A stretch of 64,000 bases of DNA from NCBI GenBank assembly GCA_021787435.1, contig JAJYLY010000001.1, positions 124,001 to 188,000 on the forward strand, given 5' to 3'. The stretch comes from Pseudomonadota bacterium. Its GTDB lineage: Bacteria; Pseudomonadota; Gammaproteobacteria; Burkholderiales; Gallionellaceae. The notes under the pieces are model-generated. The model ran no database searches. It saw nothing but the letters and a program-made list of their open reading frames with translations, and was not told the DNA's origin. Shown here piece after piece: positions 1 through 64,000 of the stretch; position 1 is the first letter of the stretch, and every line of letters begins with the position of its first letter. A program made the position numbers and the translations under genes.

Positions 1-606
1 TTCCTTGATCCACAGCGTAACGTAAGTTTTGCCCGTGCCGCAGGCCATGATGAGTTGGCCTCGATCGGCGGTTTGCAGGCATTGCACCACGGCGGTTCGT
101 GCTTCGTTCTGGTGGTCGCGCGGTGCGGGTGGTGCTTTGCGTTTGGCTTGCGGCAGTGCGGCAAAGTTGGCCGGATATTCCAGCGCAGATTTATCGAAGT
201 CGGACAGCAGAAAACGGATGACGGGTTTGTCTTGTGCATCGCAGACTTGCTTGGCGTTGTTGCCGATACGGTCGGTGGTGGCGATCAGCAGGCGGTGCTG
301 GATGAACGGTCTGTTCGATTCGCTGAGGAATTTATCGACATCGTGTTTGGTAATATCGTAGTCGGGCGAGTAGCACTTGGCTTGCACGGCCCAGTGGTCG
401 CCGTTCTTGTGTTGAAACACCAGATCAATGCCGCAGTCCGCCCCCCAGCGTCCTGGCCATTCATCCCACAGCCACACTTGTTCAACTTGCGTAGCCCATT
501 CAGGATCGGCCTTGAGAAACCATTTGACGAAGTGTTCGAACTGCTTGCCGCGCTTGAGCGGATCGGGGTCGAGGCTGCTGTAGAAATCGGAAAATTGACC
601 AAGCAT
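1..606 (-). CDS. Type ISP/Mrr-like restriction nuclease-helicase, N-terminal part (runs off left edge)
   Basis: An open frame starts at the ATG at 606 and is still open at base 1, so only about 202 N-terminal residues are visible. Residues about 45-80 carry a PD-(D/E)xK nuclease core: GIDLVF followed by the WAVQAK motif, as in Mrr-like domains at the front of LlaGI/LlaBIII-type single-chain restriction enzymes. Residues about 183-202 hold a helicase motif I (GQLIMACGTGKTYVT, Walker A). Nuclease followed by SF2 helicase is the order found in type ISP restriction-modification enzymes and related helicase-nucleases that cut foreign DNA. The methyltransferase and target-recognition parts, if present, lie outside the window. 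It could instead be a helicase-nuclease without a methyltransferase. Its surroundings are accessory DNA, which fits a defence gene. Confidence 0.8.
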   Translation of the reverse strand, partial: MLGQFSDFYSSLDPDPLKRGKQFEHFVKWFLKADPEWATQVEQVWLWDEWPGRWGADCGIDLVFQHKNGDHWAVQAKCYSPDYDITKHDVDKFLSESNRPFIQHRLLIATTDRIGNNAKQVCDAQDKPVIRFLLSDFDKSALEYPANFAALPQAKRKAPPAPRDHQNEARTAVVQCLQTADRGQLIMACGTGKTYVTLWIKE

Positions 607-970
607 GGGCATAACGAATTTCTGAGCTCAAAAGCTGAATGTAAAGCTGGCCTAACTGAGTGTCAAATGAGAAAGCAAAGTTCAGCAATTGGCACCTTTG
701 TTGCTGCTTACGACCGCCTGCTTTCTTGCTGGATATTTAACACCTCGACAGGCAGCAATTGGCACATTGTACTCGGTCAACTTCTCGAATTGCTTGCTCC
801 GAAGCGGTCGCTCAAAGTTAATTGAGCCTAGACGGGCGTGACCGTCCGCATAGGCCGAGCAGTCCGCATAGGCGGTATGGCAGGTTTCAGAGTCCTGCAG
901 CCGTTTGAATGGCATGAATTAGGGACGCCTGACGGGCCGGTTTAGGTTCTATCCTGCCGTTGCCATCCCA
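607..970. other. Intergenic stretch with no supported gene
   Basis: No open frame here has a ribosome site or a recognisable product. The only repeat seen is a 12-bp direct repeat, GTCCGCATAGGC, at 844-855 and 862-873. The stretch would contain the promoter of the restriction gene that starts at 606. Confidence 0.5.
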
Positions 971-1063
971 GTGACCACTGACAATCAGATGAGCAATCAG
1001 ATGAGCAATCAGAAGGGGAATCAAAATTTCTTATCACAGATCACTAGTCCCAACGTTATACAA

Positions 1064-1357
1064 ATGATACGTCATAACGAGTTGAACAAACGAAGTTTAC
1101 ACAGAGTCGGGGTTATAAACAAAACGACTATGCGTGAGTATGATGACTTGTGTCTGGATTTGGTCGCTGAAATCAATGCCCAGGATATCAAGCGTATCCG
1201 TGAACATGTTCTCGTTAGCCAGCCTGTATTTGCTCGTTACCTTAATACCAGCGAATCTACTGTGCAGAAATGGGAGACGGGTCAGAAGAAGCCGAGCGGC
1301 ATGGCGCTAAGGTTGTTGCACATCGTTAAAAAGCACGGCCTCGAAGTGCTGGTGTGA
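1064..1357 (+). CDS. HigA/YiaG-type helix-turn-helix protein, antitoxin-like
   Basis: The product is about 97 residues. The C-terminal half contains an Xre-type helix-turn-helix (VSQPVFARYLNTSESTVQKW, then EtGqKkPSG), the signature of HigA/NadS/YiaG-like regulators that usually pair with a RelE/HigB-type toxin and bind their own promoter. The N-terminal segment VGVINKTTMREYD also fits this family. No toxin ORF is visible on either side, so it looks like an orphan antitoxin or regulator. The start is uncertain. The frame is open back to a GTG at 971 that would add an odd NQMSNQMSNQ-type repeat, while the ATG at 1064 gives the usual family length. Neither start has a good Shine-Dalgarno sequence. 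The two neighbouring features are a restriction gene and an integration scar. Confidence 0.7.
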   Translation: MIRHNELNKRSLHRVGVINKTTMREYDDLCLDLVAEINAQDIKRIREHVLVSQPVFARYLNTSESTVQKWETGQKKPSGMALRLLHIVKKHGLEVLV

Positions 1358-1487
1358 GTATTTTGCTGTCACCGATTTGTCACGTGGCACCGCCATTATG
1401 GAGCTAATCAGAGCTATTTTAGGCTAGTTTTCGATGATGCGGGCATCGTAAGCTATTGATTAATAAAGGTCGTATATTGCAGCTTCG

Positions 1488-1534
1488 TACTACGAACCAA
1501 GGGGTCAGGAGTTCGAATCTCTTCGGGCGCACCA
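1488..1534 (+). other. tRNA-Arg 3' fragment, probable attachment-site scar
   Basis: The sequence reads as the 3' half of a tRNA-Arg with an ACG-type anticodon region. TACGAACCAAGG is followed by a T-arm (AGGAG TTCGAAT CTCTT), an acceptor 3' strand CGGGCGC, discriminator A and an encoded CCA. The matching 5' half (GCGCCCG and D-arm) is absent upstream, so it is not a functional tRNA gene. A tyrosine recombinase C-terminal remnant ends 30 bp away, the classic arrangement of an integrated element at an att site in the 3' end of a tRNA gene. Confidence 0.75.
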
Positions 1535-1563
1535 ATAAATCTATGGGTTAGGTCAGTAATGAT

Positions 1564-1833
1564 CTAGCCCATTTTTCTTTTGAAGGAACTTTGAAGGGAC
1601 TCTGCTTTTTCCCTGAACAGCATTTCCAGATTTGCGTTCGTCCGATTGCTTTCATCGGTGATCAGATTCAAGGCGTCCAGCAATTCACGCACCTGTGCCA
1701 CGCTGTAGTGCGATGTCATTGTTCCTCGACTGTGCCAGAGGATATCCGAGATCGTTTCCTCACGCACACCCGTTTCACGCAGTCGCATGCCAACTGTATG
1801 TCGCAGATCATGCACACGAACATCCTGTAGGCC
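1564..1833 (-). pseudogene. Tyrosine recombinase (phage-type integrase) C-terminal remnant
   Basis: About 89 residues of the catalytic C-terminus remain. They show VHDLRHT (His and second catalytic Arg), LWHSRG (His of the WH/GH motif) and TSHYSVAQ with the nucleophilic Tyr, followed by the family's charged tail. Everything upstream of the second catalytic Arg is missing. In the same frame the sequence passes directly into the DNA of the glycine-rich repeat gene, so the 5' end was lost by a deletion or recombination near 1833. The neighbouring tRNA-Arg fragment is the expected attachment site. This resembles integrases of tRNA-targeted islands more than an IntI integron integrase. It cannot be functional as it stands. 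Confidence 0.8.
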
Positions 1834-2137
1834 CGGCATTAGAACCTGTGCCATAGTAGCCACCTGCCCCGTTTGATTGCCAACCACTTCCTGCGTTACT
1901 GCCGGTACCATATGTGCCTCCCGCACCATTGGACTGATAACCGCCTCCTGCGTTGCTGCCGGTACCATATATGCCGCCCGCACCATTGGACTGGTAGCCG
2001 CTCCCTGCATTTTTACCTGTGCCATAGCCACCACCGGCACCATTAGACTGATACCCGCCTTGAGCGTGAGCTCCACTGGCAACAACGGAAACAAGAACCA
2101 AAGCTGCAAAAATCTGAATCAGGTTTTTCTTCATCAT
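1808..2137 (-). CDS. Secreted glycine-rich tandem-repeat protein, 3' end fused into integrase remnant
   Basis: The product is 109 residues. A clear Sec signal peptide (residues 1-25, hydrophobic core AALVLVSVVAS, cleavage after AHA) precedes four near-perfect 19-residue repeats of the type GYQSNGAGGxYGTGSNAG. A Shine-Dalgarno AAGGAG lies just upstream of the ATG at 2137 (alternative ATG at 2134). After the fourth repeat the frame runs seven residues (PTGCSCA) into DNA that encodes an integrase in another frame, then stops. The natural C-terminus has therefore been replaced. I do not recognise the family. Such low-complexity G/Y/N/S repeats suggest an extracellular or surface structural role, which is inference. 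It lies directly downstream of an attC site, so it could be the gene of another integron cassette. Confidence 0.7.
   Translation of the reverse strand: MMKKNLIQIFAALVLVSVVASGAHAQGGYQSNGAGGGYGTGKNAGSGYQSNGAGGIYGTGSNAGGGYQSNGAGGTYGTGSNAGSGWQSNGAGGYYGTGSNAGPTGCSCA
1832..2056 (-). repeat. Four tandem 57-bp coding repeats
   Basis: The repeat region of the glycine-rich gene has a period of 57 bp (19 codons). The copies differ at one or two codons each (for example K/S and G/I/T/Y). Such arrays can expand or contract by slippage. Confidence 0.8.
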
Positions 2138-2219
2138 GTCACTCCTTTTTGAACGGTAGGAAATAAAAAACCTACAAATGCGCGTTACAGTATGGACTTA
2201 ACCATCGTGGCAATTCAGG

Positions 2220-2281
2220 GCATAACGTAAATTTAGGGGCGCGCCGCTTTTGGCGCGTCCCGCTCGAACGCCATGTTGGGC
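2220..2281 (-). other. Integron attC site
   Basis: Read on the minus strand, the site begins GCCCAAC (RYYYAAC) and ends GTTATGC (GTTRRRY-like, one mismatch). Between them is an imperfect palindrome with a GTTCGAGCGGGAC arm, the layout of classical attC sites such as that of aadA cassettes. Length is 62 bp. It starts about 20 bp after the O-methyltransferase stop codon and has the same orientation as that gene, exactly where a cassette's attC belongs. Confidence 0.85.
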
Positions 2282-2302
2282 GGCTTTGCAAGATCAACCG
2301 CT

Positions 2303-3316
2303 TTACTTGACTCCGATCACCATTGAGTCCGGCCCGACAAGGTGTTCCACTCGCGTCGTGGAAAATCCTGCTTCTTTCATCCAGCCTGAACAGTCACGCC
2401 CGGTATAGTCGAAGCCTCCCGGCGTTTCGATGAGCATGTTCAAGCTCAACATCAAGCCAAATGCATTTTTCGACCGATCATCGTCAATGATTGCCTCGTA
2501 GACGACAAGTGCGCCGCCAACGGGCACAGCGTCAAAAGCTTTTTTGATGAGCATTTTTTTCGTGGGAAGGTCCCAGTCGTGCAAGATATGCCCCATCAGC
2601 ACGACATCGGCCTTTGGAATAGCTTGTTTGAAAAAGTCGCCAGGCTGAAACCTAAGCCTATCAGTGACACTGGCTGTCGCGGCGTATTCCTCGAAAATCG
2701 GCGCCACTTCCGGCAAGTCAAACCCGGTACCTTGTAAATGCGGATTGGCCAACGCGATTTGCACCGCAAGATCGCCTTGCGCGGTACCGACATCAACGAA
2801 CGTCTGATAATCCTTCCAAGGAAAGGCGTGGGCGATGGTCATGTTGGCACCATGGCTGACGCTGGTCATTGCAGTGAGAAATTCCTTCAGGCGCGCGGGA
2901 TCGGCGTAGAGCGTCTCGAACACACCCGCACCACCAGACTTTAGTTCGTTTTGCGGCATTCCGGTACGAAGTCCCTCGGTGAGATGCCCCCAGAATGGAT
3001 AGAGGCGAGAATTGGCCATCTCGAGAATGCCGCCCACGTATGATGGTTTTTTTCGATCAAGGAAGAGGGCTGTCTCAGGTGTGTTTGCGTAAACATCAGT
3101 GTTCCGCGTCAGAAATCCGAGTGCCACGAGGGTATCAAGAAAGTCTCGTGCCGAGCGAGAGTGCAGACCAAGGCGTCCGCTAAGGGAGTCGAAGGACTCC
3201 GGGCCGTGCGCCAATTCCGTGAAAACGCCCATTTCGACAGCACTCAAGAGTGTCTTTGAAGCCCAAAACGCCATCCCTGTTTGCAAGATTTTTTCTGGAT
3301 TCAGTTGCTCGTTCAT
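2303..3316 (-). CDS. SAM-dependent O-methyltransferase (family 2), gene-cassette borne
   Basis: The product is 337 residues. The N-terminal part (about residues 5-95) resembles the winged-helix dimerisation domain of plant/bacterial type O-methyltransferases ([19 protein letters not shown]). The catalytic Rossmann part has [12 protein letters not shown] for SAM binding, an acidic GFDLPEV, then GHILHDWD with the catalytic-type His found in this family. It would methylate a hydroxyl on a small, probably aromatic, metabolite. The substrate cannot be told. The start at 3316 is chosen for its AAGGGGAAGC ribosome site; a longer frame to 3370 would run into the upstream attC. Two same-orientation attC sites flank it, about 20 bp after the stop and about 50 bp before the start, so it is an integron gene cassette. 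Methyltransferases are common cassette cargo. Confidence 0.9.
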
Positions 3317-3364
3317 GTAGCTTCCCCTTTTCTTCTGTTGTGGCAAAAAAGGCGTTGCCACGCC

Positions 3365-3427
3365 GCCCAACGTAAAGTTGAGGGGCTGCGCGCTTTTGCG
3401 GCGTCCCGCTCGAATGTAGGGTTAGGC
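3365..3427 (-). other. Integron attC site (upstream of the methyltransferase cassette)
   Basis: On the minus strand the site begins GCCTAAC and ends GTTGGGC, perfect RYYYAAC/GTTRRRY ends. A CATTCGAGCGGGAC arm and a complementary GCCCCTCAACTTTA arm lie between them. Length is 63 bp. It is clearly homologous to the site at 2220-2281, sharing the TTCGAGCGGGACGC block. The two sites mark the two boundaries of the methyltransferase cassette. No integron integrase gene is visible in the window. Confidence 0.85.
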
Positions 3428-3873
3428 ATCGGTTGCCTGTAGAAGCGAGATGAACTCAGAGTGATGCCTGCCTTATCCTCGCCTCAACAGGAAAAATCCT
3501 TTATGCAAATAGAGCCATGGTACATCGGCTGTTCACATCCTGTCGCAGCCCCACTCGCCGACATCCCAGCAGAGGTAACAGGCGGGGGTCTGCGCGGTGC
3601 TGTTCATATTAGGCGAACCCTCCCTGCCAGACGCTTCTGCATCATGCACAGCTTGATAGCGATGGCCATGTCGCATTGAGCTTTGATACGTTCGCTATTT
3701 TCTCTGGTAAATTAACCCGCCTCTTGGAAGATGAAAATCCGAGGAAACCTCATCCCATACTGCATCACATCTCCAATAAAAATCACGAGACGATATTACA
3801 TGCGTTTACAGACGATGAATTAACTACTACAATAGGCCGATAATAATTATAAGATATAATAGAACGGTTCTTT
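3428..3873. other. Stretch without a recognised gene
   Basis: An open frame of 72 codons exists at 3461-3679 on the plus strand, but it has no clear ribosome site, an unusual composition and no recognisable product. No further attC site was found here. The DNA turns AT-rich from about 3760. Confidence 0.4.
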
Positions 3874-4044
3874 ATGCATTTATCATATAAATTATTTGAA
3901 CTTTTTCTACATAAGGTGTTCTTACGTTTTCGTAAAGACATACTGCTTTTAAAAGAATTATTTAATCCGAATAGCGGCACGACATTTGTTGAGTATATTT
4001 TGCTGCTTCCATTTAATTTTGGGATTGGGAGGTCGTCACAATGA
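3874..4044 (+). CDS. Small hypothetical protein, AT-rich, overlaps next ORF
   Basis: A 56-codon frame runs from the ATG at 3874 to a TGA at 4042-4044. The ATG of the next small ORF at 4041 overlaps this stop as ATGA, the usual sign of translational coupling. The product is rich in Leu, Phe and Lys, with a basic, hydrophobic N-terminal half (LFELFLHKVFLRFRKDILLL). No family is recognised. The ribosome site is weak and the region is unusually AT-rich, so the frame could be fortuitous. Confidence 0.35.
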   Translation: MHLSYKLFELFLHKVFLRFRKDILLLKELFNPNSGTTFVEYILLLPFNFGIGRSSQ

Positions 4045-4220
4045 ACATCCTGCAGATAAAATACGCTACCTATACAATTGCTGCTTCTTTGTTGTTTCTT
4101 ATGTGTCCAAACGAACGTAGCAGCGAACAAATCAAGGACGATGTGATCACAGAGGCAATGTCCATGCATTCTGAATATGATCCGGATGACATGCATTATT
4201 ACTACGATTCACAGATGTAA
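4041..4220 (+). CDS. Small hypothetical protein with signal-like N-terminus
   Basis: A 59-residue product starts at the ATG at 4041, with a strong GGAGG ribosome site at 4028-4032. The N-terminus has a hydrophobic stretch (YTIAASLLFLMC), which could be a signal peptide or a short membrane anchor. The rest is acidic and His/Tyr/Met rich (AMSMHSEYDPDDMHYYYDSQM), which could bind metal, although that is speculation. The stop of the preceding 56-residue ORF overlaps its start by four bases. I do not recognise the family. Confidence 0.5.
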   Translation: MNILQIKYATYTIAASLLFLMCPNERSSEQIKDDVITEAMSMHSEYDPDDMHYYYDSQM

Positions 4221-4302
4221 ACTATACACGGTCGTGTGTTCCAAAATGGTTATGTGCTCCAGGCACCCGCATGATGAAGAGTAACCACTAAAAAGGAGTG
4301 GA

Positions 4303-4545
4303 ATGCTTAGAGGTTGCGCAGATAGATACACCCGTGTGATGGCGCCACAGGTCGGACCGTAAGAACGTAAACTTGAAAAAATAATTGTGCTTAGAGCACA
4401 ATTGAAAGATGAGGACGTTCTTGGCGAACGTCCATCAGGGATCGCAGACAAAAATGCGTCTGCAATAAAGCCGGATATAAGTTTAGCCGATTTAAGTTTT
4501 ACCAAAATACGAAAAATCTCTTGCCAAACCGTGATGCGTCCATAA
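4303..4545 (+). pseudogene. Short gene interrupted by an in-frame TAA
   Basis: An AAGGAG ribosome site at 4293-4298 precedes an ATG at 4303. The frame reads 19 codons, meets a TAA at 4360-4362, then stays open in the same frame for another 60 codons to 4545 (KLEKIIVLRAQLKDEDVLGE and onward, with LADLSFTKIRK near the end). The second half has a coding-like, amphipathic composition. The simplest reading is a small gene killed by one nonsense mutation. The family is not recognised. Confidence 0.4.
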
Positions 4546-4718
4546 AAGACTATTTTCGGGGAAACCTAACACCAGCATCTACACCATGCGCACGGTGATA
4601 TTTCTCATCTCTGGCAAACTCGATTTCCATAGATTCAACTTTTATGCCGCTTTATCCACTCGTTTTCAAAAAGCTATATTTTTCAATATATCACTCGTAC
4701 AAGCATTGGCAAAAAATT

Positions 4719-4913
4719 CTATAAGGAAGAAGTTTTAGATTGATCATTTGTTTTTACGTTTTGGTTCTTCCACTTTTCATAGCAGTTCAAACCACAAAAA
4801 TACGCAACATAGTCCATAGCTTCTGAAGCTATCACTGCGGATTTGGGCACTTCTTTCAGGCATACCTCGCAGGCAACGCACTCTACATCGATTGGTTTGT
4901 TCTTCATAGTCAT
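4719..4913 (-). CDS. DUF3330 small zinc-ribbon protein
   Basis: The product is 64 residues. Two Cys pairs (VACEVCLKEVP and YFCGLNCYEKW) flank a short beta-rich centre with SEAMDYVAYFCG, the pattern of DUF3330 proteins. These are small putative zinc-binding proteins often carried by mercury-resistance transposons and other mobile DNA. The function of the family is unknown. The start at 4913 is supported by the AAGGAGAT ribosome site immediately upstream. It stands alone between the AT-rich ORF cluster and the sigma54 activator gene, with no mer genes in view. Confidence 0.75.
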   Translation of the reverse strand: MTMKNKPIDVECVACEVCLKEVPKSAVIASEAMDYVAYFCGLNCYEKWKNQNVKTNDQSKTSSL

Positions 4914-5204
4914 GATGTATCTCCTTAGTTATCCGATCAGTGCCATCTTGCAAGCTGTTTATCCGAATCAGGTATCTATCGAATAGCGTTTATCTGCCGC
5001 TCCGCCAAACTTGTTTATTCCGCGATCTGTCGGTGGCGGATACCTTGTTGAACTGAACCTACGGAGAGCATATCCTATGGAGATTGTAAAGTTTTACTGG
5101 CCAGCGTCAATTGAATAATGCGCGGGTAATTCATGTTTCAGACTCAAGTCAGTGTGTTGCTAGGCGATCATCCTAACCCCCTCATGTTTAGGTGCAGAAA
5201 TAAC

Positions 5205-7124
5205 TCAGCCCACCGAGTGTTGCCGCGCTAGTGCAATTTTTCGATACAACGTCTGCCTGCTGATGCCCAATCGTCGGGCTGTCGCAGAAACATTACCGTG
5301 GCTGTCTTGCAATGCCTGTTGAATGACAGCGAGTGAAACGGCTTTAAGGTTTTGTGGGGAGGCAGCGGCACCATCATGTACTAGAGATTGCGTATCTGCT
5401 GCAAGTTCATCGAGCAGATCGTCTGGCATATGCCGCCAATCGATACATTTTTCATGCGCATCCAACATAGCACTGGCGGTGCGCAGCAAGTTAGAATATT
5501 GACGGATGTTGCCTGGCCATGGATAGCGACTCAACTTAGCGAGCAACTCAGGCTTGAGGTGGACTGCACATTCTGGATTGTGTTCGTCCAAGATACGTTC
5601 TGTGAGTGCTTGAAAATCAGTACGTTCACGCAAGGCAGGCAGGTTCACTGTCAAACCATTGATGCGGTAATACAGATCGCTGCGGAAGATGCCTTTGTCC
5701 GCATCCTCCCGCAGTTTTCGATGTGTTGCGCAGATCAGGCTGAAATCCACTTTGACAGCCTTGCCGCTACCGAGCGGGGTCACTTGGCGATCTTGCAACA
5801 CCCGCAACAAACGGGTTTGCATAGCGAGTGGCATGTCGCCAATTTCATCCAAGAACAATGTGCCGCCATGCGCCTCGCGCAAACGACCGATGTAGCCTTC
5901 ACGGCGCGCACCAGTGAATGCACCTGGTACGTAACCAAACAATTCCGCCTCGATGAGATGTTCAGGCAAGGCAGCGCAGTTGATGGCGACAAAGGGTTTA
6001 TCACGACGCGCCCCACTCTCATGCACGGCCCGTGCAAACAATTCCTTACCGACACCTGACTCGCCATGCAGCAACAAGGGAATGTGTTTGTGTGCGACGC
6101 GACGTGCTTTGTCGGTAGCCCTGCGCCACATTGGATCACCCAAATCGAGGTTGGACAACGCATCGGCAGTTGTCGTTCGCTCCACTGCAGGAACAGAGGT
6201 GAGCATGCTTTCGACGGCATGCACCTGAATAAACAGTGGCGTGCCGTCATGCAAATGAATTGGTCTGGACGTAGCAAACCGATACGAATTACGAGAGAGC
6301 AGTTCTTCCAATCGCACATCCAGCACATTACTGATCTTTGCACTGCCGATGTCATTTGGCGACAGATGCATTATCTCCAATCCGGTTCGGTTCGCCCCCA
6401 CAATCCAACCATCGGCGGAGATGGCAATGATGCCTTCGGCCACCGAACCTATACCTTCGGGCTGTGCGTGCAGATGCAGTCGGATATGGCGTTGACAACT
6501 CGCCAGCACCAAGCGATTCTCGATCATGCGTGCGGCCATGTTTACCAATCCCAAGGTGTGCGGATGACGATTACGAAGATCTCCTGAGATGTCGATGACA
6601 CCCAACAACTTGCCGTCCGCCGACATGATGGGGGATGCCGCGCAAGTCAAAAATCCATTTCGCTCAAGAAAATGTTCCGTGCCATTTATTTCAACAGAAC
6701 TCGACTCAGCCACGGAAGTGCCGATGGCATTTGTCCCGCGATAGCTTTCTTGCCAACACGAACCGGAAGACAGCGCAACGCGTTCCGCTTTGTTGAGAAA
6801 ATCCACATCCCCCATGGTGTGCAACAACGTGGCTTGCTTGTCTGCAAGAATTACCATGCTTTGGCTGCGCTTAACCTGTTGATAAAGGTAATCCATGACA
6901 GGTTGCGAATGCGCCAACAGGTCTTGATTGGTGGCGAGCGCGTAACGCAGCGCGTTATCCGGGCGCAGATCGATCTCCATCAACCTGCCGGTGGGCATTA
7001 CGCCCGCTTCCAAACTACGCCGCCAGGAACGCGCGATACGTTCATCCAGTGCGCCGCTGAGACACTCTCCGTATTGCAACAAGTGCGAGCGAGCTTGGCG
7101 CAAAGCTAATGCTGATTGAGTCAT
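5205..7124 (-). CDS. acoR: Sigma54-dependent transcriptional activator, AcoR family
   Basis: The product is 639 residues. It has an N-terminal GAF-type sensor region (about 60-205), a PAS-like segment (about 222-310) and an AAA+ domain with Walker A GESGVGKE (354-361), the sigma54-contacting GAFTGA loop (401-406) and Walker B GGTLFLDEIGD (420-430). A Fis-type helix-turn-helix (GNVSATARRLGISRQTLYRK) lies near residue 615. The AcoR family activates sigma54 promoters of acetoin and alcohol/aldehyde catabolic genes. It is transcribed away from the aldehyde dehydrogenase gene. Between them lie a sigma54 promoter and a palindrome, so that gene is its probable target. The effector (acetoin, acetaldehyde or another alcohol) cannot be told from sequence. 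Confidence 0.88.
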   Translation of the reverse strand: MTQSALALRQARSHLLQYGECLSGALDERIARSWRRSLEAGVMPTGRLMEIDLRPDNALRYALATNQDLLAHSQPVMDYLYQQVKRSQSMVILADKQATLLHTMGDVDFLNKAERVALSSGSCWQESYRGTNAIGTSVAESSSVEINGTEHFLERNGFLTCAASPIMSADGKLLGVIDISGDLRNRHPHTLGLVNMAARMIENRLVLASCQRHIRLHLHAQPEGIGSVAEGIIAISADGWIVGANRTGLEIMHLSPNDIGSAKISNVLDVRLEELLSRNSYRFATSRPIHLHDGTPLFIQVHAVESMLTSVPAVERTTTADALSNLDLGDPMWRRATDKARRVAHKHIPLLLHGESGVGKELFARAVHESGARRDKPFVAINCAALPEHLIEAELFGYVPGAFTGARREGYIGRLREAHGGTLFLDEIGDMPLAMQTRLLRVLQDRQVTPLGSGKAVKVDFSLICATHRKLREDADKGIFRSDLYYRINGLTVNLPALRERTDFQALTERILDEHNPECAVHLKPELLAKLSRYPWPGNIRQYSNLLRTASAMLDAHEKCIDWRHMPDDLLDELAADTQSLVHDGAAASPQNLKAVSLAVIQQALQDSHGNVSATARRLGISRQTLYRKIALARQHSVG

Positions 7125-7231
7125 ATGAATGCGATTCCCCCAAGGTAATGCGATGGAACTTTGGCGAAGTATAGAAGAATAGCAAGATGGCGCAATAACT
7201 ACTTATTGAAAATGTGTCCAACTGTCACGTT

Positions 7232-7249
7232 TTGCAACAATTGTTACAA
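7232..7249. promoter_or_regulatory. Candidate upstream activator site (palindrome)
   Basis: TTGCAACAATTGTTACAA is an 18-bp inverted repeat with one mismatched pair. It lies about 85-105 bp upstream of the -24/-12 promoter, a normal distance for an enhancer bound by a sigma54 activator. Binding by the divergent AcoR-like protein is inferred. Confidence 0.55.
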
Positions 7250-7334
7250 ATAGGGACGTCACACTGACCAGCTAAATCAACACCCAGAAAAATGATTTCC
7301 CATGGAAATCAATTACTAAAAGCTAAATATTGGC

Positions 7335-7350
7335 TGGCCTGGAACTTGCA
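7335..7350 (+). promoter_or_regulatory. Sigma54 (-24/-12) promoter
   Basis: TGGCCTGGAACTTGCA has the invariant GG and GC doublets separated by exactly ten bases and closely follows the TGGCAC-N5-TTGCW consensus. It is 73 bp upstream of the aldehyde dehydrogenase start and would give a transcript starting near 7362. Confidence 0.85.
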
Positions 7351-7422
7351 TGACAGTTTATGCAGCACAGAAGCGGGAGCAATCTGCTTAATCGTCAATC
7401 AATATAACGAGGAGAAAACACA

Positions 7423-8943
7423 GTGATTTATGCAGCCCCCGGCGCCGCTGGCGCCAAGATTTCCTATAAAGCCAAATACGACAACTTCATCGGCGGAAAA
7501 TGGGTCGCCCCCGTGAAAGGTGAATACTTCGATGTCATCACGCCCGTCAGCGGCAAAATCTACACCAAAGCTGCACGTTCTGATGCAGCAGACATCGAGT
7601 TAGCTCTCAATGCTGCCCACGCCGCTGCCGATGCGTGGGGCAAAACCTCCATCACCGAACGCTCCAATGTGTTGCTGAAAATCGCTGATCGCATCGAAGC
7701 CAATCTGGAATTGCTGGCTTATGCAGAGACCGTGGACAACGGCAAAGCCATCCGCGAGACATTAAATGCGGATATCCCCTTGTCAGTCGATCACTTTCGC
7801 TACTTCGCGGGTTGTCTGCGTGCGCAAGAAGGCAATCTATCCGAACTCAACGAAAACACCGTGGCCTACCATTTCCACGAGCCATTGGGTGTGGTCGGAC
7901 AAATCATCCCATGGAATTTTCCCATCCTGATGGCGGCCTGGAAATTAGCACCAGCTCTTGGTGCAGGTAACTGCGTAGTGCTGAAACCCGCTGAATCCAC
8001 ACCGATCAGCATCCTGATCTTGGCTGAATTGATCTCAGACCTATTGCCTCCTGGCGTACTGAATATCGTCAACGGTTTCGGACGTGAGGCCGGCATGCCT
8101 CTTGCCACCAGCAAGCGCATTGCCAAGATCGCGTTTACAGGTTCGACCACCACAGGCCGCGTAATCGCACAAGCGGCCGCCAACAATCTGATCCCCGCCA
8201 CTTTGGAACTAGGCGGCAAGTCACCCAATATTTTCTTTGCTGATGTGATGGATAGAGATGATGGTTTCCTCGACAAGGCCATCGAAGGCTTAGTGCTGTT
8301 CGCGTTCAATCAAGGCGAAGTATGTACCTGTCCGTCACGCGCACTGATTCACGAATCGATCTACGACAAATTTATGGAACGCGTGCTAAAACGAGTCGCC
8401 GCCATCAAGCAGGGCAACCCTCTGGACACTGACACCATGATAGGCGCACAGGCATCCAAGGAACAACTCACCAAAATCTTGTCCTACCTCGACCTTGGCA
8501 AACAAGAAGGCGCAAAGGTGCTGGCAGGTGGAGGACAAGCCAATCTCGAGGGAGATCTGGCTGGCGGCTATTATGTGCAACCAACCCTGTTCAAAGGGCA
8601 CAACAAGATGCGCATCTTTCAAGAGGAAATTTTTGGTCCTGTGTTGGCTGTGACCACATTCAAGGATGAAGCCGAAGCCTTGGCGATTGCTAATGACACT
8701 TTATATGGCTTGGGCGCTGGCGTATGGAGTCGCAACGGAAACGTAGCTTATCGTATGGGTCGCGCGATCAAGGCTGGCCGCGTGTGGACCAACTGCTACC
8801 ACGACTATGCAGCGGGAGCAGCATTCGGCGGGTATAAAGAATCCGGTATCGGCCGTGAAACACACAAAATGATGCTCGACCACTACCAACAAACCAAGAA
8901 TCTGTTGGTTAGTTACAGCGAACAGAAACTGGGCTTCTTCTGA
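7423..8943 (+). CDS. NAD-dependent aldehyde (acetaldehyde) dehydrogenase, AcoD/ExaC type
   Basis: The product is 506 residues, the length of AcoD/ExaC acetaldehyde dehydrogenases, which oxidise acetaldehyde and other short aldehydes to acids with NAD. Visible motifs are PWNFPILM (about 163-170), the nucleotide-binding FTGSTTTG (238-245), the general-base Glu in LELGGKSP (E262), and the nucleophile in [12 protein letters not shown] (C301, with a second Cys at 303). The GTG at 7423 is chosen because an AGGAG ribosome site lies 8-9 bases upstream and the N-terminus fits the family. The gene is preceded by a sigma54 promoter and a divergent AcoR-type activator and followed by a DUF779 gene, a grouping typical of alcohol and acetoin catabolic loci. 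Confidence 0.93.
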
Positions 8944-9028
8944 CATGAGATTGGAAAACGATTGCGATAGTCTTCATCTGTGACGTTTTCCAACCGCCTT
9001 TAATTCTGCCGCAACCCTAGCAACTTTG

Positions 9029-9055
9029 ACGGGGCGGTTGCCCGCCCCGTTTTTT
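9029..9055 (+). terminator. Intrinsic terminator after aldehyde dehydrogenase
   Basis: A nine-pair GC-rich stem (ACGGGGCGG with CCGCCCCGT, loop TTGC) is followed by six T. The T tract ends one base before the ribosome site of the DUF779 gene, so it separates or attenuates the two genes. Confidence 0.85.
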
Positions 9056-9068
9056 GAAGGAACACCTC

Positions 9069-9440
9069 ATGGTCAAAAAAGTGATTGCAACCGATGCTGC
9101 ACTGGAATTGATCGAACTTCTCAAACGGAAATACGGTGAACTGATGTTCCATCAATCGGGCGGTTGTTGCGACAACAGCGCTGCCAATTGTTATTTACCA
9201 GGGGAGCTCACCATCGGTGCAGGCGATGAATACCTAGGTGACATAGGCGGCTGTCCTTTTTATATGAGTAAATCGCAATACGAATATTGGAAACACACTC
9301 AACTTATCATTGACGTGATTGAGGGACGTGGCGGTACATTTTCACTTGAAGGGTCAGAAGGCAAAGCTTTCCATTCTCGCTCGCGTGTATTCACCGATAA
9401 CGAGTGTGCTGAAATAATGAGCGCACACACCCCTCGGTAA
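9069..9440 (+). CDS. DUF779 family protein
   Basis: The product is 123 residues. The sequence HQSGGCCDNSAANCY and the later DIGGCPFYMS are hallmarks of DUF779, a small family almost always found beside AcoD/ExaC-type aldehyde dehydrogenases. Its biochemical role is not known. The conserved Cys residues suggest metal or Fe-S binding (inference). The start is the ATG at 9069, with AAGGA at 9057-9061. An upstream TTG at 9054 would lie inside the terminator. The terminator between it and the aldehyde dehydrogenase means its level may be set by read-through. Confidence 0.85.
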   Translation: MVKKVIATDAALELIELLKRKYGELMFHQSGGCCDNSAANCYLPGELTIGAGDEYLGDIGGCPFYMSKSQYEYWKHTQLIIDVIEGRGGTFSLEGSEGKAFHSRSRVFTDNECAEIMSAHTPR

Positions 9441-9883
9441 TATCCAGCCAAGCTAATGCAAGTTCGAAAAATTTTGAACGTCCGTTGACCAGGAGTGAAC
9501 TTCACAGGTCATATCAGGCGTTGATGAAATCTTCAGAACCATTATCTTGCTAGTAATGGCAGCCCATTTCTACCTGTTTTTTCTCATTGTGACCCTTCGA
9601 AAGAAGTATGGGTTACCCATCGTGTATCGCCAATTTGACATGGGTAGGTCAACACTCAGAGACTGGAACGTAACAGCAACTAAATAGTTTCGAGTCGAAA
9701 TATTTTTGATACCAAAAGTGCCAGAGTCAAATTGATTATTGTACGACACAGGGGCGCAGCTCAATTCTTCCGTGGGAATATTCAAAAAACCAAAAAATAG
9801 ACCCCATTTATTAAATCTGCCAGGCTGCCAGAGCAGACACTGTTAGAATCTGAATCTTCTCACATCCTCGAGACCAGCCGCTC
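9441..9883. other. Intergenic stretch with no supported gene
   Basis: A 71-codon frame on the minus strand (9570-9785) has only a TTG start, no ribosome site and no recognisable product. The stretch is AT-rich compared with pepN. It should carry the pepN promoter; TTAGAATCT near 9843 is a possible -10 region. Confidence 0.4.
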
Positions 9884-12541
9884 ATGACCCAAAAACCACA
9901 CGTCACCATCTATCGCAAAGACTACACTGCCCCTGCGTATTGGGTGAGTACCGTTGAAATGGGTTTCGATCTCGATCCCTCAGCAACCCGTGTCGCCACG
10001 CGCATCACCCTGCGGCGCAATAGCGCAGCGCCCAACAAGAACCTGGAACTGCTGGGCGACGGCGTCAAGCTGGTGGCCTTACGCATGAACGGCAAGACGC
10101 TGCGGAAAGGTGTTCAGGGTTACTCAATAGCCGATGGGAAATTGCGCATCGCCAACGCACCGGACGAGATCACGTTGGAGATCGAGACACTGGTTCAGCC
10201 TGAGAAGAATACTTCGATGATGGGACTGTATATTTCCAATGGCAATTTCTTTACCCAATGCGAGGCTGAAGGTTTCCGCAAGATCACCTGGTTCCCCGAT
10301 CGCCCGGACGTGATGGCGAAATACACCGTGATGCTGCGCGGCGACAAGAAAAAATATCCGGTGTTGCTGTCCAATGGCAACCTGATCGAACAGGGAGACC
10401 TGCCCAATGGCCGCCACTATGCCAAGTGGGAAGACCCATTCAAGAAGCCTTCCTATCTGTTTGCGCTGGTGGCAGGCAAGCTGGTGTGCCAGGAAGAAAA
10501 GTTCAAGCTTAACAGCGGGCGCCGCGTGCTGCTGCAAGTGTGGGTAGAGCCGGGCAATCTGGACAAGACGCAGCATGCGATGGAATCACTCAAGCACAGC
10601 ATCCGCTGGGATCAGGAACGCTTTGGGCTGGAGCTGGATTTGGACCGCTTCATGATCGTCGCGGTGGGCGACTTCAACATGGGCGCGATGGAAAACAAGG
10701 GCCTGAATATATTCAACACCAAGTATGTCCTGGCCAACCCCAGCATCGCCACGGATACCGATTACGCCAATATCGAGGCGGTGGTCGGCCATGAATATTT
10801 TCATAACTGGACCGGCAATCGCGTGACTTGCCGCGACTGGTTCCAATTGTCGTTGAAGGAAGGCCTCACCGTGTTCCGCGACCAGGAATTCTCTGCCGAC
10901 ATGATCGGCACGGACAGTGGTCGCGCAGTGAATCGCATCGAAAATGTACGCATTCTACGCCAGGTGCAATTTTCCGAAGACGCGGGGCCCATGGCCCATG
11001 CGGTGCGACCGGACAGCTATGTAGAGATCAGCAATTTCTATACCACCACTGTTTATCAAAAAGGAGCTGAGGTGGTGCGCATGTACCAGACCCTGCTGGG
11101 ACGCGACGGCTTCCGCAAGGGCATGGATCTGTACTTTGCCCGGCATGACGGGCAGGCGGTTTCCTGCGACGATTTTCGCGCGGCCATGGCACACAGCAGC
11201 GGACGCGACCTCGCCCAGTTCGAGCGCTGGTATAGCCAGCCCGGCACGCCGCAGCTCAAGGTGCAAAGCCACTACGACGCCGCCAAACAGACCTATGCAC
11301 TGACGCTCAGTCAGCACTGCAAGCCCGCCGCCGGGCAAAAGAACCCGCTGCCTTTCCATATCCCCGTTGCGGTTGGCCTGCTCGATGCCCAGGGTCGCGA
11401 CATGGCGATGTATCTTGATGGCGCTGACCCTGCAAAACCTGCCACCACCTGCGTGCTGGAGCTGACCAAGGCAAAACAGACTTTCGTCTTTAACCGCGTC
11501 ACCACAAAACCCACGCCATCATTACTGCGCAACTTCTCTGCGCCGGTGGTGATGAAATACGACTATACCAACCAGGAGCTGGCGCAGCTGATGGCACATG
11601 ACAGCGATGCCTTCAACCGTTGGGAAGCCGCACAACGACTGGCGATGCAACGTCTACTCAAGCTAATCAAGCAGGTGCAGGCAAGCGAAACGCTGACGCT
11701 AGATGACCTGTTCATCAACGCCTTGCGCACCACGCTCAACGATCAGGCACTAGATCCATCTTTCATTAAGGTGGTGCTGACGTTACCTTCAGAATTGATG
11801 CTGGCCGAACAGTGCGAAGTGATCGACCCGCAGTCGATCCACATTGCGCGCCAGTTCATGCATAAGACATTGTCTGAAAGACTCAAGGCCGATTTCATCG
11901 CCGTCTATGCAGCGAACCTGACACCCGGCAAATACAGCCCCGATGCGAGATCGGCCGGCAAGCGCGGTTTGAAAAACCTGTGCCTGTCTTATCTTTTAGA
12001 TTGGAAAGATGAATCCACGCTGCAATTGGCTCTCGCGCAGATCGACGCAGCCGATAACATGACCGACCGCCTTGCCGCGCTGATGGCGCTGGTTAACACC
12101 GGCAGCAAGACTGCACAACAGCCATTGAAGCGCTTCTACAGTGATTTTAAGAGCGAGGCGCTGGTGGTCGACAAGTGGTTCAGCCTGCAGGCGGTAGCGA
12201 TTCATACCGATGTAAAAGCGGTGCGCAAGCTAATGATTCATCCCGCGTTCACGCTGAAAAACCCCAACCGCGCACGCAGCCTGATCTTCAGTTTCTGCAA
12301 CGGCAATCCGTCACAGTTCCATGCAGCGGATGGAAGCGGCTATGCCTTCTGGGCAGAACAGGTGATCGCGCTGAACAAGCTCAATCCGCAGGTGGCCGCA
12401 CGTCTGGTGCGCACGCTGGATCACTGGAAAAAATATCGGCCCGCACTGAAAAAACAGATACAGGCTGCGTTGCATAAAGTAGCGGCTGCCAAAGGCTTGT
12501 CCAAGGATGTGCAGGAGGTGGTGCTTAGGACTTTGGGGTGA
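9884..12541 (+). CDS. pepN: Aminopeptidase N (M1 zinc metallopeptidase)
   Basis: The product is 885 residues, the usual length of proteobacterial PepN. It has the exopeptidase signature GAMENKG (about 267-273) and the zinc site VVGHEYFHNW followed by the second Glu in LKEGLTVFRDQEF (about 300-335). The long helical C-terminal half typical of the family is present. It removes N-terminal residues from peptides in the cytoplasm during protein turnover. The ATG at 9884 fits the family N-terminus although the ribosome site is weak. It is monocistronic: both flanks are non-coding. Confidence 0.96.
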   Translation: MTQKPHVTIYRKDYTAPAYWVSTVEMGFDLDPSATRVATRITLRRNSAAPNKNLELLGDGVKLVALRMNGKTLRKGVQGYSIADGKLRIANAPDEITLEIETLVQPEKNTSMMGLYISNGNFFTQCEAEGFRKITWFPDRPDVMAKYTVMLRGDKKKYPVLLSNGNLIEQGDLPNGRHYAKWEDPFKKPSYLFALVAGKLVCQEEKFKLNSGRRVLLQVWVEPGNLDKTQHAMESLKHSIRWDQERFGLELDLDRFMIVAVGDFNMGAMENKGLNIFNTKYVLANPSIATDTDYANIEAVVGHEYFHNWTGNRVTCRDWFQLSLKEGLTVFRDQEFSADMIGTDSGRAVNRIENVRILRQVQFSEDAGPMAHAVRPDSYVEISNFYTTTVYQKGAEVVRMYQTLLGRDGFRKGMDLYFARHDGQAVSCDDFRAAMAHSSGRDLAQFERWYSQPGTPQLKVQSHYDAAKQTYALTLSQHCKPAAGQKNPLPFHIPVAVGLLDAQGRDMAMYLDGADPAKPATTCVLELTKAKQTFVFNRVTTKPTPSLLRNFSAPVVMKYDYTNQELAQLMAHDSDAFNRWEAAQRLAMQRLLKLIKQVQASETLTLDDLFINALRTTLNDQALDPSFIKVVLTLPSELMLAEQCEVIDPQSIHIARQFMHKTLSERLKADFIAVYAANLTPGKYSPDARSAGKRGLKNLCLSYLLDWKDESTLQLALAQIDAADNMTDRLAALMALVNTGSKTAQQPLKRFYSDFKSEALVVDKWFSLQAVAIHTDVKAVRKLMIHPAFTLKNPNRARSLIFSFCNGNPSQFHAADGSGYAFWAEQVIALNKLNPQVAARLVRTLDHWKKYRPALKKQIQAALHKVAAAKGLSKDVQEVVLRTLG

Positions 12542-12646
12542 GGGGACTCATTCAAAGTGGGGGCATCACTGCGCAGCTTACAGTCCTGCAGGCTATGGGT
12601 TTTGATTGTTGGGATCGAAGGGGGAAACCCCCTCGGCATAAGTTAT

Positions 12647-12669
12647 GATTACCGGATTTATCGGTAATC
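12647..12669. repeat. Perfect 8-bp inverted repeat
   Basis: GATTACCG and CGGTAATC are separated by seven bases (GATTTAT). It lies 106 bp after the pepN stop. There is no T tract, so it is more likely an operator or a factor-dependent termination structure than an intrinsic terminator. Confidence 0.4.
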
Positions 12670-12876
12670 ACAACTATCGTGCCTGTATCGTGATTCGCAC
12701 TTTTTTATTCAGGATCAAAAAATCTCAGTGCGAAATGTTGCCTTCAACATAAATTGGCCAATCAGGTTAAATGAGCCACGCCGCATTTTTGCTGGCGACT
12801 GTTGAGTGTGCTGTTCTTGCAGATGCCTATCTGGAAAATTGGCTGTTACAGTATGGCGCATTATCGCCAATAAAAT

Positions 12877-12889
12877 GTTACGATGTAAC
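12877..12889. promoter_or_regulatory. GTTAC palindrome (site 1)
   Basis: GTTAC-GAT-GTAAC. Together with the next three bases (GATG) it matches site 13065-13083 over ATGTAACGATG, so both look like copies of one protein-binding site. Confidence 0.4.
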
Positions 12890-13064
12890 GATGTCATCGC
12901 ATCTGCATAGTCCAGAAATATTTCAAGTTTTGCATGCGCCTTTATCTTTGCTGAATGAAGAGTTGCCTGAATAACGATTATTCATCCGGGCAATTAAGCG
13001 TATCGCCTAGTTATTCTTTGTATTTGGAAACAAATTCGTTACGCCATAACGCGAGCGACACCCA

Positions 13065-13083
13065 ATCGTTACAATGTAACGAT
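13065..13083. promoter_or_regulatory. Perfect 9+1+9 palindrome (site 2)
   Basis: ATCGTTACAATGTAACGAT is a perfect 9-bp inverted repeat around one base, the size of a TetR- or GntR-type operator. A weaker CGTTA/TAACG copy lies just upstream at 13037-13051. The regulator and target are unknown. Confidence 0.45.
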
Positions 13084-13359
13084 GCTGGCTAACATTGCCG
13101 CACCTCTCCAAGAATAGTAACTTTTAAACTTGCCCCATAAAAACTCACCCGGGACGTTCCACAAAATCTATTCAAAGTTCAAATCAGGACACACTCGTTG
13201 TCGAACCCTTTGAAGGACGGACAGATGGCACAGCCTTGTCATCAAAATGCACTGCTATAGGCGACGCAACTGGTACAAAGTGCTGAACAGCGAACAGGGA
13301 GAAAAGCAGAAACACTGTCATTGCAAGTTTTACCCAGTCCTAGGCCAATCACTGGATAT

Positions 13360-13710
13360 TTATTTACCCGTTTTGCGTGTAAGTGCAATAAAGACCCAAA
13401 CAATGGCCAATGGAAAAAGAAAAACAAGCAGGAGTGGGAATGATAATCCTGCCATGATGAGACCTGCAACGATGATACCACCCAGGATAATAATGCCGAT
13501 TCCGGCAAACACGAAGAGCAGGAATATAGCCGCGCAGAACAAAGCGATCATTCCAATAATAAGCCCTGCAGCTCCTATTGCGCCATTGAATGGCCCTGTG
13601 AGTTCATGCCCGTTGATGATGATGCTGGTTGATCCTGCCTCAAAAAATACCCCCCATGCAACGATGGCTAACATGACGAATGCAAGTGCGATTGCCAATT
13701 TTTTGGTCAT
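13360..13710 (-). CDS. Small integral membrane protein, unknown function
   Basis: The product is 116 residues and almost entirely hydrophobic. There is one N-terminal helix (about 5-22), a short polar loop (GSTSIIINGHELTGP, about 27-41), then two or three closely spaced helices (about 44-112) and a basic tail RKTGK, so the C-terminus is probably cytoplasmic. A good AAGGAG ribosome site precedes the ATG at 13710. No family is recognised. The gene stands next to an mgtA remnant but shows no sign of being part of it. Confidence 0.65.
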   Translation of the reverse strand: MTKKLAIALAFVMLAIVAWGVFFEAGSTSIIINGHELTGPFNGAIGAAGLIIGMIALFCAAIFLLFVFAGIGIIILGGIIVAGLIMAGLSFPLLLVFLFPLAIVWVFIALTRKTGK

Positions 13711-13755
13711 ATAGAACTCCTTAAATCTTGGCTACCTGTTATTGGAAGCCACTTA

Positions 13756-13990
13756 CTATTCGCGTAGTGCCAATGCAACCAATACAACCGTTAGTGAAGT
13801 GATGGTCAACGCAATGTTCGGTCGGCTTTTGAAAGAGTTTCCACGGGTGCAAATGACGAAGATCACCAGGACCTGGGTGGCAATCGATTCGATAAACCAT
13901 CCGGTGTGAAACAATTCTTCATCGGCTCCGAAAACTTTCAGCAGAGTTAAAGAACGTCAGAAAGTCGAACACTGAACTGACAGGTCCCAC
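13756..13990 (-). pseudogene. P-type Mg2+ ATPase (MgtA-like) C-terminal remnant
   Basis: Two frames together encode the last transmembrane part of an MgtA-type ATPase: GPVSSVFDFLTFF, then after a frameshift LLKVFGADEELFHTGWFIES and IATQVLVIFVICTR, ending at a TAG at 13756. FHTGWFxES is characteristic of the MgtA family. All catalytic domains are missing, so this is a relic. Its upstream end abuts the IS3 transposase remnant at about 13990, suggesting that an IS-associated rearrangement destroyed the gene. Confidence 0.75.
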
Positions 13991-14400
13991 CACCCACCAT
14001 CCGTCTATAGGTAAGTCATGTCAGAAGTCCACACTTGATTCGGTACGGCCTGACTAAAACCCCGATCCGGCAGAATCTGTGCAATCGGTTTGAATCCGTC
14101 GTCACCTTGTAACGTCGCTTGGGCCGTGCGCAAATGTCGTTCTCCGCATCAGTCGCTCTATTCTTGATTTGGATGAAGCGAAACCACGGTCATGTAACTC
14201 CCTGAACATGCAAGAACTGCCATAAGCCTTCCCGAACTCGGCGTGAATGGATTGGATCAGCATCAACATCTGAGCATCCGTCAATCGCTTCCTCTCCGGC
14301 TTGCCACGACGCGTCCCTGCCCGATAGCCGCTGACCCTAACATTCAGCGCAACGCATATTTCATCTAGCTCAAATCCCTGGCACTGCTTGTCTATTCAGG
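13991..14400 (-). mobile_element. IS3-family transposase (orfB) remnant
   Basis: Reading on the minus strand, FELDEICVALNVRVSGYRAG is followed by RKRLTDAQMLMLIQSIHAEF and FGKAYGSSCMFRELHDRGF, the HTH_21 region of IS3 orfB. After a frameshift the start of the integrase core follows (PNQVWTSDMTYL), where a TAG replaces the usual Trp. The rest of the DDE domain and orfA are missing. It is joined directly to the mgtA relic. Confidence 0.8.
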
Positions 14401-14517
14401 CGTACTTATATGGACGCATCCCGGTTTGGCAAGCGATATTTGCCTGCCCAAAAGTAAGGCGTGTTTAAGCTACCCATGGAACACTATTTTTCAGAAGAAC
14501 CTCACTCGAAAAAAGCA

Positions 14518-15549
14518 CTATTTATCCGTCAGTGAACGGTTGGGCGTAAGTGGTAAATTTGGCATTTCCTGTTTTGGAAACACTCCTGTCAAGCTATTCA
14601 GAAATGCAACGATGTCTTCTACCTCTTTATCGGTCAGAGTCTTGTCAAGCTGGGTTTTTGCCATCACCCGTACTGCTTCGTCCAAAGTTGCGACAGAACC
14701 ATTGTGAAAATAAGGCGCTGTGAGTGCAACGTTACGCCAGGTTGGTACACGCCACATATGCTTGTCGTCTTCATTCTTTGTGGCAGCATAACGCCCAGTG
14801 TCAGCCATCAGATTGTACTTTTTCACATAATCGTTATTCTCATAGGTGGGAAATTTCTGATAAAAGCCAGTGCCTACTGGCAAGGCAGGGCCGGCAAAAT
14901 CCGGCCCCATGTGACATCCAGTACATCCCACCTTCTCGACCAGTTTCATGCCGCGTTTTGCTTGTTCAGGTAGCGCATTTTTGTCGCCCTTCATATAACG
15001 ATCAAAAGGACTGTTGGGTGTCAACAAGGTACGCTCATAAGCGGCAATGGCCTTCGCAATGTTGTCATAAGTTACCGGTTCTTTTCCCCCGAACACAGCC
15101 TTAAATTCGTCGGCATAACCAGCAATCGAACGGATGCGTTGCACCGCCTCATCTGACGAAGGCATACCCATTTCAACGGGGTTAAGGATGGGTCCCTTGG
15201 CTTGATCCTCCAAAGATGCAGCGCGACCATCCCAGAATTGCACGCTCAGAAAAGCGGAATTCCAGACCGTTGGCGCACTACGCCCGCCTTTCTGTCCGCC
15301 AACACCCACTGAAACAGGACGATTGTCTGTTCCGCTTCCCATCACGTTGTGACATGAATTGCATGAAACTGTCCCATCCACCGAAAGCCGCGGGTCTAAA
15401 AATAGTTGTTGACCGAGCTTAACTTTGGCAGCACTCATCGAATTATCCGCTGGAACAGGCGGTTTGTCTGGTAACGCCTCAAATCCCATCGCGGCTTGAC
15501 TGACCACCACAAACAATGCAGCGACCAATTTTGACTTGGTATTAAGCAT
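14518..15549 (-). CDS. Diheme cytochrome c peroxidase (CcpA/MauG family), periplasmic
   Basis: The product is 343 residues. A signal peptide (1-22) is followed by two c-type heme sites, CNSCH (63-67) and CTGCH (209-213), with the family's RSAPTVWNSAF, FWDGRAASLEDQ and NPVEMGM segments between them and MWRVPTWRNV..APYFHNGS near the C-terminus. These enzymes reduce H2O2 to water in the periplasm using electrons from cytochrome c. The start at 15549 is set by an AAGGAGAAA ribosome site and the signal peptide; a longer frame to 15663 would be IS-derived. The 3' end of an IS30 remnant lies only about 29 bp upstream of the start codon, so the present promoter may lie within IS DNA. Confidence 0.92.
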   Translation of the reverse strand: MLNTKSKLVAALFVVVSQAAMGFEALPDKPPVPADNSMSAAKVKLGQQLFLDPRLSVDGTVSCNSCHNVMGSGTDNRPVSVGVGGQKGGRSAPTVWNSAFLSVQFWDGRAASLEDQAKGPILNPVEMGMPSSDEAVQRIRSIAGYADEFKAVFGGKEPVTYDNIAKAIAAYERTLLTPNSPFDRYMKGDKNALPEQAKRGMKLVEKVGCTGCHMGPDFAGPALPVGTGFYQKFPTYENNDYVKKYNLMADTGRYAATKNEDDKHMWRVPTWRNVALTAPYFHNGSVATLDEAVRVMAKTQLDKTLTDKEVEDIVAFLNSLTGVFPKQEMPNLPLTPNRSLTDK

Positions 15550-15577
15550 TTCATTTCTCCTTTTAAGGTTCGCGGAT

Positions 15578-15912
15578 TCAAGTTCGAAGTGCAACAACCG
15601 CTGATTGCCTGGTGTAGCGCATTTCCAGTCCGAAGAATACCTCATACGGGGTTCTGAATCCAATCACTTTTCGAGGACGGTGGTTAAGGTTTTCCACCGT
15701 TGCCAGCACTTGCTCATCCGTAATGTCGGTCAGCTTCATCTTCTTGGAAAAGTACTGCAGAAATAGCCCGTTGCTGTTCTCGTTCATCCCGCGATCCCAG
15801 AAATGTTAAGCGTAAACAAAGTAGATGTCCGCCTTCAGCGCTTCTGCCACTTCTTCATGCTCCGCAAATTCCTTGCCGTTGTCGAATGTGAGGGTGTTGC
15901 ATCGATTCTTGA
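15578..15912 (-). mobile_element. IS30-family transposase C-terminal remnant
   Basis: The minus strand shows LTFDNGKEFAEHE (DDE-domain Asp). After a stop/frameshift region it continues HFWDRGMNENSNGLFLQYF and ENLNHRPRKVIGFRTPYEVF, the canonical IS30 transposase C-terminus, ending at 15578. The N-terminal two thirds and the inverted repeats were not found. It differs in sequence from the IS30 remnant at 34.2-34.4 kb. Confidence 0.8.
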
Positions 15913-15937
15913 AAGATATATGTTTTACCGACAATCA

Positions 15938-15974
15938 TACGGACCAAGGAAGTTCGAATCACTCATGGCGCACC
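15938..15974 (+). other. tRNA-3'-end-like fragment
   Basis: ACGGACCAAGG, then AAGTTCGAATCACTC and GGCGCACCA resemble the T-arm and acceptor/CCA end of a tRNA. It is a degraded relative of the tRNA-Arg fragment at 1488-1534, in the same orientation. The anticodon-stem to T-arm segment is shortened and no 5' half is present. It lies at the right-hand edge of the IS-rich zone. Confidence 0.45.
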
Positions 15975-16132
15975 AATTATCAAAGGTTGGACCAGAAATG
16001 GCCTCGCCCTTTTACTGCAAACATTTCTGACAAGTACTGATGGCGGCATCAATGCTGCAGGAATCATTGAAGTTGGCGAAAAATGCAGGTATGATTTTCG
16101 CATTGGAGCAAAGCCCTATAAGGGCAGAAAAT

Positions 16133-16852
16133 ATGAACGAACAACCCACAGCATCCAAAAATAAGATCGAGTCCGCACTGCTCGCAGAGCTTGCAGGAGA
16201 GGCGACCAGCAAACTCAGAGCCTTGCAATCTGAAACTAAGGAACAGCAAGCCAGAAGCCAGCAGTTGAGTGTAGCCTTAAAAAGAATCTACCAGTTCTTG
16301 CAGACGCTCTCTGTTCATGTAAACAACATTGCCCCAAACATTCCGCGCACATATCGCATTGACAGCGATGCGTCCTATGGCAACCTTGCTTGGCAGAATG
16401 CGCTGGCCGATTATCGCAAACAAAGCTTGTCCGATAACGCGCTGATCGACCATGTCGCGTTCAGCGTCCGGCTGCAAGCCCCCGACCCCGTGACTGCAAC
16501 ACGCCGCTGGAACCAAATGGATGCGTTCAAGAAGGAGTTGGACTTGTTTGGCCTTCGCCCGCTCGACGATCTGGACATGCTGGTGCGCAACAAGTCTCAA
16601 CAGGAAACCTTCAGCATCCGCATCGCACCGGATTTTTTCCTGAAGCTCATTTTCAAGGGCAATTACGAAAATGGGATACTGGAAATCAACGGCAGGAATT
16701 TTGACGAATTCGGCGTGAGCAATTTCAGGATCAAGCCGGAACAAGTAAGCAGCGAGCTGCTGGACGATCTCGGACGATTTCTGATCGGCCGCACAGAAGA
16801 ACTACCGAAGCCATTGAGAACTGCAAGATCCATGCCCCGGCAATTTCTGTGA
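16133..16852 (+). CDS. Uncharacterised protein with N-terminal coiled coil
   Basis: The product is 239 residues from the ATG at 16133. A longer frame exists to 16040 without a ribosome site. Residues about 15-65 are Ala/Glu/Gln/Lys rich and look like a coiled coil (LRALQSETKEQQARSQQLS). The remainder is a mixed alpha/beta domain with LIDHVAFSVRLQAPDPVTAT and ending RTARSMPRQFL. No membrane segment or signal peptide is seen. I do not recognise the family. The stop overlaps the GTG start of the downstream DNA glycosylase gene by four bases, so the two are translationally coupled and may share a context such as DNA maintenance (inference). Confidence 0.75.
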   Translation: MNEQPTASKNKIESALLAELAGEATSKLRALQSETKEQQARSQQLSVALKRIYQFLQTLSVHVNNIAPNIPRTYRIDSDASYGNLAWQNALADYRKQSLSDNALIDHVAFSVRLQAPDPVTATRRWNQMDAFKKELDLFGLRPLDDLDMLVRNKSQQETFSIRIAPDFFLKLIFKGNYENGILEINGRNFDEFGVSNFRIKPEQVSSELLDDLGRFLIGRTEELPKPLRTARSMPRQFL

Positions 16853-17421
16853 CCTTGAGTAATGCTGAGCAAAAATCCGCAAACAGAAAAGAGATATATA
16901 GTTTCTCTCCCATCGGCGATCCAGAATCCCTGATGCTGATCCTGGGAAGCATGCCCGGCAAAGCCTCGCTTTCAGCCCATGAGTACTATGCGCACCCGAG
17001 GAATGCGTTCTGGAAGATCATCGCGTCTCTTACCGGTGTAGAGCCCGGCTTGCCCTACGCGTTGCGCATCGGCATGCTGACATCCCGAAAAATTGCGCTT
17101 TGGGACGTGCTCAAATCATGCACTCGCAACAGCAGCCTGGATGCCGACATCGTCGCCTCCTCGATCACCGCGAATGATTTTCTGTCGTTTTACAGGTCGC
17201 ATCCAAAGATCGCGCAAGTATTTTTCAACGGCGCCCATGCCGAGGCAAGCTATAGGAGACATGTGCTGCCAACATTGGGCTGCGAGTTTGAGCATATTGC
17301 ATACAGGCGCCTGCCATCGACCAGCCCTGCCAACGCTTCGCTGACCTTCGAGCAGAAACTCACGGCATGGCGGACAGCCCTTGAGCCTGCCGAAGGGAAG
17401 TTATTGCAACTGTTCAATTGA
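16849..17421 (+). CDS. DNA-deoxyinosine/uracil glycosylase (UDG superfamily, family 6-like)
   Basis: The product is 190 residues. LILGSMPGKASL...YYAHPRNAFW (about 27-51) is the active-site region of hypoxanthine-DNA glycosylases of the UDG superfamily, and RLPSTSPANAS (about 155-165) is the second conserved loop. Such enzymes remove deaminated bases (hypoxanthine, uracil) from DNA for base-excision repair. The GTG at 16849 overlaps the previous stop (GTGA). The glycosylase and the preceding coiled-coil protein form a two-gene unit, followed by a hairpin at 17479-17503. Confidence 0.82.
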   Translation: MTLSNAEQKSANRKEIYSFSPIGDPESLMLILGSMPGKASLSAHEYYAHPRNAFWKIIASLTGVEPGLPYALRIGMLTSRKIALWDVLKSCTRNSSLDADIVASSITANDFLSFYRSHPKIAQVFFNGAHAEASYRRHVLPTLGCEFEHIAYRRLPSTSPANASLTFEQKLTAWRTALEPAEGKLLQLFN

Positions 17422-17478
17422 ATCGCATCGGGTCATGAAGAAGCTCCAACTTTTAAGGTAACAGGAATCGCAATGAAA

Positions 17479-17503
17479 AAAGCCGCGGATGGTTCGCGGC
17501 TTT
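17479..17503 (-). terminator. Terminator of tRNA-Arg (minus strand)
   Basis: Stem GCCGCG/CGCGGC, extended by A-T pairs, with loop GATGGTT. Reading on the minus strand it is followed by six T. It lies 28 bp after the tRNA 3' end. On the plus strand it has only TTTC and could weakly stop the glycosylase transcript. Confidence 0.75.
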
Positions 17504-17530
17504 CATGAACTGCATGGATATGTTGTTCTT

Positions 17531-17605
17531 TGGTGTCCTCGACAGGAATCGAACCTGTAATTGCCCCTTAGGAGGGGGCGGTTATATCCATTTAACTACG
17601 GGGAC
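17531..17605 (-). tRNA. tRNA-Arg (anticodon CCT)
   Basis: Full cloverleaf on the minus strand: acceptor GTCCCCG/CGAGGAC, D-arm with AGTTAAATGGATATAAC, anticodon loop CTCCTAA closed by GCCCC/GGGGC, T-arm ACAGG-TTCGATT-CCTGT, and an encoded CCA. Acceptor pair 5-68 is C-A instead of the usual T-A, a small deviation. It would read the rare AGG codon. Confidence 0.95.
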
Positions 17606-17699
17606 AACCTGTGTATTCTACCGTAATTGTTCTGCAATCTGAACCCTCTCGCTGGTATCATGTCAGATTATCGCAAATCAACTCACAAGGGAGTCCACC

Positions 17700-18248
17700 A
17701 TGAAATGGCTGATCTTCATCGCAACTGCGGTCGTTGTTCTGTTCGTTGCGCGCGCGGCACTTGCGGCCGACCAGCCTGAAGCGGGGCAGATGGCTCCGGA
17801 TTTCAGCTTGCCGGACCAGCACGGCAAGCAACACGACCTTGCGGAGTTTCGCGGCAAATATCTGGTGCTATATTTTTATCCCAAGGACGACACGCCAGGC
17901 TGCACCGAAGAGGCCTGCAAGTTTCGCGATGACCTGAGCCAACTGAAGCAGATGGGCGCACAGGTGGTCGGGGTAAGCATCGACAACACCGACAATCATG
18001 CCGAGTTCGCGAAAAAGTATCACCTGCCCTTCCCTCTGCTTGCCGACAGTGACGGCAAGGTGGCGGCAAGCTATGGCGCACTGCTCAATCTTGGCCTCAT
18101 CAAGATTGCCAAGCGCTATACCTTCCTGATCGACCCGCAGGGCAGGATCATCCGCGTATATTTAAGCGTGAACACATCGCGCCATTCCGTCGAAATCATC
18201 AACGACCTGAAGAAGCTGATCGCAGAAGAAAAGCCCTCAAAAACCTGA
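17700..18248 (+). CDS. Periplasmic BCP-type peroxiredoxin
   Basis: The product is 182 residues. A signal peptide (1-22, cleavage after ALA) precedes an AhpC/TSA domain with FYPKDDTPGCTEEACKFRD. The peroxidatic Cys is C68 and a resolving Cys follows five residues later (C73), the arrangement of the atypical 2-Cys BCP/PrxQ group. The enzyme reduces hydroperoxides with thioredoxin-like donors, here probably in the periplasm or membrane-anchored. AGGGAG precedes the ATG. It is followed 13 bp later by uup on the same strand. Confidence 0.92.
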   Translation: MKWLIFIATAVVVLFVARAALAADQPEAGQMAPDFSLPDQHGKQHDLAEFRGKYLVLYFYPKDDTPGCTEEACKFRDDLSQLKQMGAQVVGVSIDNTDNHAEFAKKYHLPFPLLADSDGKVAASYGALLNLGLIKIAKRYTFLIDPQGRIIRVYLSVNTSRHSVEIINDLKKLIAEEKPSKT

Positions 18249-18261
18249 ACCCTCTCATACC

Positions 18262-20160
18262 ATGCCATTCATCACACTGGACAAAGCCTCCCTTGCCTTC
18301 GGTCACGTAGCCCTGCTCGACCATGCCGACTTTCAACTCGACGAGGGCGAACGCGTAGGGCTCATCGGACGTAACGGCGGCGGCAAATCCAGCATGATGC
18401 GCGTGCTGGCAGGTCAGGCAACGCTCGATGACGGACTGGTATGGCGTCAGCCCTCCGCACGCATCTGCTATGTGAGCCAGGAACCAGTGCTCGATCCAGA
18501 CGACAGCGTGTTCGATGCGGTCGCAAAGGGCCTTGGCAAACTGCAAAAACTCCTGCACGACTACCACCATGTCTCCCATCAATTAGGCGAGCCTGATGCC
18601 GATTATGACAGGCTGCTCGAAGAAATGCAGCGCCTGCAGACTGCGCTCGAAGCGCAGGACGGCTGGTCCGTGCAAGCGCGCATCGAGACCGCGATCGCAA
18701 AGCTGGACCTCGATCCTGACAAGCGGGTCGGTAACCTTTCAGGCGGACAGAGAAAGCGCGTGGCGCTGGCGCAGGCTTTGGTCGCCGAGCCCGATGTGCT
18801 GATACTCGACGAGCCTACCAACCATCTGGATTTCGCTTCCATCGAATGGCTGGAAGACCTGCTAAACAGCTTTGCTGGCAGTGTGCTGTTCGTCACCCAT
18901 GACAGGCGCTTTCTGGATAATGTCGCAACGCGCATCGTTGAGCTCGATCGAGGCAAGCTCGCGGGATTCCCCGGCAACTTCAGCGCCTATCTTGCGATCA
19001 AGGAGCGCATGCTTGCCGACGAGGCAGTGGTAAATGCCAAGTTCGACAAGGTACTGGCACAGGAGGAAGTCTGGATACGCCAGGGCGTGAAAGCGCGCCG
19101 CACCCGCAACGAAGGTCGCGTGCTGCGCTTGGAACAGCTGCGCCGCGAGCGCGCGAAGCGGCGCGAGAAAATCGGCAAGGTTGAAATGACGGTCGATACC
19201 GGGGAACGTTCCGGAAAGCTGGTCGCAGAGCTCACCCATGTCAGCAAGTCCTACGGCGAACGCACGCTGATTAAGGACTTTTCCTGCCGCATCCAGCGCG
19301 GCGACAAAATCGGCCTCTTGGGTCCGAACGGCGCGGGAAAAAGCACGCTGCTAAAGATCATCCTGGGAGAAATCAAACCCGACTCGGGCGAAGTCAGGCT
19401 GGGCACCAAAATATCGGTCGCCTATTTCGACCAGTTGCGCGAAGAGCTCGACGACGAGGCAACACTCGCGGACACCATTAGCCAGGGTTCGGATTTCATC
19501 GAAATCGCAGGGCAAAAGAAACACGTGATCAGCTATCTGGGCGACTTCCTGTTTCCGCCAGAGCGCGCAAGGTCGCCTGTGAAGAGTTGCTCGGGCGGGG
19601 AGCGCAACCGCCTTCTACTAGCGCGCCTTTTCACCCAGCCTGCTAACGTGCTGGTGCTGGACGAGCCGACCAACGATCTGGACATCGAGACGCTGGAGCT
19701 GCTCGAAGAGCTGCTGGCCAACTATGACGGCACGCTGTTTCTGGTCAGCCATGATAGGGCCTTTCTGGACAATGTGGTGACCCAAGTGATCGCCTTCGAA
19801 GGAGAGGGAAAGCTCGTCGAATACGTGGGCGGCTATGAAGACTGGGTGAGGGTCAAGAAATTCCAGGAAACGGCCACTCCTGCCAAATCCGCACCACCGC
19901 TTCGCCCTACACCCGTCGAGAAACCAAAGCCGCCGAACAAGCTGAGTTACAAGGATGCACGCGAGCTTGAGGAATTGCCAAAACGCATCGAGGCATTGGA
20001 ACAAGAACAGATAGCCGTGGCAGCACAACTTGCCGACGGCACGCTGTTTAGAAACGATGCGAAACGCGCAAAGCAGCTACAGGCGCGCAACGACGATATC
20101 GAAGAAGAGATGACGGCCATCATGGCGCGCTGGGAGGAACTGGAAAAGCGCGGGAAATAA
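18262..20160 (+). CDS. uup: ABC-F ATPase Uup
   Basis: The product is 632 residues with two ABC ATPase domains and no membrane segment. Walker A sites are GRNGGGKS (36-43) and GPNGAGKS (about 353-360), and signature motifs are LSGGQ (about 161) and CSGGE (about 443). The linker is charged and followed by a C-terminal coiled coil (ELEELPKRIEALEQEQ, then RWEELEKRGK), which identifies Uup within ABC-F. Uup binds ribosomes and branched DNA and lowers transposon precise excision. Its last 41 bp overlap the 3' end of glnE on the other strand. Confidence 0.93.
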   Translation: MPFITLDKASLAFGHVALLDHADFQLDEGERVGLIGRNGGGKSSMMRVLAGQATLDDGLVWRQPSARICYVSQEPVLDPDDSVFDAVAKGLGKLQKLLHDYHHVSHQLGEPDADYDRLLEEMQRLQTALEAQDGWSVQARIETAIAKLDLDPDKRVGNLSGGQRKRVALAQALVAEPDVLILDEPTNHLDFASIEWLEDLLNSFAGSVLFVTHDRRFLDNVATRIVELDRGKLAGFPGNFSAYLAIKERMLADEAVVNAKFDKVLAQEEVWIRQGVKARRTRNEGRVLRLEQLRRERAKRREKIGKVEMTVDTGERSGKLVAELTHVSKSYGERTLIKDFSCRIQRGDKIGLLGPNGAGKSTLLKIILGEIKPDSGEVRLGTKISVAYFDQLREELDDEATLADTISQGSDFIEIAGQKKHVISYLGDFLFPPERARSPVKSCSGGERNRLLLARLFTQPANVLVLDEPTNDLDIETLELLEELLANYDGTLFLVSHDRAFLDNVVTQVIAFEGEGKLVEYVGGYEDWVRVKKFQETATPAKSAPPLRPTPVEKPKPPNKLSYKDARELEELPKRIEALEQEQIAVAAQLADGTLFRNDAKRAKQLQARNDDIEEEMTAIMARWEELEKRGK

Positions 20161-22831
20161 CCGCGCCAAACAACTCCTCCCACAATTTCCGGCATGCGCT
20201 TATGTCGATTTCATCGGGCGCGATGCGGCATGACGAAACATCGTTGAGCCGCATGCTGTGTTGTATCCTGCGCAGCGTGCGGTAAACATCGCGCACCTTT
20301 TCGGCAAGAGTAACATCGATCAGACCAAGTTCCGCCGCCATTTTCAGAAGCGCCAGATTTCCCGCATTCGCAACCAGTTCAGGGTGTAGATGGGCATGAG
20401 CCAGAACCAGATACTGCACCATGAATTCGATGTCCACCATGCCGCCACTGTCGTGCTTAATGTCGAAAAGCGCGCTATGATTAGGATGGCCTTCGTGCAT
20501 TTTCTGCCGCATCTTGACGATCTCTTCGCGCAATTTTTCAATCTCTCGCGGCAGCATGAGCACTTGGCGCCTGATGTCCTCGAATGCCTCGCCCACCTTC
20601 TTGTCGCCCGCACTGAAGCGCGCACGGGTCAGTGCCTGATGCTCCCACACCCAGGCATGATTAAGTTGATAGTCTCTGAATGCCACAACCGAACTCACCA
20701 GAAGACCGCTCGCTCCGTTCGGGCGCAGGCGCAGATCGGTTTCATAGAGGCGTCCCGATGTCGTGTAACTGCCAAGCATCGCGTTGATGCTCTGCCCCAG
20801 CCTGGCATAGTTTTCCTGCGCATCGGGATGATCGTCATCATACAAAAATACCATGTCGAGATCAGATGCATATCCCATCTCCCGGCCGCCCAGCTTGCCA
20901 TAGGCGATGATCGCAAAGCGCGGCTGCCGCACATGTTTTTTGCGCGCAACAGACCAGCACAGCTTTAGTACATGTTCCAGGATCATATCCGCCAGATCGC
21001 TCAGATGGTCGCTTAATTTTTCCAGCGGCAAAAGTCCCTGCAGATCCATCGCAAGCAAATAGAACACCTGTTCCTGCTGGACCTGGTGCAGCACGTCGAG
21101 CTGCCTCTCCATATCTAGCCCCAAAAGCCGCCTCTCCAGATCAAGTCCAATCTCGTTCCAGGATGGCGGCTGGTAGAATTCGCGAGCATCTAAAAGCTCG
21201 TCAAACAGCGCTGGGTGCTTCGCAAGATAACTCGCAGCCCAGCTGCTTGCCGAGAGCAACCGGGTCAACCTTTTCAGCGCTTCGGGATATTCCGCGAGGA
21301 AGGCGAGATAGGAAACGCGGCGCATGATAGCGTCCAACAGATCGAGGAGTCTCGCGAGCGTTGCATCGGGATCATTGCATTCGGATGACAGCACGATGAA
21401 CTGCGGGATCAGCACATCCACCCGCTGCCTCGCAGCATCGGACAGCTGCCGGGAGCGCAGCTGCATGAGACGCTCTGCGCTTAAAGCCGAAAAGCCAGTC
21501 CTGGTGAGCGCCTTCGTAAGTTCTTCGAGGTTCATGCCTTCTCGCCACAACAGGCTCTGCGGAACATCCGGAGAGGCGAAAATCTGTTCGAATTGCGCGC
21601 TCACCAGTGCGCGATGTCTGTCCAAGTCTACCAACAGCGCCGCATAACCGGCATAACCCATCGTCTCTGCGATGATCTGCCTGTCTTCCTCGCCTTCGGG
21701 CAAGTCCTGAGTCTGTTGGTCGTCCAGGTATTGAAGGCGATGCTCCAGGTTGCGCAGGAAAACATAGGCCGCATCAAGATCCGCCACCACATCGGCCGAC
21801 AGCAATCCAATCGCGACCAGCTGCCTCAATACGCCCCGCGTTGGCAATATGCGCAGCCTGATATCCCGCCCGCCGCGTATCAGCTGAAAGACCTGGGCTA
21901 TGAATTCGATCTCGCGTATGCCGCCCGGCCCCAGCTTGATGTTGTTGAACCTGTCGCGACGCTGCACTTCTTGGCGTATCTGCGCATGCAACTTGCGCAT
22001 CGAATCGATCGCGCTGAAATCCAGATACTTTCTGAACACAAAGGGCTGATACAGCCCGTTCAATGCTGCAACGCAATCGCAGGCAACTGGTGCGACCACA
22101 CGCGCCTTGATCCAGGCATAGCGTTCCCACTCCCTCCCCTGGCTGACGAGGTATTCTTCAAGCGCCGCAAAACTCATCACCAATGGACCGCTCTCTCCAT
22201 AAGGCCTTAAGCGCATGTCAACGCGGAACACATAGCCATCACTCGTAGCCTCGTTAACGATATTGATCAGGCGGCGGGCAAGCCTCGTGAAGAATTCGTG
22301 ATTGCCCAACCTGCGCACTCCATCAGTCTCGCCGTCTTCGGCATACAGGAAAATCAGGTCGATGTCGGACGAGACATTGAGTTCGCCTCCTCCAAGCTTC
22401 CCCATGCCGACGACCAGCATCTGCTGCACGGCATGACTTTCCTCTCCTACTGGGTGTCCGAATTGCATTTTCAGCATCTGCATCAGGCAGCCCAGCCCCT
22501 GCTGCAGCACGACTTCCGCCAATGCAGTCATGGCCTGCATCACTTCATTCAGATCGCCAAGTCCATTGATGTCACGCAGTATCAGCTTTACCATCACCCG
22601 CTTTCGAAGATGGCGCACCGCACGAGCAAGCTGAGTATCGTCCAGCAGGTCAGTTTCCTGCTGCAGCAGATGCAAAATTTCATCGCCATTGCAAGGCGAG
22701 CTATAATTTTTATGCAACCAAGCGAGCAAGGCTGGGTCGGCATCCAGCATGCGCCTGGCGTACCGACTGCAGCGCAGCGTCTTTTGCAGCAGATCAGGAA
22801 AAGCCGGATGCGCAAAGTTTTGGGTATTCAT
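20120..22831 (-). CDS. glnE: Glutamine synthetase adenylyltransferase / adenylyl-removing enzyme
   Basis: The product is 903 residues from the ATG at 22831. A longer frame to 23068 would overlap the divergent yhdP and is rejected. Two nucleotidyltransferase domains are visible: the adenylyl-removing half with GGGELNVSSDIDLIFLY (about 138-155) and the adenylylating half with KLGGREMGYASDLDMVFLYD (about 640-660), each with the paired metal-binding Asp. The enzyme adenylylates glutamine synthetase when nitrogen is ample and removes AMP when it is scarce, under PII control. It is divergent from yhdP with a 137-bp shared upstream region and convergent with uup. Confidence 0.96.
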   Translation of the reverse strand: MNTQNFAHPAFPDLLQKTLRCSRYARRMLDADPALLAWLHKNYSSPCNGDEILHLLQQETDLLDDTQLARAVRHLRKRVMVKLILRDINGLGDLNEVMQAMTALAEVVLQQGLGCLMQMLKMQFGHPVGEESHAVQQMLVVGMGKLGGGELNVSSDIDLIFLYAEDGETDGVRRLGNHEFFTRLARRLINIVNEATSDGYVFRVDMRLRPYGESGPLVMSFAALEEYLVSQGREWERYAWIKARVVAPVACDCVAALNGLYQPFVFRKYLDFSAIDSMRKLHAQIRQEVQRRDRFNNIKLGPGGIREIEFIAQVFQLIRGGRDIRLRILPTRGVLRQLVAIGLLSADVVADLDAAYVFLRNLEHRLQYLDDQQTQDLPEGEEDRQIIAETMGYAGYAALLVDLDRHRALVSAQFEQIFASPDVPQSLLWREGMNLEELTKALTRTGFSALSAERLMQLRSRQLSDAARQRVDVLIPQFIVLSSECNDPDATLARLLDLLDAIMRRVSYLAFLAEYPEALKRLTRLLSASSWAASYLAKHPALFDELLDAREFYQPPSWNEIGLDLERRLLGLDMERQLDVLHQVQQEQVFYLLAMDLQGLLPLEKLSDHLSDLADMILEHVLKLCWSVARKKHVRQPRFAIIAYGKLGGREMGYASDLDMVFLYDDDHPDAQENYARLGQSINAMLGSYTTSGRLYETDLRLRPNGASGLLVSSVVAFRDYQLNHAWVWEHQALTRARFSAGDKKVGEAFEDIRRQVLMLPREIEKLREEIVKMRQKMHEGHPNHSALFDIKHDSGGMVDIEFMVQYLVLAHAHLHPELVANAGNLALLKMAAELGLIDVTLAEKVRDVYRTLRRIQHSMRLNDVSSCRIAPDEIDISACRKLWEELFGAVISRAFPVPPSAP

Positions 22832-22968
22832 AAATAGGGCTTCACGATAGAATACACATTGTCCTACGAACCGAGTCGCCAGTAAAACCAAAACTGTCGT
22901 CAGTTGCAGGTTAGCCCGCATCAGATCGCCATCTTGCAACCAACGTCTGGCAAACCGAAACTGAACCC

Positions 22969-25900
22969 ATGCACAAATCACTTCCAGTTCGTCTGCTCTG
23001 GCACAGCCTAAACTGGCTGACGCGCATAACGATCGTGACAGCGATATCGGTCGCCCTGCTATGCGCAATCATCGTGATCTCACTGCGTTACTGGCTGCTA
23101 CCAAATATCGAACAGTTTCATGGTCAGATCGCCGCCTCGATTTCAACGGCCATGGGCAATCCTGTTAGCATAGGCAAGATCAAAGGCGAATGGGACGGAT
23201 TGCAACCCCATCTGAATTTTACCGATGTGCGCATCCTGGACAGCCGGGGCCAGCCTGCACTGCTTCTGCCGCGCATCGATGCCAGCGTGTCCTGGCTGTC
23301 TCTGCCCACCGTACAATTGCGGCTGTCCAGCCTTGAGATCGACCAGCCAGAATTGCTGGTCAGACGAGATGCAGAGGGGCAGATCTTTGTCGGCAGCATC
23401 GCCATCAAATCAGGCAATAACAACCAGGATCTGTCGAACTGGGTGCTGCATCAGTCGCGCATACTGGTGCGCAATGCGATCATCGTCTGGCAGGATGAAC
23501 AGCGCGGCGCGCCTCCGCTGGTGCTGACCCAGGTCAACCTGCGTATTGCAAACCTTTTCAATCATCACCGCTTTTCCCTGCGCGCGATTCCGCCTCCTAC
23601 TGTATCCGCGCCGCTGGATGTGAGGGGTGATTTTCACGGCAGGCAATTTGGCAAGCCAAAGAAATGGCGTGGACAACTGTTTGTGCAGGTCGATCGCACT
23701 GACCTTCTGGCTTGGCGTCCCTGGCTTACGCTTCCCCCCGAGCTTAGCCAAGGGCGCGGCGCGCTGAGGATCTGGCTGGGTATGAAGAAAGGCAAATTTG
23801 ATCAGTTTACGGCCGACATGGCATTGCGCGACGTATCAACCCAGCTGTCGGAGAAGCTGCCGAAGATGGATGTGCAATATCTGCACGGGCGCGCCAACTG
23901 GAAAACGCTGGCAGACGGATGGGAGATGAGCACAAGTAAACTGTCCTTGGGTCTTAAAAACGGAACTAGGCTACAGCCCACCGACTTTTATTTCCACACG
24001 ACCGACAAATCGCATCCCTCAAAAGGCGAGCTGCGTGCCAACCTGTTGCAACTCGAGAGCCTGACCAGCCTGGCAGGTTTCTTTCCGCTGGATGCGAAAC
24101 TGCGCGATCAGCTGAACGCATACCAGCCCCGCGGCAAGGTATCCGACCTCGACGTGCAATGGCAGATCGCGGATGAAAAACTGCAAAACTACAAGATCAA
24201 GGGACAGTTCGAAAATCTCGCCATGAAGCAGGTCGGCAAGTTGCCCGGGTTCTCCGGCTTGACCGCGTCAATCGACGGCAGCGACAGCAGCGGCAATCTC
24301 TCCGTCAATGCGCGCAACCTGACCGTCGATGCGCCAGGAATCATGCGCGAGGCACTTTCGTTCGGCACACTGACCGGACAGGCAAACTGGCGGCGCGAGA
24401 AGGGGGAGATGAGTATCAGCGTGGCTAACATCTCGGCGGTCAACGACGATCTGGCAGGTAATGCATATGGCAGCTATCGCACCTTGGCTGGCACGCGCGG
24501 CGTGATCGATCTGACCGTCAATCTCGCGCACGGGGACATCAGACGCGCTGCCCGTTATACGCCGCTCGCAGCACTTCATCAGAAGGAAAGCGACTGGCTC
24601 AACAGCGCATTGCTATCCGGCCACACCGAGGATTTCCACCTGCGCCTGAAAGGCAATCTGAGCGATTTTCCACTGGACGGAAAACATGACGCCTCATTCG
24701 AGATCACCGCGCATGCGGAAGATGCGTCCATGCAGTTCGCACGCGACTGGCCAAAGATTGAAAATCTGTCAGGCGCTTTTCTGATACACGACAACAGGCT
24801 AGAACTTCATGCACCAACTTCCAGCATGCTGGGAGCGCACATACACGACCTTTCCGTCATCCTGCCCGACATGCTGAATGCAGACATCCCGCTTCAGATC
24901 GAAGGGCGCGCGGACGCCACGAACAGCGCATTTCTGCAATTCGTGCAGCAAAGCCCGGTGCGCGGTTACATCGACGGCTTCACCGACGACATCAAGGCCA
25001 GCGGCGATGGACAACTGGAACTGTCCGCGCAGGTTCCGCTTTCCCTGAATAAGCCGCCAACCGTAGCCGGACAGCTGAAAGTGCAGAACAGCGATATCGA
25101 CCTGGGCCACGGCGCACCGCTACTGCGAAGCACGCGCGGCGAACTGTCCTTCACGCAATCGGGCATCAAAGCAGACAATGTGACAGCGAATATCTTGGGT
25201 GGGCCTGCGCGCCTCAACGTGCAAACTGCCGAAGGCGGAACAGTGCGCGCAAGCCTGCAGGGAAAAGTCAACCTCGATGCATTGCGCGAAAACGAAGCTA
25301 GCCCGCTGCTAAAGCGCCTGCATGGCAATACCGCATGGGATGCGAACATTTCTGTGGTCAAGAAAGTTGCAAACCTGACGCTGAACTCGACCCTGCAGGG
25401 CATCAGTTCCAGCCTGCCCGCACCGCTTGCCAAAAGCGCGGAAGAAATATGGCCTTTGCATATTGACAGGAAATACATCGCATCCGGGCAATACATGATC
25501 AACGCAAGGCTTTCGAAACTTTTCAATGCTCGCCTGATCAGCGAAGACATAAACGGCGAAAGCGTCATCAAACGAGGCTTCATCAATTTTGGCGACGCTG
25601 CGCCTCAGAGCTTAGACGAAGGGGTCGAAGGCATCTGGCTGAAAGGAAATCTACCCACCTTATCTCTGCAAGGATGGGACGATCTGGGAGCCGGCAGCGG
25701 GTCATCCTTACCGATTGCCGGAGCCAGCCTTCACATAGATAAACTGTCGGGCTTCGGACTGTCCCTTGATGACCTGCAAATCAATGCAACAAAACGCGGG
25801 GACAGCCTGGCAGTGCATCTGTCAGGCGGGCAGTCGAACGGGGAAGTCATCTGGCAACCGCAAGGCTATGGCGGGAATGGCAAACTGATCGCGCATCTGC

Positions 25901-26811
25901 GTAACCTTTACCTAGGCGGTGAAAAGCCTGCGACACCCAAGGCTGAGCCCGCAGCCAATCCCGTCGCACCGCACCAGCTTCCCGCGATGGAGATCGCCAT
26001 CGAGGACCTGCTGTACAAGGGCAAGGATATCGGTCACTTCGAACTGGTCGGCTTCCCTGAAGGGCCGGACTGGCGGTTGCGTCGCCTGCGCATCACCAAT
26101 CCGGACGGTAGCGTCACGGGAGACGGCTACTGGCGCAACACACAGACCCAGGTCAATCTGCTTGTGGACATATCCAATGCCGGCAAGATATTGGCGCGCT
26201 CCGGCTATCCCAATACAGTCAAGAACGGCAGCGGCAAGCTGATCGCCAACCTGAACTGGAATGGGCAGCCAGACGACTTCAATTACGCCACGCTGGATGG
26301 CACGCTCAAGCTCGACACCGGAAAAGGACAGTTTCTGAAGATGGATCCCGGCTTTGGCAAGCTGCTTGGTATACTGAGCCTGCAGGAACTTCCCAAGCGC
26401 ATCGCTCTGGACTTCACCGACGTGTTCAGCTCGGGCTTCGAATTCGACAGCATCAACGGCAATGCCACGATCAGGCACGGCGTGATGCAGACGGATGACC
26501 TGCACATAGATGGTTCTTCTGCAAAGGTGATGATGAAAGGATCGGTCAATCTGAACGACGAAACGCAGGACCTGCACATCGCCATTCTGCCGACCTTGGG
26601 CGCCAGCATTTCCACGCTAAGCGCGTTTGCCGCAGGTCCTGTAGTCGGGATAGGCACCTTCATCGTCAGCAAGGTGTTAGGAAACCCGCTCGATAAGTTG
26701 ATGTCTTTTGAATACAATGTAAGCGGAACATGGACCAACCCCAACGTCGTCAAGGTTGGCGAGAAGCCGGTCAAAGTGCTGGAAGCGCCAGCTAATGCTC
26801 CGAAAAAATAA
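22969..26811 (+). CDS. yhdP: YhdP family AsmA-like envelope protein
   Basis: The product is 1,280 residues, typical for YhdP. One N-terminal membrane anchor (about 19-43, TIVTAISVALLCAIIVISL) is followed by a very long beta-rich periplasmic region of AsmA/TamB-like repeats and a C-terminal DUF3971/AsmA_2 part (GKGQFLKMDPGFGKLLGIL near 1115, GTWTNPNV near the end). YhdP-class proteins bridge the periplasm and carry phospholipids from inner to outer membrane. The order glnE(-), yhdP, nitrilase, tldD is conserved in Betaproteobacteria. Confidence 0.93.
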   Translation: MHKSLPVRLLWHSLNWLTRITIVTAISVALLCAIIVISLRYWLLPNIEQFHGQIAASISTAMGNPVSIGKIKGEWDGLQPHLNFTDVRILDSRGQPALLLPRIDASVSWLSLPTVQLRLSSLEIDQPELLVRRDAEGQIFVGSIAIKSGNNNQDLSNWVLHQSRILVRNAIIVWQDEQRGAPPLVLTQVNLRIANLFNHHRFSLRAIPPPTVSAPLDVRGDFHGRQFGKPKKWRGQLFVQVDRTDLLAWRPWLTLPPELSQGRGALRIWLGMKKGKFDQFTADMALRDVSTQLSEKLPKMDVQYLHGRANWKTLADGWEMSTSKLSLGLKNGTRLQPTDFYFHTTDKSHPSKGELRANLLQLESLTSLAGFFPLDAKLRDQLNAYQPRGKVSDLDVQWQIADEKLQNYKIKGQFENLAMKQVGKLPGFSGLTASIDGSDSSGNLSVNARNLTVDAPGIMREALSFGTLTGQANWRREKGEMSISVANISAVNDDLAGNAYGSYRTLAGTRGVIDLTVNLAHGDIRRAARYTPLAALHQKESDWLNSALLSGHTEDFHLRLKGNLSDFPLDGKHDASFEITAHAEDASMQFARDWPKIENLSGAFLIHDNRLELHAPTSSMLGAHIHDLSVILPDMLNADIPLQIEGRADATNSAFLQFVQQSPVRGYIDGFTDDIKASGDGQLELSAQVPLSLNKPPTVAGQLKVQNSDIDLGHGAPLLRSTRGELSFTQSGIKADNVTANILGGPARLNVQTAEGGTVRASLQGKVNLDALRENEASPLLKRLHGNTAWDANISVVKKVANLTLNSTLQGISSSLPAPLAKSAEEIWPLHIDRKYIASGQYMINARLSKLFNARLISEDINGESVIKRGFINFGDAAPQSLDEGVEGIWLKGNLPTLSLQGWDDLGAGSGSSLPIAGASLHIDKLSGFGLSLDDLQINATKRGDSLAVHLSGGQSNGEVIWQPQGYGGNGKLIAHLRNLYLGGEKPATPKAEPAANPVAPHQLPAMEIAIEDLLYKGKDIGHFELVGFPEGPDWRLRRLRITNPDGSVTGDGYWRNTQTQVNLLVDISNAGKILARSGYPNTVKNGSGKLIANLNWNGQPDDFNYATLDGTLKLDTGKGQFLKMDPGFGKLLGILSLQELPKRIALDFTDVFSSGFEFDSINGNATIRHGVMQTDDLHIDGSSAKVMMKGSVNLNDETQDLHIAILPTLGASISTLSAFAAGPVVGIGTFIVSKVLGNPLDKLMSFEYNVSGTWTNPNVVKVGEKPVKVLEAPANAPKK

Positions 26812-26824
26812 CACAGGATACGTC

Positions 26825-27667
26825 ATGTCAGACACAGCACAGAACAACACCTTCAAGGTCGCCGCAATACAGATGGCTTCCGGTCCCCTCGTGTCAGGCA
26901 ACTTGAAGGAAGCGGAACGCCTGATTGCAAAGGCAGCCGAACAGGGCGCGAAACTCGTGGTGCTGCCGGAATTTTTCGCGATTATGGGCATAAGCGAAGA
27001 AGACAAGCTCAAGGTGAAAGAACAGGAAGGCAAAGGCCCCATCCAAAACTTCTTGAGCCAAACCGCACGCCGGCACAAAATCTGGCTAGTGGGCGGTTCC
27101 ATCCCGCTCGCAGCAAGCGTGCCGCACAAAGTGAAGAATAGCTGCCTCGTGTTTGACGACAAGGGCGAGCAGGTCGCGCGTTACGACAAGATACATCTGT
27201 TCAGTCTGGCGCTGGGAAATGAAAGCTATGACGAGGCGATGACCATAGAGCCTGGCAGCAAGGTGGTGGTGGTGGACAGCCCTTTCGGCCGCATCGGTCT
27301 TGCCATCTGTTACGACCTGCGCTTTCCCGAGTTATTCCGCGCTATGAAAGACGTGGACATCATCGTGCTGCCTTCCGCCTTCACCGAGACTACGGGCAAG
27401 ATGCACTGGGAAGTGCTGGTCAGAGCTCGCGCGATTGAAAATCTCGCCTACGTGATCGCATCCGCCCAGGGAGGTTATCATGTCAACGGACGCGAGACGC
27501 ACGGCAACAGCATGATCATCGGCCCATGGGGGCGCGTGCTGGACAGGCTGCCGCGCGGCTCGGGCGTCGTGATCGCAGAAGTCAACCCGAGCTATCAGGC
27601 AAGCCTGCGCACCGGATTGCCCGCGCTCGAACATCGCGCGCTGTATAGCTGCGAAGAAAGCCAGTGA
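26825..27667 (+). CDS. Nitrilase-superfamily amidohydrolase (deaminated glutathione amidase-like)
   Basis: The product is 280 residues. The catalytic triad of the carbon-nitrogen hydrolase fold is visible: Glu in VVLPEFFA (about 45), Lys in RYDKIHLF (about 123) and Cys in LAICYDLRFPE (about 162). DLRFPELFR and the ending LEHR...Y place it near NitFhit/YbeM-type amidases that repair deaminated glutathione. The start at 26825 is the ATG just after yhdP (13 bp); the longer frame overlaps yhdP. It belongs to the yhdP-nit-tldD run. Confidence 0.88.
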   Translation: MSDTAQNNTFKVAAIQMASGPLVSGNLKEAERLIAKAAEQGAKLVVLPEFFAIMGISEEDKLKVKEQEGKGPIQNFLSQTARRHKIWLVGGSIPLAASVPHKVKNSCLVFDDKGEQVARYDKIHLFSLALGNESYDEAMTIEPGSKVVVVDSPFGRIGLAICYDLRFPELFRAMKDVDIIVLPSAFTETTGKMHWEVLVRARAIENLAYVIASAQGGYHVNGRETHGNSMIIGPWGRVLDRLPRGSGVVIAEVNPSYQASLRTGLPALEHRALYSCEESQ

Positions 27668-27728
27668 TTGAAGTTACAATGCACAATTGCTTCTGATGCA
27701 GTAAATCATTAACAACCGAAATTCACAC

Positions 27729-29174
27729 ATGAGCCCATCCGATCCCCTGTTTGCTACCGCAGAGAAAATTCTGCTTTCCCCCCATCTGATTGAAACGCGG
27801 CAGATCGAGCAGGTGTTTAGCAATATGCTCGCGCACCGTCTGGATTATGCAGACCTGTATTTCCAGTACAGCCGTGCCGAGAGTTGGTCTCTGGAGGAAG
27901 GCATCGTCAAATCCGGCAGCTTCAACATCGACCAAGGGGTTGGCGTGAGGGCCGTGAGCGGAGAGAAAACCGCGTTTGCCTATTCTGACGACATCAGCCT
28001 CGATGCGCTGCAAAGCGCAGCTGCTGCCACGCGCGCCATCGCCAGTTCCGGCGGCAACCAGCGCGTGCCATTGCTGCACCCTGGATCAAGACGCGACATC
28101 TATCTGCCTGAAGACCCGATCGCAAGCCTGAAGGATGCGGACAAGGTGGCGATGCTGGAACGCTTGGAGAACTACGCGCGCGCTTTCGATCCGCGCGTGG
28201 TGCAGGTGATGGCAGGTCTTGCAGGCGAATACGAAGTGGTGATGGTCGCGCGCAGTGACGGCTTGATGAATGCCGACATCCGCCCTTTAGTGCGCCTGTC
28301 GCTTACCGTGATCGTCGAGCGTAACGGTCGCCGCGAACAGGGCAATGCAGGCGGTGGCGGACGTTTTGACTACCGCTATTTCGACGACGCGATGTTGCGC
28401 CGTTATGCCGAACAGGCAGTACATCAGGCAGTAGTCAATCTGGATGCACAACCTGCGCCTGCCGGCAACATGACCGTAGTGCTCGGCAACGGCTGGCCTG
28501 GCATCCTCCTGCACGAGGCGATCGGCCACGGTTTGGAAGGCGATTTCAACCGCAAGGGCAGCTCTGCGTTTTCTGGCCGAATCGGCGAACGCGTCGCTTC
28601 TGAAGGCGTGACGGTGGTGGATGACGGCACGCTACCTGACAGGCGAGGCTCGATGCAGATGGACGACGAGGGCAACCCCACACAGTGCACCACACTGATC
28701 GAAAACGGCATACTCAAAGGCTACCTGCAGGACAGTCTGAATGCGCGCCTGATGGGTGTGCCGGTCACGGGCAATGCGCGGCGCGAATCCTATGCACATA
28801 TCCCGCTGCCGCGAATGACCAATACCTACATGCTGGCGGGTAGCAAGGACCCAGCCGAGATCATCGCTTCGGTCAAGCATGGTTTGTATGCGGTGAATTT
28901 CGCCGGTGGCCAGGTGGACATCACCAGCGGAAAATTCGTGTTCACCACCGCCGAGGCCTACATGATAGAAGACGGCAAAATCACGCATCCCGTGAAGGGT
29001 GCGACGCTCATCGGAAACGGCCCGGATGTGCTCACGCGCATTTCGATGATAGGCAACGACATGGCGCTCGATCCGGGCGTGGGCACCTGCGGCAAGGAAG
29101 GCCAGAGCGTGCCGGTCGGCGTTGGCCAGCCCACAGTCAGAATAGACGGTCTGACGGTGGGCGGCACGGTTTGA
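27729..29174 (+). CDS. tldD: Metalloprotease TldD
   Basis: The product is 481 residues. The zinc motif LLHEAIGHGLEGD (HExxxH, about residues 259-271) and the C-terminal MIGNDMALDPGVGTCGKEGQ are diagnostic of TldD. With its partner TldE (PmbA, not in the window) it forms a hetero-oligomeric protease that matures microcin B17 and degrades CcdA and other unfolded short proteins. The ATG at 27729 lies 61 bp after the nitrilase gene, consistent with co-transcription. Confidence 0.95.
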   Translation: MSPSDPLFATAEKILLSPHLIETRQIEQVFSNMLAHRLDYADLYFQYSRAESWSLEEGIVKSGSFNIDQGVGVRAVSGEKTAFAYSDDISLDALQSAAAATRAIASSGGNQRVPLLHPGSRRDIYLPEDPIASLKDADKVAMLERLENYARAFDPRVVQVMAGLAGEYEVVMVARSDGLMNADIRPLVRLSLTVIVERNGRREQGNAGGGGRFDYRYFDDAMLRRYAEQAVHQAVVNLDAQPAPAGNMTVVLGNGWPGILLHEAIGHGLEGDFNRKGSSAFSGRIGERVASEGVTVVDDGTLPDRRGSMQMDDEGNPTQCTTLIENGILKGYLQDSLNARLMGVPVTGNARRESYAHIPLPRMTNTYMLAGSKDPAEIIASVKHGLYAVNFAGGQVDITSGKFVFTTAEAYMIEDGKITHPVKGATLIGNGPDVLTRISMIGNDMALDPGVGTCGKEGQSVPVGVGQPTVRIDGLTVGGTV

Positions 29175-29210
29175 TTTATTTTGATTCTGAATGAAAAGCG
29201 GAGCTTGATT

Positions 29211-30527
29211 ATGACTTCACCCATTGCACTGAGAGAAATTCCAAAAACCAATATTTTTCGCAAGGGCGATGTCTTTGTGCTGTTCGGCGAACTGTTCGGC
29301 CGCGGCTACGCCAACGGTCTTGTCAACGAGGCGAAAAAGGCCGGCATGACCCTGATCGGCATCACTGTTGGACGCCGCGACGAAAACAACGCATTGCGTC
29401 CTCTAACAGAAGAGGAGCTTGCCATCGCTGAGGCCAATCTGGGCGGACGCATCATCAACGTGCCGCTAATGGCTGGATTCGATCTGGATGCACCAGAAGG
29501 CATGCCCACCCCCACCGATCTTCTGGCCGGCATGACGCTGAAAAGCTGGCATGAAGACCGCTTGGACTGGACACACATCGAAAAATGCCGCAAGGTGGGC
29601 GTGCAGCGTTTCAGGGATTCAGTGGCGCAGGTGATGTCTCAGCTCGATGGCATGATTAAAGACGGCAGCAATGTATTCTTCGCGCACACCATGGCAGGCG
29701 GCATCCCCAAGGTCAAGGTGTTTCTAGCCATCGCCAACCGCATTTACAAGGGGCGGGGCGAGCGTTTCATGTCTTCACGCGCACTCTTGGACAGCGATCT
29801 TGGCAAACTGATCCTAATGAATTTCGATGAAGTCACAGCCAACACCTTCCAACATTTAATCGAGGGCAGCGCGGCAATCCGCGCACGCATCGAGAACACC
29901 GGCGGTCAGGTGCGCTATACGGCCTATGGCTATCACGGCACTGAGATCCTGATAGACGGTAAATACCAGTGGCAGACCTACACCAACTACACGCAGGGCT
30001 ATGCCAAGATGCGCCTGGAGGATGTCGCCAGATCCGCATGGGGAAAAGGAATTGTGGCAACCGTCTACAACTGCCCGGAGATACGCACTAACTCATCCGA
30101 CATCTTCGTAGGCGTGGAGCTATCGCTGTTCCCTCTGCTAAAGGCGCTAAACAAGGAAGGCGACGGCGCATGGGCGAACACGCAATGGCAAGCCTGCCAG
30201 GCGCTCCTACAGGAAGGCATCTCCCTGGAGAGCCTGTTAAAAAAAATAGAGGACTACAATGTCAGCGAGGTGATGAAGCGTTTCCGCGACTTCTCTGCAT
30301 GGCCGATGGATAACTCGACGGAACTGGCCGAGGTGATGATAGGCACATCCGAAGAAATCACGCTGATGCATGTCAACCGCAATGAACTTGTTGCGGGCCA
30401 CTTGAGCGCGCTGGTACTGGAAGGCACGGGGCCATTAATGTTCCATGAAACATCAAACCCAGCAGGCCCCGTGCTCTGGCTCAACCACGACATCATCGCA
30501 AGACAGCTCAACATCATGCACAGTTGA
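29211..30527 (+). CDS. Conserved protein, possibly FabMG-like enoyl-ACP reductase family
   Basis: The product is 438 residues from the ATG at 29211, with GGAGC seven bases upstream; the longer frame at 29181 lacks a ribosome site. Conserved-looking segments are GDVFVLFGELFGRGYANGL near the N-terminus, LIGITVGRRDENNALRPLT, and MAGGIPKVKVFLAIANR in the middle. No signal peptide or membrane helix is seen. The overall look matches proteins annotated as enoyl-ACP reductase FabMG family, but I see no classical YxxxK or Rossmann motif that would prove a reductase, so function is open. It is followed by a secreted nuclease whose start overlaps its stop. Confidence 0.6.
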   Translation: MTSPIALREIPKTNIFRKGDVFVLFGELFGRGYANGLVNEAKKAGMTLIGITVGRRDENNALRPLTEEELAIAEANLGGRIINVPLMAGFDLDAPEGMPTPTDLLAGMTLKSWHEDRLDWTHIEKCRKVGVQRFRDSVAQVMSQLDGMIKDGSNVFFAHTMAGGIPKVKVFLAIANRIYKGRGERFMSSRALLDSDLGKLILMNFDEVTANTFQHLIEGSAAIRARIENTGGQVRYTAYGYHGTEILIDGKYQWQTYTNYTQGYAKMRLEDVARSAWGKGIVATVYNCPEIRTNSSDIFVGVELSLFPLLKALNKEGDGAWANTQWQACQALLQEGISLESLLKKIEDYNVSEVMKRFRDFSAWPMDNSTELAEVMIGTSEEITLMHVNRNELVAGHLSALVLEGTGPLMFHETSNPAGPVLWLNHDIIARQLNIMHS

Positions 30528-31252
30528 TGCTGCCGATCAGACATCTCGCACTGGCATTCTCCTTTGCCTGCGGCGCGGCATGCGCCGGCGATTTTGATTC
30601 ATGCCGCGAGGAGTTTGCCAACGGCATCCCGCCCGTTGTCCCACATGCCGAAACGCGAGAGCCACGCGCGCTCTGCTTTGACGAGTTCGCCGTGCTGCAC
30701 TCGGGCATAAGCCACACACCGGTCTATGTCGCCGAACGGTTGAACGGCAAGCTGCTGCTTGATGCCAGATACAACCAGAGGACGAACAGGTTTTTTGCGG
30801 ATGCGAGGCTACCGAGATCCGAGCGCGCAGAGCTATATGACTATCGCGGCTCCGGATTCGACCGCGGCCACATGGCGCCGGCCGGTGACATGACGACAGA
30901 AGAAGCAATGGCGCAGAGTTTTTCACTGGCGAACATGGTTCCCCAGTATCCCGTCAACAACCGCCGTGCCTGGGCCAGCATCGAAAAGGCCACGCGGCAT
31001 TACGTAATGCGCGCAGCAGGAGGAGATATATATGTCATCACGGGACCCGTGTTTGACAAAACGCCTCCGACGATAGGTGCAGACCATGTCTGGGTGCCGC
31101 AGCATCTGTTCAAGCTGGTCTATGACCCCGCAAGGCATCGCGCCTGGGCACACTGGCTGGACAACACCAATGAAGCGCGCGTGGGCAAGCCGATCAGCTA
31201 TGAAGAGCTGGTGAAACGCACTGGCATCGAATTTCTGCCGCTCAGATATTGA
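30527..31252 (+). CDS. Secreted DNA/RNA non-specific endonuclease (NucA/EndoG family)
   Basis: The product is 241 residues. It has a signal peptide (about 1-20, cleavage after ACA) and the beta-beta-alpha metal nuclease motif DRGHMAPAGDM (about 112-122) with catalytic His. The following SLANMVPQ..VNNRRAW carries the Mg-binding Asn. The enzyme should cut DNA and RNA outside the cytoplasm, for nutrient scavenging or envelope DNA clearance (inference). The ATG at 30527 shares its A with the stop of the preceding gene; a TTG at 30524 is the alternative. Confidence 0.88.
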   Translation: MLPIRHLALAFSFACGAACAGDFDSCREEFANGIPPVVPHAETREPRALCFDEFAVLHSGISHTPVYVAERLNGKLLLDARYNQRTNRFFADARLPRSERAELYDYRGSGFDRGHMAPAGDMTTEEAMAQSFSLANMVPQYPVNNRRAWASIEKATRHYVMRAAGGDIYVITGPVFDKTPPTIGADHVWVPQHLFKLVYDPARHRAWAHWLDNTNEARVGKPISYEELVKRTGIEFLPLRY

Positions 31253-31254
31253 CG

Positions 31255-31839
31255 TCAGCGCGCTACGATGCTGCCGTTGTTCGCCCTGACCTTGGAGCCT
31301 ATGGAAAAGCCGGGATCTTTGTCGAAATCGAAGGTCTTCTCATCCCCGTTGTCGAATCTGACGGCAACCCGCCAAGTCTTGGCTGATTTCACCCTCTGCT
31401 CGATCTCATGTCCTGCATAAGCGCCGCCCGCAGCACCTGCCAGCGTCGCGATGTCCTTGCCTGTGCCGCCTCCCACCTGATGCCCAAGCAAGGCGCCCGC
31501 AACGCCTCCTGCAATCAATCCCAAGGGGCCGCCCTCCCCTTTCTTTTCCACCACATCCACCGACAGCACTTGGCCGCATTCAGTACAGACTGCCGAGCTG
31601 GAAGTCTGCGTGCGCTCCGATTTGGCCTTCGCGAGCGCCTTGTTGTATTCATCCTTCGCATCGCGCAAACATTGCATGCGTATGCTGGAGGTTGATTCGT
31701 CGGCACAGAGTTTCCTGTCTTCGGCATAGCGGGCTTCAGCGGCCTTTTTCGAGGCCATATATTCGGATTCGGTTTCCGCTGCCAGAACGGCATTGGAAAA
31801 CAAAACGGAAGCCATTAAAAAAACGATATGAAGTTTCAT
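31255..31839 (-). CDS. Glycine-zipper 2TM-domain envelope protein
   Basis: The product is 194 residues. The signal peptide ends after VLA (about 20). A Lys/Ala/Glu-rich, probably helical region with four Cys follows (LCADES, MQCLRD, VCTECG), then a glycine zipper (about 110-150: GLIAGGVAGALLGHQVGGG and TLAGAAGGAYAGHEIE) of the Rick_17kDa/SlyB type. The tail is beta-rich (RVAVRFDNGDEKTFDF). Such proteins sit in the outer membrane or envelope, and their exact role is unknown. AGGGAG fixes the start at 31839. It is convergent with the nuclease gene, two bases apart. Confidence 0.8.
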   Translation of the reverse strand: MKLHIVFLMASVLFSNAVLAAETESEYMASKKAAEARYAEDRKLCADESTSSIRMQCLRDAKDEYNKALAKAKSERTQTSSSAVCTECGQVLSVDVVEKKGEGGPLGLIAGGVAGALLGHQVGGGTGKDIATLAGAAGGAYAGHEIEQRVKSAKTWRVAVRFDNGDEKTFDFDKDPGFSIGSKVRANNGSIVAR

Positions 31840-31911
31840 TTTTTTCTCCCTGAAGTTCATTGACGTAAAGATCTAACCACGAACGGCATGATAGAACAAA
31901 TCCACCTGTCG

Positions 31912-32015
31912 CACAAAATGAACGCCGCTAAGATGAAACAAAAGAATATCAAGCTGCATGCTCGATATGCGTGTCGACCAGGAGTGCAACTTCAGGCGCA
32001 AACCTCATGACAAGT
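31912..32015. repeat. Direct repeat copy A (IS30 3' end + hydrolase C-terminus)
   Basis: About 104 bp with roughly 90% identity to 34402-34505. On the minus strand it encodes RFAPEVALLVDTHIEHAA, a second copy of the C-terminus of the alpha/beta hydrolase gene at 34439. It also includes the CACAAAATGAACGCCGCTAA block that closes the IS30 remnant at 34421. Confidence 0.85.
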
Positions 32016-32044
32016 AGCTTGTGGCGGAACTTGCACCCGCAGGA

Positions 32045-32065
32045 GTGCGCCCGTGCCGGGCGCAC
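32045..32065. repeat. Perfect GC-rich hairpin downstream of phosphoesterase gene
   Basis: GTGCGCCCG and CGGGCGCAC separated by TGC form a nine-pair perfect stem 40 bp after the phosphoesterase stop. No T tract follows on the minus strand, so it is at most a stabilising or factor-dependent 3' structure. Confidence 0.5.
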
Positions 32066-32105
32066 ACAAAAAAGTGCCGGGGATTTCGCAGCGCTTTGCT
32101 TCTGA

Positions 32106-34034
32106 TTAGCGCTGATCGTTAAAATCGAACATCTGGAACAGGTCGCCAATTGCAGGCGCATTGACTGGGACATATGGATTGTCCGGCAATTGCTTCGGAT
32201 TTGGCAGATTGTCCCGGCTGCGGCCCGTGATCGGCGAAAGTCCCCAGTTGCGCTCGATGAATTTCGCGATCGAGACATGGTCTGCGTACGTGTGATCGAC
32301 ATGGCCGCCCATCGAATAGGGCGATACGATAATCATCGGGACGCGTGGACCATCGCCGAAGAAATCCACCGGCTGGATATAACCAGAGTCATAGTAACCG
32401 CCCCCTTCATCAAACGTGATCATGATCGCTGTGCTGGCCCACAAATCAGGATGGCTCTGCACTGCATTGATCAGCTTCCTTGCGAAACTTTCATAGAGAT
32501 CCATCTTCGAAGAGGTTGGATGACCATCGAGAAGCCAACCCGGCTTGACAATCGAGACCGCAGGGAGCCTTCCCTTGGAAATGTCGTCATAAAGATCAGT
32601 CGTGTCCTTCAAGTGCTCTGAGACCAGAGCCGGGTTGGACATGATCGATGTTTCATAGAGGAACGGGTTGCAGATATTGCAATACACGCTCTGCGGAGAG
32701 TTCACAACAAAACTGTTCCAGCCTTCGCCATAGTATTTCCAGGAGATGCCATTGGCGAGCAGCGAATCGCCTATCGTCTTCACTTGTGAAGGGGGAATGG
32801 TGAACGCGCTGGTGTTGACGCTTCCATCGCCGTTGTAGCCTGGGTTATAGTTGTTCAGCAAATAATAGGTGCCCGGTGCGCAGTTGGACTTTAGATGATA
32901 AGGAAGCGAATTCAAATAGCTCACCACTGAACCTACGCCTGGCTGCGAGACATCGGAACAATTGCTGTATGAACCGCCAGAGTATCCATCCTGCGTATAG
33001 TAGTTGTTGGTGCCCGGCTGTGGATCAGGATTTTCAATCTCGTTTGCAGGAGGAACTGTCGGCTTTCCCTGACTATCGGAATAGAAAAATGCATCGCCGG
33101 AACCCAGCATGATGTGGTTTGTTCCTGTGCCGCCCTGCACTGCCTGATGATAGTTGTCGCTGAGCGCATAGGCCCTGGCGAGCAATGTAAAAAAGGAAAT
33201 GTCACCATTGCTCGCGTTATAGAACCCCATCGCTACGGAACCCTCTCCTGTGCTGAGATCGTTGAACCCAGGAGACTGTGCCTTGCCATTGCTGCCTGCA
33301 CCGACAGTGACTTCAACCCACGGAAAAAGATCCATCATGCAGCCGCTTGGATTGGCGCTCGTCGCATAGGCTGTATTGCAGTCGGACTGCTGCCATGCCT
33401 GATAAAAGCGATGAACAGGGCTTGCTGCATAATCGTCATCTGTCATGTCTGGCGTAAGAGGGAATGGGCCGTTTCGCAGATTTGTCGCATTGGCTATGCG
33501 CGTATCGATGCTGTGCTTCGGAAGGTTGGTCGCACCTGTTGTCAGGAGTGGATTGTCTTCTGGAAGAAGTGCGCCGCTTTCAGCCGCCTTTGCCGCGGAG
33601 AGAGATGCAATGGGTGGCGGGTTGGCGTCACTTGCGCTTGTGTTTGCTTCGCCAGTCAGCGGGGCGGGCAGAATCTGATAAGGTGTCTTCGCGCTTGGGC
33701 TCAGCGTGTATTTGGCTGGTCCTGCCAGGTTCGCCTGATATTGCATGGCCTGCGCAAAATTGGGGCCAGGCGTGCCATCTGCATTGATGATACCCTTGGA
33801 CAATAGGTTGGATATCGTTTCGCCGCGGGACGGGCGGTAGGTTCCAAAAAGATGATCAAATGACCTGTTTTCGCCAATGATCACGATCACATGCTTGATC
33901 GGCGTTGCTGTGCGGTATTGCGCGTCTTCCTGGTCAGCGGATGCCAATGCCGATAATCCGAGCGCAGAAAAACTGCAGCACACAAGCGTGGCGCTTGCTG
34001 CAATGTGTTTATGGCGCAGATATTTCTGATCCAT
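32106..34034 (-). CDS. Secreted phosphoesterase / phospholipase C family (acid phosphatase-like)
   Basis: The product is 642 residues. An N-terminal signal peptide (about 1-33, cleavage after ALASA) is followed by the PF04185 signature HVIVIIGENRSFDHLFGTY (48-66), which carries the metal and nucleophile region of the alkaline-phosphatase fold. MITFDEGGGYYDSG and the late HVDHTYADHVSIAKFIERNW supply the remaining metal ligands. These secreted enzymes hydrolyse phosphodiesters or monoesters such as phospholipid head groups. An AAGGAGACAT ribosome site fixes the start at 34034. It lies between two direct repeats that contain an IS30 end, so it may have arrived by recombination. Confidence 0.87.
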   Translation of the reverse strand: MDQKYLRHKHIAASATLVCCSFSALGLSALASADQEDAQYRTATPIKHVIVIIGENRSFDHLFGTYRPSRGETISNLLSKGIINADGTPGPNFAQAMQYQANLAGPAKYTLSPSAKTPYQILPAPLTGEANTSASDANPPPIASLSAAKAAESGALLPEDNPLLTTGATNLPKHSIDTRIANATNLRNGPFPLTPDMTDDDYAASPVHRFYQAWQQSDCNTAYATSANPSGCMMDLFPWVEVTVGAGSNGKAQSPGFNDLSTGEGSVAMGFYNASNGDISFFTLLARAYALSDNYHQAVQGGTGTNHIMLGSGDAFFYSDSQGKPTVPPANEIENPDPQPGTNNYYTQDGYSGGSYSNCSDVSQPGVGSVVSYLNSLPYHLKSNCAPGTYYLLNNYNPGYNGDGSVNTSAFTIPPSQVKTIGDSLLANGISWKYYGEGWNSFVVNSPQSVYCNICNPFLYETSIMSNPALVSEHLKDTTDLYDDISKGRLPAVSIVKPGWLLDGHPTSSKMDLYESFARKLINAVQSHPDLWASTAIMITFDEGGGYYDSGYIQPVDFFGDGPRVPMIIVSPYSMGGHVDHTYADHVSIAKFIERNWGLSPITGRSRDNLPNPKQLPDNPYVPVNAPAIGDLFQMFDFNDQR

Positions 34035-34189
34035 TATGTCTCCTTGGAACGGGTTGAGAGGAGCTTTAATCTTCGCAGCCGTATATGACAAATGAAGTAT
34101 GGGCAAAGCGTCAAAATAGTCCATTCGGATCAAACTCTTCTACCAGTTCGAATATTCGCTACCAACCGAGGCCCTTCCCTTGCCCGCGT

Positions 34190-34421
34190 TTCTGATGTCA
34201 TATACGCCGCCCGGGAGCGCGGCACGAACGAGAACACCAATGGATTGATACACCAGTACTTCCTAAAAAACCGGAACTTCACCAAGAGTACACAACAGGA
34301 GATCGACTTGGCAATGGAACGATTAGACAATCGACCTGGAAAACGACTTGGATATCAGACGCCCAATCAGGTATTCTTCAAGTCAGGCGTTGCACTTCAT
34401 ACACAAAATGAACGCCGCTAA
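34190..34421 (+). mobile_element. IS30-family transposase C-terminal remnant
   Basis: RERGTNENTNGLIHQYF, ERLDNRPGKRLGYQTPNQVF and VALHTQNERR form the intact last 70 or so residues of an IS30 transposase. The upstream DDE-domain sequence is missing. The frame's 5' portion (34092-34190) is not transposase-like. Its 3' end is part of the 104-bp direct repeat. Confidence 0.82.
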
Positions 34422-34505
34422 GATGTAATGAAAAAATATCAAGCTGCATGCCCGATATGCGCGTCGATCAGGCGTGCAACTTCAGGCGCAAACCTGACGA
34501 CAAGG
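34402..34505. repeat. Direct repeat copy B (IS30 3' end + hydrolase C-terminus)
   Basis: Counterpart of 31912-32015 in the same orientation. It covers the last codons of the IS30 remnant and the last 22 or so codons of the intact hydrolase gene. The 2.4 kb between the copies holds the phosphoesterase and most of the IS30 fragment. Confidence 0.85.
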
Positions 34506-35053
34506 TCATGCTTCCCGCCCTGAAGCACATGCAGCCGGCTATCTGGAAGCAGCCCTTGCAGATACCTGCCTGCTGCCACCGGACTGATCGGGTCGGCATC
34601 TCCCCACAGCAGCAATGCAGGGACACGTATGGATGCGATGCGTTCTGACAAATCCTCATGATAATCGGCAAACCACGATGGGGCGCCCGGATTAGCCATC
34701 CAGAACGATGATCGCCAGTCCTGTGCATGCATTGCAGACATATCGACACCTCCCGAAGTCACTGCAAGCACGATGTGCGTCAGAAATTCCGGACGTTTTA
34801 GTGCTGCCTGAACGGCAATCACGCCGCCCATAGACTGCGCAATCAGCGCACATGGCTGATCCATCTCCCTTGTGACCATACCCACAAGGTCTGCGATGCC
34901 GCGCACGCCAGGGTCATTTGGAATTCCGTCGAATCCGGGCCAGCCGAACAACCTTCGCTGCGCGGGATGCAGCAACAAATCAGAAACCGGCCGCCAGAAA
35001 TTTGGACTTCCGGCAGCGCCAGGCAGGAATAAAAGTTTGGTTGGAGCATGCAT
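34439..35053 (-). CDS. Alpha/beta hydrolase
   Basis: The product is 204 residues, on the short side for the fold. The oxyanion region FLPGAAGSP (9-17), nucleophile elbow AQSMGG (S74), acidic residue in LLWGDADPIS (about D152) and catalytic His in GGKHDLV (about H182) are all present, so it should be an active esterase or similar hydrolase. The substrate cannot be predicted. The lid region is reduced. It lies 31 bp downstream of the chemoreceptor gene on the same strand. Its last codons are duplicated at 31.95 kb. Confidence 0.83.
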   Translation of the reverse strand: MHAPTKLLFLPGAAGSPNFWRPVSDLLLHPAQRRLFGWPGFDGIPNDPGVRGIADLVGMVTREMDQPCALIAQSMGGVIAVQAALKRPEFLTHIVLAVTSGGVDMSAMHAQDWRSSFWMANPGAPSWFADYHEDLSERIASIRVPALLLWGDADPISPVAAGRYLQGLLPDSRLHVLQGGKHDLVVRFAPEVARLIDAHIGHAA

Positions 35054-35084
35054 TTGGTCTGGATAATATCAGCCAAGCCGAGCT

Positions 35085-36722
35085 TCACGCCACCCTGAAC
35101 TTCCCTGCGATGGCCAGAAGCGACGAGGCGAGCTCTTCGAGATGCCTGATCTCATCCCCGCTCCGGTGAATCGCCATGCTGTTTTCCTCGGCCATCTGGG
35201 ATATTTTTTCCACATGCTTGGCAATGTCGTCGCTGGTAATTCTCTGCTCGTTGACCGAGGCGTGTATGCTGCCTACGCCCTGATCCGCCTCCGTGGCCGA
35301 AGCATTTGCTTCGGTAAGCACTTCAGTGACGCTGATCAACGCAGTGCCGCTTGCGCGTAGCGAATCCATGCCTTCCTTGATCGCTACACCCACCTTGGCA
35401 GATTGCGTCCCCAAAGTCTGCGTCACCGTGTCGATCTCATTGGCGGCCTTGGCGGATTTTTCTGCGAGCTTGCGCACCTCGTCAGCGACGACAGCAAACC
35501 CTCTGCCCTGCTCGCCTGCTCGCGCAGCCTCGATAGCCGCATTCAGCGCAAGCAAATTGGTCTGGTCTGCGATGTCCTTGACCTGCCTTGCCATGCCAGT
35601 GATGTAATCGGTGCTCTGCACAAACTGCAAAATCGATTTCTCTATGCCCTGCACTGCCTTCTCTACAGCGCTTATCTCCTGTGACAGATCAGATATCCTG
35701 CCATTGCCTTCCTGAGTCTGTTCAAGGCCTTTTGAAGAAAGCCGTCTCACTTCTTCTGCGCTGTCTGCAACCGATGCGATGCTGACTGCCATTTGTTCGA
35801 CGGCCGCGGCCGTCGAAGCAGCCGCATCAGACTGCTTCTGAGACGCGGATATCACGCCGGCCGATGTCCTGGACAAGTTGCTCGCAGCGCTCGAGACCGT
35901 GCCGGCAGAATCCCTGACTTCGGCGATGATTCTGCCCAGATTGGTTCGTATCCTCTCAGCGCTGGATGCGATCTTCCCGAGTTCGTCGCCGGACTTGTAT
36001 TGCACTGCATGAGAAAAATCGCCATGCGCCAACCCGTCGAGATTCCGCACCAGATTCCTTGCAGGATCAATAATATTCTTTTTTATCATCCACAGATAAA
36101 TGACGAATGCCGCCAACGCAGAAAATCCTATCATCACGATGCTGATGAGTATTCCGCGCTTCCCTTTTTCTGCCGCTTCGCTTGCAGCCCGTGCAGCAAC
36201 CGATCCGATCTCATCTGCCGCTAGAGACAGCATCTCCGTCGGTGCGCGGTCCATACCCTTCACTGCACTATCGCCGGCCTTGATGTCAAAATCTGCCGCC
36301 TTATAAGCCTCGAGCCCCTTGCGATAGGCAGCACCCATTTCCTGGTGCGCCTCGGAAAATTTTCTCACCTTATCCTGAGCGGCAGGCTCATCATCCAGTT
36401 TCTGCAACAGGGACTGCGTGTTTTCTTCAACCTTGCGCTCGCTTTTCTGAAAATTTCCCCAGTATTTCTCAAGCGAGGCAGGGTCACTGCCGCGCAGCAG
36501 CGTATCCTTCCATTCTTGGACCTGTTTCTTGAAATCAAGTTGAATGGCGCGGATTTGCCGTTCGTTAGCATTGCGAACCTCAACCCGGCCCGTGAAGTCT
36601 CCGATGCTGCTCCATGCCTGCCAGAAGCCGACCAGGGAAGCCGTGAGAACAAAGACCGTGCCCAAGCCAGATATCATCAGAAGCTTGTTACGTATGCTGT
36701 TCCTGATCGCGTCCACGTCCAC
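35085..36722 (-). CDS. Methyl-accepting chemotaxis protein
   Basis: The product is 545 residues. TM1 (about 14-36), a periplasmic four-helix-type sensing domain (about 40-185), TM2 (190-212), a HAMP domain (about 213-266) and a long cytoplasmic signalling coiled coil are visible. The conserved hairpin tip runs through [20 protein letters not shown] and [14 protein letters not shown] (about 386-420). It should signal through CheW/CheA to the flagellar or pili motor. The ligand is unknown. No other chemotaxis gene is in the window, so it is an orphan receptor. Confidence 0.93.
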
Positions 36723-36865
36723 TCCTTATCCGGATATAGTCCATGTTATCGGCGATGCTTTGAAAAACTTTAGACAAACGCTGTCGCTCCCGACAGCATT
36801 TCAGCGAATCCGCAGGCAGGTTGCTGTAATATGTCCGCACAAGATGCAACTAATCTTTTCAGACC

Positions 36866-37714
36866 ATGACAACCAACATGCCCCGATTCGGGCGCACCCT
36901 GATTTTAACCGCGGCTGCGATGATCGCATTTGCGGCCAACTCGCTGCTATGCCGCGCCGCCTTGAAGCACACGGGCATGGATGCTGCGAGCTTTACCTCA
37001 ATCCGGTTGATGTTTGGCGCTGCGATGCTCGGCATCATCGCAGCCATGAACCGCAGCAACGGGCGCGGCAACTGGCCCTCGGCCTTTGCGCTTCTCGTTT
37101 ATGCCGCGGGCTTTTCCTTTGCCTATGTGAATCTGTCCGCTGCAACCGGCGCTCTGCTCCTGTTCGGCGCTGTCCAGGCGACGATGGCAGGCTACGGCAT
37201 TTGGAAAGGGGAACGCCTCAACGGATTACAGATCGCAGGCCTTCTGCTTGCACTCGCAGGATTGGCAAGCCTGCTAATGCCAGGCATTGCAGCGCCGCCT
37301 TTCGCGGCCTCCCTGCTGATGCTGTTAGCAGGGATTGCGTGGGGAATCTACTCCCTGCGCGGCAGGGGAACAAGCGACCCGATCGGGGTGACCGCGGGAA
37401 ATTTTCTGCGCGCCACCCCTTTCGCTGCAGCATTGAGTCTCCTGATGTATGACAGCGCATCCATGGACGCGGCCGGCTTACTTTATGCTGCTGCATCGGG
37501 TGCGCTGGCTTCCGGCATAGGCTATGCGATCTGGTACACCGCGCTGCCTGGTCTTAAGACGACCCATGCGGCGACTGTGCAGCTTTCCGTTCCGGTGATA
37601 GCCGCAATAGGCGGCATCGTCTTTCTGGGCGAAGCCGTGAGCCTGCGTTTAATCCTTGCATCCGTTGCCACGCTGGGCGGTATTGCGCTGGTGATGCTGG
37701 AACGCAGGAGCTAG
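36866..37714 (+). CDS. EamA/DMT-family membrane transporter
   Basis: The product is 282 residues with about ten hydrophobic helices in two repeated halves, the EamA/RhaT drug-metabolite transporter layout. AGIAWGIYSLRGRG near the start of the second half and TVQLSVPVIAAIGGIVFLGE near the end are typical. It probably exports a metabolite or amino acid; the substrate is unknown. It ends three bases before the convergent ABC permease gene. Confidence 0.85.
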   Translation: MTTNMPRFGRTLILTAAAMIAFAANSLLCRAALKHTGMDAASFTSIRLMFGAAMLGIIAAMNRSNGRGNWPSAFALLVYAAGFSFAYVNLSAATGALLLFGAVQATMAGYGIWKGERLNGLQIAGLLLALAGLASLLMPGIAAPPFAASLLMLLAGIAWGIYSLRGRGTSDPIGVTAGNFLRATPFAAALSLLMYDSASMDAAGLLYAAASGALASGIGYAIWYTALPGLKTTHAATVQLSVPVIAAIGGIVFLGEAVSLRLILASVATLGGIALVMLERRS

Positions 37715-37717
37715 AAC

Positions 37718-38830
37718 TCAATACATGCGATGCCTGAAAAGCCAGCTGGCCAGGGTCAGGGTTGCAGCGCCTATCAACGCCATGGGCCAAAGCTGCCCCA
37801 TCAGCACGTCGAAGCCCGCCCCTTCCAGGAATACCTTGCGCAATACCACAAGGAAGTAACGCAACGGGTCTATCAGCGTGACTATCTGTACGGTAGGCGG
37901 CATGTTGGCGATCGGGGTCGCAAAGCCCGACAGGATCACTGCGGGCACCATAAACAGGAAGGCGCCCAGCAATCCCTGCTGCTGTGTCACGGCCAGCGAC
38001 GAGATGAGCATGCCCGCCCCCACACCTGAAACCAGAAACAACGACAGGCCCGAATAAAGCGCAGGCAGGCTGCCAAGCAAGGGCACGTCGAACCACTTTG
38101 TTGCGATCAAGAGGATCACGCTTGCCTGAACCATCCCTATGATGAAACCAGGCAACGCCTTGCCAAGCAGGATTTCGCCCGGGCGCAGCGGCGTGACCAG
38201 CAACTGGTCGAAGGTACCCTGCTCGCGCTCCCGGGCCACGGTGAGTGCCGTGACCAGCATCGTCGTCACCAGCGTGAGCATGCCGATGATGCCCGGAATG
38301 AAGAACCAGCGGCTTTCCAGATTTGGGTTGAACCAGGCGCGCGTCTCAAGCTTCGCGGGTGCGGCCTCAAGTCCGTGGTCCGCTATCCATTGCATGTTGA
38401 ACTGCTCTACGATCGTGCTCACGTAGTTCAGCACGATCATCGCGGTGTTCGAGTTCCGCCCATCCACGATAATCTGCAGCGGGGTACTCTTTCCAGCCAG
38501 CAAATCAGCGCTGAAACGCGGCCCGATGTGGATCACCATCAACACGTCGCGCCTGTCCACCAGAGGCGCTATCTGCTCCTCAGACTGCAGCGTGGCCATA
38601 CGATGAAAGGCGGGCGCACCATCGAAGGCCGCAACGAGTTCGCGCGAAGCAATACCTTTGTCTTCGTTGTAGAGCGCATACTGGACATGTCTCAGGTCGA
38701 AGGTTGCCGCATAGCCGAAAACCAGAAGCTGTATCATCGGCGGCGCGATGAGTACAAGCCGACTCTTCGGATCCTTGAACAACGCCAGGAATTCCTTGTA
38801 AATCAGGGCGATCATGCGCGTGATCATCAC
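37718..38830 (-). CDS. ybhR: ABC-2 transporter permease, YbhR type
   Basis: The product is 370 residues. One N-terminal helix (RLVLIAPPMIQLLVFGYAATF, about 23-43) is followed by a large periplasmic domain, then five helices with the ABC-2 signature REREQGTFDQLLVTPLRPGEILLGK (about 205-230). It is the last gene of a four-gene efflux operon whose frames overlap by four bases each. With the paired permease and the double ATPase it would form an exporter for drugs or lipids, as E. coli YbhFSR does. The start is GTG 38830 or ATG 38827. Confidence 0.88.
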   Translation of the reverse strand: MMITRMIALIYKEFLALFKDPKSRLVLIAPPMIQLLVFGYAATFDLRHVQYALYNEDKGIASRELVAAFDGAPAFHRMATLQSEEQIAPLVDRRDVLMVIHIGPRFSADLLAGKSTPLQIIVDGRNSNTAMIVLNYVSTIVEQFNMQWIADHGLEAAPAKLETRAWFNPNLESRWFFIPGIIGMLTLVTTMLVTALTVAREREQGTFDQLLVTPLRPGEILLGKALPGFIIGMVQASVILLIATKWFDVPLLGSLPALYSGLSLFLVSGVGAGMLISSLAVTQQQGLLGAFLFMVPAVILSGFATPIANMPPTVQIVTLIDPLRYFLVVLRKVFLEGAGFDVLMGQLWPMALIGAATLTLASWLFRHRMY

Positions 38831-39963
38831 TCGAGCCTCTTTCTTGATTTTCTCCAGGTGATGCCCATGAAGAAAATCGCCATGACGATCAGCGCAAACA
38901 CATTAGGCAGTACCACAGACCATACGTTGCCTGCCATGAACAGGGTCTGGACGATGGATACAAAATAGCGCGCGACGATCAGGTGCGTGATAAATTGCAC
39001 CACGGAAGGCATGCTGTCGATGTCAAAGATGAAGCCGGAGAGCAAAAAGGCGGGAAGGAAAGTGCCAACGATCGCGATTTGTCCAGCCACGAACTGATTG
39101 CGCGCAAGCGTCGAGATCGCAAGCCCCATGCCCAAAGCGGCCAGCAGGAAAAGCGATGCGCATACCCACAGCAACCAAAAGGATCCCACAAGCGGCACGC
39201 CGAACAGCCACACCGCAAGTCCGACGCTCAAGAGCATGCCGCCCGTGCCCAGCGCGAAGTACGCGATGATCTTGCCCAAGAGCACCTCGGTCATCGTGAC
39301 AGGCGTCACCAGCAGCGCCTCCAGCGTTCCCCGTTCCCACTCGCGCGCCATCACGAGTGCTGTGAGCAGCGTGCCAATCAGCGTCATGATGATTGCAACC
39401 AGTCCCGGCACCAGAAAGTTGCGGCTCTTCACGTCGCCGTTGTACCAGACGCGTTGTTCCAGCTGCACCGGTGTAACCATCTCTCGCCCGGCGCTTTTAG
39501 CGCGCCTTTCAAGCCAATTCACCCATACTCCCTGCAGGTAACCCTGGGTCAGGCGCGCGGTGTTGGCGTCCACGCCGTTGACGATGATTTGGATGGCGGC
39601 GCCATCCGGGCGGTACAGTCTTTTTGCAAAATTCGCGCGCAGGTGCACTATGGCATTCACTCTTCCCTCGCGCATCGCCTCTTCTGCTGCTGCCATGGTA
39701 AGAAAATGCTGCGGCACAAAGTAATGACTGCCTTCGATCGACGCCAGAAAGTCATCGCTGTCTGCTGTTGGCTGCTCTGCCACCAGCGCCACCGGCAGAT
39801 GATCCGCGTCCAGGGAAACACCGAAGCCAAAAAGCACCAGCAAAAAAAGCGGCATCAAAAAGGCGATCGCGATGCTGCTGGGATCGCGCGCAATCTGCAG
39901 GAACTCCTTCTTCACCAGCCCTTTGAGCCGCATCATGCTTCCGCCGCGAAATTCACCCATCAT
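38827..39963 (-). CDS. ybhS: ABC-2 transporter permease, YbhS type
   Basis: The product is 378 residues with the same layout as its neighbour: an N-terminal helix (about 26-48), a periplasmic domain, then five helices. The ABC-2 signature is REWERGTLEALLVTPVTMTEVLLGK. It starts four bases inside the ATPase gene and overlaps the YbhR-type gene by four bases. The two permeases probably form a heterodimer. Confidence 0.88.
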   Translation of the reverse strand: MMGEFRGGSMMRLKGLVKKEFLQIARDPSSIAIAFLMPLFLLVLFGFGVSLDADHLPVALVAEQPTADSDDFLASIEGSHYFVPQHFLTMAAAEEAMREGRVNAIVHLRANFAKRLYRPDGAAIQIIVNGVDANTARLTQGYLQGVWVNWLERRAKSAGREMVTPVQLEQRVWYNGDVKSRNFLVPGLVAIIMTLIGTLLTALVMAREWERGTLEALLVTPVTMTEVLLGKIIAYFALGTGGMLLSVGLAVWLFGVPLVGSFWLLWVCASLFLLAALGMGLAISTLARNQFVAGQIAIVGTFLPAFLLSGFIFDIDSMPSVVQFITHLIVARYFVSIVQTLFMAGNVWSVVLPNVFALIVMAIFFMGITWRKSRKRLE

Positions 39964-41699
39964 GCTGCCTCTCTGACTTTTTCCGCATCTTCCACCAGAT
40001 GGATGAAGGCATCCTCCATGCTGGGCTCCGGATTCCCTGCTGTCCTCGCATGAGACTTGATGACGGCGGGCTCATCCAGCGTCAGGATGCGGCCTGACGA
40101 CATGATCGCAATGCGGTCGCAGTATTCCGCCTCCTCCATGAAATGCGTGGTGATCAGCACCGTCACCCCGCTGCGCGCAAGCGCGTTGATGCGCTGCCAG
40201 AACTCGCGCCTGGCCAGCGGATCGACCCCGGATGTGGGCTCGTCGAGAAACAGTATATCCGGCTGGTGCATCAGCGAACAGGCCATCGCCAGCCGCTGCT
40301 TGTAGCCCAATGGAAGGCTGGCCGACAACTGGTCCGCAAATTTTTCCAGCTCGAATTCCAAAAGCGCCCACTTCAGCCTTTCCCCGCGCAGCTTCCCTGG
40401 CAGGCCGTAGGCACTAGCAAAAAAAACCAGATTCTGCATCACGCTTAAGTTGCCGTAGAGCGAAAATTTCTGGGACATGTAACCGATGCGCGCGCGCGCG
40501 GTTGAAGCCGCATGGCGCAAATCCAGCCCTGCCACCGTGAGGCTGCCGGAACTTGCTGGCAACAGACCGCAGAGCATGCGGAACGTCGTAGATTTGCCGG
40601 CGCCGTTCGCCCCCAGCAGACCGAATATCTCTCCGCGATTCACCTCGAAGCTGATGCCGTCCACGGCCCAGAAGTCGCCAAAGCTGCGCCTGAGATTTTC
40701 AACGTGGATCACGGGCTCGCTTCCCTTTGCTTCAGTCACCGGATGATTGAATGCCATGCTTTCATGCGATGTGCTCTGCGAACGCGCACGCAGCAGGTCG
40801 ACGTAACCATCCTCGAAGCGCGGCTTTACCGCCTCTATACGCGCATCAGCTAGTCCGGCCAGATGGATCAATTCCACGTCCGCCATTTTCGTCACCAACC
40901 TCACATGGTCGCCCTGAACCTGCGCATCGACCACGCCAGGCTGGCCTGCAAGCGTTGCCTGCATGTCCCTTAGCTTGCCGCCCTTGACTGCCCAAGTTCT
41001 GCCGGTCATGGGCGCGCTCAGGTCAGCAGGGCGCCCGTGCATCAGCACTTTCCCTTCATGCAACAGCACGACGTCTTCGCAACGCTCCGCCTCGTCAAGA
41101 TAGGCTGTGGAAAGCAATACGCTCATGCCTTCCTCTTTCACCAGACGTTCGATGATGGCCCACAGTTCGCGGCGCGACACGGGATCAACCCCGACGGTGG
41201 GTTCGTCCAGGAGCAACAGGCTAGGTGCGCGCACCAGAGTGCAGGCCAGCCCCAACTTCTGCTTCATTCCCCCGGACAAGCGTCCGGCCAGGCGGTCAGT
41301 GAATTCGGAAAGCGCTGTCATGCGCATCAGTTCCCTGTAGCGCGCCATCCTCTGATCCTTGGGCACACCCTGCAGGTCTGCATAAAGATCGAGATTCTCT
41401 TGCACGGTCAGGTCTTCATACAGCCCGAAACGCTGTGGCATGTAGCCCAAGGCTGCCTGAACCTTCAACGCATCGCGCGTTGCATCCATGCCAAGCGCCC
41501 GCAACGTGCCGCCATCGGGTTCCAGAAGCCCCGCAGCAAGGCGCATCAAGGTTGTCTTGCCAGCACCATCAGGGCCTATCAACCCTGTCACCATGCCCTG
41601 TCTGATCGAGAAGCTCACGGCATCCAGCGCCTGAATGCGGCGACCTTCCACAACAAAGCGCTTGGACAGATTGTCGGCCACTAGGATGTCCACGCTCAT
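39960..41699 (-). CDS. ybhF: Tandem ABC ATPase, YbhF type
   Basis: The product is 579 residues containing two complete ABC ATPase domains in one chain. Walker A sites are GPDGAGKT (about 42-49) and GANGAGKS (about 364-371). Signatures are LSGGMKQKLGLA in the first half and SASLPLGYKQRLAMA, a degenerate signature, in the second. Walker B motifs are LLLLDEPTVGVDP and ILFLDEPTSGVDP. It energises the two ABC-2 permeases. Four-base overlaps with ybhG upstream and ybhS downstream show tight coupling. Confidence 0.9.
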   Translation of the reverse strand: MSVDILVADNLSKRFVVEGRRIQALDAVSFSIRQGMVTGLIGPDGAGKTTLMRLAAGLLEPDGGTLRALGMDATRDALKVQAALGYMPQRFGLYEDLTVQENLDLYADLQGVPKDQRMARYRELMRMTALSEFTDRLAGRLSGGMKQKLGLACTLVRAPSLLLLDEPTVGVDPVSRRELWAIIERLVKEEGMSVLLSTAYLDEAERCEDVVLLHEGKVLMHGRPADLSAPMTGRTWAVKGGKLRDMQATLAGQPGVVDAQVQGDHVRLVTKMADVELIHLAGLADARIEAVKPRFEDGYVDLLRARSQSTSHESMAFNHPVTEAKGSEPVIHVENLRRSFGDFWAVDGISFEVNRGEIFGLLGANGAGKSTTFRMLCGLLPASSGSLTVAGLDLRHAASTARARIGYMSQKFSLYGNLSVMQNLVFFASAYGLPGKLRGERLKWALLEFELEKFADQLSASLPLGYKQRLAMACSLMHQPDILFLDEPTSGVDPLARREFWQRINALARSGVTVLITTHFMEEAEYCDRIAIMSSGRILTLDEPAVIKSHARTAGNPEPSMEDAFIHLVEDAEKVREAA

Positions 41700-42709
41700 T
41701 CCCGGCAGGGGTCTGTCCCGCTAGCCTGCGCTTTCTGATCCAGATGTATCGTCACCGTCGCAGGCATCCCCTGACGGAGCACATCACGCCCTTCGCAGGC
41801 AAACACCCTGGTCTGATAGACCAGGCTTGAACGCGTCTCGGTTGTCTCTACCGACTTGGGCGTGAATTCAGCACCCGGGGAAACATAGCCCACATAGGCG
41901 CGGTATGCCTTGCCCGGATGGCTGTCGGTGTGCACCCAAGCAAGGGCGCCCATCGGCACGCGGCCGAGGTAGACCTCAGGCAGGTAAACCCGCACCCAGA
42001 CAGGATCGGTCAGCGCGAGCGTGTAAACCGCCTTCTGGGGTGAGGCCATGTCGCCCGGTTCGAGTATGCGGTTCTCGATCACTCCGTCGGATGGCGCATA
42101 CAGTTTTCCATCCTGAAGATCGCGCTGCATCACGCCGACCAGCGCCCTGTCGGATGCCAAGGTCGCTCTTGCTGCCGCGATATCCTCCTTGCGTGGCCCA
42201 AGTTCAGCCAGACGCAGCGCTTCCTCGGCTGCTTTCAGCTGTGCTACTGCCTTATCGCGCGCATATCCCGCGCTGTCAGCCTGCTGGCGCGAGACAAAAT
42301 GGCGGTCCGCCAGATTTGCCTGACGCCGGTAATAGGCTTCCGCATCGTCCTTTGAGGCACGCGCCGCATCGCGCGCTGCACGCGCCTGTTTAATCTCCTC
42401 GGGACGGGAACCTGCAAGCAGCCTTGCCAGCACCTCCTGCTGCGCGTTGGTCTGCGCCCCTGCCTGTGCCAGTGACAGCTCTAAGCGCCTGGTATCGATG
42501 CTGGCAAGCAACTGCCCTGCCTTCACGCGGTCGCCTTCCTTCACCAGCATCTCTTCGATGCGGCCGCTGGCATTGAAAGCCATATCCACCTGCCGGATAT
42601 CCACATTGCCCTGCAAGGTCAGATCGGTCATTGCCGGGTTCTCGCGATGCCAGTAAACGCCTGCACCGATCGCCAGTACGACAACCGCGATGATCAGAAA
42701 AATTTTCAT
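41696..42709 (-). CDS. ybhG: HlyD-family membrane-fusion/adaptor protein, YbhG type
   Basis: The product is 337 residues. One N-terminal anchor (about 2-19) precedes a split biotinyl-lipoyl domain (GRIEEMLVKEGDRVKAGQLL) and a long Ala/Arg/Glu-rich coiled coil (about 75-190). The second lipoyl half (LYAPSDGVIENRILEPGD) and a beta-barrel end follow. It is the periplasmic adaptor that would couple the ABC exporter to an outer-membrane channel. It is the first gene of the operon, with its promoter in the 170 bp shared with the divergent Q/P-rich protein gene. Confidence 0.9.
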   Translation of the reverse strand: MKIFLIIAVVVLAIGAGVYWHRENPAMTDLTLQGNVDIRQVDMAFNASGRIEEMLVKEGDRVKAGQLLASIDTRRLELSLAQAGAQTNAQQEVLARLLAGSRPEEIKQARAARDAARASKDDAEAYYRRQANLADRHFVSRQQADSAGYARDKAVAQLKAAEEALRLAELGPRKEDIAAARATLASDRALVGVMQRDLQDGKLYAPSDGVIENRILEPGDMASPQKAVYTLALTDPVWVRVYLPEVYLGRVPMGALAWVHTDSHPGKAYRAYVGYVSPGAEFTPKSVETTETRSSLVYQTRVFACEGRDVLRQGMPATVTIHLDQKAQASGTDPCRE

Positions 42710-42879
42710 GCTCAGCCTCCCAATCTCAAATCCGTCCTGCGATGCACGCGATGATAAAGCAAAAAGGCATTGGCCGTTAAAACAAGCATGCCACTAAAGG
42801 ACTATATGAATTTATCCTGAACTGTAGTAAGTTGCATGCGCCATCTCGACCACCAGACTCTATGAAACAGGAGTTCGAA

Positions 42880-43764
42880 ATGCTCAAATTAAAGCGTGCG
42901 TTCTTTGTTCTGGGATTGCTACTGTCCTCATTCGCAGAAGCCGACATCCAGGTGGGCTTCGGGCTTCCGGGCGTGAACATCGGTATCAACCTGCCCACCT
43001 ACCCCTACCTCGTCCCCATCCCCGGCTACCCTGTCTATTACGCGCCGCAGATACAAGCAAACTTCTTCTTCTACGACGGTCTTTACTGGGTGTACCAGTA
43101 CGATACCTGGTATGCAGCCAGCTGGTACAACGGACCCTGGTGGCCGGTGAGCCCGGATCAGGTACCCCTGTATATCCTGCGCGTTCCGGTGCAATACTAC
43201 CTGCAGCCCCCTTCCTATTTCATCGGCTGGCAGCCCTACGCAGCGCCGCACTGGGGCCAACACTGGGGACGCGACTGGGAACTGCACAGAAGAGGCTGGG
43301 ACAGATGGGACAGGCACACCACACCCGCACCCGCGCCTCTGCCTGCCTATCAGCGGCAGTATTCCCGCGATCGCTATCCGCAACAGTGGCAACAGCAGCA
43401 ACTGCAGCAGCAGCATTACCGCTACCAGCCTCACGATCCCGAAGTGCAGCAGCGCTATCGCGCAGTGCAGCAGGCGCCAGGACAGCAGGGCAACAGGCAG
43501 CCAAACATTCAGCAGAATGCAATGCCGCAACGAGCTCCCGAAGGCTACAGGCAGCCGAACATCCAACAGAATGCAATGCCGCAACGAGCTCCCGAAGGCT
43601 ACAGGCAACCTAATACTCAGCCACAATATCAACAGAATGTGATGCCCGTTCCGCAGCAAAGATCGCAAGGGCAACAAAGCCGTGATGTCCCGCGCGATCA
43701 TAATCGGGAACAAGACCAACAGAAAGGACGCGAACAGGAACAGGACCAGCATCGCAACGACTGA
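42880..43764 (+). CDS. Secreted Q/P/R-rich repeat protein of unknown function
   Basis: The product is 294 residues. An AGGAG site six bases upstream supports the ATG at 42880 (alternative ATG at 42862). A signal peptide ends near AEA (about 20). The exported part starts with a Pro/Gly/Tyr-rich segment (VGFGLPGVNIGINLPTYPYL), then an aromatic YWVYQYDTWYAASWYNGPWW block. From about residue 160 on it is almost only Gln, Arg, Pro and Asn. Two perfect 18-residue repeats with NAMPQRAPEGY lie near residue 210. The aromatic N-terminal half resembles small secreted YXWY-type proteins of Betaproteobacteria with unknown role. The basic tail could bind nucleic acid or polysaccharide (inference). Confidence 0.75.
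   Translation: MLKLKRAFFVLGLLLSSFAEADIQVGFGLPGVNIGINLPTYPYLVPIPGYPVYYAPQIQANFFFYDGLYWVYQYDTWYAASWYNGPWWPVSPDQVPLYILRVPVQYYLQPPSYFIGWQPYAAPHWGQHWGRDWELHRRGWDRWDRHTTPAPAPLPAYQRQYSRDRYPQQWQQQQLQQQHYRYQPHDPEVQQRYRAVQQAPGQQGNRQPNIQQNAMPQRAPEGYRQPNIQQNAMPQRAPEGYRQPNTQPQYQQNVMPVPQQRSQGQQSRDVPRDHNREQDQQKGREQEQDQHRND
43494..43615 (+). repeat. 54-bp tandem coding repeat, two full copies and a partial third
   Basis: Copies at 43494-43547 and 43548-43601 differ at only a few bases, followed by the first part of a third copy. The near-identity at DNA level implies recent duplication inside the Q/P-rich gene. Confidence 0.85.
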
Positions 43765-43849
43765 TGCACAGGCAGGGTCATGTCTGTCGTACAAAACAAG
43801 ATATACCGTTTAAAGCATCCAACAATAACAATCAGTCCAGGAGACCAGC

Positions 43850-45241
43850 ATGAAACTCTCATTCCACGGCGCGGACCGTAGTGTTACCGGATCCTGCCAC
43901 TTGATCGAATGCGCAGGGCGCCACATCCTGATCGACTGCGGCCTATACCAAGGCGGAAGAGAGGCCGAGGAAAGCAATGCCAAGCCTTTCGGCTTCGACC
44001 CGGCAAAAATAGACTGCGTGCTGCTCACCCATGCTCACCTTGACCATTGCGGGCGGCTGCCGCTGCTCGTCAAGCGCGGATTCAGGGGCGAAATCGTGAC
44101 CACTTCGGCAACTCGAGAACTGGCGCGACTAGTGATGGTGGATGCGGCCCACATCCAGGAAGAGGAAGCGCGCAAGCAGGCATTGAGATCCGGGAACCAC
44201 CGCAGACACTCGGCACCCGACACGCCGTTGTATTCGATACTCGACGCTTTCAACGCGCTGGATCTGTTCGGGCGCACTGCAAACTACAATCAGGCTATTG
44301 AGGTAGCGCCCGGCATACGCGCAACCTTCATGGATGCCGGCCACATCCTGGGATCGGCCAGCATTTTCCTCGAGCTCGAAGAAGGTGAAAAAAGCCGCAG
44401 CGTGTTTTTTTCGGGCGATCTGGGCAATACCGGCAGGCCCCTGTTGCGGAACCCCGTCACACCTCCCAGAGCCGATGTCATCGTGATGGAAACCACTTAC
44501 GGGGACCGCTTGCACAAGCCATTCAATCCTTCCGTGGAAGAATTCCACCAGGCGGTCGCAGACACGTTCAAGCGCGGCGGCAATGTCGTCATTCCCACCT
44601 TCGCGCTGGAAAGGGCCCAGGAAATCCTTTATTTCCTGAGAGAGGGCATCGAACAGGGAAAGCTGTCACGCACGACGCAAGTTTTCCTCGATTCGCCGAT
44701 GGCCATCTCGGCGACGGAAATATTCGAGCACCACCCCGAATGCTATGAAGATAAAACAGCAGAGCTGTTTCGCGAAGGACGCGACCCGTTTCATCTGCCG
44801 GGATTGCATTTCACCCGCGAGTCGGCAGAGTCCATGGCCATCAACCAGATCGGCGGGGGTGCAATCATCATGGCAGGATCGGGCATGTGCACCGGCGGGC
44901 GCATCAAGCATCACCTGAAGCACAACCTTGCTCGCCATGACAGCAGCATTATCTTTGTCGGATATGCCGCCACAGGCACACTGGCACGCCAGCTCATCGA
45001 CGGCGAAAAAACCGTCAGGATATTCGGCGAAGAGATTCATGTGCACGCGAAGATACATACGATCAACGGGTTTTCGGCCCATGCCGACCAGGCCGAACTG
45101 CTGGCCTGGCACCGCAACATGACAGGTGTAGCGCGCACCTTCCTCGTGCACGGCGAGGAACTGGCCATGAGCAATTTTTCGGCGCTGCTCAAAGACACAA
45201 AGGTCGAGATGCCCAAGCTCGACCAGGTGTTTGAACTGTAG
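43850..45241 (+). CDS. Beta-CASP metallo-beta-lactamase fold hydrolase (RNA-processing type)
   Basis: The product is 463 residues. The zinc site HAHLDHCGRLP (61-71), a second His in the DAGHILGS motif (about 163-170), a beta-CASP insert (FALERAQEILYFLREG region) and the C-terminal RNA-specificity region with NGFSAHADQAELLAW are all present. This is the COG1236 CPSF-73/YSH1-like bacterial group, predicted to be an RNA endo/exonuclease. The ATG at 43850 fits the family (KLSFHGADRSVTGSCHLIE), with AGGAGACC upstream. It is preceded by the repeat-protein gene at 85 bp and followed by non-coding DNA. Confidence 0.92.
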   Translation: MKLSFHGADRSVTGSCHLIECAGRHILIDCGLYQGGREAEESNAKPFGFDPAKIDCVLLTHAHLDHCGRLPLLVKRGFRGEIVTTSATRELARLVMVDAAHIQEEEARKQALRSGNHRRHSAPDTPLYSILDAFNALDLFGRTANYNQAIEVAPGIRATFMDAGHILGSASIFLELEEGEKSRSVFFSGDLGNTGRPLLRNPVTPPRADVIVMETTYGDRLHKPFNPSVEEFHQAVADTFKRGGNVVIPTFALERAQEILYFLREGIEQGKLSRTTQVFLDSPMAISATEIFEHHPECYEDKTAELFREGRDPFHLPGLHFTRESAESMAINQIGGGAIIMAGSGMCTGGRIKHHLKHNLARHDSSIIFVGYAATGTLARQLIDGEKTVRIFGEEIHVHAKIHTINGFSAHADQAELLAWHRNMTGVARTFLVHGEELAMSNFSALLKDTKVEMPKLDQVFEL

Positions 45242-45589
45242 ATGCGAAGGCTGCTACAAGTCTAGATCTGACCCTGCTGACTTTCTCCCAGTCAAACTTC
45301 TCGCCGCAACTGCTTGCGCCACTACCAGTACCGCCAAGGAAAATATATGCAAAAAATACCTGACCGAACAGTATTGAGGCCCGACCCCATTGCGACTCCC
45401 TTACTCCTTATGCAATAAAGATTGATAAAATGAATCCGACAAAAAAGATGAGCAAACATTTCCTTTGCTTTTTGCAATTACCCTTTCAATCTACAGCAAA
45501 TACATGTCTAAATTGTCACTTTTTAATTTAAAGAGGAAACAAAAACCGGCTTATAGCCGGTTTCTTCTGACCTGAACCATATTTATGTA
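45242..45589. other. Intergenic stretch, no gene seen
   Basis: There is no supported frame. The sequence becomes AT-rich after about 45400 and ends in the terminator hairpin of the minus-strand lipoprotein gene. Confidence 0.5.
45543..45563 (-). terminator. Terminator of the lipoprotein gene
   Basis: AAACCGGC and GCCGGTTT separated by TTATA form an eight-pair stem. On the minus strand it continues with TTTGTTT, and on the plus strand with only TTTC. It lies 27 bp after the minus-strand stop at 45590. Confidence 0.75.
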
Positions 45590-45994
45590 TCACGGCGAAG
45601 CGGCCCCTACCGCTTTATTAAATGCTAACTCCATATCAATTGGTCTTACGGAGGAAAATTCACATCCACCATTTAAGCCGCAATATGCCGTGACCACTAT
45701 TTTGTATTTCCCTCCGCCGAGTGGCTCCTTAGTCACCCTATATGCCAACCAATCGGAATATTCGGGTGGACTATATGTCTCTATCGAAACGTCTGTAACC
45801 ATCTGCAATTTGAAGCTCGAATATTTAACAACCCATAATTGCGCGGCATCCCATTTCGCTTTGCAGTCTTTATCGTCTATACATATTGGCGTTGTACTGT
45901 TTAATGCTGTAAGTTCTTCCTCCGTCGGCAAAGCAACACAACCAGCAATAGTTGCAAGCAGAGCTAATCCAATTATTGACAAAATAACTTTCAA
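45590..45994 (-). CDS. Small lipoprotein of unknown function
   Basis: The product is 134 residues if started at the TTG at 45994, which has a strong GGGGGA ribosome site seven bases upstream. The longer frame to 46045 has none. The N-terminus is a lipoprotein signal (LSIIGLALLATIAGC, Cys about 18). The mature part has ICIDDKDCKAKWDAAQLWVV, a pattern of paired Cys, and YCGLNGGCEF near the end, suggesting two disulfides. I do not recognise a named family. The gene has its own terminator. Confidence 0.7.
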   Translation of the reverse strand: MKVILSIIGLALLATIAGCVALPTEEELTALNSTTPICIDDKDCKAKWDAAQLWVVKYSSFKLQMVTDVSIETYSPPEYSDWLAYRVTKEPLGGGKYKIVVTAYCGLNGGCEFSSVRPIDMELAFNKAVGAASP

Positions 45995-46242
45995 TTTCCG
46001 TTCCCCCTTGTTAGTTGATCCCAATTTGTGAAAAAAACAATACACCCAAAGAATATTATCTTCTGGTTGCTCAAATATAAATTTGAACTACCGTATTTTA
46101 GATGTTTTGAAATTATGCTTTTGGCAATTTTGGCAAGTAAGCCTTGTATAGCGAGTTCTGGAAAATCTTGAAAACATATTGCCGAAGTGGCAGTTTGGAT
46201 TTCGGAAACCTGTAATGTATAAGGTCTTTCAATATGGTTCAT
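45991..46242 (-). CDS. Doubtful 83-codon hypothetical ORF
   Basis: The frame runs from an ATG at 46242 without a clear ribosome site to a TGA that overlaps the TTG start of the lipoprotein gene (TTGA), which would allow translational coupling. The product has no recognised motif and the DNA is AT-rich. The remaining bases up to 46350 show no gene. Confidence 0.25.
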   Translation of the reverse strand: MNHIERPYTLQVSEIQTATSAICFQDFPELAIQGLLAKIAKSIISKHLKYGSSNLYLSNQKIIFFGCIVFFTNWDQLTRGNGN

Positions 46243-46350
46243 TTATTGCACACTCGCAAAAGTAAGATCGAGGGTCTAAGATCGATGGTCAAGCTATGCA
46301 GCATATGACTTTATTGTCATGCACCTTCGCATAAAATTTTCCGGGGAGCA

Positions 46351-47670
46351 TCATGAACGATTCAGTCGCGGATCGAACGCATCGCGCACGCTGTCTGCAA
46401 AGAGGTTGGCAGCCAATACCAGCGTCAACATGAACCCGAAGGCCGAGGCAAGCGCCCACCACACCACGGGCTCGCGCGCCATCTCCAGCCTCGCCGCATT
46501 GATCATGGTGCCGAAGCTGATCATCGAAGGGTCCACGCCGACCCCCACATAGGACAGCACCGCCTCGGCCAGCACCAGCGACGAGAAATCCATCACCAGC
46601 GAAATCAGGATGATGTGCATCACGTTGGGAACGATGTGGCGCGACAAAATGCGCATCGACGATACGCCGAACGATTGCGCAGCCTGTATGTATTCCATCT
46701 CGCGCAGCTTCAACGTCTCGCCGCGCAGCAGGCGGCAAAGTCCGGTCCAGCTCGTCATGCCGAGTATCAGGCAGAGAAAAACAAGGCGCAGATCAGCACG
46801 CGAAGCGGATGTGGCAAACCAGTCCGGATGCGTGTCCATGGTCACCTGCATCATCAGGACCGCGGCCGCAATCAGAAGCACACTGGGAATGGAGCTTAAC
46901 ACCGTGTAGATGTACTGGATCAGATCGTCCACCCAGCCCCTGAAATAGCCTGCCGCAACGCCCAGAAACAGCGCCAGCGGCAGCGTCACGAGCGTGGTCA
47001 CCGTGCCGATGATGAGCCCTGTGCGTATGCTCTTGAGCGACAGGTAAAGTACGTCCTGACCCACCTTGTCTGTACCAAGCACGTGGTATGCGCCAGCAAG
47101 ATCCGCCGTAGCGCCAGCCAGCGCGCAAATGACAAGGAACGCGACCACGACAGCGCGCCGCCTTGCCTTCACTGCCCACAGCATGAGGCCGCCCATCAGC
47201 AATCCGGTCAGCGCGCCGGCGGCTGCCCGCCTTGCCACATCGGCATCCCGTCCCGAAACGTCCGAGAGCCCCGCGCCGCCGTATTTCAGTCTGGAATATG
47301 CGCGCACCACGCGGCCTTGCGAATCAAGGGTGCTCTCTTTCGCATACAGGGTCAATGCAAAGGGTGCCGAATAGGTCTTCTCGACATGCAGGCGCAAGGG
47401 TTCAGCGAGCTTGTCGAAAACGCTCAGCACCTCGGGAGAATATGCGCCTTGCTTCAACGCCGCCCTGTAATGCAGCGTGTCGAGCAAGCCCACAAGCAGG
47501 AAGCAGGACAACACCAGCAAACAGACCATCGCCACGCTGCTCTCGCCCACCCGGCGCCAAGGCAAAAGCAGGTACTCATGGCGGCGCACATACCAGACCA
47601 TCGCGATTCCCGCAGCAATGAGCAGAAACACCAGCGCATCGCTCCACAGAATGACGGGCATGAAATTCAT
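46351..47670 (-). CDS. Oligopeptide-type ABC transporter permease (OppC/DppC-like) with N-terminal extension
   Basis: The product is 439 residues, longer than the usual 290-300. The C-terminal 250 residues are a standard binding-protein-dependent permease (ADLAGAYHVLGTDKVGQDVLYLSL, then the EAA-loop AAQSFGVSSMRILSRHIVPN). The extra N-terminal 190 residues hold two or three membrane helices and a periplasmic segment (AALKQGAYSPEVLSVFDKLA). It begins four bases before the stop of the OppB-like gene, so both are co-translated. Confidence 0.85.
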   Translation of the reverse strand: MNFMPVILWSDALVFLLIAAGIAMVWYVRRHEYLLLPWRRVGESSVAMVCLLVLSCFLLVGLLDTLHYRAALKQGAYSPEVLSVFDKLAEPLRLHVEKTYSAPFALTLYAKESTLDSQGRVVRAYSRLKYGGAGLSDVSGRDADVARRAAAGALTGLLMGGLMLWAVKARRRAVVVAFLVICALAGATADLAGAYHVLGTDKVGQDVLYLSLKSIRTGLIIGTVTTLVTLPLALFLGVAAGYFRGWVDDLIQYIYTVLSSIPSVLLIAAAVLMMQVTMDTHPDWFATSASRADLRLVFLCLILGMTSWTGLCRLLRGETLKLREMEYIQAAQSFGVSSMRILSRHIVPNVMHIILISLVMDFSSLVLAEAVLSYVGVGVDPSMISFGTMINAARLEMAREPVVWWALASAFGFMLTLVLAANLFADSVRDAFDPRLNRS

Positions 47671-48644
47671 GACAGACGCACCCTGGGATCCGCCATCGTG
47701 TAGGAAATATCGGTGAGCATCAGGCCTGCGATGTAGAGCAGAGAACCCAGGAACACCATCGCGCGGACGATGGAAAAATCCTGCGCATTGATTGCGTCTA
47801 TCGTGTAGCTGCCAAGCCCCGGGATACCGAAAAACGATTCTGTGAGCAGGCTGCCCATAAACAGCAGCGGAATCACCACGACCACGCCTGTCAGAATGGG
47901 GATCATCGCATTCTTAAGCACATGGGCAAACAGCACGGCAGGCTCGGAAAGCCCCTTCGCGCGGGCGGTGCGCACATAATCCTTCCCCATCTCCTCGAGG
48001 AAAATGGTGCGATACCAGCGGCTGCTCGAGCCTATGCCGCTGACCACGCCGATCACCATGGGCAATACCACGAACCTGAAACTGTTTAGCCCGCCGGCAT
48101 ATCCCGATATCGGCACCAGATGCCAGAGCTTGCTGATCAGGAATTGACCGCCGATGATATAGAACAGGCTGGAAATCGACATCAGCACCACGCACAGCGC
48201 AACGCCGGTCCTATCCAGCAGCGTTGCGCGAAACAGCGTCATCACGAGCGCGAAGTTCACGTAGAAGATCAGGCCTATCAGAAAGGTCGGCAGCGCGATC
48301 GCAAGGCTGGGCCACATGCGCGTGGTTATCTCACGCGAGATGTTGCGCCCGTCGTCGGAATAGCCGAAATCAAGCATAAACATGCTGGCCGATTTCTGCC
48401 AGAATATCGTATCCGCGATCCTGCCCATGCCGTCTGCTGCACGGTTATAGAACAGCGGCTTGTCATAACCCTTCTGCTGTTCCCATTGTCTGATCGCTTC
48501 CGGTGTTACACGCTTGATGCCAAGCTGCATGCGCGCCATGTCATCGGGCGTGTTCACAACGAAGAACAGCGCGAAGGTGAGCAGATTCACCCCGATTAAA
48601 ATCGGCACGGCATAAAGCAGGCGGCGGATCAGATAGGCTATCAT
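47667..48644 (-). CDS. Oligopeptide-type ABC transporter permease (OppB/DppB-like)
   Basis: The product is 325 residues. The N-terminus MIAYLIRRLLYAVPILIGV is the standard OppB opening. The permease loop (RTARAKGLSEPAVLFAHVLKNAMIPI) and about six helices follow. It overlaps the OppC-like gene by four bases. No OppD/OppF ATPase is present nearby. The substrate-binding protein gene lies upstream on the same strand, beyond an antisense DUF302 gene. Confidence 0.88.
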   Translation of the reverse strand: MIAYLIRRLLYAVPILIGVNLLTFALFFVVNTPDDMARMQLGIKRVTPEAIRQWEQQKGYDKPLFYNRAADGMGRIADTIFWQKSASMFMLDFGYSDDGRNISREITTRMWPSLAIALPTFLIGLIFYVNFALVMTLFRATLLDRTGVALCVVLMSISSLFYIIGGQFLISKLWHLVPISGYAGGLNSFRFVVLPMVIGVVSGIGSSSRWYRTIFLEEMGKDYVRTARAKGLSEPAVLFAHVLKNAMIPILTGVVVVIPLLFMGSLLTESFFGIPGLGSYTIDAINAQDFSIVRAMVFLGSLLYIAGLMLTDISYTMADPRVRLS

Positions 48645-48701
48645 GGAGGCGCTATTGTACGGGCAGGCGCTTCCAAATCAAACACGTAAAAGGAGATTCC
48701 C

Positions 48702-49085
48702 ATGTATTACACGGTCGACACCAGCAAGTCATTCGAAAATGCCTCAACCGATCTCGAGCTGGCGGTCAAACGCCACGGCTTCGGCGTGCTGCACGTTCAC
48801 AACATCGGCAACACGCTGCGCAGCAAGGGAGTTGCCTTCGCGGAAGAGTGCAACGTGTTCGAGGTCTGCAATCCGGGACAGGCAGCCAAAGTGCTATCTT
48901 CGGACATGCGCCTTAACATGGCGCTGCCCTGCCGCATATCGGTATATACGGAAAAAGGCAAGACGAAAATCGGCACGATCAGTCCGGCGCAGATGCTTGC
49001 AATGCTGTCAGAGGACGAAGCACTGTCACAGGTTGCCCGCGAGGTCGAGGAAAAAGTCTTCCAGATGATAGATGAGGCAAAATAG
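48702..49085 (+). CDS. DUF302 domain protein
   Basis: The product is 127 residues. YYTVDTSKSFENASTDLELAV, HGFGVLHVHNIGNTLR and the later LPCRISVYTEKGKTKIGTI are typical DUF302 motifs. This is a small soluble family of unknown function that is also found fused to heavy-metal or redox domains. A strong AAGGAG site precedes the ATG. It is encoded antisense to, and between, the parts of the peptide ABC transporter, ending three bases before the end of the substrate-binding protein gene. Confidence 0.85.
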   Translation: MYYTVDTSKSFENASTDLELAVKRHGFGVLHVHNIGNTLRSKGVAFAEECNVFEVCNPGQAAKVLSSDMRLNMALPCRISVYTEKGKTKIGTISPAQMLAMLSEDEALSQVAREVEEKVFQMIDEAK

Positions 49086-49088
49086 CAG

Positions 49089-51221
49089 CTAGCGGGTTTC
49101 ATCGCGCTTTTGCAGCGCGCGCCACATCCAGATCACGAACGCCAGCAAGGCTGCCCCGCCCAGCCAGAGCGGCAAGAGCACAGGCTGGTTCCATCTGGCC
49201 TGATACCTTGTGCGCAGCTTTGGGTCCACGCGCCAGTACTTGAGCTTGTTGTTCGCCATCACATTGGGCTTCACGTTGTACAGCCAGCTGTGCTGAAGCA
49301 CGTAATTCTTGGGATGGTATCCCCACAGCCAGGGCGCATCGTTGCGTATGATTTCCAGCATCCTGTCTATGATGGCCAGCCGTTCCGGGCCATTCTCCAT
49401 GTTCTTCATTTTTTCAAACAGCATATCGTATTCTGGATTGCTGTAATTGGAGGCATTCTCCCCGCCATGCGCCACCTTCCCCTGCGCGCCGTCGAGCAGG
49501 AAAAGGAAGTTTTCCGGATCAGGGTAATCGGCATTCCATCCGTAATAGAACATCTGCGTGTCGCCGCGGCGTATCTTGTCCTGAAACCGATTGTAGTCCG
49601 TGCTGCGCACCACAAGCTGCACGTTGATCTTGTTGAACTGTTTCCTGAGCCAGTCAAGGCGCGACTTCTCGCCTGCGCCGCTTGAGGTGGTGTCCAGGTT
49701 GATCACCAGCGGCTGGTGGGTTCTCTCGTCCACACCGTTGGGATAGCCTGCCTCTGCCAGCAGTCGCTTTGCTTCTGACAAGGGTTTGCGCCTGGGCTGG
49801 CCATCCACCCAGTCGTAGACGACAGGGTTGATGCCAGCCTTGCCCTCGCGGTAGCCGAAAATGCCGGGCGGTATCGGCGACTGCGCAGCAACCCCTCTGC
49901 CGTTGGCGAAGATCGAGATGAACTCCTCGAAATCCACCGCGATCGAAATCGCCTGTCTCAGTTTGCGCGCGCGCTCAGAACTGCCTCCCACGACCGGATC
50001 CAACCAGTTGAAGCCGGTATACAGCGTGGAGGTGGCGACAGAGGTGGACAGCGTGATGCCTTTTTTGCGCATTTCATCCGACACGCTGGCCTCACCGCCT
50101 GTGCTTACCTGAACGGCCTGGTCGAAACTGTCCGAACTGATGCCGGACGCATCGTAATACCCCTGCAGGAACTTGTTCCAGTAGGGTATGGTCTCCTTTT
50201 CCAGCGTAAACACGACCCTGTCTGTCAGCGGCAGCATCTTCCCCGCATCATGAAGCAGGCCTGCCTCAACATCGCCCGCATCGCCCGTCGACGGATAGTG
50301 TTCGCTGTCGTAATAGGGATTTTTTGTGAGCACCATGCGCCGGTTCGGATTGTTTTCGGAAAGGTAATATGGGCCGCTGCCTACCGGCCACCAGTCCAGC
50401 GTCAGATTGCGTTCCTTCATTCCTGGCTGCTCATAGAAGCGCTCAGCCTCTTCAGGCATAGGAGAAAAAAACGGCATCGCCAGCCAATAGGCAAACTGCG
50501 GGTATTTCCCCCTGATGGTGATGCGATAAGTGGTGTCGTCAACCACTTCGACGCCGGGCAGGGGATAGGCGGCAAGATCGAGATGGCCTTCCGGGTTCTT
50601 CTTCAGCGCATCCTGCAGCGCCTGCGCATAGTCCTTGAACCCCAGGATATATTCGCTCATCACCCCGTAGATCGGCGCATGCAGCAGGGGATTCGCAAGG
50701 CGCCTGATCTGGTATGCGTAGTCTGCCGCCGTCACCACGCGCGTGCCGCTATGCAAAAAATCACCCGGCGCATGCATGCCTTGCAATTGCGCTGGCGCGA
50801 GATGGTCGTATTGAGGCCTCCCCTGTTCATCCTTCGCAAACGCAGGATGCGGCTGGTAATGCATGCCGGGCTTGATGTGGATTTCATACACGCTGTAGGC
50901 AATCTTGGGCGCATAGTCCGGCAATACATGATGCTGGCTGTCCTGATAGGTCACAAGAGGCATTTCGCTTGCAGCCAGCGGCACCAGCTGATATGGGCGC
51001 TTCAGGTAGTGGTATTGCAAGGGGGGCGCATAGATGTTGGCTAAGAACGCATACTCGTTTTCGCTGTAAGCCTCTGCTGGATCAAGGTGTTTTGGTCTTT
51101 CTGTAAACGCCGTATAGAGTATCGAGTGACCCGCGTCCTGGGCGGGATATGGGTTGTTCCACAGTCCGCCATCGCAGGCGGTAAGCAAAAGCATCGTAAG
51201 GTAAGCGGCAAGGCGTTTCAT
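49089..51221 (-). CDS. Family 5 ABC substrate-binding lipoprotein with extra C-terminal membrane helix
   Basis: The product is 710 residues, well above the 530-600 usual for OppA/DppA proteins. Started at the ATG at 51221 it has a lipoprotein signal with LLLTAC (Cys about 16). The SBP_bac_5 core includes TIRGKYPQFAYWLAMPFFSP and DYNRFQDKIRRGDTQMFYYG, with WNADYPDPENFL late. Unusually, the chain ends in a hydrophobic helix (VLLPLWLGGAALLAFVIWMW, about 675-695) and a basic tail, so it may be anchored at both ends. Likely substrates are peptides. The longer frame to 51287 would precede the lipoprotein signal and is rejected. Confidence 0.87.
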   Translation of the reverse strand: MKRLAAYLTMLLLTACDGGLWNNPYPAQDAGHSILYTAFTERPKHLDPAEAYSENEYAFLANIYAPPLQYHYLKRPYQLVPLAASEMPLVTYQDSQHHVLPDYAPKIAYSVYEIHIKPGMHYQPHPAFAKDEQGRPQYDHLAPAQLQGMHAPGDFLHSGTRVVTAADYAYQIRRLANPLLHAPIYGVMSEYILGFKDYAQALQDALKKNPEGHLDLAAYPLPGVEVVDDTTYRITIRGKYPQFAYWLAMPFFSPMPEEAERFYEQPGMKERNLTLDWWPVGSGPYYLSENNPNRRMVLTKNPYYDSEHYPSTGDAGDVEAGLLHDAGKMLPLTDRVVFTLEKETIPYWNKFLQGYYDASGISSDSFDQAVQVSTGGEASVSDEMRKKGITLSTSVATSTLYTGFNWLDPVVGGSSERARKLRQAISIAVDFEEFISIFANGRGVAAQSPIPPGIFGYREGKAGINPVVYDWVDGQPRRKPLSEAKRLLAEAGYPNGVDERTHQPLVINLDTTSSGAGEKSRLDWLRKQFNKINVQLVVRSTDYNRFQDKIRRGDTQMFYYGWNADYPDPENFLFLLDGAQGKVAHGGENASNYSNPEYDMLFEKMKNMENGPERLAIIDRMLEIIRNDAPWLWGYHPKNYVLQHSWLYNVKPNVMANNKLKYWRVDPKLRTRYQARWNQPVLLPLWLGGAALLAFVIWMWRALQKRDETR

Positions 51222-51316
51222 GGCGCGAGAGTTTAGCCTAAGCCTGCAGCCGTTGCCATAAAACAAAAAACGCAGTAAAGTTCGCACTTAGACCAATTCT
51301 CTTGAAGGAGAATGCG

Positions 51317-51616
51317 ATGCCTATCTCAAGCGCCAACCTCAATCCAGCCTCAAGCAACCCGGCTAATTCCCTGTCCGGCCAGGTGCAGTCACCTTCTGCT
51401 AAACCACCCAAGCCAGACTCGCAGTCCTCCACGATCGTGACCCTGTCAGAACAGGGCAGGAAGCTTAGCCAGTCACAGCACTCCGGTTCTTCTCAGGCGA
51501 ATCAGGCGCAACAGAGTTCCCATGCCAGCCAGACGCCCAAAGATACCAGCCATCGGCCCGGCATACCGGCCATCGAAGGCGAAACCAGAAACGGGCGCGT
51601 CAGCACTTATGCCTGA
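51317..51616 (+). CDS. Small Ser/Gln-rich protein, unknown
   Basis: The product is 99 residues. AAGGAG six bases before the ATG at 51317 is a strong ribosome site. The composition is extremely rich in Ser, Gln, Pro and Ala, with one more ordered segment, SSTIVTLSEQGRKLSQSQ, which looks like a short helix. It has no signal peptide and is probably disordered. It lies 64 bp upstream of the cyclase-hemerythrin gene on the same strand and could be co-transcribed with it. No family is recognised. Confidence 0.6.
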   Translation: MPISSANLNPASSNPANSLSGQVQSPSAKPPKPDSQSSTIVTLSEQGRKLSQSQHSGSSQANQAQQSSHASQTPKDTSHRPGIPAIEGETRNGRVSTYA

Positions 51617-51680
51617 TCTTAAGCAACGTTAGGAATGTTTCAGACTGGCGACTCATGCATGGTTTGACCATCAACTGACC

Positions 51681-53054
51681 ATGAGTTCCGATTTCGAACC
51701 CCCCGAAGTCCATTTTGAAGACATATCTCGCGAGCTTGCCGCCGAACGCGAGGCACATGCCGGCACGCGTGCAAGGCTGAAATTGCTGGAGCGCACCCTG
51801 ATGCGCTTCGTGCCGCTCAATCTGATCGACTTTCTGGGCAAGACCGACATACAGGACGTGGAACTGGGAGACCAGGTCGAGAAATCCATGTCCGTCGTGT
51901 TCACCGACATCCGCGACTTCACTTCGCTGTCCGAGAGCATGACCCCGCAGCAGACCTTCAACATGATCAACTCGTATTTTTCGGTGATGAATCCCGTCAT
52001 CACCGCGCATCACGGCATCATCGATAAATACATGGGTGATGCGATCATGGCTCTATTTCCTGCTACGGCAGACGATGCGCTGAACGCTGCGCTGTCCATG
52101 CTCGCAAGACTGAAGGATTACAATGCTGGGCGGGAGCGCGCAGCCTATGCCGCGATACGCATAGGCATAGGCGTGAATACCGGATTGCTAATGCTGGGCG
52201 TGATAGGCGGGGTAAACCGCATGGAAGGCACGGTGATCAGCCATGCCGTCAACCTCGCTTCGCGCCTACAAACCCTGACCAAGACCTATGGCACGCCGCT
52301 ATTGATCAGCGAGCATACGCTCTACAGCCTGGCCGAACCGGAAAACTTTCTGGTGCGCCATCTGGGCCGCGTCAAGGTTGCCTACAAGACACATCCCGAA
52401 CCCATCTACGAGGTATTCAATCACGATGCGCCCGATGTCCGTGAAAAGAAATCCAGCACATTGAGAAAGTTCGAGGAAGCACTGGCCCGCTACCACAGCC
52501 GCGATGCGCTCAAAGCGCGTCCCATGCTGGAAGAGATCTTGCGCGACAATCCGGCAGACATCCCCGCTAGAGTTTATCTGCGGCGCTGCGAGGATTTTCT
52601 GAAGACCGGCCTTTACAACGGCTCAGAAGAATTCACCGGGGATATCGCATGGCGCAGCGAATATCAAATAGGCATCCCTGAATTTGATGCTCAGCACAGT
52701 GAATTGATAAGCCTGATAGAAGCGCTGCAAGATGCATTCATGAGCGGGGATGAACATACAACAGTGCTGCTGCAAAAACTGGAAGGCGGCATCCGCAAGC
52801 ACTTCGAGCATGAAGAACAGCTGATGAGCAGGCATCTCTATCCTTTCGCGGCAGACCACATCGCGCAACATCATTCGTACCTGAAATCTTTCGGAAGACT
52901 CAGGGAAGAGATCGCGACCCATGCAGGAGACCGCTGGTACACCGGTTTTCGCATCAAGCTTACTCTGGCAGAATGGATGCTCAACCATTCCAATCGCGAC
53001 GACCGGCATCTGGGCAGGTTCCTGATCGATCGCGGTATACTCGAAACCATCTAG
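51681..53054 (+). CDS. Class III nucleotide cyclase fused to bacteriohemerythrin
   Basis: The product is 457 residues in three parts. Residues about 68-245 form a class III cyclase domain with metal-binding D76 (FTDIRDFT) and D120 (KYMGDAIMALF), K117 and the NLASR motif (N191, R195); Thr at the base-selecting position suggests adenylyl cyclase (inference). Residues about 255-312 are a TPR-like helical linker. Residues about 322-452 form a hemerythrin domain with all seven di-iron ligands: H339, H374/E378 (HFEHE), H393/H397 (HIAQH), H436 and D441 (HSNRDD). Hemerythrin domains bind O2 or sense redox/NO, so the protein is probably an O2- or redox-controlled cAMP source. No membrane segment is present. 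The Ser/Gln-rich small protein is upstream and ygfZ is 38 bp downstream. Confidence 0.88.
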   Translation: MSSDFEPPEVHFEDISRELAAEREAHAGTRARLKLLERTLMRFVPLNLIDFLGKTDIQDVELGDQVEKSMSVVFTDIRDFTSLSESMTPQQTFNMINSYFSVMNPVITAHHGIIDKYMGDAIMALFPATADDALNAALSMLARLKDYNAGRERAAYAAIRIGIGVNTGLLMLGVIGGVNRMEGTVISHAVNLASRLQTLTKTYGTPLLISEHTLYSLAEPENFLVRHLGRVKVAYKTHPEPIYEVFNHDAPDVREKKSSTLRKFEEALARYHSRDALKARPMLEEILRDNPADIPARVYLRRCEDFLKTGLYNGSEEFTGDIAWRSEYQIGIPEFDAQHSELISLIEALQDAFMSGDEHTTVLLQKLEGGIRKHFEHEEQLMSRHLYPFAADHIAQHHSYLKSFGRLREEIATHAGDRWYTGFRIKLTLAEWMLNHSNRDDRHLGRFLIDRGILETI

Positions 53055-53092
53055 CCAGTATCATTCACTCTTTCACATTCACCAAACTCATC

Positions 53093-54100
53093 ATGCAAGC
53101 AGACTGGCAACAATTTTTGGCCTCACAGGGTGCAATCATCAAAAACGGCAAGGTTCTGCACTTCGGCGACATCCAAACAGAACTTGCCGCAACATCGAAA
53201 CAGGACACGCTGTGTGATCTCGGGCAATTTTCAATCCTGCGCGTATCCGGAGAAGATGCGCAGAGTTTTCTTCAGAACCTCCTGAGCAACGACATCAAGG
53301 AAGTCACCGCTGCACGCGCGCAGCACTCTAGCTTCAATACCGCGAAGGGAAGGATGCTGGCAAGCTTTCTGATCTGGATGGAGGACAATGACTACCTGTT
53401 GCTGCTGCCCGACACACTCTCCGAAATGCTGCGCAAGAAGCTCTCCATGTATGTGTTGCGCGCCAAGGTAAAGATTGCGCAGGACGAAAAAATCGCATTG
53501 GGCATCTCTGGCCCCACCATAAAGCCGCCCATGGATTGCGGCGAACTGCTTGGCGTGGCAAAGACCGAAAACACCCATGTAATCAGACTCGATGAAGCAC
53601 GCTTCATGCTTTGCACCTCGCTCGAAAATGCCAGAACGCTCTGGCAGGAGTTTGCAAGCCATGCAAAACCCGTAGGCAGTCCATGCTGGGACTGGCTCAA
53701 CATCCGCTCAGGCATCCCCGTGATTGTCGAAGAAACCCAGGAAGAGTTCGTGCCGCAGATGGTGAATTTCGACCTGATAGGCGGGATCAACTTCAAGAAA
53801 GGCTGCTACCCCGGACAGGAAATAGTCGCGCGCATGCACTACCTTGGCAAGCTCAAACGGCGCATGTATCTTGCGCATGTGGACAGCCCTGCAAAACCGG
53901 GCGACCACCTCTACAGCGAGGACATGGCAGGACAATCCAGCGGGATGATAGCCAATGCAGCCGCAGCCCCTGACGGCGGATACGATGTGCTTGCGGTGGT
54001 GCAGATCGCAAGCCACGACGCGCATCCCATACACATGGGCTCACTGGAAGGTGCAATACTGCATTTCGAGCCGCTGCCCTACGCGTTACCGTCAGCCTGA
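53093..54100 (+). CDS. ygfZ: tRNA-modifying / Fe-S maintenance protein YgfZ
   Basis: The product is 335 residues. The YgfZ signature KGCYPGQEIVAR (about 238-249), with its conserved Cys, lies in a GcvT-like folate-binding fold, and the N-terminal LRVSGEDAQSFLQNLLSNDI is typical. YgfZ uses tetrahydrofolate in maintenance of Fe-S enzymes, including the MiaB tRNA methylthiotransferase. The ATG at 53093 is used; a longer frame starting at 52973 overlaps the cyclase gene. Its 3' end faces the GNAT gene 27 bp away. Confidence 0.93.
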   Translation: MQADWQQFLASQGAIIKNGKVLHFGDIQTELAATSKQDTLCDLGQFSILRVSGEDAQSFLQNLLSNDIKEVTAARAQHSSFNTAKGRMLASFLIWMEDNDYLLLLPDTLSEMLRKKLSMYVLRAKVKIAQDEKIALGISGPTIKPPMDCGELLGVAKTENTHVIRLDEARFMLCTSLENARTLWQEFASHAKPVGSPCWDWLNIRSGIPVIVEETQEEFVPQMVNFDLIGGINFKKGCYPGQEIVARMHYLGKLKRRMYLAHVDSPAKPGDHLYSEDMAGQSSGMIANAAAAPDGGYDVLAVVQIASHDAHPIHMGSLEGAILHFEPLPYALPSA

Positions 54101-54127
54101 GACGCGGCTACGGCCTCCAAATACCTG

Positions 54128-54562
54128 CTACTCGGAAAGTTTCAAGCGCATCTTGATGTGCGGCAGGCCCGCATCCAGGAAAGTCTCTCCTTCCTCTTCG
54201 AACCCGAACGTCTTGTAAAACGGGACGGCATGAAGCTGCGCATCGACATCCACGGCAGGATAACCCTGCGCGCGCGCATAGCCCAGCAATGCCTCAACAA
54301 CAGCCGTCCCGACTTTCCGATGACGCCATGCGGGCAGAACGGCGATGCGTCCGATGTGGCCGTCAGCCAGCATGCGGCCGCAACCGATTGCCTCGCCTGA
54401 CGAACTCAATACCAGCGCATGGCGGCAAGATTCATCCAGCCCGTCCCATTCAAGCTCAGGCGAAATGCCCTGCTCGTCGATAAACACTGCCTGGCGCACG
54501 GATTTCAAGAGCGGTTCGCCATCGTGCCAGCAAACCAGGCTAACCGTGAAAGTATGGCTCAT
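54128..54562 (-). CDS. GNAT N-acetyltransferase (ElaA-like)
   Basis: The product is 144 residues. RQAVFIDEQGISPELEWDGLD is the opening typical of this YjcF/ElaA-type subgroup. IGRIAVLPAWRHRKVGTAVVE carries the acetyl-CoA pyrophosphate loop (Q/RxxGxG variant RHRKVG), and VPFYKTFGFEEEGE is motif B. The acyl acceptor is unknown. AAAGGAG lies just before the ATG at 54562. It follows the L,D-transpeptidase gene by 13 bp in the tadA operon. Confidence 0.88.
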   Translation of the reverse strand: MSHTFTVSLVCWHDGEPLLKSVRQAVFIDEQGISPELEWDGLDESCRHALVLSSSGEAIGCGRMLADGHIGRIAVLPAWRHRKVGTAVVEALLGYARAQGYPAVDVDAQLHAVPFYKTFGFEEEGETFLDAGLPHIKMRLKLSE

Positions 54563-54575
54563 GCTGCTCCTTTTT

Positions 54576-55692
<1,117 letters not shown>

Positions 55693-55719
55693 TCATACGC
55701 GCAACTTGACCGGAAAATC

Positions 55720-56178
55720 ATGCCAGAAAACAACACGATCGACTTTTCCCTGCCCGCCACCAGCGGAGCAATCTTCACGACCGCCTCGGCACGCGGCAAG
55801 AACCTGGTGGTCTTCTTCTATCCCAAGGACGACACGCCGGGCTGCACCACGGAGGCGGTACAGTTTCGCGACCTGTATGACCAGTTCCAACAGGCTGACT
55901 GCGTCATCGTCGGTATTTCCAGAGACAGCATGAAGTCTCATGAAAATTTCAAGAAAAAGTTCTCGCTGCCCTTCGAACTGTTGTCGGATGAGGACGAGAA
56001 GATCTGCAGACAGTTTAACGTGATCAAGGAAAAGAACATGTATGGCAAGCAGGTGTTAGGCATAGAGCGCAGTACCTTCGTTTTTGACAAAACGGGCACG
56101 TTGCGCCAGGAATGGCGCAAACTCAAGGCCGATGGCCATGCCCAGGAAGTGCTGGATTTCATTTCAACCCTAAAATAA
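55720..56178 (+). CDS. bcp: Cytoplasmic BCP-type peroxiredoxin lacking the +5 resolving cysteine
   Basis: The product is 152 residues with no signal peptide. FFYPKDDTPGCTTEAVQFRD holds the peroxidatic C42, but the residue five positions later is Val, not Cys. Other Cys are C61 and C96. It therefore works as a 1-Cys enzyme or with a distant resolving Cys, unlike the secreted paralogue at 17.7 kb. It reduces organic hydroperoxides and H2O2. The start at 55720 is set by homology; the ribosome site (GGAAAATC) is weak. It is followed after 9 bp by the PhoH gene. Confidence 0.9.
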   Translation: MPENNTIDFSLPATSGAIFTTASARGKNLVVFFYPKDDTPGCTTEAVQFRDLYDQFQQADCVIVGISRDSMKSHENFKKKFSLPFELLSDEDEKICRQFNVIKEKNMYGKQVLGIERSTFVFDKTGTLRQEWRKLKADGHAQEVLDFISTLK

Positions 56179-56187
56179 AGGAAGCTC

Positions 56188-57597
56188 ATGCGTCAACGCA
56201 AAAAAACGGTATCCGATACCAAGTTGTTTGTTTTGGACACCAACGTGTTATTGCATGATCCGACCAGCCTGTATCGCTTCGAGGAACACGACATCTGCCT
56301 GCCGATGTTCGTTCTGGAGGAACTCGACAACAAGAAAAAAGGCATGACCGAAGTCGCACGCAATGCGCGCCAAGCCAGCCGTTTCCTCGACGAAATTGTA
56401 AGCGATGCCCCGCATAATATCGAAGCCGGCATCTCGCTGAAATCGGATACGCACAAAAACAGCACAGGCCGCCTATTCCTGCAGACCAGCTTCATCAAGC
56501 AGGAATTGCCGAACAACCTTGAACTGGGTAAGGCCGACAACGCAATCCTAGGCGTGGTCATCGGCCTGCAGCAGATGCAACCGGAACGTTCGGTGATCCT
56601 GGTCAGCAAGGACATCAACATGCGCATCAAGGCGCGCGCACTGGGGCTTGAAGCGCAGGACTATTTTAACGACAAGGTGCTGGAAGACACCGACCTGTTG
56701 TACAGCGGCGTGCTGGAACTGCCACAGGACTTCTGGGAAACCCATGGCCGGGACATGAAATCCTGGATCAAGGATGGACACACCTACTACCAGATCCACG
56801 GCCCACTTTGCGCAGCCTTCTTCGTCAACCAGTTTGTCTACCGTGAAGAAGAAGATGCTGGATTCTATGCGATCGTACTTGAGCAGAACGACACCAGCGC
56901 GCTGCTGCGCACCCTGACTGACTACACCAACAGCAAACACAACGTGTGGGGCATCGTCGCGCGCAACCGCGAACAGAATTTCGTGCTCAACCTACTTTTG
57001 AATCCGGAGATCGATTTCGTCACGCTCCTAGGGCAGGCTGGTACTGGAAAAACGCTGCTGACACTGGCAGCGGGGCTGATGCAGACGCTAGAAGCAAAGC
57101 TCTATTCGGAAATCATCATCACCCGAGTGACCGTGCCCATAGGCGAAGACATCGGATTTCTGCCCGGCACCGAAGAAGAAAAGATGACTCCGTGGATGGG
57201 TGCGTTGGAAGACAATCTGGACGTACTCAATAAAACCGACGAGGAAGCAGGCGACTGGGGGCGTGCCGCCACCCGCGACCTGATCCGTTCGCGCATCAAG
57301 GTCAAATCACTCAATTTCATGCGCGGCCGGACTTTTCTAAACAAATACATTATCATAGACGAATCTCAGAACCTGACGCCCAAGCAGATGAAGACGCTGA
57401 TCACGCGCGCAGGCCCCGGCACCAAGGTGGTGTGCATGGGCAATATCGCTCAGATCGACACGCCCTATCTGTCAGAGGGCAGCTCGGGCCTGACCTATGT
57501 GGTGGACAGATTCAAGGGATGGGAGCATGGCGGCCACATTACCCTTTTGCGCGGCGAACGATCCAGACTAGCTGATCATGCAGGTGAAGTCTTATGA
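56188..57597 (+). CDS. PIN-PhoH domain protein (PhoH2-like RNA helicase/nuclease)
   Basis: The product is 469 residues. An N-terminal PIN nuclease domain (LFVLDTNVLLHDP, PMFVLEELD, later VILVSKDINMRIKA) is fused to a C-terminal PhoH ATPase with Walker A GQAGTGKTLL (about 280-289) and KYIIIDESQNLTPKQMK as Walker B. PhoH2-type proteins unwind and cut RNA in an ATP-dependent manner. A clear AAGGAAGC site precedes the ATG. It sits between bcp and msrB in a same-strand run. Confidence 0.92.
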   Translation: MRQRKKTVSDTKLFVLDTNVLLHDPTSLYRFEEHDICLPMFVLEELDNKKKGMTEVARNARQASRFLDEIVSDAPHNIEAGISLKSDTHKNSTGRLFLQTSFIKQELPNNLELGKADNAILGVVIGLQQMQPERSVILVSKDINMRIKARALGLEAQDYFNDKVLEDTDLLYSGVLELPQDFWETHGRDMKSWIKDGHTYYQIHGPLCAAFFVNQFVYREEEDAGFYAIVLEQNDTSALLRTLTDYTNSKHNVWGIVARNREQNFVLNLLLNPEIDFVTLLGQAGTGKTLLTLAAGLMQTLEAKLYSEIIITRVTVPIGEDIGFLPGTEEEKMTPWMGALEDNLDVLNKTDEEAGDWGRAATRDLIRSRIKVKSLNFMRGRTFLNKYIIIDESQNLTPKQMKTLITRAGPGTKVVCMGNIAQIDTPYLSEGSSGLTYVVDRFKGWEHGGHITLLRGERSRLADHAGEVL

Positions 57598-57623
57598 GCG
57601 TCAAAATCAAAGCGGATTAAAAA

Positions 57624-58019
57624 TTGAGTCCTGTTATCGAAAAACTTGATGCCGAGTGGCAAGCTTTGCTCACACCCGAGCAATACAAGGTATGCCGCGA
57701 GTGCGGCACGGAGCCGCCCTTTACAGGCGCATACTGGGCCTGCCACGATTCGGGCATCTACCGTTGCGTGTGCTGCAATCACCCGCTATTTGACGCTGCG
57801 GCCAAATTCGATTCCGGTAGCGGTTGGCCCAGCTTCTGGCAACCCATAGAAGATGAAAGTATTTCCATTCGTGCCGACAGCAGCCATGGCATGCAGCGAG
57901 ATGAAGTAAACTGCGCGCATTGCGGATCCCATCTTGGCCATGTCTTCCCCGATGGGCCGCCACCCACCGGACTGCGCTTTTGCATCAACTCGGCCTCTTT
58001 GACGCTAGACAGAAACTAA
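57624..58019 (+). CDS. msrB: Peptide-methionine (R)-S-oxide reductase
   Basis: The product is 131 residues from a TTG at 57624; no in-frame ATG fits. [14 protein letters not shown], the zinc pairs CVCC and [16 protein letters not shown] and the catalytic-Cys motif [10 protein letters not shown] are complete MsrB hallmarks. It reduces methionine-R-sulfoxide in oxidised proteins. It lies next to two other redox-repair genes (bcp and, further on, bolA). It precedes the septation-protein gene by three bases. Confidence 0.93.
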
Positions 58020-58022
58020 ATC

Positions 58023-58637
58023 ATGAAACTGTTATTCGATGTTTTTCCGGTTATCCTGTTCTTTGTCTTCTTCAAATTCGGCAATTCACATCCTGAAACA
58101 GCAGATGCAATACTGACTGCGTTCCACATTGTTCTGGGCCCGTCCATCAAACCAGCCATTTTCCTTGCCACGCTGGTTTCAATTTTCGCCACCACCCTGC
58201 AGATTCTCTGGACAAAATACCGGCATGGCAAAGTCGATGCGATGTTATGGTTAAGCTTTTTTGTCATCGTGCTGTTTGGCGGTGCCACTCTGGTATTTCA
58301 CAACGACACCTTTATCAGATGGAAACCCACCGTCTTGTATTGGCTGTTTTCAGGAGCGCTGCTAGGGTCCAACCTGATTTTCAAAAAAAATCTGATCCGC
58401 AGCGCCTTGAGCAATAAAATGGCGTTGCCGGTACGTATATGGAACCTATTGAATCTGAGCTGGGGGCTGTTTTTTCTGGTGCTGGGATTCATCAATCTGT
58501 ACGTCGCCTACAACTACCCCATCGAATCCTGGGTAAATTTCAAACTTTTCGGCTTCACCGGATTGATGCTGATATTCGTCGTGGCGCAAAGCGCATGGCT
58601 GTCAAAATATATGAACGAAGATAAGGAAAACAACTGA
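58023..58637 (+). CDS. yciB: Septation protein A (YciB/IspZ)
   Basis: The product is 204 residues with five to six membrane helices. The opening [19 protein letters not shown] and the central [21 protein letters not shown] are diagnostic. YciB helps envelope synthesis and cell division. The chain ends in a charged tail (MNEDKENN). Its TGA shares a base with the ATG of yciI. The yciB-yciI-bolA-ppiC order is conserved in Betaproteobacteria. Confidence 0.93.
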
Positions 58638-58939
58638 TGTGGTATGCAATCATCGGACAGGACTTCCCCGAGAGCATGGAAAAGCGCATGGCTAATCGCC
58701 CCGCTCATGTAGCGCGTCTGGCAGCACTGCAGGCACAAGGCCGGCTGATGCTGGCAGGGCCATTCCCGGCCATCGATTCAGAGGATCCAGGCACGGCAGG
58801 ATTTACCGGCAGCCTGATCGTCGCGGAATTCCCATCGCTTGCCGAGGCCAAAGCCTGGGCCGATGCGGAACCTTATCTTGCAGGCGGCGTCTACGAGAAG
58901 ATCAGCGTCAAACCGTTCAAAAAGACTTTCCCGACATGA
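58637..58939 (+). CDS. yciI: YciI family protein
   Basis: The product is 100 residues with a single ferredoxin-like domain. MWYAIIGQD, the RPAHVARL motif with conserved His and the Asp in [12 protein letters not shown] match the YCII family. The catalytic role is not established; some fused versions are dehalogenase-like. It is coupled to yciB (one shared base) and overlaps bolA by four bases (ATGA). Confidence 0.9.
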
Positions 58940-59199
58940 ACAACATCGAAACCATGCGCGACAAGCTTTCGAGCCTAGATCCGGTATCGGTCGATATTAT
59001 AGACGAAAGCCATAAACACGCTGGACATGCAGGCGCCAGGGATGGCGGAGGCCATTACCTGTTGAAAATTATCACACCCAAGTTTGCCGGGATGACTACG
59101 ATGGCACGCCATCGTATGATATATTCGGTATTGGGAGAGATGATGAAGCGTGACATACACGCGCTTAATATACAGGCGAAAACGCCGGACGAAGTTTAA
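58936..59199 (+). CDS. bolA: BolA family protein
   Basis: The product is 87 residues. The class II KH-like fold has the conserved [18 protein letters not shown] (about 28-45) and the late [13 protein letters not shown] with [12 protein letters not shown]. BolA proteins with monothiol glutaredoxins bind 2Fe-2S clusters and influence envelope shape and stress response. The ATG at 58936 overlaps the yciI stop. Confidence 0.92.
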
Positions 59200-59222
59200 C
59201 TTTTTAATTCAAGAGGACTTAC

Positions 59223-60008
59223 ATGTTGAAAACTCATAGACTTGCAGCTCTGGCCATCGTGACCGCACTGGCTATCAATCCAGCCTTCGCCGATGACAAG
59301 TCAGCCGCCATCGTGAATGGCGTCGCCATCCCCCAGTCGCGCGTCGAAATGGACGTCAAGGGCGCCGAATCGCAAGGCCGCACCGACAGCCCTGAGTTGC
59401 GTAAACTCATCCGCGACGATCTCATCAACCGCGAAGTGATCTCACAGGAAGCCGTCAAGGAAGGCCTGGACAAGACGCCATCCGTGGTCGATCAACTCGC
59501 CATCGCAAAACAGACCGTGCTGGTGAGTGCTTTCATACAGGACTACCTCAAGAAGCACCCGATCAGCGACGAACAGATGAAGAAAGAGTATGACAATTAC
59601 AAGGCCCAACTGGGCGACAAGGAATACGAAGTAAGCCATATCCTGGTCAAGACCGAACCCGAGGCCCGCGCCATCATCGCCAAACTCAACAAGAAGGCCA
59701 AGTTCGAGACGCTTGCCAAGGAATCCCTGGATGCAGGTTCTGCAGGAAAAGGCGGCTCATTGGGCTGGACCGTACCCAAAAGCCTGGTCGAACCTTTTGC
59801 CAATGCCTTGCTGAATCTGAAAAAAGGCGAATACACCAAGGAGCCTGTGCAGACCCAGTTCGGCTGGCACGTGATCAAGCTTGACGACATACGTCCGCTG
59901 AAGGCGCCTAGTTTCGAGCAGATGAAGCCGAAGCTGGAGCAGCATCTGCAACAACTGGAAGTTCAGAAAGCAGTCAGTGACCTGCGCGCATCCGCGAAGA
60001 TCGAATAA
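59223..60008 (+). CDS. Periplasmic parvulin-type peptidyl-prolyl isomerase
   Basis: The product is 261 residues. It has a signal peptide (1-23, cleavage after AFA), a SurA-like N-terminal helical chaperone part (about 25-125), and a PpiC rotamase domain (about 134-230) with EVSHILVKTEPEARAI, GSLGWTVPKSLVEPFA and TQFGWHVIKLDDIRP. It assists folding of exported proteins. AGAGGA lies about nine bases before the ATG. It ends the msrB-yciB-yciI-bolA run and is followed by a strong terminator. Confidence 0.92.
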   Translation: MLKTHRLAALAIVTALAINPAFADDKSAAIVNGVAIPQSRVEMDVKGAESQGRTDSPELRKLIRDDLINREVISQEAVKEGLDKTPSVVDQLAIAKQTVLVSAFIQDYLKKHPISDEQMKKEYDNYKAQLGDKEYEVSHILVKTEPEARAIIAKLNKKAKFETLAKESLDAGSAGKGGSLGWTVPKSLVEPFANALLNLKKGEYTKEPVQTQFGWHVIKLDDIRPLKAPSFEQMKPKLEQHLQQLEVQKAVSDLRASAKIE

Positions 60009-60025
60009 GGTATCTCGCAACCCTC

Positions 60026-60055
60026 AAAAAGGACACCCAAGGGTGTCCTTTTTTT
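60026..60055 (+). terminator. Bidirectional intrinsic terminator
   Basis: GGACACCC and GGGTGTCC with loop AA, flanked by five A and seven T, form a near-perfect terminator for the ppi operon on the plus strand. It also serves the convergent tpm gene on the minus strand, where five T follow. Confidence 0.93.
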
Positions 60056-60058
60056 ACT

Positions 60059-60706
60059 CTATGTAGCAGCGTTTCGCGTCAGCAGAAAAACATTTTCCTG
60101 CATTCTGGTCACTCCGCGCTCTGCGAAGCGCGGTTCCAAAACGTCTGCCTGGTCGAGCAGCTCTATGCTGGCAAAATTGCGATACAGCCTTTCCACCTCA
60201 TCGACAGACACCGCAAACGGAGGCCCCTGCATTTCAGCCTGAGGATAATCGAAGGTGATCAGCAATATCCTTGTTTCGCGCGGCAGTATGCTCATCAGAT
60301 GGCGCACGTAATGTTCGCGCATTGCAGGCGGCAGCGCGACCATGGACGCGCGGTCATACACTGCAGAAACGCCCTCCATGTCTTCGCGTTTGAGGTCGAA
60401 AAAATCGCCGCAAAGTATGCTTATGCCCTGTGCCTCGCAGAGTTCGAATTTCCCGAAAGGCCTGCATGTCGCGGAAAGGCCGTTTTCCTCGAAGTACGCC
60501 TGCACCGCAATCGGGCTCAACTCCACCCCGAGCACTTTGGCGCCTTGCTTGACAAGCCATGACATGTCCAAGCTCTTTCCGCAAAGCGGCACGAACACCC
60601 TATTCCCCAGCTGATGACCATGCCGCATCAAATATGGATTGACCTCGTTCTGATGAAAACCTGTTTGGTTAAGCTCCCATCGTTCCAGCCAGAAATCCCT
60701 ATCCAC
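60059..60706 (-). CDS. tpm: Thiopurine S-methyltransferase
   Basis: The product is 215 residues. The opening DRDFWLERWELNQTGFHQ, the SAM-binding VFVPLCGKSLDMSWL, and GVELSPIAVQAYFEENGL are classic TPMT. Bacterial TPMTs methylate thiopurines and also tellurite or selenite. The GTG start at 60706 follows the purL TAA with no spacer, so the two are co-transcribed. Confidence 0.92.
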   Translation of the reverse strand: MDRDFWLERWELNQTGFHQNEVNPYLMRHGHQLGNRVFVPLCGKSLDMSWLVKQGAKVLGVELSPIAVQAYFEENGLSATCRPFGKFELCEAQGISILCGDFFDLKREDMEGVSAVYDRASMVALPPAMREHYVRHLMSILPRETRILLITFDYPQAEMQGPPFAVSVDEVERLYRNFASIELLDQADVLEPRFAERGVTRMQENVFLLTRNAAT

Positions 60707-63700
60707 TTATCCCACCCACTTTCTGGCGTTTCTGAACATCCTGAGCCATGCGCCGTTTTCCTTCCAATCGGCAGGATGCCATGAGTTCTGCACCGCCCGG
60801 AACACACGCTCCGGATGCGGCATCATGATCGAGAAGCGGCCGTCTGGCGTGGTCAAGCCCGTGATACCCTCTGGCGAACCGTTGGGATTCATCGGATAGA
60901 TCTCTGTCGCTTCGCCGCGATTGTCGACATAGCGCAGCGTGACATGGGCAGCCTTCATTTTCTTTTCCCCGGCAAAGTCGGCATAGCCTTCGCCGTGCGC
61001 GACCACAACGGGCATGCGGCTTCCAGTCATGCCCTCGAAAAGAATCGAAGGGGAAGGCTGCACCTCCACCATCACGAAGCGCGCCTCGAACTGTTCGGAC
61101 TGGTTGCGCGAAAAATGCGCCCAATTCTCCGCACCTGGTATGATCTCGTGCAAATTACTCATCATCTGGCAGCCGTTGCATACACCCAAAGCGAAGGTAT
61201 CCTTGCGGTTGAAGAAGGCTTCGAATTCATCTCTGGCTCTTGGATTGAACAGGATGGATTTTGCCCAGCCTTCGCCGGCACCCAGCACATCGCCATAGGA
61301 AAATCCGCCGCAAGCGGCAAGCCCATTGAAATCGGAAAGCGCAAGTCTTCCGCTGATGATATCGCTCATGTGAACGTCCACCGCCGCAAAGCCTGCCCTG
61401 TCGAATGCCGCAGCCATCTCTACATGGCCGTTCACCCCCTGCTCGCGCAGGATGGCAATTCTGGGGCGGCTGCGCATCACGGCAGGCGCTTCATTCACGT
61501 CAAAGGTGAGGCTCACATGCAGCCCGGGATCAGCCGCATCGAGGATGCGATCGAACTCGGATTCGGCACATGCGGGATTGTCGCGCAACCTTTGCATCTG
61601 GAATGTGGTCTCGGACCAGAAGCGCTGCAGATTAACTCCAGAGTCGGAAAACAGCTTGGTATTTCCACGCATGATCTCGATCATGCCGCTCTGGTTCGGT
61701 ATCGCGATTTTCTGCACGTTCTTGATGCCCGCACCAGCCGCCATCTGCAAAACATGCGCCACGTCACTGTTCTTCACCTGCACGACCGCACCCAGTTCCT
61801 CGCTGAAAAGCGGACGAAGCACATCAGCCTGCTCGACTTGTATCGTAAGCCCGATGTGCGAAGCAAAGGCCATTTCACACAAGGTGACAAAAGCACCGCC
61901 GTCCGATCTGTCGTGGTAGGCAAGCAGCATGCCTTCGGAATTAAGCTGCTGTATCAGTTCAAAGTAGGCTTTTAAAGCTGCGGCAGACTCGACATCTGGC
62001 GCGACATCCCCCACCTGTTTGTAAACCTGTGCCAGTGCCGACCCGCCCATGCGGTTCTTGCCTTGCCCCAGATCGATGAGCAGCAAGGTCGTATCAAGCT
62101 CGGCAAGAAGTTCTGGCGTGAGCGTTGCACGCGCATCCGTGCAGGGCGCGAAGGCCGTCACAATTAGCGACAGAGGGGATGTGACCGACTTATCCTCTGC
62201 GCCTTCCTGCCAAGTGGTTTTCATCGACATCGAATCCTTGCCGACCGGAATGCTGATGCCAAGCGCGGGGCAAAGTTCCATGCCCACTGCTCTCACGGCT
62301 TCGAATAGCGCCGCATCTTCCCCGTGGTGACCTGCGGCCGCCATCCAGTTGGCCGACAATTTGATGTCGCCAATTTTTTCAATACGCGCTGCCGTGATGT
62401 TGGTAATCGCCTCACCCACGGCCATACGAGCGGAAGCGGCCGAATTGATCAACGCCAGCGGCGTGCGCTCTCCCAATGCAAATGCCTCGCCAAGATGCGT
62501 GTTGTATCCCCTCAAGGTGACCGCCACATCCGCCACAGGCACCTGCCAGGGACCAATCATTTGGTCGCGCGCGGTCATGCCTCCCACTGTGCGGTCACCA
62601 ATGCTGATCAGAAAAGTCTTATTGGCAACCGAAGGCAGGCGCAGCACGCGCCCGATGGATTCCGCAAGATCGAGCGTACTGGTGTCGAAATGCTCCAGCT
62701 TCGCCGTTTCACGGTTCACGGCCCGCGTCATCTTTGGCGGCTTGCCAAGCAATACCGATAGCGGCATGTTCACAGGGTCGTTTTTGAATTCTTCATCGTG
62801 CACGACGATCCGGTCTTCTTCGAGCGCCACGCCAACCACCGCAAACGGGCAGCGTTCGCGCTCGCAGAACGCGCTAAACTCTTCCAGGCGCTCAGGTGCA
62901 ATCGCCAGCACATAGCGCTCTTGGGATTCATTGCACCAGATCTGTTTGGGCGACATGCCGGTCTCGTCGAGCGGAATCTTGCGAAGTTCAAAAAGCGCCC
63001 CTTTGCCTCCACCGTGCACCAATTCCGGCAGCGCATTGGACATGCCGCCGGCACCCACATCGTGTATCGAAAGTATCGGGTTATCCTTGCCCATTTGCCA
63101 GCAGCGGTCTATCACTTCCTGGGCACGGCGCTGCATCTCGGGGTTGCCGCGCTGCACCGAATCAAAATCCAAATTTTCGGCATTGCTGCCTGTGTCCATG
63201 CTGGACGCAGCACCCCCGCCCAGCCCGATCAGCATGCCGGGTCCGCCCAGATGCACGATCAGCGCGCCCGTCGGCAGAGCGTGTTTTTGCGTGTGCTGTG
63301 CGGATATGCTGCCAAGGCCGCCAGCCAGCATGATGGGTTTGTGATAGCCGCGCATCTCACCACCGACACGCTCCTCGAAAGTGCGAAAATAGCCTGCCAG
63401 ATTCGGGCGACCGAATTCGTTATTGAACGCGGCAGCGCCCAATGGTCCGTCCAGCATGATCTGCAAGGGGGTAACGATGCGGGAAGGCTTCCCATATTGC
63501 GCAAGGGTGGAACGGGAGGTTCCGGGCACACTGCGGCATCCTCCTTGCGAGGAACAGGCCTCCCATGGCTGCTCATACCCGGGAATATTCAGGTTGGACA
63601 CGGAAAATCCGGTCAGCCCCGCCTTCGGCTTGGAACCCGTGCCAGTCGCTCCCTCGTCGCGTATCTCGCCGCCTGAGCCTGTGGCTGCACCTGCAAAAGG

Positions 63701-64000
63701 CGCGATGGCTGTCGGATGATTGTGGGTCTCAACTTTCATCAGCGTGTGCGTCAACTCCTCGCTGAATGCGTAACTTTTGTCGGTGCGCGGATAAAAACGC
63801 GCGATGTTTGCCCCTTCGATGACCGAGGAATTGTCCGAATACGCGATGACCGTCCCTTTGGGACTTGCCTTGTGGGTATTGCGTATCATGCCGAACAGCG
63901 ACATGCTCTGCGCCTCGCCATCTATTACCCAGTCGGCATTGAATATCTTGTGGCGGCAATGTTCTGAATTCGCCTGCGCGAACATCATCAGCTCAACATC
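60707..64000 (-). CDS. purL: Phosphoribosylformylglycinamidine synthase PurL, N-terminus outside window
   Basis: The C-terminal 1,097 residues are visible, with the frame still open at base 64000 ([20 protein letters not shown] at the edge). The full enzyme is about 1,300 residues, so roughly 200 N-terminal residues are missing. FGAM synthetase motifs ([51 protein letters not shown]) precede a C-terminal glutaminase with [13 protein letters not shown] (Cys) and [10 protein letters not shown] (His/Glu). It makes FGAM from FGAR, Gln and ATP in purine synthesis. It is the large single-chain proteobacterial form. Confidence 0.96.

Follow-up and report, generated by a model that had tools for sequence, protein, structure and literature searches.

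The closest described counterparts of the protein treated here are Bhr-DGC and Bhr-HD-GYP. Bhr-DGC has ten times the activity in the diferrous form that it has as the diferric protein, Bhr-HD-GYP shows activity in its reduced state only, and both enzymes are inactive with azide bound (PMC9388753). In the hemerythrin motif, Fe1 is bound by three histidines and Fe2 by two, a glutamate and an aspartate bridge the two irons, and O2 binds at Fe2 (PMC9388753). Surveys of hemerythrin architectures list chemoreceptors, GGDEF proteins, histidine kinases and related outputs (PMC4919030; PMC2556348), and no class III cyclase appears in a review from 2022 (PMC9388753). The literature that we searched, with most subscription papers outside its scope, contained no description of this pairing either, in agreement with an earlier note on this DNA that was not aware of any described class III cyclase with a C-terminal hemerythrin. 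Sensor and enzyme are each known; it is the pairing that is apparently undescribed, along with an unusual loss of ligands in relatives.

Domain organization and structural models

The window, i.e. the whole stretch of 64,000 nucleotides that was analyzed (contig JAJYLY010000001.1 of a Gallionellaceae assembly), contains an open reading frame with the start, stop and length that the earlier note had given. Its features are as follows (window positions):

51681-53054, plus strand: whole gene for a cyclase-linker-hemerythrin protein of 457 amino acids, stop codon included; start position common to near orthologues
51714-51809, plus strand: N-terminal helix, residues 12-43, probable coiled coil (dimerization or signalling); AlphaFold model, and alignments to photoactivated adenylate cyclases reach over the helix from about residue 17
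51867-52427, plus strand: class III cyclase catalytic domain, residues 63-249, with Asp76, Lys116, Asp120, Thr184, Asn191 and Arg195; Pfam PF00211 on 68-234, PDB matches to CyaB, Cya2, CyaC and photoactivated cyclases
52431-52607, plus strand: helical TPR-like linker, residues 251-309, four helices; AlphaFold model, weak TPR matches in homologues only
52608-52646, plus strand: residues 310-322, a tether modelled with low confidence and probably flexible; block 311-320 has a mean pLDDT of 59
52647-53021, plus strand: C-terminal bacteriohemerythrin domain, residues 323-447; TIGR02481, phmmer match to DcrH, fold match to DcrH-Hr
52695-52697, plus strand: His339 of helix A, a ligand of Fe2; present in 76/91 homologues
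52800-52802, plus strand: His374 of helix B, a ligand of Fe2; present in just 37/91 homologues
52812-52814, plus strand: Glu378, bridging ligand; kept in 90/91 homologues
52857-52871, plus strand: His393 and His397, Fe1 ligands, helix C; each in 91/91 homologues
52986-53003, plus strand: His436, Fe1 ligand (90/91, one gap), and Asp441, bridging ligand (90/91)

The AlphaFold model of the whole protein (mean pLDDT 86, pTM 0.82, input alignment of 25 sequences) places the helix of residues 12-43, a cyclase fold, four short helices at 251-309, a low-confidence stretch at about 310-322 and a four-helix bundle in this order. The Pfam model Guanylate_cyc matches the front part with E 1.1e-18 and 68 bits (cutoff 21.9), and all six residues listed above are present at the metal (Asp76, Asp120), substrate-specificity (Lys116, Thr184) and transition-state (Asn191, Arg195) positions of class III cyclases. 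The class III cyclase with both metal aspartates and the NxxxR motif that the earlier note had read from the sequence is thereby borne out, and the six residues are invariant in 91 of 91 distinct full-length homologues. In sequence searches, the best solved relatives of this part are CyaB, Cya2, the photoactivated adenylate cyclases and CyaC; in structural comparison the modelled front part matches photoactivated cyclases with Z of about 22-23 and both Cya2 and CyaB with Z 21.5-21.7 at 1.8-1.9 Å. At the position of Lys116, sequence alignments place a Glu in the guanylyl cyclase Cya2 and a Lys in the adenylate/guanylate chimera 6fht. The Lys116/Thr184 pair is of the adenine type and IIIb-like, which points to ATP as the predicted substrate.

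A TPR-like linker, also proposed in the earlier note, holds up as far as the four predicted helices between residues 251 and 309 are concerned, while its relation to TPR is only weakly backed: a Pfam scan of the window protein yielded no TPR match with E <= 1, and two homologues gave weak matches below the cutoff.

Since the structural matches of the full-length model span mainly residues 17-249, a separate model of the hemerythrin part was made and used for its own structural search. It adopts a four-helix fold (pLDDT 90) that superimposes on met-azido DcrH with Z 18.8 and 1.9 Å over 131 residues, and all fourteen top structural matches are hemerythrins; DcrH is also the best solved relative of the rear part by sequence (phmmer E 1e-9). 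The TIGR02481 profile matches residues 323-447 with 81 bits against a cutoff of 51.75. The stricter NF033749 scores 81.5 bits, just under its cutoff of 84, and the broader Pfam model Hemerythrin reaches 24.2 (cutoff 25.3) in the protein scan and 28.3, just above the cutoff, in the genome search. The seven di-iron ligands are complete (H339, H374, E378, H393, H397, H436, D441) and fit the motif H-HxxxE-HxxxH-HxxxxD, as had been claimed before. In hemerythrin structures, the histidines of helices C and D form the Fe1 trio and those of helices A and B the Fe2 pair. From its residues, the domain would be expected to bind iron.

Occurrence of the cyclase-hemerythrin architecture

Among named genomes, the nearest are metagenome-assembled ones of Gallionella and Gallionellales. 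Relatives in Gallionella are microaerophilic Fe(II) oxidizers that grow in narrow gradients of Fe(II) and O2 (PMC3770913). In the source assembly (2.73 Mb, 98.6% complete), profile searches detected four class III cyclases and a single hemerythrin, which is the window protein itself, and in one single-contig relative five TIGR02481 matches were found, four of them above the cutoff and the cyclase-hemerythrin among them. For strain ES-2, the gene list of Emerson et al. contains three hemerythrins and no cyclase category (PMC3770913).

Matches spanning both domains are present in 73 of the 150 sampled genomes of the family (hand count) and in ten of its fifteen sampled genera. The architecture also occurs in a few other families of the order (sample of 399 genomes), and full-length matches were found in further families of the phylum sample. 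The architecture is thus common rather than singular. Some of the phylum-level homologues carry an additional response-regulator receiver (REC) domain (L091, L097, L113), and an N-terminal cNMP-binding domain together with PAS is confirmed by Pfam in L092 and L095. Cyclase plus linker alone is common to many other cyclases, and among plasmid sequences there was no match covering 80% of the query. The spread of full-length homologues over genera, families and architectures argues for the cyclase-hemerythrin unit as a recurrent module and not a local accident. Chance or artefact as the source of the fusion is ruled out by the 91 homologues, the profile scores and purifying selection.

Two further observations concern relatives with extra domains. 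The cNMP-binding and PAS domains that precede the cyclase-hemerythrin in L092, L093, L094 and L095 may provide a product-feedback input within the same chain. Single frames of about 721-725 amino acids (L076/L084 in G567:C333 and L078/L085 in G711:C205) feature two tandem matches to class III cyclase plus linker; they come from a different family of the class and have two cyclase domains per polypeptide.

Conservation of the di-iron site

The set of 91 distinct full-length homologues allows the fate of the ligands to be followed. All seven are kept in 28 sequences and at least one is missing in 63. Six related genomes supplied 68 hemerythrin domains of non-cyclase proteins as controls, and 59 of these have the complete set. 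The difference is most pronounced for the helix-B His, which is present in 37/91 cyclase-hemerythrins and in 65/68 controls (Fisher p 5e-14, ignoring relatedness). A tree from which the hemerythrin domain was left out requires six changes (range 5-7) in the state of this residue, five of them forced by well-supported branches, and the losses fall mostly into one clade of the family. All 18 members of the clade that includes the window protein have the helix-B His; the helix-A His is gone in four of them and the bridging Glu in one. In the study of Bailly et al., 18% of the bacterial hemerythrins had altered ligands, mainly in helix C and mainly in single-domain proteins (PMC2556348), so that the pattern of loss in cyclase-hemerythrins differs from theirs. 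With the Fe2 and O2-binding half damaged in so many relatives, O2 binding is not conserved across the family.

A His located one helical turn earlier is found in 38 of the 54 homologues without the helix-B His, as compared with three of the 37 that have it and 13 of the 68 controls. Independent pairs never went in the same direction, and they were too few for significance (median p 0.5). The shift of a His within helix B is thus suggestive only. An example of a His one turn before the lost Fe2 ligand is seen in helix B of the protein encoded at L128:3964-5337, whose seven ligand positions read HLEHHHD.

These data bear on a family-wide drift away from O2 chemistry, in which the Fe1 side (three His plus the bridging Glu and Asp) would be the selected feature and an iron- or redox-responsive site need not bind O2. 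Such a drift agrees with the retention of the Fe1 histidines in 91, 91 and 90 of 91 homologues and of Glu and Asp in 90/91, as set against the much rarer helix-B His, and with the enrichment of the shifted His where that residue is lacking. It is nevertheless unlikely, given that the losses lie mostly in one clade and trace back to a handful of changes on the tree, that the shifted His falls short of significance on independent pairs and that the window protein itself is canonical and still has both sides of the site. Similarly doubtful is a remodelling of the di-iron site within hemerythrin-linked adenylate cyclases in which cAMP would depend on O2, redox or iron status, with Fe1 and the bridges kept, the helix-B His lost and possibly a His moved by one turn, which would make the domain an iron or redox sensor rather than an O2 sensor.

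When the window gene was compared with four near orthologues, dN/dS was about 0.07-0.09 in the cyclase and 0.14-0.41 in the hemerythrin part; both domains are therefore under constraint, the hemerythrin less so.

Genetic environment and potential effectors

In close relatives, the gene is surrounded by genes for a peptide transporter, ygfZ and tadA, and no operon partner pointing to O2, redox or cAMP was found among these neighbours. A stable functional operon was considered and rejected, as the neighbours common to close relatives over some kilobases lack a link to O2 or cAMP. The ygfZ-like gene (named by eye; window 53093-54100) lies on the same strand, downstream after a gap of 38 bases, a position that is kept in close relatives and not in the wider family. 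Just upstream, also on the same strand, an open reading frame for a Ser/Gln-rich protein of 104 amino acids (window 51302-51616) has matches of 54-93% identity in the nearest relatives only. About half of the loci of the ligand-deficient clade directly follow a phosphoglycolate-phosphatase-like gene (named by eye).

The source genome contains eleven matches to the cNMP-binding domain. One of the scanned proteins has a Crp-type helix-turn-helix and looks FNR-like, and others are single-domain, kinase-fused or placed after hydrophobic segments. A CRP with an intact cyclic-nucleotide pocket was not found among these matches (pocket residues read by eye), and the search for a CRP-type effector gene that had been proposed as a check thus led only to a regulator of FNR-like appearance. 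Likely effectors are the single-domain, kinase-fused or membrane proteins predicted to bind cyclic nucleotides. One protein of the same genome, G000:C8:34723 (L060), combines a protein kinase domain with a C-terminal cNMP-binding domain and is a possible cAMP effector.

Proposed function

We propose, with a probability of roughly 0.6, that the gene encodes a soluble class III adenylate cyclase in which the C-terminal di-iron hemerythrin domain sets the activity through its redox state. The protein would act as a homodimer, presumably held together by the N-terminal helix. The diferrous centre, at low O2 and high Fe(II), would correspond to one activity state, and exposure to O2 would lead via autoxidation to the diferric state and to a changed output of cAMP. 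Switching by the redox state of the di-iron centre, as in Bhr-DGC and Bhr-HD-GYP, is the most economical reading, and activity in the reduced state could be assigned as the sign of gating by analogy only. A redox-switched cAMP signal suits organisms that live in gradients of Fe(II) and O2 (PMC3770913).

Invariant catalytic residues, seven ligands, the fold match to DcrH, the Gallionella lineage and the low dN/dS of the cyclase speak for a redox-gated cyclase. On the other side, a ligand is missing in 63/91 homologues including 5/18 of the window clade, the dN/dS of the hemerythrin part lies above that of the cyclase and there is no operon partner hinting at control by O2 or redox. In the model, moreover, a low-confidence tether appears in place of a rigid signalling helix and leaves the route of coupling free. 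The flexible tether, the faster evolution of the domain and the losses of ligands would also fit a hemerythrin domain that serves as an O2 scavenger or buffer, a metal store or a docking module and happens to be fused without being a regulator, and O2 storage has been proposed for hemerythrins in Sideroxydans ES-1 (PMC3770913). We regard this as quite improbable, because the fusion recurs in most of the sampled genera of the family and in several domain arrangements that include further inputs, and because the partners identified in long hemerythrin proteins are most often signal-transduction domains (PMC4919030). A product other than cAMP, be it cGMP, cUMP or a different cyclic nucleotide, is very improbable, since the adenine-type Lys116 and Thr184 are invariant (91/91), even though the guanylyl cyclase Cya2 is among the close structures and a cUMP synthase appears lower in the list.

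If redox gating of the cyclase is true, hemerythrin-based sensing extends from c-di-GMP and chemotaxis to cyclic-nucleotide signalling, which would matter for organisms holding their position in opposing gradients of O2 and Fe(II). Members with seven ligands and ligand-deficient members provide a natural contrast for the need of Fe2 and O2 binding in hemerythrin signalling.

Comparison with known systems

The window protein shares with Bhr-DGC from Vibrio cholerae and Bhr-HD-GYP from Ferrovum sp. PN-J185 the fusion of a bacteriohemerythrin to a second-messenger enzyme, and Ferrovum is an iron oxidizer, too. In both of these redox-regulated proteins the hemerythrin is N-terminal and c-di-GMP is made or degraded (PMC9388753), whereas the protein described here, known from sequence, has a C-terminal hemerythrin and a class III cyclase. 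The C-terminal position is shared with DcrH from Desulfovibrio vulgaris, the best match in sequence and fold, which differs in that it is a chemoreceptor of the membrane and has MCP as its output (PMC9388753). OaPAC, bPAC and class III cyclases of the CyaB/CyaC/Cya2 type resemble the window protein in the catalytic domain and the preceding helix (Z about 20-23), but they sense through domains other than hemerythrin, which is BLUF in the photoactivated enzymes. Finally, the non-cyclase bacteriohemerythrins of the Gallionellaceae and McHr have the same fold and the same ligand motif as the window protein, while these non-cyclase proteins are single-domain or fused to other outputs and nearly always keep the helix-B His (65/68 in six genomes) that so many cyclase-hemerythrins have lost.
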